Assembly (NCBI RefSeq): GCF_964275005.1
Contig: NC_092690.1
Coordinates: 8,956,336 to 9,020,335 of the forward strand
From: Diadema setosum
Taxonomy: Eukaryota > Echinodermata > Echinoidea > Diadematoida > Diadematidae
DNA length: 64,000 nucleotides
Reading direction: 5' to 3'
The first letter of the stretch is position 1. Every line of letters starts with the position of its first letter. The notes under the pieces were generated by a model, which saw only the letters and a program-made list of their open reading frames with translations, made no database searches and was not told where the DNA came from. The position numbers and the translations under genes were made by a program. This document shows, one piece after another, positions 1-64,000 of the stretch.

Positions 1-3000
1 ATTTTGGAGAAATCTGTGCAGTACTGAATAAACTAAGAGACGTTCCAAGGTGGGAATTTCTCCACACCGTATCAGTCGGTACACTTTCATTATTCATTTC
101 CACCTTGTCAACAACTACCTTCAACCAGAATATCAATATTGGTACTCGCTTCAATTACATAGCTTTCACGTAATATTTACTGTGAAAGCAATGTATTTCC
201 TTTGCAATTGATCACAATAGTGTACCGACATTTTAACAGCTACTAGAAATGAGATTAAGTACTGTAAAATCAGGAGAATTCCCCTTTTCCACCTCAAATA
301 CGTACTCTGGCTGTGATATCTTCAGCTCTGATAGGTATAGTCAACTGCATCTCATCAAGATTGTGTTTGAAAGCTTGTCTACCACCCATAAACAATTCAA
401 AAGGGATGTGCATTCGTAGGGTTCCATATTTTTTTTTTAAATGAAATACAAGTCTGTCTTATTTTATCAATGCAGAGCAAGATATTTATTAAAGGTATCA
501 TTGCGTGTGTGGGACAATAATTTGTTCAAAAAAGTTATGAATCCGTTCAACCGACTTTATCATGGTTTTTCACTTTTCTAGGCAGTGATAGGTTTGTTTT
601 GACCTGTGCTCTTTAAGTTTGCTATAGATAGTTTTTATGAGTATGTCTTCTACACCACATACATTTAGACACTCTGCGTAGCATGTAGCAAAGACAACAC
701 TTTTTTTTCATGCCTTAGAAGACAGTTGGATGGTCAGACTGTTAGTACCTGTATAAACAAAAATAAAAAAGTATATATAAAACAGCCCTTATATTAGACA
801 TGAGTAGTGAAAGTATTCATGTTTTTGTAATATGTCAGCCAAGCTGTATAAATGCTTTTCATTAAAAAGGGAGAATAAAAAAAGATTGTGAAAAAAAAAA
901 AGAACGTCACCGTTCTTCAGCTTGTACATTCTGCCAACGCGAGAACTGGGGGAAAGTGTCTATGGAGAGCCAAAGTGACGTTTTGTATAATTTACTGGTA
1001 CTGTACATGATTATTCTGATGGCCAACTATGGCAAGCTCTCCGACCCCATCTTTCTTGTGTCTGGATGGAAGTCACAATGTATGCGATATGTACATATTT
1101 GTTAAAAAGGAAATGTATATTTCCATTTGAGAGTCAACAACATGGATATATATTATATATATAATATTATCGCCTGTATTTTCTTGTGCATTTTTTTTTT
1201 CTTTTTGTCTTTATTTCCTTGTTATGTTGACCATTTTTTGAGATAAAATCTAAACAGAATTATGTATCTATATTGACATAAATACAGATGATGTATGGAA
1301 GTTGTAAGATTGTTTTAATAAGAAATGGTATGTATGCTCTTTTTTTCTTGTGCTCGTCCGATGCGTTTTTGAGATGTTTTTACGATATTTAAAAGATTCT
1401 GAGAAAAAAAAAATGGCCAGAACCTAGGTGAATAGACAAGAGTTTAACTGTGATCAAGTTCAGATGTCGTTTCTCTTTTGTTCCTTTTGAAAATATGCAA
1501 AGATGCACTGATTTTTTTTTTCTAAATCTTCAATGTCGAAGCTTTTCATTTTGCACTTTGGTTTTGAATGTGGAAACGGTGCCCCATTGTTTACCAGGTA
1601 GTGAAATCCTCTTTCGTGATTCTTGTCCGTATCATTTTTGTTTCTCAACAGATAGGCTGAGATTATTGTTGTCATTGAAGTATATGTTGTGAAAGACGTA
1701 CTTCTTCTGTTTGAGAAGTTGGAGAACAGACTAAAAAGGAGAGAAAACGGTTCCCTATCGTAGTAAACAGATATGTGTCCTTAGTGTGGTGTATCGAGTC
1801 ATATGGTAATCTTAACAAGAGTTTACATCTTAGCTTATATGAAAATCGTGATGGATAGTTGTGCTATAAATGTACATTTTTCTCCGTGAAACAACAAATC
1901 CATCAGAGAGTGCACGATGTAAGTGCACTGATGTCCATTCAATATATTATTCATCAGACACCCAGGATAACTGCAACATCAAATATATTTGAAATGAAGA
2001 TCAGAAATTTATTCTTATGAAAACAATTATTACGTGATACTTGACCCCAAGATTTAGGTTTTTTTCGCAAACACTTATCACTAGCATTTTCTGAGCTTTC
2101 TGACGATTCGTTTGTTCATTCCATCAATCAATATATTTTTTTTTTTCTTTTTCACAAGAAAAGCAAGATATAGGTCTTCCATTTCACCTACAACGAAGTG
2201 TGTGACACGATCTGTCTGTAACAAGCCACCTTCACTTCAAACACACTTACACAGTCCCACATGCTGATTTTCATGTTGTAGAAACAAAGACTGGAACTTC
2301 GTCTCAAGTGCTTTATCAGGTTAAAATACCCAGTAAAAATGTACGAATTATGCAACAAAGTACTCTTCAGAGATAATCCTTGCACCGATTGACAGGCTTG
2401 AGACTATTTCTAGTGACAGTTTATCATCTGGTACATACCGTTTAATGTCAGTTTTAGCAGTACTTTTCCTCAAACAAATTTGAACTGTAGATCAACGTTT
2501 TCATCCGAACTTTGTGTAATATGTAGGCTCGTATCACATGTGAACTCCACAGTACTGAATCTATTTGTCCCGTAAACTGTCTTGCACAAGCTTCTTTCCA
2601 CCGTTCCCTCACGTTTTCACTTCTTTCAAATCAAAAATGTAATGTTTGTGAGCATTATTGGAGTATTTGGTCAATGCTAATTACAGTCATAAGTCTCAAA
2701 CTGTATGCTTGTCATGTTTTACTTCTTCTTTTTTTTCGTAATTATTTCTCAGTGCACCATTGTTCATTTTGGAGTATCGCAATCACCGTTGGTTTTCATT
2801 CTCAGTTGATTCTGTTCTCTTCATTTTTGTGATGTCATATTCCACTCACCATGTCCTGTTTTTGTGCCATTAAAATGAACGCATGGAATGCCTTGGCAAA
2901 AATACGAAAAAAAAAAATGATTGTGTGTTACTCGACAGTTTATTTGAATGTCTGATGGTACAATTGTGTGGTTTGATTTGATGCTTGATGTACAAATGTA

Positions 3001-3500
3001 TACGAGAAGGGTCCCTGCTACAGCTGTATATTAAACAGCCTAAATATATCCTTGTCATTTGATTGGTTCAATATTGATTATTTGTCCCATTTTACTATTA
3101 CGTCGTCATACAGCATACAGCGCTCAGCAATCAATCTCAGATCTTGCACATTCTGTCTTTTCTAAATTCATAAAACATCAAGTGACAAGGATCTATCTTT
3201 AGGTGTTATATAAATAAATAATAATTTTTTTTTGTCCATTCATGCTATGGACAGAATATTTAATACAGTGAAACATGAAATATTGATCCATTCAACTCAT
3301 TTCATCTTTCACCTCATGAAAAATTCTGTCCATTGCACTCATAAACATTCATTATTTGTATTCTGACACAGGCCCCCTCTCCCCGATGAAAAAAAAAAAC
3401 CCAAATATGTATATAGACGGTATAGACTAAAAATTAACAGTAATTAGGATTTAAAAAATCATAGGATTTGTCTTCTTTGTGATACAATGGCCCTAATTCG
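1..3500. other. AT-rich stretch with no recognisable gene
   Basis: No open frame here resembles a known protein, and the longest are about 80 codons and sit in low-complexity AT-rich DNA. Many A and T homopolymer runs are present. The segment around 900-1110 is more mixed in composition and free of obvious repeats, so it could be part of a long 3' UTR or a conserved non-coding block of a gene lying to the left. That is speculation; nothing here fixes a strand. Confidence 0.4.
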
Positions 3501-3520
3501 CGAAGGTGGTACAATTGAAA

Positions 3521-3638
3521 CCATGGTTTAAACCATGGACAATTTGTATGGAGCACCAAGTGTCGCATGGCCTATTTTGTTATGAAATCAGTCATTTCGT
3601 CGACGAAATGACCATTTCGTTAAGGAAATGATCATTTC
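3521..3638. repeat. Cluster of perfect short palindromes
   Basis: Three perfect palindromes lie within 118 bp: CCATGGTTTAAACCATGG at 3521-3538, CATTTCGTCGACGAAATG at 3593-3610 and GAAATGATCATTTC at 3625-3638. The motif CATTTCG or its complement recurs five times between 3593 and 3640. The arrangement suggests the remains of a foldback or MITE-type element, but no flanking target duplication was found. Confidence 0.6.
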
Positions 3639-3691
3639 GGGCCATTGACTCGTGTCTGAGATTGTAAAGTTAGTTCACATGTGAGCAGAAT

Positions 3692-3812
3692 GTGAGTGTG
3701 TGTGTGTGTGTTCTTGCAAACAGCTTCAATCACAGATTCAGTTTCACTCCAGGCAACCGTAGATACATTTCACATCGGGCATATGCCTCTGTGTGTGTGT
3801 GTGTGTGTGCTG
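3692..3812. repeat. Two (GT)n microsatellites
   Basis: Runs of GT at about 3692-3712 and 3790-3810 are separated by about 80 bp of unique sequence. They create Cys/Val-rich open frames on the plus strand that are not genes. Confidence 0.8.
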
Positions 3813-3899
3813 TGTGTCATTTCAATGTGTCTCATGTACACGAGAGTGCTAAAAAACATTGTAATGAACTTATATCTTGCATTCTAAAGGCAACTATAC

Positions 3900-5182
3900 A
3901 CCTGAGAGATATAAATATCTCTTCACAATTGGTTGATCATGAACAAACTGCACTGGGCATCAAGAAGAAACCAATGACCCACACACACAGGTACTGGCAC
4001 AGTACTATCCTTGAAACAAATTCAACAGAAAATGAAGATATTTATTCAGCGTATATGCACATCGATATATTTCAGTCATTTTGAGAATCACATGACATTA
4101 AACACCACACAGTCGGTAAAATTTGTTTGTGTCATGCAGAGATTCATGCAGATCAGCCTTACTCCAAAGATACATGTATGTGTATTCAGTTTGATATGCA
4201 GAAATCATACAATACATCAGTGAAACTGTTATACTACTGTTAAAAGTTAGGAATTGTCAAAATTTTGCTCATATCCATGTGCCGTCATCTCTGGATAAAA
4301 TGGCTATAACTTTCTTGATTTCAAAGTCATGGACATCATATAAAGAGAAGTCCACAAAAGCTCATGAAAAATACACATTCCCTCTACTTGTTACTGACAT
4401 AAATGTATGTCTAGAGGAATATTATTTCTTCCTTCCAAAGAGGTAAACTTTAAGTCAAATATCTTTTCATCAAGCTAGAAAACAGAGATATGCGGAATTC
4501 TTTCTATACATTCTTGAAATTGTTCCACTGTTAGGACATCACAATTTGTTGTAGTCGCCCTATGGAGCGATGGCGGCACAAAATACTGTAACACTTGAAA
4601 ACTCTTTGATAGATTGTCCCATTAGACCGATGGTGTTCCACAAATGAAGAGTTCCTTTTTTAAAAGTGCTACATGTATATCCATTTTTCATCAAATTGGA
4701 CTTATTGACAGAACTGTCTTCATTTTGAGTTAGTCCCATAAAACAGTCCTTTCAAAGGAGCAAAATTCTTGTGCCTGTTAGGAAGGACAGAATTACACAA
4801 TTTCACTGCAGTTCTCCAGAAACTACATTACGAAAAGTAACACACTGGCAGAACAAGCATAGCATCCAATAACACAAGAGGGTGACTCAAGAAAACAAAA
4901 AAGACAAAAATTGCATGATTTCTCTTCTTCTTTACTACCACACAGAGATACACTTGTATAAATCACATAAACCTAACTGAAACTTCAAAAAAAGTAACTT
5001 CTGCAACAAATACATGAATATATAAATCAACTTCACCAGGACTTTCTAATTATTGTTCAGAGTTATACCTGATGTGTTACACTAGAAATGTCTGCATGTA
5101 CAATACTCGTACAATGGATATAGGCTCCTATGAATACAAAACTTTACTGTAATCAGGTATCCGTGACATTGCAATACAAATG
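3900..5182. other. AT-rich stretch with no feature seen
   Basis: I see no coding exon, RNA gene or clear repeat boundary in this stretch. Short A/T-rich open frames on both strands lack any family resemblance. Confidence 0.4.
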
Positions 5183-5394
5183 CACTGTAAAAGTGGATAT
5201 TTTCACATGAGTAATTTTTCACACTTGGCCGGGTAAGATAAATTTCACGTGTTTTGAATTCCACAGAATGAAGACATGAATTACAAGAACATATGGCAAG
5301 TAATAATATTCGCGTGCCTTTATTTTTGCGCTAGTTTCTGGATGTGAAAATGTGCAAAAGTTTCCACGCTGTGAAAATTTCCACTTTTTCAGTA
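5183..5394. mobile_element. MITE with ~24 bp terminal inverted repeats
   Basis: The left end (CACTGTAAAAGTGGATATTT) matches the complement of the right end (TACTGAAAAAGTGGAAATTT) at nearly all positions. The 212 bp element has no coding capacity. Its TACTG termini and TTTTCAC core resemble the other short elements at 7037-7250, 37805-38003 and 60527-60773, suggesting one superfamily that inserts at TA. Confidence 0.7.
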
Positions 5395-5780
5395 TGGCAT
5401 TTCCTGACATTTGACAGCATAAAACAATTGAACATGTGACATGTTAACATACATACATCGTAGTAAACTTGCAAAATAAGACAAAATACACCCAAAAAAT
5501 AAATGTATGCTATTGTAGAGGAAGACAACATACAGCAGACTTATGATCTATTAAATGATCCCGATACATGTAATATCTAATAACCTGTATTTCTTGCTGT
5601 ATTTCAGTTCTGCTGAGGGTGAATTCAGCGGGTCAGCATTTTTCAAGGAAAAGGGGTTATTCATTTTCTGTAATAACTGAGATTTATCCATATGGAAAAT
5701 CATATTCAACATTTGTGCAACCTCTCGGGCAAGTGTCGAAAAAAGATGTTTTTTACACTTTAGAAGAAAAAAAGAATACT

Positions 5781-6300
5781 TTATTTCAAATTCCACATGA
5801 TGCAATGAGTCAAGTTTGCAAAGAGGCAGGTCTGTTGACTCAAGAAGGGATCACAAGCCTAAATCTTCAGAAGTACATGGCTACCTTGGTTCAGGTGCTG
5901 AACCCGAATGACAACGAAATGGACTGGATCCATCACCATCTTGGACACACCAAGACAGTACACATGGAGAATTATTATAGCCAGATATCGCTTTACTTGG
6001 AATAAGTACAGGTTGGAAAAGTCCTCCTCATGCAAGACATAAAGAGGAAATCCACCCCAAAAATAAATGAAGGTTGTCCAGTGTCAAGATGTTCATGGAC
6101 ATGAGAAGAAGTGCTTAGATTAGAAAGGCACCTCTCAGCTAACTTTGAAACGAAAGTGACCTGTGACAGAAAGGATTGCCAGAGGGCGATTAAGGCAAGT
6201 AAGCTGAAAATTAAGGCGAGTAAGCAGAATGGTGGACATTTGCACCTCATGGTCAAGCAGAATGGTGGACATTTGCACCTCATGGTCAAAAAGATGATTG
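5781..6300 (+). pseudogene. Tyrosine-recombinase-like C-terminal region with SANT-like tail (Crypton-type?)
   Basis: The frame ending at 6005 reads through KYMATLVQVLN and HLGHTKTVHMENYY. These correspond to the last part of a tyrosine-recombinase-like family that is repeated in many invertebrate and fish genomes: an LRKHxAT-like helix, an LGH motif, and a terminal Tyr region. After a stop, the same frame resumes as EEVLRLERHLS and DCQRAIKA, matching the SANT/Myb-like tail usual in that family. The N-terminal catalytic half is absent and the frame is broken, so this is a fragment. Assignment to Crypton-type elements is inference; it could instead be a decayed host gene of the same family. Confidence 0.55.
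6222..6287 (+). repeat. 33 bp tandem duplication
   Basis: The unit starting AAGCAGAATGGTGGACATTT is present twice in a row with no visible differences. The unit is 11 codons long, so the duplication kept the frame of the recombinase-like relic that it lies in. Near-identity means it is recent. Confidence 0.85.
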
Positions 6301-6414
6301 CTTTCTGTCAAAATTGAATAAGTAGGCCCTCGGCAATGATAATGTAGTGAGGTCAGAGGAACAAAATATAAGTACCCGTATTGTTAGTGAAACCCTCATC
6401 CTGGTTTTGTTTTG

Positions 6415-6507
6415 TTAACCCATTGAGGACGAGTCCTGTGTATACTTGGGCAGGTGTCTATGGGAAATGCATGTTGTAGCAATATCAACCCGTCCTCAAC
6501 AGGTTAA
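6415..6507. mobile_element. 93 bp TTAA-ended MITE, copy 1
   Basis: The element starts and ends with TTAA and has ~19 bp imperfect inverted ends (TTAACCCATTGAGGACGAG against TTAACCTGTTGAGGACGGG on the other strand). Two more copies lie at 9211-9303 and 59874-59964. Shared interior: GGCAGGTGTCTATGGGAAAT. TTAA ends recall piggyBac-type target sites; no transposase of that type is seen in the window. Confidence 0.75.
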
Positions 6508-6654
6508 GCTGTTTTTTTTTTGTTTTTTTTTTTTTTGGGGGGGGGTTGGTTGTTTTTTCCACAGAACCAGCTGTGTTGCAATTCTGTACGGTGGTGAAAT
6601 GAAGGTTAATGCATGTGAAGCCTACACTTCTTTATAACGGGAATCCATTCTTAA

Positions 6655-6745
6655 ATTATAATAATAATAATAGTGAGACTCTTATAAAGCGCACATTTCT
6701 ACCTAAAAAAGATACTCAAGGCGCTATAGAACAGAGTACATATTG
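6655..6745 (-). repeat. SINE-like tail (ATT repeat plus GCGCTTTATAAG box)
   Basis: An AAT run is followed by CTTATAAAGCGC and then CTCAAGGCGCTATAG. Read on the minus strand this gives a GCGCTTTATAAG box followed by an ATT tail, the usual 3' end of a SINE type common in marine invertebrates. The same layout is seen on the plus strand near 34886-34935. Only the tail is preserved. Confidence 0.5.
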
Positions 6746-7036
6746 TGTCACATTACAACAGTATTACAAATTATATCAATGCTTTCAAACTCAGGGCAGT
6801 GTTTCTACAATAGTTCTCAAAATGTCCCTGCAGATTCATGTAAAAAGTCAATCCCTTCTTGTTCGTTGGACAATATGACAGTTGCATCGTCTATCAACTA
6901 CGGTATACCAAGGAGGAACACACTCCCCTTTTACCTCTGTTTCCAGACCATAGATCTGTTGGAGTGGTGTCTTTGGAGGGTAATTCATCTTCAGTTATTC
7001 CAATCATATCAAAATTGTGATCCAAAGGTGACAAAA

Positions 7037-7250
7037 ATACTGTAAAACAAGGAATGTTCCCGTGCATTTTAATTTCGCGAATTTCGCGAGAGCCAAGCTT
7101 CGCAAAATTAAAATGCATGTGAAAGTTCTTGTCTACACTATATGCGTTTGAATGTTAGAGGCAACTCTTGAAAATTTCATGTCACGAAAAAAGCTGTCAG
7201 CTCCAATTCATGAAAATATCATGCCGCGAAAATATTATGTTTTACAGTAT
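7037..7250. mobile_element. MITE with ATACTGTAAAAC inverted ends
   Basis: The 12 bp ends (ATACTGTAAAAC and GTTTTACAGTAT) are perfect inverted complements. The interior is made of AATTTCGCGAATTTCGCG-type motifs in both orientations. The element is 214 bp, non-coding and bounded by TA. It belongs with the other TACTGT elements in this window. Confidence 0.8.
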
Positions 7251-7300
7251 TTGTTAGCTATCAAAATTTTAACAAACTTCTTACATTTAACTAAATGACT

Positions 7301-8611
7301 AACTAGAAATGTCGCTTTGGCGACTGGTATGCCTCCGCCATAATGCATGATTTTCCCAATAGGTCTAGATAGTACATGTGGACAATGTGTGATTACATTT
7401 TCACAAAATTGGCAAAATATTGAAATGACAAGTTTGTCACAAATGTGTTGAATGTTCACCTTCCTTGACCTAGGTTTAATTGGATGAATAGGAGAGCATG
7501 TATCTAGGGATTTAAGGACTTTAACTTGACTTTGACCCATTCATACATTTAGGCATTGAGTAATTTTCAAGGTACAGGTGTGGAGAAAAAGTGCGATTTC
7601 TGAAATGAATAGTAAATTGTTACCATTTTCATCTGGCCCTTGACCCTAAAATTCATAAGATAATCACTTTCAGGTAGAACATGCATAATATGTACTAAGT
7701 TTCAAGATAACTTGAGCCACTTCGAGATATGGAGGAAAAAGTTAATTCAGCACTTTCACTTGATCTTTGACCTTTTGACCTTTAAGGCAAAAAAAGAAGA
7801 AAAAAAATTTTTCCAGAGAATTTCTATTAGGTTACACATGCATACACCAAGTGTAAAAAAATAATAACCCTGCTGGCATTGCATAAATATGAGGGAAATA
7901 GTAAAATTTTGAAGTGTTGCACTTGACCTTTGACCCCTGACCTTTGACCCCATGAACCCTACATTCTCTAGATAATCACTTCCAGTCAGTACATGTATAT
8001 ACTGTTCCATGAAGATACCTTGAACAATTTTCCAAGGCACAGAGAAAAAAAAAAGAAGTTTTGATATTTTTACTTGATCTTTTGACCTTTGACCTTTGAC
8101 CTCATGACCCAAACTTTCACCAGAGAATCTTAATTGGGTAATACATGTACATGTATACACTAAGTTTCAAGAAAATATCTTCCGGCATTCAATAGATATG
8201 GCGAAAATAGTGAAATTTCATGTATTTGACCCTGACCTTTTGACCTTTGACCTTTGACCTCATGACGCAAACTTTCACCAGAGAATCTTAATTGGGTAAA
8301 ACATGTATACACTAAGTTTCAAGAAAATATCTTCAGGCATTCAATAGATATGGTGGAAATAGTGACATTTTATGTATTTGACCTTGACCTTTTGACCTTT
8401 GACCTTGAGCATGTGCACCCAAAAGTTGATAGGCACAACTTCACACCCTAATACACATACATGCCAAGTTTCATTAGGATACCTCAACAGGTTTTGATAG
8501 TTACCTTGTCCACAAAATTCATTACGGACGGACGGAAGGACGGACGGACGGACGGACGGACAACCCGAAAACATAATGCCTCCGGCACCACTTCGTGGCG
8601 GAGGCATAAAA
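7301..8611. mobile_element. Clamp-ended element built of tandem AGGTCA-repeat units
   Basis: The ends carry ATGCCTCCGCCA (7329-7340) and the complementary TGGCGGAGGCAT (8595-8606). Between them are at least five diverged tandem units of about 120-160 bp (clearest at ~8080-8400). Each closes on runs of TGACCTTTGACC, on the other strand direct repeats of AGGTCA spaced by 1 bp. A GGAC microsatellite (8525-8561) precedes the right end. Minus-strand open frames across the region, including one of 134 codons, are by-products of the repeat. A second element of like design is at 32107-32537. Confidence 0.7.
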
Positions 8612-8984
8612 ATCAATCTTGACCCTATTTACATTCAGTATTGAAATCTTCCGGATTTAATATAATCACTGTCACCAAGAGACATTCATTAATTCATTCA
8701 TTTATTTATTCCATTTCAAACAGAAACATTAATAATTTACAGAAATTGAATACTATGTATATGTACATTATCTTCGGTTTCAAATTTATCATGCCGAAGA
8801 ATTTTGCCAATGCCATTAAAAAGAATGGGTTCATTCTCAAGTTTGAAAATCTCTCATGTGTAAGGTAAGAGGGATTTTTAAAAACAAATTCCAGTTTGAA
8901 ATGCATACATAACTTAGACTAAGGTGTACATGTTTCAAGAGTCTGTGAATAAATTTACATAAAAGTGAACACACGAGGGCTAGT

Positions 8985-9350
8985 ATTCCATAAACTAGAT
9001 AAGCAGGCTTATTTTCTAAGACAAAATTCTTAGCAAGAATGTGTATTCCATAAGATTTGGCTAAGACTTTGTTTTAGCATTTCGCTAAGAATTTTTCTTA
9101 GCATTTTGCCTTAGCTAAGACAGATTTAGGCTTGCTGGCTGAGTGAGTTTACTTAGAAATGTGACATCGGGATTCCATAACGATGTTTGCCTCAGAAATT
9201 TGTCCTAACTTTAAACTGTTGAGGACGAGTCCCGAGTATACTCGGGCAGGTGTCTATGGGAAATGTGTGTTTTAGCGGAATCAGTCCGTCTTCAATGGGT
9301 TAAGACAGATCTGAGGGGTCTTAATTTTGGCTGTCTTGGGAAATACTCGG
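8985..9350. repeat. Repeat rich in CTTAGC/GCTAAG motifs, interrupted by a MITE
   Basis: Between about 8985 and 9350 the sequence is built of TATTCCATAA and TTAGCTAAGAC-type motifs in both orientations. The TTAA-ended MITE at 9211-9303 sits inside it, exactly at a TTAA; with it removed the flanks join smoothly. The nature of the older repeat is unknown. Confidence 0.5.
9211..9303. mobile_element. 93 bp TTAA-ended MITE, copy 2
   Basis: Same family and length as 6415-6507, with the GAGGACGAGTCCCGAGTATA left interior and GGCAGGTGTCTATGGGAAAT core. TTAA is present at both termini. Confidence 0.8.
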
Positions 9351-9466
9351 TCATTACTGCGCTAACATATTGTAGTGGGGAGTGACTTCAGACTCACTTG
9401 GACTGACTCGGAGCGACTCGACGACCGACGGACTGCCTTCGGTATCCGAAGGCATGCACATGCTGC

Positions 9467-9745
9467 ATGACCGAAGAGAGAGAACTACGAGCCCAAAGAA
9501 ACATCAGCCTTGAGTTCTTTGGGCCTTGGGCAATCAGGATATCTACCCGAACCAGGAGAAAACATCACTCCAAATCAGGTAGGTATTATGCACGTAATCT
9601 TTCTCCACCTTATAAGCGAGTGGCCGCCGCTTATAATATTGAAGATATGGCAGCATTAATCCACTGGTTACACCATAACGAGCATAAGTGTGACATGCAC
9701 ACATGTCAGCTCAATTATTGTGTGGAAAATACTCCATGCGTATAG
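9467..9745 (+). CDS. Unrecognised open frame, 92 codons
   Basis: An ATG frame of 92 codons without similarity that I recognise. It is Arg-rich in its first half and Cys/His-rich at the end (HNEHKCDMHTC). A perfect 9 bp stem with a 3 bp loop (TGCCTTCGG TAT CCGAAGGCA) lies just upstream, at about 9435-9455. It may be a chance frame or an exon relic. Confidence 0.2.
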   Translation: MTEERELRAQRNISLEFFGPWAIRISTRTRRKHHSKSGRYYARNLSPPYKRVAAAYNIEDMAALIHWLHHNEHKCDMHTCQLNYCVENTPCV

Positions 9746-9904
9746 TAGTGTCCATTTCACATTTAAATGTATAGCACTGTATATTACATCCCCATCTCCA
9801 GACCACAACAGGTGGCAGTCCACAGGAGCTACAATGAAACATAAATCCCCTGTCCAGGGGCAAACATCTCAAAGGTCAGGTGGTCTTAACCCTTACACTA
9901 CAGG

Positions 9905-10150
9905 GTAGGAGGCTAGCAAGAAATAAAGATATACATAGCTGGTCCAGACAGAGGGATGATTGGCTAAAAGAAATTTTCTTTTGTGTTTCTTTGAATATAT
10001 TTCAGACAATGAATAACATAAATTATGTAAGACTGACCTTCTTTATGATTGGTCAAAAGTGTAGATGCTATACAACTCTTTATTTCTCATTCCAGACAAG
10101 TAAGATAAGTTATGTAAGAAGGGGTAGTGGTGTGATTGGTCAGGAGTTAT
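9905..10150. repeat. Diverged ~110 bp tandem units with ATTGG boxes
   Basis: Three related blocks each run from CCAGACA or CAGACAA to GATTGG(T/C), the latter being a CCAAT box on the other strand. Divergence is high and no coding content is seen. Confidence 0.4.
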
Positions 10151-10215
10151 TTTTCATGTTATGTCTTTGTGTGAATTTGAGACAATACAAAAGTTAGGAG
10201 CGGCAATGTGCTGAT

Positions 10216-10894
10216 TGTATCATTGTTGTTGTATGCTGGATCTCTCAGCTACCCTACAACGACTCGGGTTCACTATCAATGGTGGGGAATCATACTGATT
10301 GAAGACATTTTACATCGGGTCTAAGAGTACAACTGTTAGACTTTATTCACTGTAATGTTTCTCTCAAGAGGTGGCGCTATACACCTCTTACATCTTCCCT
10401 TTTTTAAAGAACAAAATGCAAAGATACTTTGAAAACAATTTCTATACATATGGCAGGAGGGTGAATGTCCAATCTGACCATAAACCGCTTGAAATCATCA
10501 GCACCAAGCCATTACATAGAGCTCCTAAACGTCTACAGAGGATGCTAGTGCGGATGCAAACGTATGACGCGAAGATTATCTACAGACCAGGACCAGAGAT
10601 GTATCTGGCTGATACACTCAGCAGAGCGTACCTGACAGACTGCAATGATCAACCTGCCACAGGGATGGAAACAGTGAATATGGCTAGACATGTCCCAATA
10701 TCCCACTCCTGGCACCATGTATTATTGTTGTTGTATGCTGGATCTCTCAGCTACCCTACAACGACTCGGGTTCACTATCAATGGTGGGGAATCATACTGA
10801 TTGAAGACATTTTACATCGGGTCTAAGAGTACAACTGTTAGACTTTATTCACTGTAATGTTTCTCTCAAGAGGTGGCGCTATACACCTCTTACA
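10216..10894 (+). mobile_element. Short LTR retroelement (Ty3/Gypsy), internally deleted, very young
   Basis: Two 177 bp direct repeats, at 10216-10392 and 10718-10894, start with TG, end with CA and differ at one position by eye. They bracket only 325 bp of interior, which encodes an RNase H-to-linker fragment of Ty3/Gypsy type (VNVQSDHKPLE, ADTLSRAYL). The flanking pentamers CTGAT and CTGAC look like a target duplication with one change. Near-identity of the LTRs implies recent insertion. The element is a deletion derivative and cannot be autonomous. Confidence 0.8.
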
Positions 10895-10899
10895 CTGAC

Positions 10900-11364
10900 T
10901 TGACCAAGGTAGTTATTCTTTTTGTTTCCCTTAATGTACCCTTCCCCTTTTGTAAATGACTGACTTGTCCAAATAGGACAACTTTACTATCCCTTTATTC
11001 ATAGTGGCTTTTCAAAGATCAGCAATTTTGTAGGAGACAAGAAATAGGAAAATTGTCTTCAGAAGATATCTAGACGTCGCTGAGTGCAGACCTAGGAGCT
11101 GCTAGGCATCTCTTTGTTAACTCTTCTCACAATAATGTGAACCATGTCGAAGAAACTCTCTCAATAAAACCAGCAGGAAAAGGCACCTTAATCATGAATA
11201 CTTTTGCGTGTGCTTTATGCCCTGTGCCTATCGGCTTAATGGTTGCAAGCATTTTGGAGTGGTGTCTCTCTACTGCGATGAAACAAATTAACTCCAACAG
11301 AGATATAGTTTCGTCACAATGAGATCAGGCATTACTTCTCTAACAAAAGAGTTCATCCCTTGAA
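10900..11364. other. Stretch with no feature seen
   Basis: Between the young LTR element and the PHD-bearing element I see no exon or repeat. A 61-codon open frame from 11137 has no recognisable similarity. Confidence 0.4.
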
Positions 11365-11556
11365 TACCTACACCGGTGTAGAACTTCTCCAGTGTTACAG
11401 ATTTGACTGAGAAGGAATAATTTATATCACCGACTTGATATACGATGACAAAACAGGTCTAGAGGAAGGACTGTTCAGTACAGGATAGCCGAGTTCTGAC
11501 TGCAGTGTAGATCTGTGCTGCGTACGTACATTTGTAAAGCCGGGAAAGGGTATCTG

Positions 11557-12275
11557 ATGAATGATTTAAAAGAGGACAATGTCTTGTTGGAAAAGTCCTC
11601 TTCAGGTGAGTTCAACCACTAATACTTGCTAAACACTCTAGTTTTCCTTCTCTTTTCTATTACTTTTTTGAACATAGAAAAGTTATTTGAATCCCTCTAG
11701 TAACACATTATCTTACACATCAACAAATGCTTACAAAAATGAAAGCACTTTCGGATAATGCATTGTACAAGTGAGGTCAAAAATTGCCTTTCATCCACTT
11801 ATCTCTTTGTTTTTCGAGTCATCATAACCTTCCCATCAGTACCCAAATTATATGTTCATCTTCCCTTCCTATAATTCTTCTATACACAGGCAAAAACACA
11901 AATGGTATGTATTTTTATTTTGCCCATCTACGTTCTTCAACAACAGGTCTATGGCGGGCCAGAGTCATCGATCTAGGGATGGTCTCCCGTCAGTTGTGTT
12001 CATCCCACTACTGCTTCACCTCCGATGAGAAGGCCCGATATCTCAGGGGCGAGTTATATCAACATATCACCCCTGAGGTCGCCCTTCAAGATCAGGCTAC
12101 CGACTGGAGTGAAGAAGTACTGGACCGGGCCCCCGTGGTAGTAAAGGTGAACTGTGTGTCTTCCTGGAATAAGCTGGACTTTGTAAAGTATTCAGGGAAT
12201 TAGAGCGCCATGAACTCTTCAAGTTATACCGTGACTGCAAGAGTGGTCCTTTTTCTACCAACGGGTACAGTGCAG
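11557..12275 (+). CDS. N-terminal exons of the PHD-element protein (copy A), function unknown
   Basis: Exon 1 (11557-11605) starts MNDLKEDNVLLEKSSS in phase 1. A 15 bp block (11890-11904) would add GKNTNG. Exon 3 (11947 to a GTGAGT donor at 12275) gives GLWRARVIDLGMVSRQ, then FTSDEKARYLRGELYQHI, and after one frame change FRELERHELFKLYRDCKSG. I do not recognise the fold. The same joins are possible in copy B, which supports real splicing. The frame change near 12185 is shared by both copies, so it is either ancestral decay or a splice arrangement I have not worked out. Confidence 0.4.
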
Positions 12276-12293
12276 GTGAGTGTGGTTTTAAAG

Positions 12294-13012
12294 ATGACTT
12301 CACTACCTGATGAGCAAGAAGGAAACAAACGCGAGACGGGGACAACAGACATCAATCTCACAAAGGACAGCCACAGAGGTGCTTGTTTGAAGGGAGGGAC
12401 AAAGAGCTTTAAGGAAAGTAACAAATATCAAACGCTTGATATCAACAATATGGTGAAAGCAATGCACAGTGCCATGGACGGGAAGAGCAGAGAATACTTC
12501 AATACTAGCGATTTTTGGATACTTGTTGCCAAAAAAAAATGAAGCATTCTCGTAGGACAGTTGGAAAACATTCCAAAGTTTTAAAAACAGTGTGGAATGA
12601 AAATCGCAGAAAAATTCAAGACAAGTTCGCAGAGTATGAACATACCCAAATTGATGCAGCAAAATGCAGCGACAAAACTGACAGTCCACTGTATTGTGCA
12701 TGCAGAACACCGTATGATTCCTCATTTAAGTATATCGAATGCATGATGTGCAAAGAATGGTATCACTATCATTGTGTAGGTATTCCCAAAACTTTAACGA
12801 CCGGAAAGAATGTTGAATTCATATGTGGATTAAATAATTGCAATGATGGTAAGAAAGTCTTTGAGCAGGAAGTTGGACAACGTAAACGTAAGGTAGATAC
12901 CAGTAAAACAGTCAACACCAGTAGTAAGCATCCCCTCAAGTCTTTCCGTCCGCACAAAAGAAAAGCAGAAATGAAAAAGGAGTGGCGAACAGTGACAAAA
13001 AGGGCAAAGTAA
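12294..13012 (+). CDS. PHD-finger protein of the repeated element, copy A
   Basis: From MTSLPDEQEGNK the frame runs through a basic middle region (SRRTVGKHSKVLK) into a full C4HC3 PHD finger. In the 165-codon frame opening at 12515 the ligands are Cys61, Cys63, Cys76, Cys79, His84, Cys87, Cys104 and Cys109, with the hallmark aromatic WYH before the fifth Cys. A Lys/Arg-rich tail (KRKVD, PHKRKAE) follows. PHD fingers bind histone H3 tails, so a chromatin-reading or targeting role is plausible. One frame change at an A run separates the first part from the PHD part in this copy; copy B2 reads through at the same place. Confidence 0.55.
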
Positions 13013-13289
13013 CACTGTGAGAAAGAAATTGCAATGAGGAAAAAAATGAATATGAAAAAAAGAGCAAAAGCACAATGTAAGCAATGACCTAACTCCTATG
13101 TTTTGGCAGTATTAAACATAATATCAAGGAGAGGAGAGCAAGGAAGATTACTGGGTCCGTGAGGGAACAATTGTGTTCAGAATTCTCTTTAGGTATAAAA
13201 CCACTAAAAAAGTATGGACAACTCTTGCGAGAGCAGGATGACGTAACTTTCATTTCAGGAAGGGAGGGACAAAGAGCTTCTCAGTGAGT

Positions 13290-14457
13290 GTATCACGCTG
13301 GATGTGATATACTGTAGACTGTACTTGTAATCCTACTTTATAATGAAAGAAAAATAGAGGTTTATGAGAGGTTATGTTATAATCATGGTTATACAGTACC
13401 TCATTCACTTGTGTGCAACACATTGTAGGATTTATTTAGGTTAACACAATCCGTGCTGATATGTTTATGTAATTTAGTATTTAAGGAAACGTTAGTGTTG
13501 TGCATAGTATATACGTATTGGAATATGCAGCATCAAGTTTGCCAGCATATAGATTCTCATTTTGCAAGGTTTTGTTTTACTGATCAGAACAGTGAATATA
13601 CCGGTAACTTGTGTAAGTATTTTGGTCTGGCATGTTTTACCCTTAGCTGAACAGCGATTTCTGTTCAGTGTGTATTGGATGCCCACTTTTGTTTACTGGT
13701 TTTCTATTTTGTATCTTCACTGTATACAAAGGGGGATGATGAGTCAGAAGAAAGGAAGTGATGAGACTGAAGTGTGTGATTATAATGTCATTGAGGGCTA
13801 ATTGTGTTATTGTGTAATACAGGTGTTCGTAAGATTTTGCTATTTGTTTGATTGTGTTAAGTAAGTGTTCAACATAGTACATGTCATGAAACAGACACAT
13901 TGTATTTGCAAGTTCACTTATGTTGTTTACATTTACTTGCACTCGCATCAAACCTGTGTCTAGGAATATTACTTTGGCCTGCACAGTTTGTTTTCATAAG
14001 TTTATTAGATAAAATTGCCGGTTTAGATTAGTGCATTTGTACGCACCAGTCAATGATATTTTTATATCCCAGGTGTTGACTGTTAAGATAAGATTTTATA
14101 TTTTGTTTATAAGTGTAAATGTATTTGATGTAGGCATAACTCTGTTAAAAATGGTTAAGAATATATATTTATGTCTGTGAATGAGGAACACAAGCGTTAT
14201 GTTGAGTGTTCAAGTTTAGTTGAACATGCATTTTGAACTTATATGCATTTGCTGGTGCATCCATTAGATACCTATGTCAAGAGGGAAAAGAAAAAGGCAG
14301 TCACACCAGTATGTTGTTTATTGTTGTATTTGTTGATCAATGTTAACGCCTTCTATCGGCAGTGGTAGCAGAAACGACTTGAGCTCGGTAATAAAAACCT
14401 CACCACTAAGTACATTGTACCTTGAGTCTCTGGTTATTTTCTCATTTAATGGTGCCC
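13290..14457. other. AT-rich segment, possibly LTR-like, without coding content
   Basis: No frame here resembles a protein. The right end contains a GGTAATAAAAACC polyadenylation-like site (~14388) followed by a C/T-rich transition and TGGTGCCCAGTG (14451-14462), which resembles a retroelement primer-binding site. This suggests an LTR end, but I found no second copy to set its boundaries. Confidence 0.3.
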
Positions 14458-14493
14458 AGTGTCAGCCGGTTTCAGAACTTTGTCATTGTGTCC

Positions 14494-14990
14494 GCCAGTT
14501 TAAGAACTTTGTAAATTTTGTACCAGCCTGGGAGGAAGAAAGAGACGGCGAGAGGTGCTCTCGTAGTTTAGTCCATTATCTTAGTGTACCACCGAAAGGC
14601 CCCACCCCCCTTCCACCATCCATCCAGTCCCGATTAACAACTAAACCTCGGGAGTTTGTGAACTGAAAGCTTTCGTCCGAAGTTTGAGGCAGTTCGACGC
14701 CCGTAACATTGAGCGTACCCCTCCCTCAGCAGCGGGAACCAGGCTGAGCCCGGCTACACCAGAAGGCGCACACCGATGCCTAAACTTCCCGGCATTTTCG
14801 GCTCAGACTGCCAGTTGAACCCCAAGACTGTCATCCGGTGGCCCGTAGGCGAGAGCAGAGGAGAGGAGAGAGAAGAAACCGCCCAGCCCGCCAGTACCTC
14901 GACGAGGAAACCAGAGCGCCAGAGAGGGAGCCGCCCAGCGACAACAATAACCAGCTCAACGAAAACGATAAGTGGCCACTAGCAACACGC
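14494..14990 (+). repeat. Retroelement leader-like repeat, copy 1
   Basis: The segment from GCCTGGGAGGAAGAAAGAGA through CACCATCCATCCAG to GAGCCCGGCTACACCAGAAG recurs at 30525-30712 (first half) and 34600-34870 (second half). It follows a primer-site-like TGGTGCCCAGTG and is probably the untranslated leader of an LTR retroelement family. Gag-like coding sequence was not recognised. Confidence 0.5.
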
Positions 14991-15124
14991 TACTAATTTC
15001 ATTTTCCCAATTTTTACCCCCCCCCCCCCCTTCCGTAGAATAAGTTATTAGAACCAACCGGCACCACCCCGTTGGGGATAGGGTTGTGTAGGTAGGCTCA
15101 GGCAAAGCAAGTATTGACATTCAG

Positions 15125-15543
15125 GTAACACTGAGAAGCCATCTGTATATAAGCTTATGATTCATGTGTAGTGATGATTGAAATTTTATGATTATAATCT
15201 GTTAAGCCGACTGCACAAGACAATTATACAGAACGGTCATTTTGTAACCTTATCGCCCGGAATTCAGGTCCTTAGGCAAGGCCGGTAAATAAATGTGCAA
15301 TCTTTTTTTTGCCCCAAACGCACCCGCTTTCCATTGTAAACTTGAGTTAAATTGTGTCCCATTTTCAATTGTTCGTATTAATTAATTATTGAATGAGTGG
15401 TGTGTCCTCTAGCTCCAGGTCGAGTAGACAGCAAAGCTAACAGACCCTCTGAAAAATAAAACCCAGTCTACTCGGATCAACCTGTCGACCTACAATAACG
15501 TCAAGCCCCTTCCCCGAGAGCAGAGGTGAAGGTGGGCTAGAAA
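15125..15543 (+). repeat. LTR-like repeat, copy 1
   Basis: About 420 bp aligns with 33362-33790: GAGAAGCCATCTGT, AAGACAATTATACAGAACGG, GGCAAGGCCGGTAAATAAAT, CCTCTAGCTCCAGGTCGAGT and GGTGGGCTAGAA occur in the same order. An AATAAATGTGC site and a CTGAAAAATAAAACCC site suggest transcript ends. It is most likely a solo LTR or LTR part. Confidence 0.5.
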
Positions 15544-16487
15544 TACATACACCTGTGTAGAACTTCTCCAGTGTTACAGATTTGATCGAGAAGGAATATT
15601 TTATATCACAGACTTGATACACGATGACATTTCACCGAAACAGGTCTAGAGGAAGGACTGTTCAGTACAGGATAGCCAAGTTCTGACTGCAGTGTAGATC
15701 TGTGCTGCGTACGTACATTTGTAAATCAGGGAAAGGGCATCTGATGAATGATTTAAAAGAGGACAATGTCTTGTTGGAAAAGTCCTCTTCAGGTGAGTTC
15801 AACCACTAATACTTGCTAAACACTCTAGTTTTCCTTCTCTTTTCTATTACTTTTTTGAACGTAAAAAAAAAAAATTATTTAAATCCCTCTAGTAGCACAC
15901 TATCTTACTCATCAACAAATGCTTACAAAAGTGAAAGCACTTTAGGATAACACATTGTACAAGTGAGGTCAAAAATTGTCTTTCATCCACTCATCTCTTT
16001 GCTTTCGAGTCATAACCTTCCCATCAGTACCCAAATTATATGTTCATCTTCCCTTCCTATAATTCTTCTATACACAGGCAAAAACACAAATGGTATGTGT
16101 TTTCATTTTGCCCATGTATGTTCTTCAACAACAGGTCTATGGTGGGCCAGAGTCATTGATCTAGGGATGGTCTCCCGTCAGTGTGTTCATCCCACTACTG
16201 CTTCACCTCCGATGAGAAGGCTCGGTATCTCAGGGGAGAGTTATACCAACATATCACCCCAGAGGTCGCCCTTCAAGATCAGGCTACCGACTGGAGTGAA
16301 GAAGGACTGGACCGGGCCTCTGTGGTAGTCAAGGTGAACTGTGTGTCTTCCTGGAATAAGCTGGACTTTGTAAAGTATTTAGGGAATTAGAGCGCCATGA
16401 ACTGTTCAAGTTATACCGTGACTGCAAGAGTGGTCCTTTTTCTACCAACGGGTACAGTGCAGGTGAGTGTGATTTTAAAGATGACTT

Positions 16488-17130
16488 CACTACCTGATGA
16501 GCAAGAAGGAAACAAATATGAGACGGGGACCACGGACATCAATCTCATAAAGGACAGCCACAGCGGTGCTTGTTTGAAGGGAGGGACAAAGAGCTTTAAG
16601 GAAAGTAACAAATATCAGACGCTTGATATCAACAATATGGTGAAAGCAATGCACAGTGCCATGGACGGGAAGAGCAAAGAATACTTCAATACTAGAAATT
16701 TTTGGATACTTACTGCCAAAAAAATGAAGTATTCTCGTAGGACAGTTGGAAAGCATTCCAAAGTTTTAAAGAGAGTGTGGAATGAAAATCGCAGAAAAAT
16801 TCAAGACAAGTTCGCAGAGTATGAACATACCCAAATTAATGCAGCAAAACGCAGCGACAAAATTGACAGTCCACTGCATTGTGCATGCAGAACACCGTAT
16901 CAGTCCTCATTTCAGTATATCGAATGCATGATGTGCAAAGAACGGTATCACTATCATTGTGTAGGTATTTCCAAAACTTAAAAGACCGGAAAGAATGTCA
17001 AATTCATATGTGGATAAAATAATTGCAATAATGGTAAGAAAGTCTTTCAGCAGAAAGTTGGACAACGTAAGCGTAAGGTAGATACCAGTAAAACAATCAA
17101 CACCAGTAGTAAGCATCAGAAAGCTCCCAA
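16488..17130 (+). pseudogene. PHD-finger frame B1 (first unit of copy B)
   Basis: It corresponds to the copy A PHD protein, with the same basic region and first Cys ligands (CACRTPY, ECMMCKERYHYHC). The Trp before the conserved His is Arg here and the frame stops inside the finger, so it is not a working PHD protein. The continuing frame downstream gives a tail not found in the other copies. Confidence 0.5.
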
Positions 17131-17334
17131 AAGACCCTTTTCACTCAATGATGATCAAGGAAATCACAAGAAATCGAAAGTCAGTGTTCATCAAGAATCA
17201 CATCAGCAAGAAATACCATGTGCAGGGGAAACAACACTTGCAGTGATTCTAATGCCAAACTTTAACAATAACAGCTGGGAGGGACAAAGAGCTTTAAGGA
17301 AAGTAACAAATATCAGACGCTTGATATCAACAAC

Positions 17335-17895
17335 ATGGTGAAAGCAATGCACAGTGCCATGGACGGGAAGAGCAAAGAATACTTCAATACTAGCAATTTT
17401 TGGATACTTGTTGCCAAGAAAATGAAGTATTCTCGTAGGACAGTTGGAAAACGTTCCAAAGTTTTAAAAAGAGTGTGGAATGAAAATCGCACAAAAATTC
17501 AAGACAAGTTCGCAGAGTATGAACATACCCAAATTAATACAGCAAAACGCAGCAACAAAACTGACAGTTCACTGTATTGTGCATGCAGAACACCATATGA
17601 TTCCTCATTTAAGTATATCGAATGCATGATGTGCAAAGAATGGTATCACTATCATTGTGTAGGTATTCCCAAAACTTTAACGACCGGAAAGAATGTCGAA
17701 TTCATGCGTGGATTAAATAATTGCAATAATGGTAAGAAAGTCTTTGAGCAGGAAGTTGGACAACGTAAACGTAAGGTAGATACCAGTAAAACAGCCAACA
17801 CCAGTAGAAAGCATCCCCTCAAGTCTCTCCGTCCGCACAAAAGAAAAGCAGAAATGAAAAAGGAGCAGCAAACAGTGACACAAAGGGCAAAGTAA
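17335..17895 (+). CDS. PHD-finger frame B2 (second unit of copy B)
   Basis: An unbroken 186-codon frame from MVKAMHSAMDGKSKEY through the basic region and PHD finger to a Lys-rich end. It shows that the two halves split in copy A belong to one protein. The sixth zinc ligand is changed: FMRGLNNC here against FICGLNNC in copy A, which should weaken the second zinc site. Its start is the first ATG in the unit; the true protein probably begins further upstream. Confidence 0.55.
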   Translation: MVKAMHSAMDGKSKEYFNTSNFWILVAKKMKYSRRTVGKRSKVLKRVWNENRTKIQDKFAEYEHTQINTAKRSNKTDSSLYCACRTPYDSSFKYIECMMCKEWYHYHCVGIPKTLTTGKNVEFMRGLNNCNNGKKVFEQEVGQRKRKVDTSKTANTSRKHPLKSLRPHKRKAEMKKEQQTVTQRAK

Positions 17896-18145
17896 CACTG
17901 TGAGAAAGAAATTGCAATGAGGAAAAAAATGAATATGAATAAAAGAGCAAAAGCACAATGTAAGCAATGACCTAATCCCTATGTTTTGGCAGTATTAAAC
18001 ATAGTATCAAAGAGAGGAGAGCAAGGAAGATTACTGGGTCCCTGAGGGAACAATTGTGTTCAGAATTCTCTATAGGTATAAAACCACTAAAAAAGTATGG
18101 ACAACTCTTGCGAGAGCAGGATGACTTAACTTTCATTTCAGGAAA

Positions 18146-19435
18146 CAGAATGGGTGTGGGAGCCTCCCCCAGCATGCTCCAAAAATTATCTAGTGAATCT
18201 AATCTCCAAAACAGGAAAGCTGGAAAAGAATTAGACAGCCTAGAGAAGGCTAGCAACTTACCGAATTATGGGGACAGCAGTGAAAATTGAGGGGTAGGGT
18301 TCATTCGAGAGGTTTCAATTAATCCATTTTATGCGATAACTTTTACACGAGGTGTTGTTCGCTTCTTTCATGATCTCAGTCCAAAACACACTTTATTGTT
18401 GACGCAACTGGATCCATCACCCAATCACTCTTACACAGAAGAGAATAATTTACTATGAATTTACGATACAAAACCCTATCTCAGGAAAATCACCATGACC
18501 CATTGCTTCCATGATTTCCGGAGATCAATGTTTACCGACCATTCTTAACTTTTTTAATCAGTTACGATTTTATGAAGGTAAATATTGCGGTGGTTCCCAA
18601 CAGCTCTGTATCCCCAAACAAATCAACTCGGAGAGGGCATGGGTATTCATCTTAGCTTCAATGAATGTATTTAATAGGGAAGATTACACCCAATATTTGA
18701 ATAGGTGTTTTAGGATTGTAACTGGTAAAGCTAGTCCGGGTGATTTACATATATATGTAAGACTGTTGTACATTCATGTACAGCACATATAATGAAAGAT
18801 GTCAAGAAACATTGTCTAGGTGTCTACTCAAAGCACAAGCAAAGCGGTACGGTCATCTTTTCATTACTGTTAAATGCTAGAATGTGGGATAGTTTTCTGA
18901 CAGTACTACATGAAATCATCATTGTGCTAAATTCCCCTGTAGAGACCAATCTTGTGTGACCAAGTCAAAACAAGAATTAACAAGGAGAATTAATTCATTA
19001 AGCAAATTTGACAATGACAACCAAATTAGAGACACCATCAATTCTGAAAGCGATGTTGATCCACCCAGTTGGGGTAATGACAACATTGTCATGTTGAGCG
19101 AGGAAGAAAATTTTAAAAGGGCACATTCTTAGTTCATGCAATTTTTTGACAAATTTATAAAGGATATTAAAGAAGAAATATCCAGTTTGCTTTCGGAAAC
19201 TTGCCCTGAAAATTCTCAGTATGGGCCAGCAATTCAGTTTTTTAAAAAAAAGTGTCTCTTTTTACCTTCAACCCAACTTTGGTCGATAGTGATGCTCAGT
19301 GATTTGTCTCATCACAGGAATATTTTAACTTGTAATGATAATGAGGTTGCGGTTACTGATAAACAAACAGAATTTCAGAACACAGAATGTCTATCCTTAA
19401 GAACATACAACTACAAGGAAAGAACAAAATGAGAT
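18146..19435 (+). pseudogene. Transposase-like remnant downstream of the PHD element
   Basis: Frames here give FIREVSINPFYAITFTRG, SERAWVFILASMNVFN, AHIMKDVKKHC and YGPAIQFFKKKCLFLP with SDLSHH. In order these resemble blocks of a multi-copy invertebrate and fish protein family that I take to be a transposase: an opening IREISLxPF block, a core with a C(S/T)AHxMK motif, and a LWSxxLxGDLxRH-like end. I cannot name the superfamily. The upstream GNRMGVG and LQKLSSES motifs (18140-18260) continue from the PHD protein, suggesting one long gene with PHD finger first and transposase core after. Several breaks are present. Confidence 0.45.
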
Positions 19436-19500
19436 CTGATGAACTGTTAGTTGAGTTTCAAGGGAAAGCTTTTTGGGCTTGGAACATAACTTTTTGGGTG

Positions 19501-20740
19501 TGGTGAGCTGGGGCGGGAGAGTAGAGGGTTAGACAGAACTCACTCCCTTATTTCAGCGTTTATCAGCACGATGTTTTTGATTAAATCTTAATTAATTGGA
19601 AATAATGCAAAATGATGCATTGAAAATTTCCTCTTGTTCTAATAGTAGCTGGCTAATTATTTGTTGTTGAGAGTTTTTGATATCGAAGTCGATGTTAGAT
19701 TTCAGCTTATAGACTTATGTTTACTGGCTGAATATCGCTGAGTATTGTGCAGTGTTTAAGCTAGCTAGAGCAAATCATAGGAGGCACAGCAATTAAGTGG
19801 GGTTCTTATTAGGAATATAAGGTACAATGAGTGGGCTGACGCTTGTGTAGTATGGGTAACGAAGTTTGGAAAGAATTTATTGCCAAATATTGGTGGATTA
19901 TTTTCATTTATGCTAACGTCTGCGCCAAGCATGGCACCATAGGGTATTTCCCCTTCTTTATGACGCTTGGGCGGCACCCAAGATTACCAGTAGGCCTTGG
20001 TGCATTATTGGGGGTGGGTGCATATGACGAGGCGATCTCTTCAGATAAGTACGTTGCCCGCCCAAGGGAAGGCTTGAACGCACGCAAACACTGGTGTCGG
20101 AAACCAACCAGTAGGTTTAAGAGAAAAATAAGAAGTATGATGTAGACACCAAGGAGATAGCGTTGATAGGGAAGAATGCGTTACTGAAGTTGAAGAGGTA
20201 GTAGATACTAAACCGTGTAATGAAGAAGTTGAGGAATAAGTAGAAGCCAGGGGACGTGCCTGCCCCTCGGGACGAGCCAGAAGCCGCCTCGTTAGAGGAA
20301 GATCCTCCTTTGACGGAGATCATAAAGGTGCGCCCGCACTCCCGAGAGGCTGGCATATTCCAAATTAAAGAGAAGTATTGCACAGCCAGTTTTAGAGACC
20401 TTGATTAGGTCCATTATTGTTCATGTTTTGTGTATACAATGTAGTTTTGTTAGTGAAGTGTATTTTTGCTTTCTTGTTTGTAACGGAAAGTATTGTTGTA
20501 TTAGTTTTAGTGTTGTTTTGTAATAATAATGTGAGAAGAGTTGCAAAGCGCTATATTACGGAGTGTTTACGTTTCATTATGCTGCAATTGGAGGAAGATG
20601 CGGAGTCTCCACAGTGGGGACGCCATAGAGAATAAGCGGATTCGTGATGTTCATAAATCAATGCAGTAGCCCAGCCATTTCCTGCCGCTGGTAGCCCTAG
20701 GCCAGGGTGGTGAGCTGGGGCGGGAGAGTAGAGGGTTAGA
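19501..20740 (+). repeat. 33 bp direct repeat flanking a Gypsy fragment
   Basis: An identical purine-rich 33 bp sequence (starting TGGTGAGCTGGGGCGGGAGA) occurs at 19501-19533 and 20708-20740. Purine-rich tracts of this kind sit just before 3' LTRs. The pair brackets a Gypsy integrase fragment, so the segment may result from recombination between related retroelements or from a local duplication. Confidence 0.6.
19840..20385 (+). pseudogene. Ty3/Gypsy integrase C-terminal fragment
   Basis: GYFPFFMTLGRHPRLPVGL matches the integrase region just after the catalytic core of Ty3/Gypsy polyproteins (usual form [16 protein letters not shown]). A degenerate tail ends near VRPHSREAG. This is a short, old and broken fossil with no LTRs assigned. 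Confidence 0.7.
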
Positions 20741-20769
20741 TATATATATATATATACATACATATATAA
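20740..20769. repeat. (TA)n microsatellite
   Basis: A short TA/CATA run just after the second copy of the 33 bp repeat. Confidence 0.8.
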
Positions 20770-20861
20770 GTTCTTCCCCTTAGTGATACAGATAATAAAG
20801 TGCAAATAGTTCAATCTGATTGATGTGAAAACATTAATTATAATTATTATATTTTTGTTTA

Positions 20862-21441
20862 GCTCTTGACAGACCACTGTAAGGACATCCCCATTGTGAG
20901 CGCAGATACTGCAAGGCAGGAGCACTCAGCACTGAAAGCTCTGTTGAGGCACACTGGACCAAAGATAGAGCTTCAGTGATGTCCTTCAGGACATGTGTAC
21001 AGTGCATGTGGATGCAATGCCTGTGCTGTCATCCCTTGCCCAGTTGGCACTAGTAATCCCGATGAGCACGGCAGGTGAGATAACCCTATCGCTTCAATGA
21101 TAATCAAATCAGATTGGCAATTGCTTGTAACATATTCAAGATTCAGTTGATACTTTTTTTGTTATTATCAGTTTTACTTTTTTAGTTTATTTAATTCTTT
21201 GCTTAAATTGAATGCAAGACTAACTTGCTTATCTAAATTTCCGATTTTTCCAGATTGTGAGAGAGGCTTCTCTTCAATGAAGAGAATTGAAAGAGACGAC
21301 CGTGCCCGGCTGAACCAGGACACCCTCAACTCACTCATGATGGTCAGTGTGGAGGGCTCTCCACTTCCTGCCAGTGACTTCCCCTTCGACAAGGCTGCGG
21401 AAGACTGGGCCAGTATTAGGAACAGGAGAATTGAGTTATGA
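20862..21441 (+). pseudogene. hAT transposase C-terminal region, two exons
   Basis: Exon 1 ends at 21074 in MPVLSSLAQLALVIPMSTA followed by G|GTGAGA. Exon 2 (21254-21441) opens after TTTTTCCAG and completes the codon to give DCERGFSSMKRIERD, then RLNQDTLNSLMMVSVEGS and a stop. STADCERGFSSMKR is the signature of the hAT C-terminal dimerisation region, also found in host-domesticated relatives. The splice joint is exact. Upstream of about 20955 the frame is disrupted and the DDE core is not recognised, so this is a 3' relic. Confidence 0.7.
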
Positions 21442-22285
21442 GCAGGTGGACCTGTACATTCAAACTACATTTCAAGATAACTCTCTGAATATCATATTAC
21501 AAGAAAATGTTAGACTGATATTTCAAACTAAGATCTCACAAAAGTCTGTTAATCTTTGTTTTCCCGAAAAATGGTGTTACTTATTACTGAATAATAACAC
21601 TGATAAAATACATGTACAAGATAGCGGCATGCGGATGGAACATATTGAAGTTTGAACTACATCCTACATTTTATGCATCGATCTCCATGATTTATATAAA
21701 ATCTTGTTTGAATCCTGGTTGATAGGCTTTAATTACCATCAGTATTGCATTTTCCCCTTAGGACTCACTGGACCTCAAGATATGGTAACTAGAACTTTTA
21801 CTTGTAATACACTTAATGAAAACATTGCATACTCTATGCACTTTGCTACTTCATAGTAACAATTATGGATATCTCCAGGCCAGGCCTGCTCCAGTCTCCA
21901 GAGTCCAGTGAAAGTTTGTAAAACAGACAGTGATGACCGATGTCATTCTCAAGTTGATTCCACCTGGCGTAATGCTGCTAAGCACTAGCTGTAGCAGTTG
22001 GGTTGAATTGCTAAAATACCTCTTCCAGTTCAGTCAATGTTATGCACTTACATGTAATTACTCAAAATCCACATACCACCATTACCAAGATTTCTGTTTA
22101 TCATTTAAAAAATGCTGTATTGTCTCCTTTCAGGATATGTTTGTCATGATGCACTCAGCACTGTGGTAATAGTATGATCATGAAATTAACTCAAGAGTGC
22201 CATGAGGTACTAAGTATCCCATAAAAGCTGAACTTCAGGCTCGTGTAATGAATCTCATTTGCTTTGCACCAACATCTTTTAGGAG
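21442..22285. other. Stretch with no feature seen
   Basis: Apart from short unrecognised open frames I see nothing between the hAT relic and the Harbinger relic. Confidence 0.4.
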
Positions 22286-22289
22286 ATAG

Positions 22290-22985
22290 TGGGTATACGT
22301 CTTGATGCTGTTTGGTTACGCCATTTCTACGGCCATGTACTCTTGCCGAGGAACACTTTAACAGGGCTCATAAACTCACTTGAAGTATGGTGGAAAGAGA
22401 GGAATCGGCCAGCTCAAAAGGAGGTTCAACTGCTTATTCATGGAGAGCTGAGAGCAACCCCTTTGAAAGCCAGTCGGATCATCGGATGCTGTTGCATCAA
22501 CATGGTGTGTGTGGCCAAGCTTACCGGCAACAAATTGTTATCAATCACTTCACGCAGTATGTTTTTTTTTTCTTCTTCTTCTTCCTAAACGTAAGCAAGA
22601 CTGCCTAACACTAAACCATGCCATTTTCTTTGTTGTTTGATTTTGCTATGCTGAAAGGGGAAAGGTGGATCAAAGGTGAATTAAACCAAACTCCAAACGA
22701 TGCAGAGAGGCGACAAAACATGGATAGTTTCTTTGGTGTCACACATTTTCCTGGGATCATTGGACTTACAGAGAGCAGTCATGTGAAAATACAAGGACCA
22801 AGAGAAAACAAGAATCAATTCGTGAATAGAAAAAAGATTTCACAGTATGAGTGTTCAGATAGTAATGGATGCGAGTTACAGGATCATCCACATGAATGCC
22901 CAGTGGCCTGGTAGCGTGCATGACTCACACATTTTGAGAGAGAGAGTGGACTTGGTGATATCCTCAACAAAGAAGAGGGACTAGG
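22290..22985 (+). pseudogene. PIF/Harbinger transposase remnant (HARBI1-like)
   Basis: An early block reads RNRPAQKEVQLLI, as in the helical region ahead of the nuclease. The main block (22700-22910) reads FPGIIGLTESSHVKIQGP and then ENKNQFVNRK; in active family members this is FPGVIGxIDGTHV, so the first catalytic Asp is lost (LTESSH). A different frame then gives QWPGSVHDSHILRER, matching WPGSVHDSRIF with the second catalytic Asp. Frameshifts and lost residues mark it as a pseudogene. Confidence 0.75.
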
Positions 22986-23004
22986 AGCCGCATAAAATTA
23001 ACTG

Positions 23005-23195
23005 AAGAGCGCCAAGAGGTATCAAGTAAGCAACAAATTGTTAAAAATCACTTCACGCGGTATTTTTTTTTTCCTTCCCAAACGTAAGCAAGATTGCTTA
23101 ACACTAAATCATGCCATTTTTTTTTTTTTTTGGTTGATTGTTTTTTTTCTTTTTTTTTGCTATGCTGAAAGGGGGAAGGTGGATCCCCCCCCCTC
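23005..23195 (+). repeat. Partial tandem duplication of the Harbinger relic
   Basis: The sequence from CAACAAATTGTTA through CACTTCACGCGGTAT, ACGTAAGCAAGATTGC and CATGCCATTTT to GCTATGCTGAAAGGGG repeats 22525-22670 with expanded T runs. A block like 22190-22212 (AAGAGTGCCATGAGGTA) also recurs near 23003. It ends in long C runs at 23186-23206. Confidence 0.7.
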
Positions 23196-23209
23196 CCCCC
23201 CCCCCCTGG

Positions 23210-24225
23210 CCTTTTAGGGTAAAGTTGTAATAGTTTTGTTATATTTTATGGCTGAAATACACGTAGGAGAGCAATTTAATGGATAATAAATATACTGATA
23301 GAAAAACATCAAAAATGGCTTAAATTTCATTTATCAATAAATCAAGACATGCTCGTGTAAATAGTGTCCACAAATATATTCAAATGCACTTTCCACTGAT
23401 ATTACTTCGGTATCATAAATGATCAAAGATGTGATTAAAGATATCGTTAAGGATTATCATCTCATTTTATTGCATGAAACTACCGTAGGGTGCCTATACT
23501 TTCACTGGCATTGCAATGTGATGTGTACAAATGATTGCCACAAATAAACTAAAATTCTTGAATGATCTCTTCTTGTTTAAAAAAAGATTTTTTTTTTCAT
23601 TAACACAAAACTATACAATCATTCAAGCATGACTGCTAAACATACTGTTAACTTGTGTACAATCTTTTAGCTTTTGTATTACTAATTTGAAAATATAGCT
23701 TCATTGCAAATTTAGACACTCGTGGAAAAAGAAAGTGCACTTAGAATTACAGACTTAGAAACAAATATCATTAGCTTGAATGGATATTTACAAAATTCAT
23801 ACGTGATTATTTCAGAACACATGAAAAGCAGAACATTGACTACACTGACCATTTCATATATTTTCAGTCCTCACGTAAAATCAGGGCAGTTATACGCAAT
23901 GAGGCATAGGGCTACGTGAAACTTATGTTTGATTATTATGCAAAAAATATACCGACCATCGTGACAGCAATTTGGCCTAGGTATTTGTAATATACTTACT
24001 ATACTTACTAAACATGAAAAACTGAGCTAGGCTCTGCTTTATAAAGGATATGTCTCCTTGATTTAGTGGCGAACCCTCTATTTTGACAGAGTTTTCTAAC
24101 TTGTTATTCATTTATTGTACTTGCTGTATATATAAAAAAAGGTTTGACTTCATTAAAAAATTTGGATCCCCGTTGTGTATCTCTTTTCTATGACCTGTTT
24201 ATCATTTTGCACATAAAGGTAATCA
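23210..24225. other. AT-rich stretch with no feature seen
   Basis: No exon, RNA gene or repeat boundary was recognised here. Confidence 0.4.
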
Positions 24226-24227
24226 GA

Positions 24228-24673
24228 ATGCCTCGGAATGTGTATCACCACTACTCTCAGCAGCAGGTCGACAATACAGTAGAGAGTGAGTGAGGGTTGA
24301 CAAGGTGTCAATCAGGAGGGCTGCAGAGGTGTACGGCATTCCAAAGTCAACTCTTACTGACAAAGTAAGGACACTGCCTTTAATTCCTATTTTAACAACA
24401 AACTAATACGTAAGAAACACTGCCTTTCATTCCTATTATGTAAGAAAGTTGCTCATCCAACCCCCTCCCACCCTCCCCCACCCCTCCTGCATCATTATTT
24501 CTTCTCCTTACCTGTATCTCCTCAGATGTCTGGATTGAAAACGCCACTCAAGAGTCAGCATGGACCTACATTGTAGTCCATATTTGACTGTGGCTGAGGA
24601 AGTCAGACTAGCGACATGGCCGGCAAGTATGGCTAGAATCGGATTTGGGATCAAAAGATCAGAGCTTCGGCAG
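24228..24673 (+). pseudogene. Tigger-like transposase, psq helix-turn-helix and linker exons
   Basis: Exon 1 opens MPRNVYHHYSQQQ and, after a frame change, gives SIRRAAEVYGIPKSTLTDK, a textbook psq/pogo DNA-binding helix-turn-helix, then a GTAAGG donor at 24365. Exon 2 follows CTCAG at 24525 and reads MSGLKTPLKSQHGP, then with a frame change YLTVAEEVRLATWPASMARIG, ending in CAG|GTAAGC at 24673. Both belong to the N-terminus of pogo/Tigger/jerky-type transposases, which bind the transposon ends. It is not functional as read. Confidence 0.7.
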
Positions 24674-24689
24674 GTAAGCCGACATCACA

Positions 24690-24880
24690 ATGGATTTATA
24701 ACTTTGATGATTATAATGATAATGATATCATCTATGATAATGAAATTGACAACAGCAGTATTGATGACAATGACAACTGTTATTATAATGATGGGGATAT
24801 GAAAATGATGACGTTGAAAAGGACAAAACATCCAGTGGTATCGATGATGGCGACGATGATGTTAAACTGATGGTGAAAGT
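24690..24880. repeat. Degenerate GAT/AAT-rich low-complexity tract
   Basis: Imperfect repeats of ATGAT, GATGA and GACAA fill this stretch inside the Tigger intron. It is not coding. Confidence 0.6.
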
Positions 24881-25298
24881 GATGACAACGATGATATAAT
24901 CTTACATTGTATGTTTCTTACTGCTCCTTCATATATATTTCAACTATTATTATAGTATATTAATGTGATGTTGGTCGGCAAAGCATGAAACCAATACCAA
25001 ACTTCATGAAACATCAGGTATGAAGAATCCAAGAAGATGTAGTCATTAATGAAGTCATTGGCATTCACATATATTCTTTGTATGTGGTAAATGCTTGTTT
25101 AATTATATGTAACTGGACCCCATGGAAGACCAGTGGTGCTATGGCAGCACCACTGAATATGGGCAATCCAGCTGTTTTAAACTGTCATTTTTTAGATGTT
25201 TTAAATGGAAATAAATCCCTACCTACCTACACCTACCACTCTGGATCTACAATCACGCCCCCCCCCCCCCCCCCTTCTTCGTTGTCCAATTCAATATA

Positions 25299-25348
25299 GA
25301 CTGTCTGGAAGATTGTTCTGGAAGATAACCAGGAAACTCCGTTTAAGG
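25299..25348 (+). pseudogene. Tigger-like transposase, short third exon
   Basis: TVWKIVLEDNQETPFK is followed by a GTGTCA donor. In the family this block directly precedes the DGxPGxxW motif, here found at 29706 in the next exon (DGMPGNKWLTGFMRRHP). A C run with an acceptor-like context lies just upstream. The exon match is short, so it rests mainly on order and spacing within the family. Confidence 0.5.
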
Positions 25349-25399
25349 TGTCACCATGCAGTTTACAGCAAAATAATCATTTTTGTGCATTTTCTTCTA

Positions 25400-26520
25400 T
25401 TTGGTGTATTTTAGCTTGTTGAAGTTGTTTTATATTTATTATGTGTACAATGACAAATGTATTAGTGAGCATGAAATCCGACACCCAATATTCTTCATTA
25501 CCATATAAAGGAATACATAAGAAATACTTTATTAAAGCCTCTCTCATCAACCACTCATCCAATCATGTTACAATTTGGTGTCAAGATAGCTCATGTATAT
25601 TAGACATGATTGAATGTTTTGGTTTTTGTGTTTTTAATTTCTTTTTTTTTGTATGATTTTTTTTTAAACCAATCACATTCAAGCTCACCTAATTATGTAT
25701 TCATTTGTTAATTAAGAAGAAATTACACACCCAGGAGATATAATTTTTCATTCAAACAACAGCTTACACATCAACAAAACATCACTTCAAGTTTGGGCTT
25801 AATCTATGCTTTCATTCTCACAAAATCTTTCACTGAAATATATCACCTCACATGAAATCACACTTCTGCTAAAACAAAGGAAATAAAAAGCTGTGCAATT
25901 TGCATTACCTCATCAATGCACACACACACATGCCAACACCTGGATAATGCAAAAAAAAAAGGCATAAATGCATTTTCTGATTGTGATACATATATTTACA
26001 GATAATATCAAATATTTACAATGTCAGATATAAAATTGGAATTGGAAATTAATTCATTAATATATAATTAAAAACTACAAAAACTACAATAAGGGTTGAA
26101 GGACCCAGCCACCAGCATTGTCTGCGTGCGTAGCTGGGCCTTCCTGCTACAGTATGTATAACTACATAGCTGCTGGGGTTGTGGGGATGTGGCAGTGTTA
26201 TGCTGGTCCCTGAAAGACAAGGGTAGTGTTAAGTAATGGAAGACAAAGGAATGAATTAATTGAACAATAGAATTAAAATAATAGAACTTTCTATAAATCA
26301 ATATATACATATACACACAGGAAAATAAACAATTTTTTTTTTTTTTTGCATGGCAACTGCAAATACGAATCAATCTTGTCTTGCTACTCTCAGTCTAATT
26401 CAAGAAATTAGAGAGATTAAAGACAAGTATGACAACTTTTCAATAATCTAACATTGTTCATAAACATCCTTCATAAATTACAAGTACAATTATATCAAAA
26501 TGTATAAATAATGAATTAAA
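25400..26520. other. Intron/flank between Tigger exon 3 and the Mutator-like gene
   Basis: This AT-rich stretch must hold one end of the Mutator-like element, but I could not find long terminal inverted repeats or a 9 bp target duplication by eye. No exon is seen. Confidence 0.3.
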
Positions 26521-26596
26521 GCGCGCAATGAGATGTCCATATCAGTGCAGGCAAAATATTGACCTGCAATCAAATGTGCATACTGAAATGGACTCT

Positions 26597-29267
26597 CTAT
26601 GAGAAGGCACCCATCGAATACACCCCACCCTCCCTCTCTTCATCCTCCTCATCCCTAGCCTTCCTAGCCTTCCTAAGTGCTTCCCTCCTTTTCTTTTCCT
26701 CTTCCCTAGCCCGTTTTTTAGCCCTTTTTTTCCTAAGATTATCCCTTCTTTGCGAAACTTCTGTGGCATGAGCTCCCAAACTGAGATTGAGTCTGTGGAA
26801 GACTCTCTCACGACTGGTTTGCGCGCCACAGTTGAACGCAAGGACTGCAAGATCTACTGCAGTGCGAACAACACGTGGGCCTCGCCACAGGTGTTTTGGA
26901 CACCGTTTCCAGATGAGAGCATGAAAGCTCTCATTCTGGTTCTGGGTCATGCCTGGGAGGCATCTCTCGAGGAGATCGGGCTTACTCAATCGTGAGAATG
27001 TTGGCAGGAGAAGGTCCAGAAACACGGGGTCTAAGTGATTCTCATTGTCCTTCTCTTTGCCTGATTTCTTGTACTCACACCATGTGTTCTCGCCATCGGG
27101 ACAATATTGATGACGTACATCAGGATCAGGCAGTTTGACTGAATGATACAAGATGGCCAATATTGCCCTTCGCATCTTCTCTACTGCCCTATCCCTAGCC
27201 TCCTCACTATCTAAAGCCCCCTTGTCTGCATGTTTGCGTATTGTACTTCTATATAATTTACATAGCCTACCAATTGATCCCGTGTCTGATGTCCCCCTTA
27301 GCCTACCCTTTGCACGCCCTACCCCCTTCCCATCTGCTAATTTGCCTTTATTTTGTTTCCTTACAGTGTCCAGTGCCTTGTACATTCTCTTACCTACATG
27401 CCCTACACAGTCTACCTTACGAACCTCATGACCCTCCCCATAAACATCCCTAACAGCATTGAATGAACTACTATCCCCATCACACAACATATACCTATAC
27501 CTTATCTTATGCTTACTAACTGACCTTTTCCACATTGTTACTGCCGCATCTACTTCCATTTTACCACTACTCCCCTTATGATTACGGAAACACCTATCCT
27601 CATGCCCAGCCCACCATGTTTTGTATTTATCTTTCGTCTTATCCCACCCCTTCCTAACTTCACACTCCTTACAAACCTTTGACAAAACTTCCCTATCTAT
27701 TACCTCCCCAGTATCTAGTGAAATTACTGCCCCCACCCCGTGATTCGATACGTGCCCTCTCCTGTGCCACGTTCCATCGTAAGACACTGCCACATCCACC
27801 ACATCATCGGCTGTCAGCCCGGGGTTGCCCTCCCTAGCCTTCTCCCTCAGTCGCTCAGCAGCCTCAGACATTTGGTCCTCGCAGGTCTGTGATAGGGAAA
27901 ATGAAAACAGTAAAAATACAATTTATCATACAGATAGATGTTTTCACATGACAAGAGAAAAATGTGACAAATAATGAAAAAATGAGAAAAAATACAATTT
28001 ATCCCTTTCAGTAAATAAGTCAACTAATCGATACTAATAATATGAGTTAAACTATTTCAAAGTTAACTTGTGTACATGTTATCAATTTCAATATCAATTA
28101 CTGCCAAAATTATAATTCACAACACTTCAAACAAACCTCATGTATGGATGTTGACAGAGAGGTCACATGTCGCATGTAGCTCCTACAGGTGACAGGTGGT
28201 GGTGTGCCCAGCAGAGCCGTCATGTCTTCCAGGCCAGCCCTTGCCAGTCCCACTTCCATGCCAGCCAGCGTTGCCCTCTTGTTGATCTCGGCAGACTTTC
28301 CTGCTCCCTCACATGCATTGGGTGAAGAGCAGAATTGGTGCTCCTCACCACAAACAGAGCATTGTAGGATGAGGGAGCAGTTCAGGCCATCACGCTGGCT
28401 GCCATCCTCGAGCGGAATGAGGTGTCCTGAAAATAAGAGAATATTTTGTTACCCTCTATACAATACAAATGATGGCTGATCAATTTATGCAAGGGAACAC
28501 TGAACTATGTGACAGAATTATCAGTTGTTCCATCTATTGACCAGTAAATAACATTCATAATCTTTTTTCTAATACACTAACTTAGAATTTATAATGTACA
28601 ATACCTATAATATAGTGGTACACCAACATGTCAACTCGCGACATGTTTCGTGGTCACACAATCCAACTTCAGTCTTCACCATATTCATCTGTGAAATGCT
28701 ACTTGACACTAGGACACTCAAAGGTGGAATTCAACACTATAACACTCTCATTCTAAGTCAAAAACACTCATAATTATTACCTGCCTCCTATCATTCTTGT
28801 ATGCTTTCAAATTCAAGATGAACTTACAAGTACTTACAGTTAGAATCTAGAGCCTTCTCTACATCTGTCACATATCACTTTCCCATAGAGAAGCCAGTCT
28901 AAATAAAACAACCATTCATCTCAATCTACTGTAAATATAAATAAGAATATACATCATTACTTGTATAAAAGTGTCATTTCACAAAGATCTCACCTCCATT
29001 GCAAACATGTGCTGCCTGAAGAGCATCCTTCAGCTGCTGGCCACTTATGAGGTAAAACCCATCCAATTCCCGACGCGAATTGCTATGGGTGGGACTACAG
29101 GCACTTGTATGTGGCAGTGCTGGCTTGTTGGCCTCCAGTTTCCTTTCGGAGGCTGTTGGAGCTCCTTCTTCTTTCTCCTCCTCAAGCTTCCTTTTTTTCA
29201 CCTCATAGGAGGGCACTCCGTGGAAACCTTTGCGTTTTTTGACATATCCCTGCCGTTTTCGGGGCAT
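26597..29267 (-). CDS. Mutator-like (MuDR superfamily) transposase, three exons, apparently complete
   Basis: Exon 1 (29267-28994) starts MPRKRQGYVKKRKGF and ends G|GTGAGA. Exon 2 (28426-28137) follows TTTTCAG, carries CSVCGEEHQFC and NKRATLAGMEVGLARAGLE, and ends GAG|GTTTGT. Exon 3 (27886-26597) follows CTATCACAG and runs to the stop. The joined frame is 1854 bp, 617 aa, with no interruption. The DDE residues expected for this transposase domain are present: Asp in VSYDGTWHRRGH (~225), Asp in LCDGDSSSF (~324-326) and Glu in NQNESFH (~507), with a DCVGHVGKRM helix between. A Cys/His cluster (KVCKEC, HEDRCFRNH) follows the first Asp. The C-terminus is strongly basic. It probably catalyses cut-and-paste transposition in the nucleus. 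It lies antisense within an intron of the Tigger relic. Weak point: the GTTTGT donor. Confidence 0.85.
28137..28426 (-). other. Exon 2 of the Mutator-like transposase
   Basis: 96 full codons. It contains a CxxC plus Cys-rich motif (LQCSVCGEEHQFC) that may bind zinc, and the EINKRATLAGMEVGLA and PPPVTCRSY blocks that open the Mutator transposase domain. Confidence 0.75.
28994..29267 (-). other. Exon 1 of the Mutator-like transposase (start region)
   Basis: It encodes a Lys/Arg-rich N-terminus (MPRKRQGYVKKRK) suited to nuclear import or DNA contact and ends at HVCNG plus one base before GTGAGA. The start was chosen because it is the first ATG after in-frame stops and the basic opening is typical of this family. 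Confidence 0.7.
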
Positions 29268-29705
29268 TTTGCTACAGAAAGTGCGTGTACTGGTGCTACT
29301 GTTTACACAGGCTGAGTAGGGCTAGAACCATGTGTGACCTCTCTTCTGTGTCAGGGTCTGACACTAGAGGGCAGCATGCCACATTTAAGATCATGGGCTC
29401 ATTTTGCTGAGCTCACTGTGCCCTTCAAAATGATGCCTCATTTCATTATTTTTTTTCAAAAAATGGTGATTTTTTGGTATGTTGAAAAATGATAAATTAT
29501 TTGCTGGAAAATAGCATGCAAGGTCATTAAATACCTATGTAATTATGCAATTTGAACTTGATTTTGAGGCATTTATTGTTGAGATACAACAATACAATTA
29601 CAGATATTCATTTTTTAAATATCCATGAATCAAATGGACTTAAAATAAAAAAATCAAAATTTTTCAAGTATTTTGACCATTTATTGTGCATTTCCCCCCT
29701 TAAAG

Positions 29706-30500
29706 ATGGGATGCCGGGAAATAAATGGCTCACAGGTTTCATGAGAAGACATCCAGAGCTGTCAGAGAGGAAGTCAGAGCTCCTCGGCGGAGAGAGGGCA
29801 ATCGTCACCTCTGAAAAGATTGACAAGTTGCATCTACACTGACCTTCACGTATACCTAGAGCAAGAAGGACACCTATCAACCTTGTCATTCCCAGATTGC
29901 ATCTTCAACCATGATGAAACAGGATTTGCTTTGTGCGGAAGGATGTGCCGTGTGCTTGCTAGTAAAGGCAGCCACACTCAGTGAGTGCTGTTGGCTCCAG
30001 CGACAAGAAACAAGTAAGAGTTCTTGCAACCATCTCGGCATCTGGTAACATTCTGCCCCCAACTATTGTTCTCGCAGGGAAGCGGTTTAGTAAGAACCCC
30101 CTGCAAGATGGACCAAAGGGAGCCTTCCTCGGGCGGAGCAAAAACGGCTGGATGAACAGCGAAGTTTTCTACAAATACATGGCAAACAAGTTTCCTCCCA
30201 TGGCTGGCTAAGCATAATATCCCAAAACCTGTGTTGCTGTTGGCTGATGGGCACAGAAGCCATGTTGCCTACCACATGGGGCAGCTGTGCAACGAAGCTG
30301 AAGTTGAGTTCTTCCCCTTGCCGTCACATGCATCGCATGTCTTTCAACCATGCGATGTCTCATTCTTCAAGCCGCTGAAGTCAGCATGGGCACGAGCTGA
30401 GCGGCAAGTGGTGTCAAGAGCACGAAGGATCTAGTGTCACAAAGTACACATTCGCGAATGCCATCCGCGGCCCAAGGGAGGAAGTCACGAAAAGGAAGGA
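29706..30500 (+). pseudogene. Tigger-like transposase, DDE domain
   Basis: After an acceptor at 29704-29705 the sequence reads GNKWLTGFMRRHPELSERK, then DCIFNHDETGFALCG (first Asp), VSAVGSSDKKQVRVLATISA, GKRFSKNPLQDGPKGAFLGR, LLLADGHRSHVAYHMG (second Asp), ASHVFQPCDVSFFKPLKSAW (third Asp) and SVTKYTFANAI. This is the whole DDE_1 catalytic domain with all three acids, but it needs several frame changes to read, so it is a pseudogene. The family cuts and pastes at TA. Confidence 0.8.
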
Positions 30501-30730
30501 CATGGTTAAAGAAAGTGTCAGTCTGTTTAAAAACTTTGCAAGCCTGGGAGAAGAAAGAGAGAGGTGCTCTCGCATTCGAGTCAGTTACAGTAGTGTAACA
30601 CCCCCCCCCCCTTCTACCATCCATCCAGCCCTGACTAATCACTAACAGTGGGAGATCATGAGCTGAGAACATTTGTCCCGAGTTTGAGAGTGCCTTCATT
30701 CGCGTTCCTGGGAGGAAGTCACGAAAAGGA
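30475..30730 (+). repeat. Retroelement leader fragment (copy 2) between 23 bp direct repeats
   Basis: The sequence GGGAGGAAGTCACGAAAAGG(AAG) occurs at about 30476-30498 and again at about 30709-30731. Between the copies lies a fragment matching the leader repeat at 14494-14700 (TTTAAAAACTTTGCAAGCCT, CACCATCCATCCAG... as separate blocks). The insert interrupts the C-terminal part of the Tigger transposase. A 23 bp flanking duplication is too long for a usual LTR integration, so a template switch or repair event is likelier. Confidence 0.6.
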
Positions 30731-31382
30731 AGAGCAAGAAGGTAAGAAAGGCTTTCAGGGCAACAGGTTTCTTCCTGTTCTCCAGAGAATTCGCAAGGGA
30801 GAAGCTCATCTTATCGCCAGTACTTGACGGTGAGTCTGGTTATGTTGGAAGAGCATCAAATGCTCCCCCCCCCAAGTCCCTGCCCCTACCCCCACCCCCG
30901 CCCCCACCACAGGGCCCGACTCATCAGGTAACGCTTGCCCTTCGACCTCAAGAAATCAGGGAACCTCCCTCACACTAGACAAGCACCTGAGGTACCCAGT
31001 CATTGATAGGCTGAAGCAAGGAAAGAAGACGGGAGGACGGGAGGATCTCCAGAAATACATTAGCAGCGACGCCTACCTCTAGTAGGCGTCGGAGAAGTGG
31101 GAGGCTAAGGAAAGAGTAGAAAGGAAGAGAAAGCGGACTGAGGAGTGGGAGGCGAAGGCAGCGGCAAAGGAGGGAGGTAAAAGAAAGGAAAAGAAGAAGA
31201 ACATCGAAGAAATCGATGAAAATGTGTGCCCAGAATGTGCCGTCTAGTAAGTTGACGACTCTGAAGAGTGGGTAGGTTGTTCCAACTGTGAAAGGTGGTT
31301 TCACGTCATGTGCTGTGGCATCCTCGAAGGAATGACAGATGAAGAAATAGAGGCGATCAACTTCAAGTGTCACTATTGTTGA
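30715..31382 (+). pseudogene. Tigger-like transposase, C-terminal region with PHD finger
   Basis: The frame resumes VTKRKSKKVRKAFRATGFF and, past a proline/C-rich patch (30866-30910), a Lys/Glu-rich coiled segment (about 31085-31200) leads to a PHD finger. NVCPECAV, then EEWVGCSNCERWFHVMCCG and NFKCHYC supply the C4HC3 ligands. The stop is at 31380-31382. Such zinc fingers close many invertebrate pogo-like transposases. In-frame stops between the first and second Cys pairs show decay. Confidence 0.65.
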
Positions 31383-32100
31383 CTTTCTGGGTGGCGCTAC
31401 GTAAAACACCTTCATGTGTGCCGAATGAATGCTCTTTAAATCATTAATGATTTTCAAAGCTGTGCAACTTTTTTATTTCTTTTTAAGTGCTTGTGCTAAA
31501 AATGTATTAGGGGGTGTACAGCAAATATGTAGATAAAATTGGAGGTTTTTCTGCTATGTAGTCTTCATTACTATGACCATTTTCTTATAAACAGCCAGTC
31601 TTCAGAAAAAAAAAAATAGTTTTGAGTGGTTGTCCAGTTACCACCATATCACACCAGTCATGCAATTTTCCCCCTGAAAGCTCAGTGCAGCCTTCTCAGT
31701 AGCTTCTTCTTTATTCTTTTTCAATAGTATTTCAATTATGTAGAAGGCTTGAGTTCTAATATCATTTGTTTGATTCTCTAAATCATTTATCATTTTTCAG
31801 AAGACGAATGATTTTCTGTTTAATTTTACTTTCATATTATACTTGTAGATGTCTTAGTCTACATCTTAATAGCAAATGAAATTGTTTTTATTCTTAGCTG
31901 ACACCACCACACAACTACTTTTAATCTCACCCTATACGTATCCATGTTGGCTTTAGAAGACATTATATAAATACTTGATGTTCTGACGCCCCCTTGAAAA
32001 CTCAAGAAATCCTGGGATTCCAGCTGTCAATCAGCGTGACACAGCTGTCAATCATATGATGTAACAAAAGGAACAAGGAAAAGTAGAAATTACGCGGTGC
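31383..32100. other. Stretch with no gene; short direct repeat CAGCTGTCAATCA
   Basis: AT-rich sequence follows the Tigger stop. CAGCTGTCAATCA occurs at 32020-32032 and again at 32043-32055. No coding content is seen. Confidence 0.4.
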
Positions 32101-32106
32101 GTAAAA

Positions 32107-32537
32107 TATGTCCCCGCCGGAAGTAGCATTTAGTAGCAAAATGTACAATATTGGTAAAAAATCAAGGTCAAAGGTCAAAGAAGTCAAAGGTCAAAATTCT
32201 GTGTAGAAGTTTTAAAGCCCTCACCTAGTGCCATCACATAAAGCAAACGGAATCGAAATCGGGTTAGAAATGGCGAAGGAGTAGCATTTTGAAGCAAAAT
32301 GTACAATATAGGTCAAAGTCAAGGTCAAAGGTCACAACTGAAATTCTGTGTAGAAGTTTCAAAGCTCCCATGTAGTGCTATCATATAAAGCAAACAGAAT
32401 CAAAATTGGCTCATAAATGACAGAGAAGTAGCAAATTGAACATTTTGATCACACACGGACGCACAGACGGACGGACACACACACGTACGGAGCCCGTTTC
32501 ATAGTCCCCTGCTCGAACTCGTTCAGCGGGGACAATA
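32107..32537. mobile_element. Second clamp-ended element with tandem AGGTCA units
   Basis: The ends carry TGTCCCCGC (32109-32117) and the complement GCGGGGACA (32526-32534). Two tandem units of about 157 bp each carry GTAGCATTT, AAATGTACAATAT, GGTCAAAGGTCA-type direct repeats, TTCTGTGTAGAAGTTT and ATAAAGCAAAC. A GGAC(G)/CACA microsatellite (~32456-32490) stands before the right end. It shares no obvious sequence with the 7301-8611 element apart from this architecture. Confidence 0.65.
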
Positions 32538-32658
32538 AAGCCGCTACAGCATGCTCTGCCCGTAAACAATCAATGCTGTACACATTTTGGCTGTATGCTT
32601 TGCTTTCAGCTGTATGTTACAGAGCTGTGTTTACGCATATTTTTCTACGTGAACATCG

Positions 32659-32830
32659 GTGGATTCCCCACTCAGTTCAGAGTCATCCGAAACAGAAAGT
32701 TCTCCTTTATCAGGGGATGAGATTTCTGAGCATGAAATAGCAAATGCAGACGGAATTCTGACATATAGGTTCGAAGCTATGGCAAGCGACAGTGACTGGA
32801 GGATGTCAGGAATAGTGATATATAGTCCGA
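32659..32830 (+). pseudogene. Exon relic with Ser/Glu-rich and RFEP-type motif, copy 1 (P2X7-ballast-like family?)
   Basis: MDSPLSSESSETESSPLSGD leads to EIANADGILTYRFEAMASDS. Two more copies of the ILPYRFEP core occur at 33027-33135 and 34150-34205. This resembles the N-terminus of multi-copy proteins in fish and invertebrates annotated as P2X7-like, which open with PYRFEP and carry a Cys-rich ballast-type domain. That domain is not seen here, so the assignment is tentative. Confidence 0.4.
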
Positions 32831-33026
32831 GTGATATCAATGTTACTTGTTGCATGTATGTATTTGAAACCTCTTTCCAGTAGACCGAAAGGTGGGGATG
32901 TGTATTTGAGTGTTAGTGTATGTTAGACATATCACATACAAATAACAATTTGCCCAACAAATTTCTTCTGCTGAGTGTTAAATCTGTTTTATGAAAGATC
33001 ATCCCCCACCCTAAAAGTTTCGGCGC

Positions 33027-33135
33027 TACATGAGCATGAAATAGCAAATGCAGACGGAATTCTGCTGTATAGGTTCGAACCCATGGCAAGCGACAGTGAC
33101 GGGAGGATGTCGGGAATATTGGGCAGAGGGTGAGT
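33027..33135 (+). pseudogene. RFEP-type exon relic, copy 2
   Basis: The sequence from GAGCATGAAATAGCAAATGC repeats copy 1 and reads YRFEPMASDSDGRMSG. It runs into a shared downstream repeat (33122-33340) that is also found next to copy 3. Confidence 0.5.
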
Positions 33136-33340
33136 TGAAGATAACCAGAAAGGGAGTCTGGCTGTCTATCAAAAGTTTAATAGGACCAGGGGGATTTGGT
33201 AACCAATCACAGACTGGGAAAAAAAACACATGATACCGCAATAACCGATAGGACGAAAGAAAACCAGGAAACTACAAAATGCATATATTTCTAGTGTATA
33301 ACTAAGCTCCAAAGGGTGAGGAAAGTTGTGTATAGGTATA
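33122..33340 (+). repeat. Repeat with CCAAT-type box, copy 1
   Basis: TTGGGCAGAGGGTGAGTTGA, CTGTCTATCAAAAGTTTAAT and TTTGGTAACCAATCACAG occur in the same order at 34342-34600. It contains an AACCAATCA box. In copy 2 this is followed by a TATAAATA motif, so the unit may be a promoter region of a repeated gene or LTR. Confidence 0.6.
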
Positions 33341-33361
33341 CCAAGGCAAAACAATTACTAG

Positions 33362-33790
33362 TACCGTTAACATTGAGAAGCCACCTGTACACTGTGTATA
33401 AGCTTATGTTTCATGTGTAGTTGTGATTGAAATTGTGGGATTATAATTTGTTAAGCTGACTGCACAAGACAATAATACAGAACGGTCATTTTGTAACCTT
33501 ATCGCCTGGAATTCAGGTCCTTAGGCAAGGCCAGTAAATAAATGTGCGATCTTTTTTTTTCACCCCAAATGCACCCACTTCCCACTGTAAATTGAGTTGA
33601 ATTGTGTCCCATTTTCAATTGTTCACATTAATCAATTATTGAACGAGTGGTGTGTCCTCTAGCTCCAGGTCGAGTAGACTACGAAGCTAACAGACCCTCT
33701 GAAAAATAAAACCCAGCCTACTCGGATTAACCTGTTGACCTAACGTCGAGCCCCTTCCCCAAGAGCTGAGGTGGGGGTGGGCTAGAACGG
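33362..33790 (+). repeat. LTR-like repeat, copy 2
   Basis: It aligns along its length with 15125-15543 and keeps the GGCAAGGCCAGTAAATAAAT and CTGAAAAATAAAACCC transcript-end motifs. Its right flank (GTTATCAGCACGATG) is also found near 19565, suggesting that all three sites derive from one retroelement family. Confidence 0.5.
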
Positions 33791-34149
33791 AACTCCAGAC
33801 CTTTCGCGTTATCAGCACGATGCTCTTTTCTAGATCTAAATCGTCATAAGATTCTGGTGTCCTGTTTGAGACAAGTTAGAGTCTCAGGAAAGTTTTCAGA
33901 AATATGGTACTTGTGTCAGTTGCTGATACGGCAAAACGGTCTAACTCGAAGATAGCCCGTTTTGCCGTGTAAGACATCACCAATAGCACCGATCATTTAT
34001 CTCTATCTTAGATAGAAAAAGAACCAGAAATATCTAAACAACAAAACTTTTTGAGACAAGCCGATGTCACCAATGGAAAGATCACCTACAGTAGATTCTA
34101 AAGTGTTCATAAAAAGTCACAATTTTCAAGATAGACCCTTTTTCCATGT

Positions 34150-34205
34150 GACGGCTGCAAGCGCAGACGGAAATCTGCCGTATAGGTTCGAACCCATGAC
34201 AAGCA
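34150..34205 (+). pseudogene. RFEP-type exon relic, copy 3
   Basis: GCAGACGGAAATCTGCCGTA reads DGNLPYRFEPMTS. It is shorter and more diverged than the other two copies, and its downstream repeat begins about 140 bp later. Confidence 0.45.
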
Positions 34206-34341
34206 ACATACATTGTATGTCATATGCATCGAGGGATGGATTGTGAACAAAGGAAAGGATTGAAGGCGTGAAACTAAGGGTTTATTTGACAGGACATGTG
34301 GAACTGTTCTATTTAGGGAACAAGATTAAAGGGCCGATGTC

Positions 34342-34600
34342 AGGAGTATTGGGCAGAGGGTGAGTTGAAGCTAACCAGCAGGGAGTATTGCTGTCTATCA
34401 AAAGTTTAATAGAACCAGGGGCCGAGGTCTGGGGGGGGGGGGGGGGGGGTTTGGTAACCAATCACAGCCTGGTAAAAGACCACCTGATGCTGCAAAAACC
34501 AATAAGCAGTAAGAAGATAGAAAATTAAGAAATACATAAATGTTTAGGGTATAAATACAGCTCAATAGGGTAAGTAAGTCAGAATCTGCCAATTCCAGCC
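34342..34600 (+). repeat. Repeat with CCAAT and TATA-like boxes, copy 2
   Basis: It matches 33122-33340, with a G run at about 34431-34450. AACCAATCACAGCC (CCAAT box) lies about 100 bp ahead of GTATAAATACAG (34550-34561), a plausible TATA box. Confidence 0.55.
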
Positions 34601-34870
34601 ATTCCCACCATCGTACACACAGGGAACTGAGAACTTTTGTCCTGAGTTTGATATCGTCCAATGCCCATGCATCGATCATGCCCCTCCCTCAGTGGCGGGA
34701 ACCAGCCTGAGCCCGGCTACACCAGAAGGCCTGCGCTGACGCCCACCCTCCCAGCACTCTCGGCCGAACTATTGGCCATTCTGACCCCAGCACTGTCACC
34801 CGGTCCCAAAGGTGAGAGGAGAGGAGAGAGGAAACTGCCCCCAGCTTTGGCGACTGGCTTGTACACTGTA
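34600..34870 (+). repeat. Retroelement leader-like repeat, copy 3
   Basis: GAACTGAGAACTTTTGTCC, CCCCTCCCTCAGTGGCGGGA and GAGCCCGGCTACACCAGAAG match 14660-14880 in order. It lies directly after the CCAAT/TATA-bearing repeat, as a transcribed leader would. Confidence 0.55.
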
Positions 34871-34885
34871 CACTTAGAAATGTCA

Positions 34886-34942
34886 GTATTACGCGCTTTA
34901 TAAGTGTTATTTATTATTGTTGTTGCTATTATAATAATAATA

Positions 34943-34976
<34 letters not shown>

Positions 34977-35153
34977 CCATTATTAATATCATTATTGTTA
35001 TTATTACTATTGTTATCATTATTATTATAAAAATGATTATTATTATCACTATTATTATTATCATTATTATTATCATTATCATTATCATTATTATTATCAT
35101 TATTATTATTATCATCATCATCATCATCATCATCATCATTATCATCATTATTA

Positions 35154-35193
<40 letters not shown>

Positions 35194-35203
35194 CATTATT
35201 GTG
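34886..35203 (+). repeat. SINE-like tail expanded into a ~290 bp ATT/ATC microsatellite
   Basis: ACGCGCTTTATAAGTGTTAT is followed by ATTATT/ATCATC repeats to 35203. The start matches the usual box-plus-tail end of a SINE, so the microsatellite probably grew out of the SINE tail. Long Ile-only open frames on both strands are artefacts of this repeat. Confidence 0.8.
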
Positions 35204-35449
35204 AAGCGAACCCCCTCTCTGGACTTAATTCAATTCCCCTCCCCCCACTTTTTGACTTAATTCAATTCTTTTAGTTCCCATTCCCCCCCCCCCCCACTTA
35301 CTTCTAAATTCAAAAGCAAGTGATATGTTGATGCATATTGAGCGAGTGTACACACACGGTAAGACGAAAGGTCAAGGTGACCTTGTTTTCCATGCAATGT
35401 CACTACGTAGTGGACAGTGTATACACATAGGCATGTATTGCATACATGT

Positions 35450-37474
35450 ACATTTTTACGTATGGTATGCGAAGATGGTACTTCACCCCATAAAAGTGAC
35501 CTAATTTTTTTTTTTTTTTTTTTTTGAGTGACAGACTGTAATTCCTTGTTGAACTTATAGATTATAGAGAGGCCCATTGTTTAGAGATGAAAACAGAGTA
35601 CAGACTTTCACAAGAAGACAAGATTTCATGTGATGTTCCTGTGATAGCCATACAGATTATTCCATATGTGGGACTGGTATTTACGCAGTATAACGATCAA
35701 GAGTTACATCAAGTGTGAAATCTATCATTCATATGTGTTATAATAAATTGAATGGGTTGTAGTTGTTTCTCACAACAATTATGATTATTAAGCGAGATAC
35801 TTGCAGGATGAATAATAGATTTTGTTATATCCACACCAGATTCCCCATGTCAGATTTGAATCTCCAGCAAGTACGATGCGTGCGCATTTTATTCCCCATT
35901 AATATTAATGAGTTCACGGATGTCGTGTTACATAACATTGAACGAATGGTAATTTCGGGGTGGACCGAGAGTATATAAGGGGGTCGTCTGAGCAAGAAAA
36001 ATTGTCTTGTCGAGAGATAAGGCGTACAGAACAGAAGAAGAGGAAAGAGAACAAGAAAACAGACGGACTCTTAACAGATAAACAGTTCAAATTGCCTTCC
36101 ATTCTCCCTAGTAGGCCTACAGTTTAGGTTGAACCCCCATCCAAGGGCTTTACACCAAACTATTTCATGGATCCCAAGTTGAATAACCATGACGGTCACT
36201 TACGTGCTGGGTTCAGCAGTGACGTACAGTGTAGTTTGTAAGTTAGGTCAAGCGTACATCCCGTTGCATTATGCAACACACCAGACATGTTATTGTTAAT
36301 GTCACAGAATCTTAGTGCACACACCGTTGCTGATGCAAGTACCAAATATGTTATTGTCAATGAGCAAGGAATTTTGGTAATTCCCACTGCATATGCAGCA
36401 ACCAGATATGTAATAGAATTCTAGAGAATAGATATATTCTGCTGGTATAAACTGCGAGAATTTCAGTCATAAAGCAATTTTAGTAGATTTATAGGCCTAT
36501 CAGTGGAGGACACACTGATGATGTTTTGTAGGACTATGTGAGGTTGTCCGTTGCTATGCGATTGAGTTAGTTGGAGTTAGTTAGTTGTTAGTTGTTGTTC
36601 TTGCTTTCAAAGAGTTGGTATTCGATTGGACCCTTTCAAAAAGAGTAGTAGAAACAATGAAAATGAGGATGCTTATTGAGCTTAGTGTTAAGTTACGTCA
36701 TACATCCGTAAGTGATGAGTGTCAGCTATTGAGTATGTCAGGAGTTATGATATTAATTTGAATAATGGTTAGATTTAGGGATAACAGCTAGAAATGTAAG
36801 AAGTATTGCAGTTATGCATTTGTTCTTGCTCACTTGATAAGCTCAGACAGAGAGGGCAGAGGCCACATGTCATTATACAGACTGTGATTGCCTAGAATGA
36901 AGCTTTTATGTTGTTAACCTGAATAATTGTCTATAAAGGGGATGAGTTCCTGAGACTGTATAGATAATTTTGGAGAAGAAGGAGTACCAGTTATAAGCTA
37001 GGCTTGCACCGACATAGTGAGTGGGGTCAAAGACTAGGAGTGGTTATTTGGTTTTATTGTCACAATTTCGTACATTATCTACATGGTTGCCAGATATCAG
37101 ATGTTTTTTTATGAATTATGATGATGCAATCATCAGTCCCCTAATTATATATTTCTTTATATTGTATGATTTTCAGTTAAGAATTAGATTGTGTTACTTA
37201 CGAATCTTACTTTCTTTCTTTGATTATATCTTATTGTTATGCGCAGTTGAGTATATACATTGTATGCTTTATAGAAACTGCGCAATATAAAAAATCCAAA
37301 ATTATTATTATCATTATTACTTTTATTGTTCGGAGAAGAGGTGGAACATGGACATGGTATTTGTTATAGGCAGGCCTATAAAGCAGAACATGTTGTGTGT
37401 AGGTTCTATCTTTTATCATTATCATTATTAGGTTGAAAATTGTATTGCGCTGGGGACGTGTGGTTAGTGTAACA
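35450..37474 (+). repeat. Left direct repeat (probable 5' LTR) of the Gypsy fossil
   Basis: It starts near the block TACTTCACCCCATAAAAGTG and ends GGTTAGTGTAACA. The TATATAAGGGGGTCGTCTGA promoter-like block lies about 520 bp in. It ends with a short SINE-like ATT tail insert near 37300-37325 that is absent from the right copy. Confidence 0.65.
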
Positions 37475-37514
37475 ACGGCCATCGACAACACCGACTTCGT
37501 CAACAAGACCAACA

Positions 37515-37802
37515 ATGATGGCATATGAATTTTCGGATCAGTTTGCAAACCTTGTACGAAAGTCACTGCAGACAAAGCGGGCAACTAGATGCAGTGCCAG
37601 TGGGCAGTTTCAGCCCAAGCAATCAGTCCTTAGCTGGTTGGAGGAGAAGTGGCCTGTAGGGCGTATCGTTTACTGTATCAGTTGCAGAGTATACTGTAGG
37701 AACAAGTATGCCTTGAGAAATCACTTTTATAAGTACCATTTCAAGAGTACCAAAAAAAAATTACAGATATTGTTACGAATTCTGATGAGACATAATTCAT
37801 GA
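37515..37802 (+). CDS. Small C2H2 zinc-finger frame inside the Gypsy fossil
   Basis: A 95-codon frame from MMAYEFSDQFANLVRKS includes CISC, 12 residues, then HFYKYH, giving Cys-X2-Cys-X12-His-X4-His, a C2H2 finger. It opens only about 40 bp after the left direct repeat, where gag would normally start. It is cut off by the TACTGT MITE. It may be a gag-region relic or an exon of an unrelated gene captured there. Confidence 0.35.
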   Translation: MMAYEFSDQFANLVRKSLQTKRATRCSASGQFQPKQSVLSWLEEKWPVGRIVYCISCRVYCRNKYALRNHFYKYHFKSTKKKLQILLRILMRHNS

Positions 37803-37804
37803 TA

Positions 37805-38003
37805 TACTGTACGAGCTGAAATTTTCGCGTACAGATATTTTCGCGTATTGCTACTTGAAGGACATTTTCGCGTGTTGTTAATTTCGCAGTTGCGAGGGTC
37901 TAACTGAACTTAGTTATTCGCGCGTTGTTATTTTCGCGGTTCAAAGGTAATTCGCGAAATTCACGAAAATAAAACCACCGCGAAAATTTCAGCTCGTACA
38001 GTA
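37805..38003. mobile_element. MITE with perfect 25 bp inverted ends
   Basis: TACTGTACGAGCTGAAATTT and five further bases at the left are an exact inverted copy of the right end. The 199 bp element is full of TTTTCGCG motifs and is non-coding. It sits at TA inside the Gypsy fossil and is therefore younger than it. Perfect ends suggest recent movement. Confidence 0.85.
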
Positions 38004-38085
38004 GCACTTACATCGTATGTTCTGTATATTCCATATATATGTAAGGCGACAGACAAGTACCCCCTCCTGCGTCTGAATTTGTAGA

Positions 38086-38583
38086 CTAGCTCCCAATTCT
38101 GTTACGTGCAAGGTTAAAGTTTCTGCCAGCAGGTTCTTGACCCTCGACAGTCATTGCCCTTTTTACATGAAACTCCCAAAAACAAAAATCTTTTGATTCA
38201 TAGACAGGCAGCTTGGATGGACTGAATGAAGTGATCATAACATTAGCCAGAAACAGCCATTGTGAGTCATCCACCATCGGATGCAAGCAGCAATGTTGAG
38301 AGCCCAAAGTGTTGATATTTAAATAAATTATCCCAAACTCCAGGAGGGAACTTCTGCCCAATTTTTGTTTTATATTGAGTGGTGATGGCGTCAATTGTAT
38401 TGTCTCCCAACCTGTCACACATCTGTCTTGACCACTATCCCCATGGAGCCCTCTAATGACTTGTGGTTTAAATGTCCAAGACAACTTGGTTAATTCCTGG
38501 AACATTTCTTGTATTGATCTGTCATCCCCTGTAGGCAGATCATGGCACTTAGGACTAATGAGATGAGTTATCCAAGATGACAA
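38086..38583 (-). CDS. Unrecognised 165-codon frame antisense within the Gypsy fossil
   Basis: The frame has mixed, protein-like composition (for example GSQHCCLHPMVDDSQWLF and KDFCFWEFHVKRAMTVEG) and no low-complexity bias, unlike most chance frames here. I do not recognise a family. It lies between the zinc-finger frame and the reverse transcriptase, on the opposite strand. It may be chance, or a captured exon. Confidence 0.25.
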   Translation of the reverse strand: MSSWITHLISPKCHDLPTGDDRSIQEMFQELTKLSWTFKPQVIRGLHGDSGQDRCVTGWETIQLTPSPLNIKQKLGRSSLLEFGIIYLNINTLGSQHCCLHPMVDDSQWLFLANVMITSFSPSKLPVYESKDFCFWEFHVKRAMTVEGQEPAGRNFNLARNRIGS

Positions 38584-38944
38584 TCATTTTAAGCTAATCT
38601 CAGAACCTCTGCAAAAGTAATCGTTATGGGATGGAAATATAAAGATTAAGATTAAGATGAGGAGTGATGTGGGTGTGAAGTGAGATGTTTTGGAGGATGT
38701 GTTAATGAATGTGTAATGACCTATATATCCCCAGCCTTTACCCCCAAACCCTCAGTCGAGTCAGAAGAAGAAGAACAGTCCCAGAGCCGCCCCGGTAGAA
38801 GTCCCAGTCCCAGCCCCAACCCCAACCCCATCTCGGCTCCCGTATTCCAGTTCTCGCTCATCTCCATTATTCTTCTGTAACGTACTAATTTTTCCAAAGC
38901 TGCATATCTTTGAAATGTATTCCAAAGTTTCGACTGGAAATTGG

Positions 38945-39030
38945 ACTTGTAATTGTCAACGCCAGTAACTTCGTTCGAAACCTAAGCAACTTGAAATTGG
39001 ACTGTTGTCAACGCCAGTAACTTCATTCGG
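38945..39030 (+). repeat. ~50 bp tandem duplication
   Basis: GAAATTGGACTTG... TTGTCAACGCCAGTAACTTC occurs twice with a period of about 50 bp (second copy of the latter block at about 39004-39023), with a few differences. Confidence 0.6.
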
Positions 39031-39307
39031 GACATTAAATATTGCCAGTCTTGTTAAAGGGACCATCTCATTGAAACTCCACGCATTCATCAATTTAATA
39101 CATCTATTCAAAGAAGAAGAACCCGAATCGGCAATGCTCGTGTGTTCAACGAGCAGAGGAAATCCAGCCCAGCAGATGCCTTGTTCCTGAGATGCCCCAC
39201 TCCCAGAGCCGCCCCATCCCTGGAGACGCCCCATCCCTGCAGTAGATGCACCATCCCCGGAGAGGCCCCATCCCTGCCTGTCAGCCGTTTCGTTAAAGGA
39301 GGACGCC

Positions 39308-39850
39308 ATGGAAAAGTGTTTGGGGGACCTCAATCACACCTCCTGCTTCATCTACCTAGATGACATAATTGTGTTTGGTAAGAGAGTTGAGGAACACGTA
39401 TCTAGACTAGAAGCAGTAATACAATGTCTTGCTGAGCACGGTTTCAAGCTAAAAGCATCAAAATGTAAGATTCTCCAGACCTAAGTGAAATTTCTCGGAC
39501 ACATTCTCTTGGCTGAGGGAATTGAAACCGACCCCGACAAAACTGAATCAGTTCGAATTGGCCTACCCCACAAAACGTAAAAGAACTGCGATCTTTTCTC
39601 GGCCTGGCTAGCTATTATTGCAAATTCATCCCAAATCTCTCCAAAATAGCTAGTCCTTTGCATGAACTTCTCGGAGGCCCCAAGCGGAGAAGGGGCAAGA
39701 CCAAATTCTCCTGTCCCCCCGTAGCACCCCCCTGGGTCTGGAGCAAGAGGCATAGTGATGCTTTTCAGCGAATTAAGGACCACTTGACTAGCCCCCCTCT
39801 GCTTCAGTATGCAGATTTCTCAAACCATTCATTCTGCATACAGATGCCAG
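39308..39850 (+). pseudogene. Reverse transcriptase portion of the Gypsy fossil
   Basis: CFIYLDDIIVFG contains the YLDD catalytic box of Ty3/Gypsy reverse transcriptase, followed by the usual HGFKLKASKCKI and KFLGHILLAEGI blocks. The palm domain upstream is missing or degraded. It is broken. Confidence 0.8.
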
Positions 39851-39854
39851 TACA

Positions 39855-40454
39855 CAAGGTTTAGGCGCAGCCCTATACCAAGTAGACGAGAAAGGTAGAG
39901 AGAGAGTAATTGCCTATGGTAGCCGGACACTCAATCCCAACGAACAAAATTGCCCAGCCCATAAGTTAGAATTTTTGGCTCTTAAATGGGCTGTGACAGA
40001 GAAATTTCACGACTTCTTGTATGGAAATAAAGTCCCTGTTGTCACTGATAACAACCCCCTCACGTATGTCCTCACCACTGCCAAACTGGATGCTGCTGGG
40101 CACCCTTGGCTAGCGGCTCTTGGAAATTATGATTTGACCATAGCATATCGCTCCAGCCAAATGAATGTAGATGCAGATGCCTTCTCCCGCCGACCTCTGT
40201 CTGAGTCACTCGAACCCACCCCTCCAGTTAACGGGGAAGCCCCTATTGGTAAGGACACAGTACAGGCTGTAATAGACTATGCGCTGCATGTAGACGTAGA
40301 GAGAAGCCCCTTCGTTGAACTCGTAAACCAGGGCAGTGCTTGCACTGGCGAAGCGTCCCATGAACTGAGTAATGCCCCAAACGAGCCCAGGTTCCCCAGT
40401 GAGCCACCAAACTGGGCCCAGGAACAGAGGGAAGACCCTGTAATTAGTAATTAA
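39855..40454 (+). pseudogene. RNase H portion of the Gypsy fossil
   Basis: The blocks VIAYGSRTLNPNEQNCPAHK, LALKWAVTEKFHDFLYG, VVTDNNPLTYVLTTAKLDA and VDADAFSRRP are the standard Ty3/Gypsy RNase H sequence and its link to integrase. An open frame covers 39975-40454. Confidence 0.85.
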
Positions 40455-40518
40455 TTACATAGCTAGTGGAGTTTGCCCCCCAACTAGGACCCGTAAGAAA
40501 GAATCTCAAGAAGTAAAC

Positions 40519-41349
40519 ATGTTGCTGCGCAAATGGGACAGACTGGTTGTGAGAGAGGGTGTGTTGTATCGAAGGAGAGTGGTCAAAGGGAAAGAGCTGT
40601 TTCAGTTAGTCCTCCCCCGTAAATTTCGCTGGTTAGCTGTAGAGTCCCTACATGATGAAATGGGCCACCTTGGAGTAGAGAAAACTCATGATCTTGTTCG
40701 AAGTAGGTTTTACTGGCCCCACCTAGGTCGGGATGTCAAGCAGTACATTATTACATGTGGTCGATGTGTCAGGAGGAAGGGCGCTCTTAACTCACGTAAC
40801 ACTGCCCCCATGGTCAACATCAAAACCACGCAGCCCCTCGAACTCGTTTGCATGGACTTTTTGACACTGGAAGAGTCCAAAGGAGGGCATAGTAACATCT
40901 TGGTAATAACTGATCACTTCACCCGCTATTCCATTGCCGTCCCAACCCACAATCAGACTGCAAATACCACTGCAAAGGCCCTTTTTTATAACTTTTTGGT
41001 ACATTACGGTTTCCCTGAACGCTTGCATTCAGACCAGGGACGAAATTTTGAGTCAGATGTAATTCACAATTTGTGCAAAGTGGTTAAAATCCAGAAATCG
41101 AGAACCACCCCATACCACCCCCAGGGAAATGGGAGTTGCGAGCGAATGAATCGGACACTGCTGAGTGTGCTTGGGACATTAACGGAGGACAAGAAAAGTG
41201 ACTGGAAGTCACATGTAGCTCCCATGATCCATGCATACAACTGTACCAAACATGACGTCACTGGGTTTTCTCCCTTTTATCTCATGTTTGGGAGACATCC
41301 CCGCCTCCCCACTGACATGTACTTAGGCTTAGATGTATTAAAGAGATAA
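40519..41349 (+). pseudogene. Integrase portion of the Gypsy fossil
   Basis: A 276-codon open frame includes the HHCC zinc site ([13 protein letters not shown] then CGRC), the core with [24 protein letters not shown] and [19 protein letters not shown] supplying the D, D and E positions, and the [19 protein letters not shown] block. It is the best preserved part of the element. Confidence 0.9.
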
Positions 41350-41351
41350 TC

Positions 41352-42010
41352 AGTCACACAATGTCCCTGAGTATGTCTCGAGTCTGCGCGAGAGACTACA
41401 TTACGCGTACAGACTAGTCTCTGAGCGTGATGATCAAGCCGGTGTTAGGAATAAGGCCTTATACGATAGAAGACTGAAGGAGAATAAAGTCCAAGTCGGA
41501 GACCGAGTTCTAATCAGCAATGTTGGCGTAAAAGGCAAGAATAAGCTTGGTTATAAATGGGGTAGGGTCCCCACTGTAGTCCTTAAACAACCAAATGAAG
41601 ACATACTCGTGTTTGTGGTACGCCCAGAAGTAGGTGGTGGGAAAACCAAAACTCTTCATCGCAATCTACTTCTCCCTTGCAATTTCCTTCCCAAGGGTGC
41701 CCCTCCCCATCCCCCATCTCCCTCGGCCGCGAAATGTAATTGCCCCAAGAGGTATTTCCCCAATCTTGAAAGTGTTCATGAGCTTGAACATGATGAACGC
41801 ATGATTGATGACATTGATGAGAATAGTGCGAGTGCATGGAACCTCCCGTTTGCTGATGTGAATCAGGTGCCCCGGGCTCCTGAACCCTCGAATGATGAGT
41901 CCCCGAATGACGAGCCCCCGAACGATGTGCCCCCGAAGGATGTGCCCCTGCCCTATGAGCCCCCACCAGAGTGTGGCAATGAGGAAGGCCGAGGAGACGG
42001 ACAATGCTAA
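41352..42010 (+). pseudogene. Integrase C-terminal module and tail of the Gypsy fossil
   Basis: YRLVSERDDQAGV, YDRRLKENKVQVGDRVLI and GYKWGRVPTVVLKQ form the GPY/F-like module. An acidic tail with pentapeptide-like repeats of PNDEP/PNDVP type (around 41885-41960) ends the polyprotein. Confidence 0.75.
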
Positions 42011-42269
42011 GGAATTAAATGAAATGTCATTGTTGGGTGGGAAAGTACGAAGAAGAAATGAGCATACCCTGCACCTGCCTAGCCCTACAAATCCAAGAGC
42101 CCACAATCCCTGAGCAGATGCCCCAGATTGCAGTTTAAAACCTATATAAACTGTTCTTTTTTTAGTGGGGACCCCAAGCCAAAGGGTGGCAAGGTCTCCT
42201 TGGAGATGTGGAAAGACGAGGTGGAGTGCCTCGAAAAAGATGAGACTAGCCCCCCTGATGCTTTGAAAG

Positions 42270-42430
42270 ATTACTTCACACAATCTTTTTGGCTTTATTC
42301 AAGTTCTCTTTTTTCCTTTTCATTGTTATATGTAAATGATTGATATCTTTCTGTTTTGTATTGTAAAATTCAATACTTGTTGTACTGTTTTTATCCGAAA
42401 ATGAGATGAATAAACGAATTGAATTGATTA
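42270..42430 (+). repeat. LINE or SINE 3' end relic
   Basis: A T/A-rich segment ends AAATGAGATGAATAAACGAA and TTGAATTGATT. AATAAA plus a short GAATT repeat is a common LINE/SINE 3' tail. No coding remains. Confidence 0.4.
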
Positions 42431-42764
42431 GGAAGGCAATCATTGAGGGGGGAGGCAGGACAAATGGTTTTGAATATGCCCCCCAGAGAAAACGGTTTCA
42501 GATACTGTTATGAAATTGGAAAGATTTTATGGTACCTTAGAGAGCGGGGCAATGCTGCTACATCAGCTACACTGCACCTGACAGCTCCCAATTTTTTTTG
42601 CCGAGGCGACCAATATCTGTGCTTAATCCTGACATGGGGTATGGTACGGTACACTCTTCAGTGCAAGATAATCCACTTCATTCCCAGATAAAACAGTGAT
42701 CTATGCATTTTCATTTACAATTTTAACTAAATAATATACGAAATTTGTTTGTATAAACACAGAA

Positions 42765-44566
42765 TATATGTACGGTGTGCAAAGACAGTACTTCACCCCA
42801 TAAAAGTGACCTGATTTTTTTTTATTTCGAGTGACAGACTGCAATCCGTTCTTGAACTGATAGATTATACAGAGGCCTGTTGTTTAAAGATGAGAACAGA
42901 GTACAGTCTATGTGATGTTCATGTGACAGCCATACAGATTATTCCACATGTGGGACTGGTATTTACGCAGTATAACGATCAAGAGCTACGCCAAATGTGA
43001 AATCCATATTCATATGTGTTATAATAAATTGAATGGGTTGTAGTTGTTTCTCACAACAATTATGATTATTAAGTAAGATATTTCCAGCATAAATATTAGT
43101 TTTTGTTTTTTCAATACCAGATTCCCCATGACAGATTTGAATCTCCCCCAGTACAAGTACGATGCGTGCGCAATTTATTCCCCATAAATTATGATTATTA
43201 AGTAAGATATTTCCAGCATAAATATTAGTTTTTGTTTTTTCAATACCAGATTCCCCATGACAGATTTGAATCTCCCCCAGTACAAGTACGATGCGTGCGC
43301 AATTTATTCCCCATAAATATTAATTAGTTCGCGGGTGTCATATTACATAACATTGAACCAATGGTAATTTCGGATCGGCCCGAGGGTATATAAAGGGGTC
43401 CTCTGAATGAGAAAATTTGTCTTGTCAAGAGATAAGGCGGACAGCACAGAGCAAAAGAAAGAAGAAGAAACAGATAGACTCCAAACAGATAAACAGTTTG
43501 AACTGTTTCCCATTCCCCCTACAGTTAGTGAACCCCCATTCAACGGCTTTACACCAAACATTTCATAGATCGCAAATTAAATAGCCATGACGGTCACTTA
43601 CATGCTGCGTTCAGCAGTGACGTACGTTAGGTCAAGCGTACCTCCCGTTGCGTTATGCAACAAACAAATCAAACATGTTATTGCTAATGTTGTTGTCGAA
43701 TTTTTAAGTAAACATCACCGTTGCTTTATGCAACAAACAGAAATGTTAATGAGAATTTAGCGTACACCGTTGCTTTATGCAACAACCAGGTATGTTAATG
43801 TCATGTGATAGAATTCTAGGGAGGATATTCTGTCGGTATAAATTGCAGAAATTCCAGTCATGAGTGATTATTAATATATCAGTGATGGACACATTGACGA
43901 TGTCTTATAGGAATATGTGAGGTTGTCCGTTGCTACGTGATTGAGTTAGTTGGAGTTAGTTGTTCTCGTTTTCAAATAGTTGGTGTTAAGTTATTGAATT
44001 TCTTTTGTATAGAAGTAGAAACAATGACAAGAAAATGCTCGTAGAGCTTAGTAGTAAGTTATGTCATGTCTGATGAAGGTCAGTCATTGAGTACCATATG
44101 TCAGGAGTTGTGATATAAAAATGGAATAATAATGGTTAGGGTTAGCGATAACAGTTAAAAATATACATGTAATAAGTATTGTCGTTATGCATTTGTTGTT
44201 GCTTACTTGACAAGCTCAGACAGTGAGGGCCGAGGCCACAAGTTAGTATACGAACTGTGATTGCCTAGAGGAAAACTTTTTATGTTGTTAGCCTGAATAA
44301 TTGTCTATATAGGGGATGAGTTCCTGAGGCTGTATAGATAATTTTGGAGTAGAAGGAGTACCAGTTATTAGCTAGGCTCGCACCGACATAGTGAGTGGGG
44401 TCAGAAGCTAGGAGTGGTTATTTGGTTTTATTGCTCGGAGAAGAGGGGGAACGTGGACCCGGTATTTGTTATAGGCAGGCCTATAAGGCAGAACGTGATG
44501 TGTGTAGGCCCTAATTTTTATTAGGTTGGATACTTTATTGGCTGGGGACGTGATGGTTAATGTAAC
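42765..44566 (+). repeat. Right direct repeat (probable 3' LTR) of the Gypsy fossil
   Basis: It aligns with 35450-37474, including the TATATAAAGGGGTCCTCTGA promoter-like block and the ending GGTTAATGTAACA. It carries its own 129 bp tandem duplication (43060-43317). Confidence 0.65.
43060..43317 (+). repeat. 129 bp perfect tandem duplication
   Basis: The unit beginning TTATGATTATTAAGTAAGAT and ending CCCCATAAA is present at 43060-43188 and 43189-43317 without visible differences. The left direct repeat of the element has only one such unit. The duplication is therefore much younger than the element. Confidence 0.9.
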
Positions 44567-45700
44567 ATGGGTTACAGAGGATAACGCATAAAGTCAAGCT
44601 AGTTACACCAGATAAGGACCAGTGATCCTGGAAGCATTGTGGAGCGCAGTTTGTCGGTTTAAGAGCATGAACAATTACATCGACCCAATACAACTCTACT
44701 GAGTATAAATGTAGTTTCATTGATAGGGAAACTCCGGCTATTATTTCAGGTTTGGGGATAAAATGACTTAAAGTATAAAAGTGTAGGGAAGATTTAATTT
44801 GTAACGGATAGGGTTTCAGAGATTATAAGGTATCCTGTAGTTATTAAAATGTCTACGCTGACACGGCTCTTTCTCAGCATGGCTCTAGCTCGATATGTAC
44901 ATTGTGTAAAAATGAATTATTGATGATTGTTTATTGATGGAGGATGTTCAGATTGCCTCGCGAATTAAAGTTCCACTGAACTTTACCCAAATTCTCAGAC
45001 AATGATTAATTTCCCTTGTCCGATACACATGTGAATGTGAAGTCGTTAAGATTGTATTGTATTGTGATGTGATGTGATGTGATGTGATGTGATGTGATGT
45101 GCGGTGCTTGTAAAGTTAAGTCTACAAATGTAGTTATGATATCTGTGTGTCTACAGTAATAAGGAGTTGTTGGCAGAATGAAAGGTGATGTATAATGGCG
45201 AAGTTTAGTATGGTACAGGAAATTAGTTGTTGGTTATAAACATGCAAAGAAACCAGACCACCCTCGTATACTTCGAGAAAACGAACAGTCATCGATTGAA
45301 CAACTCGTGCTACATCTACATAACAATTCAACATCTACAGTTGATAGTTACCTAATTATGTAGAAATGCTACTAGGAGACCTAAGAAGATGTATGGATGT
45401 ACAGTGATAAGAGAGTGAGGTCGTGTTTGTCATGTGTGCATTGAAATGTGGATTCCACGTTAGTACACTGTTCTAGATCTTGAGACTGCGTCAAAGGATA
45501 ACTTGTATGACGTGAGTGCAGTGTATGATGTAGACACTACATTGTATGTGCAGTGCAGTGTCAGTGAGTGATTGACGATAGCTATAAGAGCACCAGTATC
45601 AGTACGTAAATTCCTTAATTTGTAAGAGAATGAATTGAATCCATAGCTTATCATAGTCTAGAAATTATCATTCACAAATACTGTAGGCATACAAATATCA
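44567..45700. other. Stretch with no gene; (GTGAT)n microsatellite at 45062-45101
   Basis: A perfect pentanucleotide run, TGTGA repeated about seven times, is at 45062-45101. Apart from this I see no feature. Confidence 0.5.
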
Positions 45701-46045
45701 CAGTCTACTTTCCATACTGAGGAAATAACATGATTCTTTGACATTCAGTCAGTGGTGATTCACACTCCACAGTTCTGCACGTACGCGTAGCTAGCTCACA
45801 TGTGCTGTACGAATAAGTAAGTTCGCGCGGCTTGATATCACGTGACAGTGGTGATTGTAGCAGGTACTCAAAACATTCGGTTCCGACGAACATGCTCAGT
45901 AACAATGACATTACCAACCTCACGATCAGATAACGGTTAGACTCTCGTTAGTGTAACAGTGTTGTGATAACATTAATAACTGGAGTAGTATAACACTCCT
46001 GAATAAGGTTTGTTAATTCCTTTCAAAGATTAACTGGTGGCAGCA
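45700..46045 (+). repeat. LTR-end-like sequence with primer-site motif
   Basis: A TAACAGTGTTGTGATAACAT...AATAAGG region is followed by TTAACTGGTGGCAGCAATTT (46026-46045). TGGTGGCAGC directly after an LTR end is a usual Gypsy primer-binding motif, and related motifs occur at 48778-48860. Its LTR start was not identified. Confidence 0.3.
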
Positions 46046-46338
46046 ATTTAGTATGATTTATAGGTCTCCGACTTCCCATGTCACATTTTTATTAGTGGCA
46101 GCCAGAAGGATTTATTTCTTTCTTCCACCCCCCCCCCTCTCGCGTAACAGTATATACTGCACTGCACTTGCATGCTCATACATGGCCAGCTGCTGACAAA
46201 AGACCAGAAAAAATTTCCCCTCCTCATTTACCATTCCGTTGTTTGAAAACAGACAGCAAATAACTTGCTGTACTAAAGGCATCAACTGGGACAACCCAGA
46301 CTTGAAGAATCTTCTTACACTGTGGGCTCAGTCATCGC

Positions 46339-46545
46339 TTGTCGCAGTCTCGGCGGAGCAAGGGGCCCCGGCCGCTGATTGTCAAGTTCGTGAGAAGGGA
46401 GACAAGGCAGGAAATCATGTGGAAAAAGAAGAAACTAAGGAAGAAGGAGGCGCGGAAGGGTGTCTACTTGGAAGAGGACCTCACTCCTCTCCACAGTCGC
46501 ATCATCCGCACTGTGAAAGGAGATCCAGCTGTAGCCACTGTTAGG
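46339..46545 (+). pseudogene. LINE ORF1-like protein fragment
   Basis: The frame reads RRSKGPRPLIVKFVRRETRQ, then KKKKLRKKEARKGVYLEEDL and TPLHSRIIR. This matches the RNA-binding core of many non-LTR retrotransposon ORF1 proteins (SKPRPIIVRFVRY... then a charged helix and DLTP). It is only about 70 residues long, with no reverse transcriptase nearby. Assignment to a particular LINE clade is not possible. Confidence 0.55.
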
Positions 46546-46599
46546 TGCAACATTAAAGTTATGGTTTGTACCTTTAAGCATATGAAAGCTACAACATGT

Positions 46600-47520
46600 A
46601 TGTGTATTAATGTGCCGACTCCTCAGCTACTGTGCAGTGAATGGACATTCCATTTTGGCCACTCATGCCATGGTCAGTCTACAGTGAACCATGCACAATG
46701 GAGTGCTCAGTGCAGTTTCCATGGCAATGCACACTTGATATATGCCAGACTGGACCATGGGATGGTGAGTCACTGCACCACTCCTCTTCTCTCTCTATTT
46801 TTCTATCCCTTTCCCTTTTCTCAAGTAACTTCTTGTCTGTTCCCTAGAAACAAAGGGGAGAGGACAAAGCTTTTCTCCTGCTCTGAAGATGGAATATTCC
46901 ATTTTTGCTAAAAGTTCGAAGGAACACTTTATTTGAGTATTCTTACTGATAAAGAAATTAGGAAATATGTTCTGCTATGATTGGTAGTAGATGAAGAATA
47001 ATATATGCCAATATGAGTTCAGTCGAGTTGCTGGTTTGCCTTACCTGAACAACCAATAACCCCTCAGGATACAGTATTACCCCTATTAATCTAGTAAGAT
47101 GGTACAGCCATCCCCATCTTGCATCAGCCAAGCCATTTCTCATCCTCTTTCTGCTTTTGCCTCTTGGAGGAAGAAGATGCGATTCCAACCTGTTTAGAAA
47201 AGTTTCTCAACTTCATCTACTTTCAGCCAATCCAACAACGAGGAAGATGGCCCTCTTGAAACAAACCTAATTGGCTGAAGCACAAATAGAATAACGAAAC
47301 CCTCAAGATAGAACAAGATGAATTAGGATTAAGGTTACTGTGTGTAGATACACACATAAGATAATGTGAAGAAGAATTCCGAAATGCCGTTGGTATGAAG
47401 TTTGTGTAAATTTTGTACATAATGTGTGTTTTATAATCAACGATTAAAGGATACTATATATTTCCTTTCAACTGATAGCTTTTAGTTTCACTATATTGAA
47501 GTCACCTTTACTGATAGTGA
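46600..47520. other. Stretch with no gene recognised
   Basis: Open frames on both strands here lack family resemblance. No repeat boundary was recognised. Confidence 0.4.
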
Positions 47521-47524
47521 CAGT

Positions 47525-48224
47525 ATAAATTTCTAGCGCTTCATTGATCGCATGCTTTGTGGAATGCCATTTGAGTATGCATACATTGATGACTTGCTTG
47601 GAGCCAGTGACAATGAAGAAGAGCATGAAAATCATCTTTGTTTGTTGTTCACCAGACTACAAGAATTCGGTGTAGTTGTCAATCCAAATGAGAGTGAATT
47701 CAGACCAGACAGGATTGACTTCTTGGACCATCACATCAACTGCGAAGGCGTGCACCCCCTGCCTGGTAAAGTCCATGCCATGTGCCGGTGTGCCACGCCC
47801 AACTCAGCCAAGCAGCTCTGCACTTTTCCAAGGCCTCGTCAATTTCTACCGCCAATTCATGCCAAACTGTGCAGAGATACTTATCCCCCTGACTGACCTA
47901 CTCCGCAATCACCCAGCTTGCTCACGCAAGCCACTGGCATGGTCTCTAGCATGTGAAGCAGCATTCAACAAGATTAAAGAGAAAATCGCGCAAGTCGCAC
48001 TGCTGTCCTACCCCAAAACACAGTCCCCCCTGAACGTGGCCGTCAATGCATCTGATAGGGCTTTAGGAGGCATAGTGCAACAGCTCAATGACGGGAAGTG
48101 GCAGCCGATTGCTTTCTTTTCTCGTAAGCTGAATCAAGCAGAGACGCGCTACAGTTCATTTGGGCAGGAGCTCTTAGCAATATATCTAGCAATCAAGCAC
48201 TTCCGCTACATGCTCAATGGTTGA
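47525..48224 (+). pseudogene. Ty3/Gypsy reverse transcriptase-RNase H fragment
   Basis: AYIDDLLGASDNEEEH holds the YxDD box, followed by HINCEGVHPLPGKVHAM, NFYRQFMPNCAEILIPLTDL and RKLNQAETRYSSFGQELLA with a FRYMLNG end. It is a part of a Gypsy polyprotein with at least one break and no LTRs assigned. It is different in sequence from the element at 35-44 kb. Confidence 0.8.
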
Positions 48225-48589
48225 AACAATAGTGTAAGACCCAAAATTGTGTCCTTCTCCCCACTCCTCATTTCCCTCAGTAAACGTCCTTGCAATACAT
48301 TAAGATGCATGACGCACTGGTTTATTTGGAAAGTGGTCAGTCCCCACTGACCCATTCCACCCACTATGTGCCCTTTGTTTTAGGCTACTGGCTAAAACAT
48401 TTGACCAGTACATTCCATTGAGCTGATGACCACTACAACAGAGTAGTGACTTCATTCATAAAATCTCATGACCAAATATGGTCTAAGAACTTTCCCCTTC
48501 CCAAATTTGGATTACCCTTCTTAGAAATATCCAGCATATGCATTAGTAAATAATAATCTCCTCTTTCATTTTATGCAAAGTACAAAAGA

Positions 48590-48930
48590 TAATATACTCA
48601 CAGGGAGTGCCAAGTGTTTATATCAATATTGTACTTCCGCCACGCATTTCTGTACTTCGACTAATAAAAGTCATCCTGGCTGAACTGGACTTCATTCGTG
48701 TCACTTCGCATTATCATCATCGTTAAACTGATCCTGATACTATACTTATACTTCAGTACCACTCAGGTGTTACATCTGGTGGCAACTGCATAGTAACACT
48801 CACCTACAAAGTCCATGCTTTAAAAAATATCAATCAAAAACTAAGAGTGTTACATCTGGTGGCAGCGGTAAAGTGGAGCCACAATTAACCCGCTCGATGT
48901 AACATTTGATGGCAGAAGCAAAACAGAGAC
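48590..48930 (+). repeat. LTR-end and primer-site-like repeats
   Basis: An AATAAAAGTCATCCTGG transcript-end-like site is followed by three near-repeats of GTTACATCTGGTGGCA (48770, 48849) and GTAACATTTGATGGCA (48898). They look like stacked ends of Gypsy LTRs plus primer-binding sites. Confidence 0.4.
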
Positions 48931-49139
48931 TGACAACCCCTTGATGTGACTGACTACACGTCGTGCTGCTGTACATCCATGTCAACTCTATCTTACGAGC
49001 CTGGTATGTTTCCTGCCTGTTGTACAATTGTACAATAATTTTTGAACGCTCTGCTGTTGACTAACTCAGGTTAGTCAGTGTTCCAGTCTCTCCTGTATTT
49101 CCTGTTCCTCCTGTCGCTTCAACCTGTTCAACTCCCCCT

Positions 49140-50880
49140 GGTAATCTCTTCTCATTGACTTTATATCGATTGCTCTGACGAAGCAGAGAACCTTTTGGGA
49201 CTTCTTGCATCTAGGACTTCTTGAATCTGGGGATTTTGGTGAGAGTCTTTGTGTCATGCATTTAGACAAGTCCTGTAACAACTCATGTCGATCATGTGTG
49301 TCAACGAGAAGTATCTGCCAATAAACTAACAGTTTGCCCGGAAATACGCTCTTCCAATTGAACTCCATGCCGTTGACTCTCTCATCGTGATGGTAAATTG
49401 CGTGAACGTGTCTGCACCTTATAACTAACTTACTCTCTTTGATTGCGGAAAATCTGCCTGTATATTGGGGGTATAATTCCTGCTTGGCCAACATCCTGCA
49501 TAACCCACCGTAGTCAGTGTCAGCATTATTTTCCCGCAATACTGGTGTCGGGAGTGGGAGTGACTTCAACACGTATGTCATTATCTCTGTTCCCTCAACA
49601 TCAACAACAGACATGCCACCGTAGAGAAAGGCATATCTCCAGCATGAACTGAAACAACTTCGCGAGGAGTTGGATAAGGCGAGGCATGATCTTCAAAAAT
49701 CTACTGTCAGCGTGGAAGAGGGGGCAGAATCGACTGACGGCGAAACTGTTGTCGATGCTTCGCCGTTTCCTGACGAGCAAAGGTGGCGGTGTGTCCAAAT
49801 TCCTAACCAGGAATTATTTGACGGGACACAGTCGTGGGAGAGTTTCTTGTCGGCTTTCAACAACCTCAGCGAAGCGTGTCGATGGGACGCACAGGAAAGA
49901 CGATTTTGTCTGTTAGCTTCATTGCTAGGGGACGCAGCCGACTTCGCCATTCAACAATTGCCTGCCGACATCACCGAAAACGACGTTAAACTCATAAAGG
50001 TGCTGTCGGAAAGATTTACATCGAGAAAGCGTCTGACATTGTACATCACTCAACTTGAAGCATGCCGCCTTGGCCCGAGAGACAGATCTACACGACAATG
50101 TGTAGACTACCGCACGCTAAACAATGTGACGAAGAAAGATGCTTATCCCTTGCCATTAATCGAAAGACTGCCTGGACTGCTTAGGTGGGGAGAAGCTTTT
50201 CTCCACTCTCGACCTCCAGTCCGGTTATTGGCAAATAGAGATAGAGGAGGAAGATCGACAGACGGCAACGTTCAGCACACGGACTGGTCACCATATACGT
50301 TACTATGCCGTTTGGTTTGTGCAACGTGCCTGGCACATTCGAGCGTGCAATGGAGCTTTAAATGAAAGGACTACAGTGGAAAACATTCATCTTGTATGTA
50401 GACGACATCATCTTCATGGGCTCAACATTGAACGAACACATACAACGTCTCAACGAAATCTTTGCTAGACTGAGCTCGTCTGGACTAAAACTTAAATCGA
50501 GCAAGTGCGAACTTTTCCATAGCGAAATGCAGCGAAGCAGAAATAAAGCCCGATTTGGAGAAGGTACGTCGAATCGCAGACTGGCCCACCTCGTTATCGG
50601 TTAGTGATGTGAGATCATTTCTCGGCCTTTGCTCCTATTATCGTTGCTTCATCCAGGGATTTTCCACTATAGCATCCCCACTCAACATGCTCCTGGGAAA
50701 TCAGTCCGCTTCAAATGGGACGAGTGTATATGAAAACCACCTGCCTTTCGCAGCAAATTCTCGTGGGGTCAATGTTTACATTCCACACGTGCCAAGCACA
50801 CCCCTCCGTGTTGACACTTTCCAGATTTCTCCTCTCTCCCGCCTACGTCCCAAAACATTAGGATTTTTGGCATAACTCTA
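49140..50880 (+). mobile_element. Ty3/Gypsy fossil with LTR end, primer site, gag and partial reverse transcriptase
   Basis: 49140-49545 is LTR-like, with an AATAAACTAACAG site, and is followed by a primer-site-like TGGTGTCGGGAGTGGGAG (49542-49559). A gag-like frame follows (from about 49611: basic helix ELDKARHDLQKS, then QSWESFLSAFNNLSEA and LLGDAADFAIQQL), running into reverse transcriptase blocks (CVDYRTLNNVTKKDAYPLP, FILYVDDIIFMG, RSFLGLCSYYRCFIQGF). A large internal part is missing and the frame has several breaks. A second copy of its left part is at 51140-51660. Confidence 0.75.
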
Positions 50881-51139
50881 CCTCATAAAGTACCGAGCAG
50901 GGCACATTCCAAAACAAGTGATTTCCGCTCTAGCCTGAATCTCTGAGAAAGTACACATTCCTTGCAATTCCGTAAATTTTGACCATTCCTTGAACTACAC
51001 TGTACATCGTTTGGAATTCTGTGTTGTGTATAGTCCACTGAAGAATTCTATGTTTTACCCTATATCAAGGTATGCACCCAAATATTCTATGTTTCTCATA
51101 GCTTCCACATAATTTGAATCACCCGTATACTTCTGTCAG

Positions 51140-52200
51140 TTTAAAGAAATACATTAAGTATTGGGGCATAAATATTGATTGCTCTGACGAAGCGGAGAAC
51201 TTTTTGGGACTTTTCGCATCTAGGAGTTCTTGAATCTGGGGATTTGGGTGAGAGTCTTTGTGTCATGCATTTAGACAAGTCCTGTGACAACTCATGTCGA
51301 TCATGTGTGTTAACGAGAAGTATCTGCCAATAAACTAGCAGTTTGCCTGGAAATACGCTCTTCCAAACAAACTCCATGTTGTACCTCTCTCATCGTGATG
51401 GTGAATTGCGTGAATGTGTCTGCACCTTATAAATAGCTTACTGTCTTCATTTGCGGAAAATTTGCCTGTCTATTGGGGGTATAATTCCCCCAACACTGGT
51501 GTCAGGAGTGGGACAGTGACTTCAACACGTGCCTGACCTACAAGCAAGTTCTCTGTTCCGCTCAACATCAACAACAACCAACATGCCACCAAAGAGAAAG
51601 GCAGATCTGCAGTTACATCTGGAGTTAGATAAGGCGAGGCGCGATCTTCAAAAATCCACGGCACATCAAATTCCCGCTAGGGAAATTCACAACCCCAGAT
51701 GCGCCTTTCGCACAAGAACACATTGACATTGTAGGTCCTCTCCCTCCATCCCGGAGATATACATTGTACCTATTTGCTAACATGCATAGATGGCTACACT
51801 CGCTGGCCAGAGGCTATCCCTCTGTCTGACATAACAGCAGAAACAGTTGCCCGAGCATTCGTCGTACGAAGGGTTGCCGTATACAGAGCACCCGAAACAG
51901 TAACCACTCAGTGAGGAGCTCAATTCACGTCCCAATGGTCTGTACATTTAACTCAAATGCTCGGCACTACGAGAATTCGAATCACAGAGTACCATCCAGC
52001 AGCAAATGGTATGAGAGAGCGTTTTCATCGTCGGGTGAAAGCAGCATGGAAAACAAAATCAGATCATACACACTGCTGTGAACACCTCCACACTATCTTG
52101 TTGGGCATTTGCTCAACTGTGAATGATGACTTCTCATGTTCTTCAAAAGAGTTTGTCTTCTAAACTATGCTGCGATTGCTGGCACAATTCATTGACCCCA
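51140..52200 (+). mobile_element. Second copy of the same Gypsy family: LTR end, gag start and integrase fragment
   Basis: 51170-51480 matches 49160-49470; TGGTGTCAGGAGTGGGA (51498) and MPPKRKADLQLHLELDKARR (from 51583) match the primer site and gag start of the first copy. The sequence then jumps to integrase: HIDIVGPLPPS, DGYTRWPEAIPLSDITAETV and RITEYHPAANGM are recognisable. It is old, broken and deleted. Confidence 0.7.
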
Positions 52201-52209
52201 CACACTAAT

Positions 52210-52520
52210 GTTGACCCAAATGACAACATATCACGAATGCGAGATCACATGAGCCAAGTCCATCTGACATCTCCCATGCTCACAGGACTACAACTCACCT
52301 GCTAAAAGATGTTCATACATCGACACTCTACATTCGATACTCTTCTTCACTCTTCCCTTTACACCTGACTACATCACTCAACGTACATTGAACGCTATAT
52401 GATGCTCAACCGATGTTTTGCCATACTCGACCGCTTGTGTCACTCAATGATTAATAAACTGGATGATTAAATTAACGATCGCATGTTGTTAAGTCTCCAT
52501 TACGACCGAGTGCGTTCAGA
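52210..52520 (+). other. LTR-like 3' sequence, tentative
   Basis: C/A-rich sequence with a GATTAATAAACTGGATGATT site (52449) may be the 3' LTR of the preceding Gypsy fragment. No matching copy was found to prove it. Confidence 0.25.
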
Positions 52521-52944
52521 TTAACCTCATGTAACGTAAGAAACGTAGGAAGAAGTTACAGAAGGAACGGAAAGAAGAAATTGATTAATGTCTTTGACAA
52601 GAACTACACTGTATCCTTGTCAGGAGTGTGGCGAAAATGCGATAGAGCGCCTTTAAAATATGTGGCTCATACTCTTTACTTCCAGACACAGTGTAAAAAT
52701 CCCATAGAGTTTGCCTCTGTGCTTTTCCTATGAAGAAATTATACAAAAGATCTTGGCACACCCTATACAAGCTGTACTTTCATGATACACTCTGTATAGA
52801 AACCAAGGCTAACGACACCCAGAATACGGAAAAAGGCCAGAAACCCAAGGGAAAGGGGTCCAGAAATGATTCAGCAGTAGAAGTAGGGGTGAATAATACT
52901 CCAATGCATTCAGTGGGATGATGGGTTAAGAAGGCAAAATCAGT

Positions 52945-53015
52945 CACGTGACCCAGCTCGAAAAGGTATAAATACCAAGAGCTCACTGTGCAACCTTCAG
53001 TTGGGTTGGTGGGGT
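52945..53015 (+). promoter_or_regulatory. Candidate TATA promoter with palindromic CACGTG box
   Basis: GTCACGTGAC (52944-52953), a perfect palindrome and E-box of the kind bound by bHLH-zip factors, lies just ahead of GGTATAAATACC (52966-52977). A CTTCAGTTGG initiator-like motif is found 28-37 bp downstream of the TATA box. No gene is recognised downstream, so it may serve a retroelement LTR or a non-coding transcript. Confidence 0.4.
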
Positions 53016-53454
53016 AAATGCAGTCCACAGCACTCTCTTTCTCTCTTTAGAAATAACTATAAAATTAATGGGGAACCACTAGGTCAGTGTAACAGAGCTT
53101 AGCAGAGAGAAAACCCATCGGTTGTAACAGCAGGAACTACAATATAGCAATGCTGCACTGAACCGTATTTCGGCCTGTCGTTTCCACACCAGCCTCCTTC
53201 TTGCAACTGCTAGTCTTGGGCACTGGACCCGGCTGAATGGGTTGCTGTATGGTTGAATGGTAGAGTGACATGCCTGGTTTCTAATGCACCTTGTGAGTCC
53301 TAATATATAGATGTGGAGTATGAGCTACGTGATTAAGGCGCTGAGGTACAGCTGATGCAAGATTCCCTGGAAGTATGGTACACATCATACACATATTCAT
53401 GTAGGGACAAGGATTAAGGCTCTCCGACCGCTCCCGGCTTCGCTACAGGAAGAA

Positions 53455-54033
53455 CGGGGAAGAATTTAAAAGACTCTGTCTGAAACAAAATAGAGAGAGA
53501 AATCTGTTAGCCATCTAGTGTCTGCAGTCTTGCTTTTGCGTATGGCAGGCAGATCTGGGAATAGGAACTGTGATGAAACCATACTAGGGCCAAATTTTCA
53601 CATTTTCATGTGAAAACATATGGTCAAATTTGTTACGAAATTTGGCAGGTATTTGCCAGATCGAAGCATGACAAAGTGTGTAAGGCATGACACTGCGCAG
53701 AAGTGCACCCTAGGTATCCTTACCCATTGCAAGTCACAGAGAGGAAATGAAAGGAAAAGCTTGACAAAAGAATGTGCCCTGGTCAAAGGACGAAAAGCGT
53801 GTCACCTACAGACATTTTCATAAGTACATTTTGGCTTGACAGCTACCACAAAAAGAAGAAATCGATCATTTCTTCAACAAGAACCATGTTTTTCAGACAG
53901 GACATGGAGAAATGTCAAAGACTTTGTCCGAAACAAAATTACGAGAAAGATCCATAAGCTATCTAGTAGACTGGTGTCTGTAGGCTTTTTATTGTTCATG
54001 GCAGATCTGGGAATGGGGACTGTGGGGGGAGCA
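53455..54033 (+). repeat. Diverged direct repeat pair
   Basis: 53455-53582 and 53912-54033 align through GACTCTGTCTGAAACAAAAT / GACTTTGTCCGAAACAAAAT, GCCATCTAGTG / GCTATCTAGT and GGCAGATCTGGGAATAGGAA / GGCAGATCTGGGAATGGGGA. Between them is a short unrecognised stretch with an AT-rich inverted motif (CATTTTCATGTGAAAA, near 53600). This is a duplicated repeat of unknown class. Confidence 0.6.
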
Positions 54034-54039
54034 AACTAG

Positions 54040-54745
54040 ACTTTTGAAACATCCACTAACCACTGAATGTTATGATTCTGTCATCATCACCCCACCTATG
54101 TCTGGTTTTCCCTCTCCTCATCGATCACATGTCAGCTCACATTCCACTGTTATGACTGTTTAACCACTGTGTCTTGATCAACAATCTCATACAATGTAAA
54201 AACATCACTGCCCTCTTTCTTAGACTAACCACAGCATCTCGCCCCTCGTCACAACATTAACACAATTGAACCTCTATGCAACTGCTTGTACAGCTATGTA
54301 ATATATCAGAAGGTCTCTCCAATAAAGAGCATTTATCCTTCCTATGGTTCTACAAAGTGATGTCAGTCATAAATTCTAGATCTTCCAAATTTTGCCATAC
54401 CCCTCCCCCCCCCCCCCCCAAATCATGAAAATGGATCAACGGCTCTGTTCAGGACACCATTCATAACAAGTAGATGACAGTTGCGCGAGTAAAATTGCAT
54501 GCATGAACTTGCACAATTTCTAATTCAAAAAAAAAAAAAAAAGCTCCCTATCTTGGGAGCCAGTAAACCCCCCCCCCCCCCCCATCCAACTGCTTCACTC
54601 TCCAACAGTTACTCACTCCCAGGCAGTTGAGAAACTTGGCACCTCTGCAGTTTATATCTAATCGTAATCTGATGCTGATGTTTTTGTTAAGTGCTTGCAT
54701 TGTTGTGGAAAAAAAGCAAAAACACATTTTCAACAGCACTAGAAA
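54040..54745. other. 3' flank of OXSM with C and A homopolymers
   Basis: Runs of C occur at 54402-54419 and 54569-54584. This should include the OXSM 3' UTR on the minus strand, but I see no AATAAA signal close to the stop; the nearest minus-strand AATAAA is near 53988 in a repeat. Confidence 0.35.
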
Positions 54746-54750
54746 CCTGT

Positions 54751-57700
54751 TCATAGACTTCCTATACACAAGCTCGCATTGGTTCCGCCGAAGCCAAAGG
54801 AGTTCGTGAGGGCGATGCGTCTACCACCGCCATCGTCGGACGACCTGTGCCAGGGCTGGGAGGCGAGGGGCACGTAGTTAAGGTCAAACTCTTCAGTCGT
54901 AGAGGCCAGGTTGATCGTGGGTGGAATGTTCCCCTGTCAAGCAAGAAATGAAGTGCACTCCCATCATCACGAAAAACCAATATGACGAAATCCTTGTTAT
55001 TCAGGTTCAAAAATTATTGTTTGCATATCTTAAATACACATTACTAGTTGGTTATAACAACATTTTGACAGGGCAGCAGAGAGGTGGAAGTTGAAGTATC
55101 ACTAGTGGAGACGGGAAACGAGACAGCTTTTAGAAGATGTGAAATTCTGAACGATGTAACACAAAACAAGGCACGATAAGTGGGTATGCAATGTGAACTA
55201 TGGAAAGGGAAATCAAAGCAAAATCAAAGCTATGAAATGTGATATCGAAGGGTTGGGTGTCTGTAAAAGGTTACCCTAGCCCTGGATTAACATTACTTGA
55301 AATCGATCTAACATGGCTACTGAATGAGCAGTGGATGCTTATAAGCAAGCAAGCAAGCAAGCACGAGACTGACAGATGTAAATCCCCACCAAGGACTATT
55401 CAATGAGGATAAAGTACCTTGCCTACAGACACAACCACGACTGCCACGAGACTTGAACCACAAGCCTCAGGATTGACCGTCAGTGGTCTTGACCACTGAG
55501 CCACAATGGGCTCCTCAGTCTTTGGATATATATCCAAAACATTTTATTTCGTACATAGCTGGACATCAAACACCGAAAAAGGTAGACTCACCGTGTGACA
55601 GGCCATGATGGTGAAGACCGCTTCCAGCGCACCTGCTGCTCCTAGCAGATGACCCGTTGCTCCTTTGGTGGAGGACACAGCAAGATGTGGGTTGCCATGT
55701 GGACCAAAGACCGACTTGATGGCTTTATTTTCTATGGCATCTCCTAAGAGAGGGAATTTGTGATGACAAGAACTCAAATTTTTGATACAGATATATACAA
55801 TCAACCTTGCCTAAGTCAAATCCACAGGGACTGAAGAAAATTCTTTGACTTTCATTAATTTCTACTATACAATTTTACTTAAAACAACAGAATCAATAAA
55901 TGGAATAAAAGTAAGCAAATATATAGATTAATATATAAATAAGTCAATCAAGCAATCAATCAAGAGATAAATGTTAAACAAAACATTTGCACAACTACCT
56001 ACTAACCCCACAGGTGAAATTCCAGTTCTCAAGCAATGAAAAAATTCTTCTTTTTTTTTTGTTTCTTACCTGTTGGTGTGGATGTAGCATGAGCATTGAT
56101 GTACTCGATCTCTCCTGGGGTCACATTTGAATCACGAAGGGCGCTCCTCATGCATAGAATGGCACCCCTGCCGTCTTCGCTGGGTGATGTCATGTGACCT
56201 GCATCACCTGACAGTCCAATGGGTGAGAAGGGTCAACAGAAAATGGGTAATACACCAGACTAAAGATATTCATGTTGCATGAATAAAGATTAAACATCTT
56301 CATCTATGTAGGAACAAGAAAGAGCACGAACATTACTCTTTGATATACAATTTCAAATATTACTTAGCAATTGAAAAAAAAAATGTTACTTTTTTCATGA
56401 AATTCACTAGAATTATGGACTGCATATCTGGCTGATATTACCAAATTTAAGTCTCCACTTTCTCAATTCACAAAAACAGGTTGCATTGCTGCCATACAAT
56501 GTCACACAGAATATATGCACAGATTGAAGTCTCGAAGTTTGTTTTTTTCTTTGCTTGGTGCCAAAAAGGTTAATATGAAAATTCACATGGTTTAGAAAAC
56601 AGATATATCAATTTTTTCTCTATCAGTCTTTTTCAGAGTAGTAAATATTCAAGACTTTACTTTAGAAATAAAGTGTATCAATGAGTAAAGACGTAATATG
56701 TAGAAAACAACTCAAAGTTTTTTTTTTCCAAATTCATGAAATTCTTCCGTCGAGATGCTTTCATTGCAACTGATTGACAAATTGTCCTGCATCGACGTAA
56801 ATAAGCACTGCATTGATCAGTGTTTTAGCAGTAGCCATGATAAAAAATCATGGGTGTACGTGTACATAACAAACTCCGTTTGTTTGACGGATGAGTAAAT
56901 AGATGGATGGATGGATAGATAGATGGAAAGATAGACGGATGGAGCTATGAATGGATGGATAGATGGATGGATGGATGGATGGATGGATGGATGGATGGAT
57001 GGATAGATGAATGGAGGGAAAAGTGGATTCATGTATGGATAAATTATTGGATAGATGGATGGACAGATAGATCTATGAATGTATGGACTGACTGACTGAC
57101 TGACTGACTGACTGTGGACTGAGTGACTGATTCACTGATTCGTCGCCGGTCACACGAACCGACGAATCCCTCAGGTTTGCGTAAGAATGACAATTCGAGA
57201 AAATCGCGTTTGAAGTTAACCCATTTTTGACTTATGGTTGCTACACTTTCATGTCTATAATTTCCAATTATTTTTGTAGTACATCAGACTTCAATTCTTG
57301 CTCTAACTTGTGAAGTTTTTATCGAATTGTATTGTTAACAAATAAGCGGGAAATCATCAAAGAGCTGCATGCATGTATTTTCGGTCTGCAAAGAACGTTG
57401 TCATTTTCCATGTGTGTCCATATGTACATGTACAATCATTGAGCGTTGTTATTGTCAACGCATGTATTACATAGTACGCGCACTGTGCACGCAGTCAATG
57501 AACTGTTGAATCTCAAAAACTACACGCAAGTCAATGCGCACTGATTCGTCGGTTCGGTGACCGCGCGTACTAGTACGCGCGGTCACCGAACCGTCGAATC
57601 GCCTGATTGTTTAACACACGCGTCTATGGGGAAAACAAATAATTTTCACAAATGGAATTACATACTTCTACAGAAGTGATAACTACGTAAAAATTACACC

Positions 57701-60700
57701 GAATTACACACTGAGAATTTCAGAATATGTAGTAGGGAATGTCTACTATCGAAATGATTGAAAATCTCAAAATCGAAAATTTGACCCAAAATCGAGTGAT
57801 TCGTCAGTTCATGTGACCGGCGACGGATTAATCATTTGATCTACTTGCAATAAGTTGCATCATTCACCAGAAAGGCCATAGCCAAGAACCTCTGCCAGCA
57901 TGTTTGCTCCTCTCCGCTTGGCATGTTCCATCTCCTGCAACAAGACGGAATTAGCAATGCAGTCATACAACCTTATTCAGACAAACTTTAGGATTCCATC
58001 TCCTGCAATAAGACAGGTTTAGGCAATGTGCAGTAATACAGTTGTACCTCATTCAGACAAATTTTAGCAGTGTCCATCTCTACACATTTAGAATGTAACT
58101 TACGGCAGCACAGGGGCCAGCTAAGCCTGGCATACCAATAAAAAAGTACAAACACACATGAAGCAAAATGGGCCTCCTTCAAAAATAGATCTAAGTGTCT
58201 AGTTCAGATTTTTTTTTTCAAGCACAGTAAAATGTGATAATCACCACTATGAGTTTCACAGCCTTCAGAGTCTCGTTGTGTTTGTTTGGGTTTATTCATT
58301 TAACATTGCTGCTGAGGAAATCTAAAGAGTAAGACATCAAGGAACCAATGGCTGCAAGTTCCATCCAAAAGACCAGGTAATGAGGATAAAGTGCCTTTGT
58401 CAGAGATCTCACCATCAAGAGCTACACTGTACATTCTTTTCCACTGAGTCACAACTCCTCCAACCTACACCCCCATGATCTGTGATGTGTCTTTGATACT
58501 AAGGCAGAGCTGACCGAAGGCACTCACCTCAAGGATGACCACTGCTGACCCTTCTGACATCACAAAGCCATCCCTGTCCTTGTCAAAGGGTCTCGAGGCA
58601 CGCTCGGGTGTGTCGTTGAATTTGGTACTCAGCGCCCTCGCTCTGTGTGCACAAGACAAAGAATGTAACTTGGGTAAGGAACCAAATTATATCTGAGGGT
58701 GCTGCAAGAGGTTCTAGCTCTATTGTGTAAGGCATTTGAAAATACTGTACAATTCTTCATCAGGCTTTCACTAAAATTGTATCAAGCAAAACAATTTGCA
58801 TCTGTGTATCGTCCACTTACCACAAACAAGCAAACTTGTCATTTCCGCCATCGCTGTACAAGAAGACTACAACAGTTTTAATTTTTTCCTGCTTTCTGAA
58901 AGAAGTAAGTTAAGTGTTCTTTTATTATGCTAGAAAAATTAAAATACAGTAAAATTTTATGTACCATATATTTTACATGGTTATCCTGCAGTGATGTTAC
59001 AAACTGTTGTAATCTTCTCATCCAGCGATGGATGCACCCAAACCTTAAAAACCTTAAAAAGTTTTGAACAGATTGTCCAATTTTCCTCAAACTTTCACTG
59101 ATGTGTTCAGTAAAATATTACTGTATTCTCTCCATACACATACATATTTGGGTTTCATTCCCTTTTGAGGAAGAACATGTTTGAAGAATAAACCTTTTAA
59201 GGCATTCTAAAACCTAGATCATGAGTTGATTGGTTTAGTGTGACTAGGATAGCTCCTCACCTTGCGAATCCGCCCAATCCAACAGGACTGATGCAAGCCT
59301 CCGTGGCTCCAGCCACCATGACGTCGGCATCGCCATGGCAAATGAAGCGGGATGCGTCTCCTATGGCATGGACGCCAGACGTGCACGCTGTAGACACACA
59401 GTGGTTTGGACCCTAGGAATTAGACAGAGAGAGAACAATTGCTTGTGTTTGTTTGCTTATTTCAATTTTTCCTCTGACAAGATAGCTGAATAGCCCATGT
59501 TCAGCTGCAATAGCTGGTCTTCCATGGGGTTCAGCTGTATGTACAAATGTACTTGGGGCAGACCACTTCAACATGTTATGTGCCCTGCTCTTTACTGGGG
59601 TTCCAAGCCCAAACCCGACCGGCAGTTTTCCTTCATTATATAGCAATGCCCCCATAACCAAAGTGAATTTTGCACCATAGACATTAGTGATAGTAATTTT
59701 GAGACGTGAATTGTTACTTTGCTGCAACAAAATTTCGTTACAATTGTGTTTGTTGTAACAGGAGTGCCCTGTAGCAGTATCATATTAGATGAGATCAAAT
59801 TACATGAGATCATGACTTCACAACTCTCCAACTGACCAGCACAATAAATCTTCACTCTTTTCACACTGCCCTTTTAACTTGTTGAGGATGAGCTCAAATT
59901 GTTGTAACACACATTTCCCATAAACACCTGCCTATACTAGGGGACTGGTCTTCAACAGGCTTAATGCAATACTGCAAAATTTCAATAAAAGTATATCTTT
60001 GTGCCTCTATGTACACAATTTACAAGTATATGGCAAAGGAAAAGTTCAAAATGCTTACAGGACTCAATATTAGATAAGTAGGCCTACATATTAATAAGTT
60101 ATTCTACTTTGTTTAAGTTTGCACAAATTTTATTGATTTATTGCTCTTACTGCATTGCTGGAATTCACCAAAATCTCAGTATCCAGGTTCGTACAAAAGA
60201 TTAATTGTTCCCAGTTACCAAGATAGGGTAAGGGTGCCATACACTTTTACTTTTCACAGGCAAGTAAACTTCACTGATCATGTGTTCTACTAATATTGCT
60301 GCATGCACTCAATCCACATGTTTTTGATGATGGACTTGTCCTTTAAGAAAGCAGTTGTCAACTCACTCTGAATCCATGCCTGATGCTAACATGGCCGGCA
60401 GCGAGGTTGGGAAGAATCTTGGGAACAAAGTACGGACTGACCTTCCAGAAACCCTGCAAAGATAATCACACATTGGTAATCATTTGTAGATATGCGGCAC
60501 AGTCTTTATGTACACATTCGGTTTACTACTGTATACGCAAAATATTTCAAGAGGTTCTTCTTTTCACAAATTTCATGAGTCAAGTGCTATTCGCAAATTG
60601 AAGAACACATGAAAATATTGACTCAGATCCCTATATGAATGCGACGTGTATGCATACATTTCTGTGTTCGGCATCACACTCCACAATTTAGTGAATTCAA

Positions 60701-63524
60701 CTCATGAAAATTGTGGGGAAGTCCCGATTTGCGAAAAAAAATTAGAATCACTAAATATGTGGTGTACACAGTATCCATTTAGATAGATACACTGTACACT
60801 GTATTTTCCAGCTTTTCTTACCAGTAAGTTTCAGACTTTGCTCAACATTGATGTTTGTATGAAACTGTTCATTCACTTCTTGAATCGATATCGTGCTTGT
60901 CATTGATTATTTCATCTTTTATTCATTGACATGTTCATTCATCGACGCCTTTAGGCCATTATTGCACAGATGCTTCAGTCATCAAGTTGAAGCCAAAAAA
61001 GTGGTCACTGGTCACATGGGGCAAGTGGTCACTACAAAAAGAGTTCTTAAATACATGATATCTGTATTCAGCTTTATTAGTGGTCATTGTTCCTCATCAA
61101 CATGTAAAGGGTACTGTACACAGGGTACAGTACACTGTGTCAGATGGCTACTTCTCAGTTTAGTTCTATTCAAAAGCTCAACAACTCTGCAGTTTTCCTC
61201 TTTTCAAGTGAGGAGCAAAACCTGAGAGAAGTGAGGAAAACCTGACCTTTTGGTCAAAATTCTAAAACAAAGAAACCATTAATTCTACAACAGCAGTGTT
61301 GTCTCACTCCCTGGTATTAAAGTCACCACTGGGAAAAGAAAAAAAAAACAAATTCCAATGGGCAGTCACAACAGTCTTTGTTTCAGACCATTTAGACTGA
61401 AAAAGCTATTTACCCTTATTTCAAACCTTTATCACATTCTAATTATGTACATTGTCTGTGCTAAACATAATAAAGGAAAATGAAGAATACCCTATTCCAA
61501 GTACCTAATAAAACAGTAATACGACAGCAATACATGTCCTTATTACACATCAAAAACAAAAGGAAACACTTTCACTGGGTCTGGGATGAAAATTAGTCTG
61601 TGGCTGGGAAGTTTTCTCACAAGGTCAAAAGTCAGCCACTGCTTTTATGACCTTGACTGCTTGACAGCATCAACTACAAAGAGAGTCCAATTCACACCAG
61701 TATCTATGTAGGGGTGTGTTTGAGCGCTCTCCTAAAGCAAAGCAAGCTGTACCATACCCGTGCCAGAGGAGTGCTCCAAAGCTCCTACTCCCGGCATTCA
61801 CATTGGTCCCCGCGACGCAGGGACAGCCACAAGAGATCTTATCTTTTTTACGACTGACCGTTCACATTGGTATCTCATCTGTCCCCAAGCTGTGGGGGCA
61901 TTTTGGGGCTTGGAGCGAGCTCTGCCACTTGAATCCAGGCATAGCGCATGCCCACATTTGATGACCACAGCTGGACGCTATCAATTGCGCCCCAAGGTCA
62001 CTCTCCCCTCCAAATCTTGTCCCCGTACCCGACTTGCTTCCGCGGGGACCAGGGGACAAGTCCCAGCGAGCGTTCACATTATGGTTTTTTAGGAGAAAGT
62101 CCCACAGCTCGGGACTTTCCCCGCGTCGCGGGGACCAATAAAAGTGGACCACTTCCCGATGTGCTCCAAAAGGGTACCAAAAGTGTACCAGAATTTGGCA
62201 TGTGAAGAAGCATGTAATATGCACATACATCACAATAAAAAGAGTTTTTCTCTTTGTTCATGCAGGGAGGTGGAATTCCACCTCCCTGGTTCATGACATA
62301 GAATCTGTAAGTACATTGTAGTATTAAGCAAGCCAGGTGAATGACCCTGTTGTTTCAAAATGTGTGACCCCTCTAAAAATAGCTCATGACGTACACTTTC
62401 TCCACAGAGCACTCAAAATGTTCCAAATCTGGCACAGCATGGTATGGTACGCTTTGGTCCGGTTCGCTTTGGTTTGCTTTTGAGCACTCGAACACACCCT
62501 AGGGGTGTGCTAGTGTCCCCTTGTTTTAGTAAACTAACACACTGACAAATGTGTTCATACAAAGGAACAATCACTCTATTTTAACTAAGTTTATGTTCAC
62601 ACATAATAGACAAGGCACATTATGGAAACTCCACATCTCATTTAAACTCTTTGTCAGATTCTTGGCTACTACACATAATGTACAACACATTGGTACATAA
62701 TTTCAAACTCTTTTTACTGGTAACCTGAATTGTTTCATTACTCCATGGGTAAAAAGGAACAGAACACACATTTCATACAATGTACTCTTCTAATTCTTTG
62801 CAGAATCTTTTGGGTGGGCCCATGGGTGTGGTTCCAAAGGGCACTCTCTATATCCAACAAATCACTGACTACACTGACTACAGGGGTTGTTTCTTCAGCA
62901 CAACTCTTCGGATGTAACTCTTAATTCTTCACACACATGTACATATGCAAAATAATAATCAGCACAAACTGAATATCATACACACTGACTCTCAGAATGC
63001 ACACTGCACTGTATTGAAAATAGAGGTTTCTCTTACCTGATTTAATAAACAAGGAGAGACAGCGTTAAGTGCTGGGTCAGTGGAATCAAAATGTAGAATG
63101 GCAACAAGGTCACCACTGGCTCCCCTGTCTACCACCAATCTCTCCTCTGGAATGTGGGTTCTTCCATTCTCACCATGGGGGTATGTTTTAGGTTTTCCTC
63201 AAAATGGAGGAATGGTACAAAATAGGACTTTAAATGTAAAATCAATGTATTAAACAAAACAAAAAAGTGGGGCGATTTTCTGCATGATCTCATATGCTCA
63301 AAGTACATTACCCATATAATTCTGTTGTTGTAAATTAGTGTATGAACAACAACAACAAAATAAAAATAAAGACAGACAGAGACAACAAGACAGACAAATG
63401 GACACACAGACAACCTACAGCATATCATGCCTCCACCACTCTTTTGACTTACCTTGTCTCGAATCTTGACGCCCGTATCCACGATCTCTCGTAAATCTGC
63501 CATCCCCATGCCAATGGCCACGCC
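54751..63524 (-). CDS. OXSM: 3-oxoacyl-[ACP] synthase, mitochondrial (KAS II type), C-terminal 321 codons
   Basis: It catalyses the condensing step of mitochondrial type II fatty acid synthesis, which supplies octanoate for lipoic acid. Eight exons: 63524-63453, 60453-60367, 59412-59261, 58642-58528, 57934-57868, 56207-56070, 55743-55592, 54933-54751. All introns are GT-AG and the joined frame is open. The nucleophile Cys is in VSTACTSG (third exon), the first catalytic His in [11 protein letters not shown] (sixth) and the second in [15 protein letters not shown] (seventh); the end reads [17 protein letters not shown] and stop. Other family blocks: [47 protein letters not shown]. The human protein is about 459 aa, so roughly 135-140 N-terminal residues, including the targeting peptide, lie beyond the window. 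No exon for them is visible between 63525 and 64000. Confidence 0.97.
55340..55515 (-). mobile_element. tRNA-derived SINE in an OXSM intron
   Basis: On the minus strand GGAGCCCATTG leads to an A-box-like TGGCTCAGTGGTCAAG (complement 55488-55503) and, about 30 bp later, a B-box-like GGTTCAAGTCTC (55448-55459). This is the pol III promoter layout of a tRNA. A tRNA-unrelated body with GGTACTTTATCCTCATTGAA follows, and a (GCTT)n tail at 55342-55363. It lies in the last OXSM intron. Confidence 0.8.
56880..57113. repeat. (GGAT)n and (GACT)n microsatellites
   Basis: ATGG/ATAG tetranucleotides fill 56895-57065, with the purest GGAT run at about 56963-57003; CTGA repeats run at 57088-57112. The Ser/Ile/His/Pro open frame on the minus strand is an artefact. 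Confidence 0.9.
57141..57825. mobile_element. Composite TIR element with a central 58 bp palindrome
   Basis: The left end (CGTCGCCGGTCACACGAACC, 57141 onward) and the right end (complement of 57798-57825) are 28 bp inverted repeats with two differences. At the centre, 57543-57600 is a 58 bp palindrome with one mismatched pair, formed by two diverged TIR-like ends meeting at ACTAGT. The layout looks like two related elements joined end to end, or a foldback element. A third partial member starts at 63813. It lies in the OXSM intron between the fifth and sixth exons. Confidence 0.75.
57925..58065 (-). repeat. Local tandem duplication copying an OXSM splice acceptor
   Basis: About 68-72 bp beginning CCATCTCCTGCAA (57929) is repeated from 57998: CCATCTCCTGCAATAAGACA, then GCAATG(TG)CAGT and ATTCAGACAAA in both units. 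The first unit holds the real fifth-exon acceptor (TTGCAG, complement 57935-57940) and the first codons; the second holds a sister acceptor (ATTGCAG) followed by GAGATGG. Use of the upstream site would add about 69 bp to the exon. Confidence 0.75.
58365..58460 (-). mobile_element. Degenerate SINE of the same family
   Basis: On the minus strand TGACTCAGTGGAAAAGAATG and GGCACTTTATCCTCATTACC match the A-box region and body of the SINE at 55340-55515. It is shortened and more diverged. It lies in the OXSM intron ahead of the fifth exon. Confidence 0.6.
59874..59964. mobile_element. 91 bp TTAA-ended MITE, copy 3 (opposite orientation)
   Basis: TTAACTTGTTGAGGATGAG at the left and TCTTCAACAGGCTTAA at the right give TTAA-ended inverted repeats; the interior ATTTCCCATAAACACCTGCC is the complement of the other two copies. 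It lies in an OXSM intron. Confidence 0.75.
60527..60773. mobile_element. TACTGT-type MITE in an OXSM intron
   Basis: TACTGTATACGCAAAATATT and the complement of the right end, TACTGTGTACACCACATATT, agree at most positions. It is 247 bp, non-coding and bounded by TA. The ends are more diverged than those of the 37805-38003 element. Confidence 0.6.
61709..62501. mobile_element. TIR element with GGTGTGTT(T/C)GAG(C/T)GCTC ends, carrying a nested element
   Basis: The left end (TAGGGGTGTGTTTGAGCGCT then GTACCATACC and GTGCCAG) matches the complement of the right end (GGTGTGTTCGAGTGCTC, GTACCATACCATG, GTGCCAG) over about 60 bp with gaps. A second TIR element (61804-62139) is nested inside. No transposase is encoded. 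The long inverted ends would suit a hAT- or MITE-type element. Confidence 0.65.
61804..62139. mobile_element. Nested TIR element with TGGTCCCCGCGACGC ends
   Basis: The left end TGGTCCCCGCGACGCAGGGA and the complement of the right end TGGTCCCCGCGACGCGGGGA differ at one position. It is GC-rich against its AT-rich surroundings and lies within the 61709-62501 element, in the first OXSM intron of the window. Confidence 0.7.
62510..63450. other. OXSM intron sequence with no further feature
   Basis: No exon, repeat boundary or RNA gene was recognised in this part of the 3 kb intron. Confidence 0.5.
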
Positions 63525-63812
63525 CTGTCCATGAGCAGGAACAAGAGAGAAATTTAAACAATTGACACCTACTGATGGTTATAGAGAGTATGGTCCTGGT
63601 GGGGGTAAACTTTTCACACTGCAAGCCAGCTGTTTCACTGTGCTATCTCTATCTCTAAACTACAATAGTTTTGTAGATGATCTCAGCGATTGCTCTATGT
63701 TGGGGAAAGACATATGAAGTTATAAGCTTTGAAAATGTATTTCTATTGTAAATTGACAATGTTTTTATTGTGATTTAAACAAGGAAAAATTAGATGTGAT
63801 CACTGCACATAT

Positions 63813-64000
63813 CGTCGCCGGTCACACGAACCGACGAATCACTCGATTTTGGGTCAAATTTTCGATTTAGTAGTAGATATATAGTAGATATATAATAGAT
63901 ATAGTAGATATTCCATACTACATATTCTGAAATTCTCAGTGTGTAATTCGGTGTAATTTTTACATAGTTACCACTTTTGTAGAAGTATGTAATTCCATTT
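63813..64000. mobile_element. Left part of a second CGTCGCCGGTCAC-ended TIR element, cut by the window edge
   Basis: It starts CGTCGCCGGTCACACGAACC, and its interior (TTTGGGTCAAATTTTCGATT, CATATTCTGAAATTCTCAGT, GAAGTATGTAATTCCATTT) is the reverse complement of 57645-57825. A short AGTAGATATA microsatellite at 63868-63912 is extra. Confidence 0.75.

Follow-up and report, generated by a model that had tools for sequence, protein, structure and literature searches.

The window, that is, the whole stretch of 64,000 nucleotides of Diadema setosum DNA that was analysed, carries on its minus strand a three-exon transposase gene. The gene lies inside a 4353-bp element, which is bounded by TTAA on both sides and interrupts a pogo-like transposase gene. 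The features are listed in window coordinates.

25237-25342, plus strand: left flank, belonging to the interrupted pogo-like transposase gene (extent taken from the alignment with the paralogue L039)
25343-25346, no strand: TTAA target-site duplication, left (3' side of the element); a single TTAA stands in the empty paralogous site L039
25347-29699, minus strand: element of 4353 bp, very probably a complete Kolobok-type transposon; 5' end GGGGGGAAATGCAC..., 3' end GGTGTCACCATGCAG... (each read inward)
26597-27886, minus strand: transposase exon 3, with D225, the CCHC finger C260-C263-H283-C287, D324/D326, the CxxH motif C348-H351, the finger H447-C450-C458, E507, a basic C-terminus and the stop
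27887-28136, minus strand: intron 2, 250 bp, phase 0, GTTTGT...ATCACAG
28137-28426, minus strand: transposase exon 2, with the Cys-rich stretch CSVC...FCSSPNAC (aa 114-130)
28427-28993, minus strand: intron 1, 567 bp, phase 1, GTGAGA...TTTTCAG
28994-29267, minus strand: transposase exon 1, covering aa 1-91 plus base 1 of codon 92, with a basic N-terminus; matched by tblastn relatives
29700-29703, no strand: TTAA target-site duplication, right (5' side of the element)
29704-30504, plus strand: right flank, decayed pogo-like transposase gene continued, with a DDE_1 piece at 30156-30434 (E 1.2e-10; extent taken from the L039 alignment)

Gene model and motifs of the transposase

Splicing of the three minus-strand exons (29267-26597) gave 1854 nt including the stop, encoding 617 amino acids with no internal stop codon. 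The preliminary description had reported such an uninterrupted three-exon frame with one weak GTTTGT donor, D, D and E positions, a Cys-rich motif and basic ends. The frame was reproduced, the weak donor was found at intron 2, and the residues (D225, D324 or D326, and E507), the Cys-rich motif and the basic N- and C-termini were all recovered.

The introns were compared with those of relatives elsewhere in the genome. Intron 2 has the same position, phase (0) and GT-AG borders in the four relatives read at both sites (L007, L017, L019 and L024), which are not four independent cases because L019 is close to L017. In L012 the intron 2 donor was read and an open frame runs across the acceptor position. 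The acceptor of intron 1 is in phase 1 in 6/6 relatives read (L007, L012, L017, L019, L024 and L027). Its donor was read in two of them, agreeing in L007 and being out of phase in L027, a relic whose PF20700 match carries a stop and in which no GT donor of intron 2 stands at the corresponding position. Since the window protein is 55-58% identical to those of L007, L012 and L017, chance sharing of the introns is unlikely. The three-exon model is confirmed at the level of sequence and supported by the shared introns; the transcript would be spliced accordingly in vivo. The more distant L001 and L002, 33% identical to the window protein, have a single intronless open frame of 634 amino acids.

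In a Pfam search, PF20700 ("Mutator-like transposase") was the sole family above its cut-off, matching aa 93-458 with an E value of 8.4e-65. The second and last line at E<=1 was ATR N-HEAT (E 0.17, under its cut-off). PF10551, PF03108, PF04434 and PF00872 were sought in the window protein and none was listed at E<=1, a listing from which the HMMER filters discard most matches above about 0.1. The piggyBac transposase domain likewise gave no Pfam match above cut-off in this protein.

The putative catalytic residues, assigned from the motif pattern, are D225, D324 (or D326) and E507. Between the second D and E lies the CxxH motif (C348-H351), and between CxxH and E a zinc finger with three recognised ligands (H447-C450-C458), identical in 5/5 aligned proteins; the CCHC finger follows the first D. 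All 13 motif residues examined are identical across the five aligned proteins (window, L007, L012, L017 and L001). L004 was excluded from this alignment, as L004 and L005 align poorly, and the relic L003 is in neither of the two protein alignments made. An RNase-H fold would be expected of the transposase; single-sequence AlphaFold prediction of exon 3 alone was poor (pLDDT 42), and a sequence search of solved structures returned two matches (E 0.76 and 0.97), both to Fermitin and taken as chance. No relatives came up when viral and prokaryotic contigs were scanned; some peptide patterns in the first two of these scans were of low complexity.

Ends of the element and the interrupted pogo-like gene

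The ends were located from the ends of relatives together with the interrupted pogo-like frame. The window junctions, found under the guidance of the relatives' ends, read CCCCCC|TTAA at 29700 and TTAA|GGTGTCACC at 25343. Both ends start with GG when read inward, which makes the element GG...CC and fits the Kolobok pattern 5'-RR/YY-3'. The terminal inverted repeat is minimal, with 4/16 of the first positions matching by hand count.

When the two flanks were joined with one TTAA, a continuous HTH-like frame (...DNQETPFKDGMPGNKWLTGFMRRHPELSERKSE...) ran across the join, upstream of the DDE_1 piece. A genome search with the 301 joined bases returned three places, namely each of the window flanks and a locus on C7 spanning the join. 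This C7 paralogue (L039, G000:C7 near 20116973) aligns with the joined flanks over 911 nt at 78% identity, has one TTAA and is gapless at the junction; it is a paralogous empty site and not the same locus in another individual. Since L039 is continuous with a single TTAA, the boundaries and the TTAA duplication are set independently of the weak inverted repeat. The element is inserted at a TTAA in a pogo-like transposase gene, itself a transposon relic.

Resemblance of the right flank to L039 extends, by eye, to a PHD-like region near 31210-31382. L039 itself has a long open pogo-like (DDE_1) frame that ends in a PHD-like Cys/His region (by eye), and window 29704-31382 is its decayed relative. 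Elsewhere in the window, three similar open reading frames (12509-13012, 16391-16981 and 17272-17895) encode a PHD-finger-like protein, with a Pfam PHD match in two of the three; they are apparently repeated copies of one unit.

Target duplications of MULEs, the Mutator-like elements, are 8-11 bp long. The preliminary description had proposed a search for inverted repeats and a 9 bp target duplication in 3 kb to each side of the gene; the duplication is instead the 4-bp TTAA fixed by the empty paralogous site, and the inverted repeat is minimal, the ends matching at 4/16 positions. A blind scan for TTAA-flanked end pairs with 11/16 matching positions found none. At 9/14 it gave 3 pairs, fewer than the 12 of the direct-orientation control, and missed the true pair, whose ends have so little in common. 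Blind inverted-repeat scans that required a duplication of TTAA, of 3-5 bp or of 8-11 bp returned low-complexity or chance pairs. The single printed candidate with an 8-bp duplication had A/T-rich, low-complexity arms and was rejected; a TGAA-flanked pair (23777/29626) was dropped, as the empty site places the ends elsewhere.

Small palindrome-like terminal motifs, not long inverted repeats, were seen at the ends of the three-exon families: GGTGTCACC at window 25347-25355, and GGGG...CCCC or GG...CC motifs at 3908-3922 of L032 and 89-102 of L012.

Relatives, copy number and age

With the gene region as DNA query, the search returned the region itself and one relic on C2, the latter as two pieces 95% and 85% identical with the middle missing; the remaining 17 of the 20 matches were 63-72% identical, save one 70-bp stretch at 83%. 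These repeat counts are lower bounds. The DNA search skips very common words, so that an absent match is not proof of absence. The 436-bp 5' part and the 1254-bp 3' part of the window element had no other genomic match in the DNA search, so its ends are known from this locus only. The window element is the only intact copy found, and its nearest relative is one internally deleted relic. Around the relic L029, a search for TTAA ends covered 900 bp upstream, where one TTAA followed by AA was seen, and 1800 bp downstream, where none of the right form was found. The preliminary description had proposed a count of near-identical copies; having no intact sibling and one relic, the element belongs neither to an expanding family nor to the picture of one survivor among many broken copies.

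The window gene and the relic were compared over exon 1 and that portion of exon 3 which aligns. They show 28 synonymous differences over 229 sites and 39 non-synonymous ones over 798 (dS 0.13, dN 0.051, ratio 0.38); one change creates a stop, and two gaps of a single base are present. Under an assumed indel-to-substitution ratio of 0.15, the chance that the frame stays unbroken falls from about 0.18 when neutral divergence is 0.5% to about 0.001 when it is 2%, with about 7 disabling changes then expected in the frame. Because an intact frame has so low a chance at 2% divergence, the insertion is probably young, that is, recent relative to neutral decay. The same figures bear on the reading that this is an old, immobile insertion spared disabling mutations by luck. 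That reading draws on the lack of sibling copies and on a nearest relative that is a relic at dS about 0.13, yet it would need an outcome with a probability of about 0.001 at 2% divergence (0.18 at 0.5%), and we regard it as unlikely.

A second reading makes the gene a single-copy host gene domesticated from a transposase. It agrees with the gene being the only intact copy found, having no near-identical siblings, and with the dN/dS of 0.38 to the nearest relic; moreover, passages of PMC6004289 describe single-copy Kolobok-derived genes in Xenopus that were considered host genes, the triad being kept in five of them. The same passages report, however, that the triad is lost in 19 of the 24 Xenopus proteins of conserved subfamilies, and the window element keeps its triad along with both ends and the TTAA duplication. 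A ratio of 0.38 between two transposon lineages is also explained by long-term constraint on a working transposase. Ends, target duplication and triad are all kept and no observation points to a host role; domestication is very unlikely. The preliminary description had offered recent activity or selection for a host function; of the two, recent activity fares better, recent mobility being probable, and for the host function no positive evidence was found.

Profile searches gave at least 48 PF20700 matches in the genome and at least 27 matches to PF10551 (MULE), none of the latter at a place listed for PF20700. Ends were mapped in three further families (A, B and C), all matching PF20700. In family A (L001/L002), about 3.2 kb is shared at 99.8%, TTAA stands at both ends in 2/2 loci and the terminal inverted repeat is clear (GGCAAGCCTGTACAATT / GGCAACCCTGTACAATT); the repeats of B and C are weak. 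Family B (L012-L016, on G000:C1, C4, C5, C10 and C22) has five copies, the other four matching L012 at 99.88-100% identity across about 4.2 kb, with TTAA|GGGGATATCACACC at the left end in 5/5 loci and GTAGCACC|TTAA at the right end in the 2/2 fetched. Such near-identity indicates that a Kolobok-type element moved recently in this genome, and the five copies have the look of a recent burst. Family C (L007/L008 with L032/L033) has TTAA|GGGGGGATCAGCCCC and CACCCACCC|TTAA in 2/2 loci. By hand measurement the elements are about 4.4 kb (B) and about 3.8 kb (C) long, against 4353 bp for the window element. TTAA flanks were thus present in 4/4 PF20700 families with mapped ends (window, A, B and C), a count that covers these four mapped families among all PF20700 matches.

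Between L017 and L018, a stretch of at least about 15.8 kb is 99.5-99.98% identical. Neither could be given a TTAA end, so the count of mapped families excludes them. The surroundings of this PF20700 gene (L041/L034/L017/L036 on G000:C24 against L042/L035/L018/L037 on G000:C4) may reflect either a large element or a segmental duplication of recent date. Within about 16 kb at G000:C4:16694312-16710371, several PF20700 matches are clustered, the majority either short or interrupted by stops.

The stretches fetched at three PF10551 loci showed no MULE ends that could serve as a positive control for a MULE-type duplication. The PF10551 loci L047, L048 and L049 adjoin tandem arrays that repeat about every 34 bp, judged from hit offsets; these arrays resemble the tandem-repeat ends of Rehavkus-type MULEs.

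Kolobok membership and the meaning of PF20700

Taken together, 25347-29699 is very probably a complete Kolobok-superfamily DNA transposon with a single three-exon gene for a 617-aa DDE transposase, lying as a probably young insertion in a pogo-like relic, and would be a new member of the superfamily. The assignment is made by description, from the TTAA, the ends and the motifs as given in passages of PMC9587614 (Kojima and Bao 2022). These passages describe Kolobok elements as having TTAA duplications and 5'-RR...YY-3' ends, the latter a Kolobok trait unlike piggyBac. A zinc finger between CxxH and E is ascribed there to almost all Kolobok and said to be absent from MuDR, P and hAT, and a second, CCHC finger is ascribed to the lineages KolobokP, KolobokE, KolobokD and Kolobok5. 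With these CCHC lineages the window element has in common the TTAA, the RR...YY ends, the DDE triad, CxxH, the zinc finger before E and the CCHC finger after the first D. It differs in showing no sign of the nucleases described for KolobokP, E and D, since its three further open reading frames (those overlapping exons in other frames left out) gave no Pfam match to suggest a second protein. Neither the long terminal direct repeats nor the His-Me nuclease described for KolobokP was found; self-comparison of the element revealed no terminal direct repeats and just one weak 31-bp internal pair. The Xenopus Kolobok elements (XKol), compared by description from parts of PMC6004289, share the TTAA duplications and DDE transposases, and their short imperfect inverted repeats may have a counterpart in the minimal one here; those in its Table 5 are 6.8-13.9 kb long, against 4.35 kb here, and have transposases with H2CH, C2CH and PWP motifs.

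The name of the matched family would make this a Mutator/MuDR element (MULE), as the preliminary description had called its gene. The gene does encode an intact transposase with a direct PF20700 match, and a DDE triad and C/DxxH are common to MuDR and Kolobok (the latter according to passages of PMC9587614); membership of Mutator/MuDR does not follow. The target duplication is TTAA, set by the empty paralogous site, and the mapped PF20700 elements sit between TTAA although the name implies MuDR. The PF10551 match and the long inverted repeats of MULEs are absent here, none of the four MULE-related profiles sought was listed at E<=1, and the PF10551 matches in the genome (at least 27) fall at no listed PF20700 place. 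By the description in PMC9587614, MuDR lacks the zinc finger that lies between catalytic residues two and three. A Mutator/MuDR origin is therefore hardly credible, and the Kolobok assignment is retained.

By analogy with the Kolobok family, the transposase would bind the ends of the element, excise it and reinsert it at a TTAA, which would be duplicated in the process. Constraint on the transposase before the insertion (dN/dS 0.38 to the nearest relic) may have delivered an intact frame to this site, and the frame would most likely be unbroken because the insertion is young relative to decay. The element is probably autonomous and may still be mobile.

A search of the open-access literature found no paper holding both "Mutator-like transposase" and "Kolobok" and none holding "PF20700"; some papers do hold "Kolobok" and "Mutator". 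What had been a vague intact Mutator-like gene is now an element that can be tested, its limits being known exactly and an empty target site being at hand for comparison. In this genome the name "Mutator" for PF20700 appears misleading, as the profile would mark TTAA-type, Kolobok-like elements, and anyone searching the surroundings of such genes for long inverted repeats and duplications of 9 bp would miss the ends of the element. We lean towards the wider view that PF20700 may be Kolobok as a whole, its name misdirecting annotation, and that within it the three-exon lineage (window, B and C) may move with almost no inverted repeat, just GG/CC beside TTAA.
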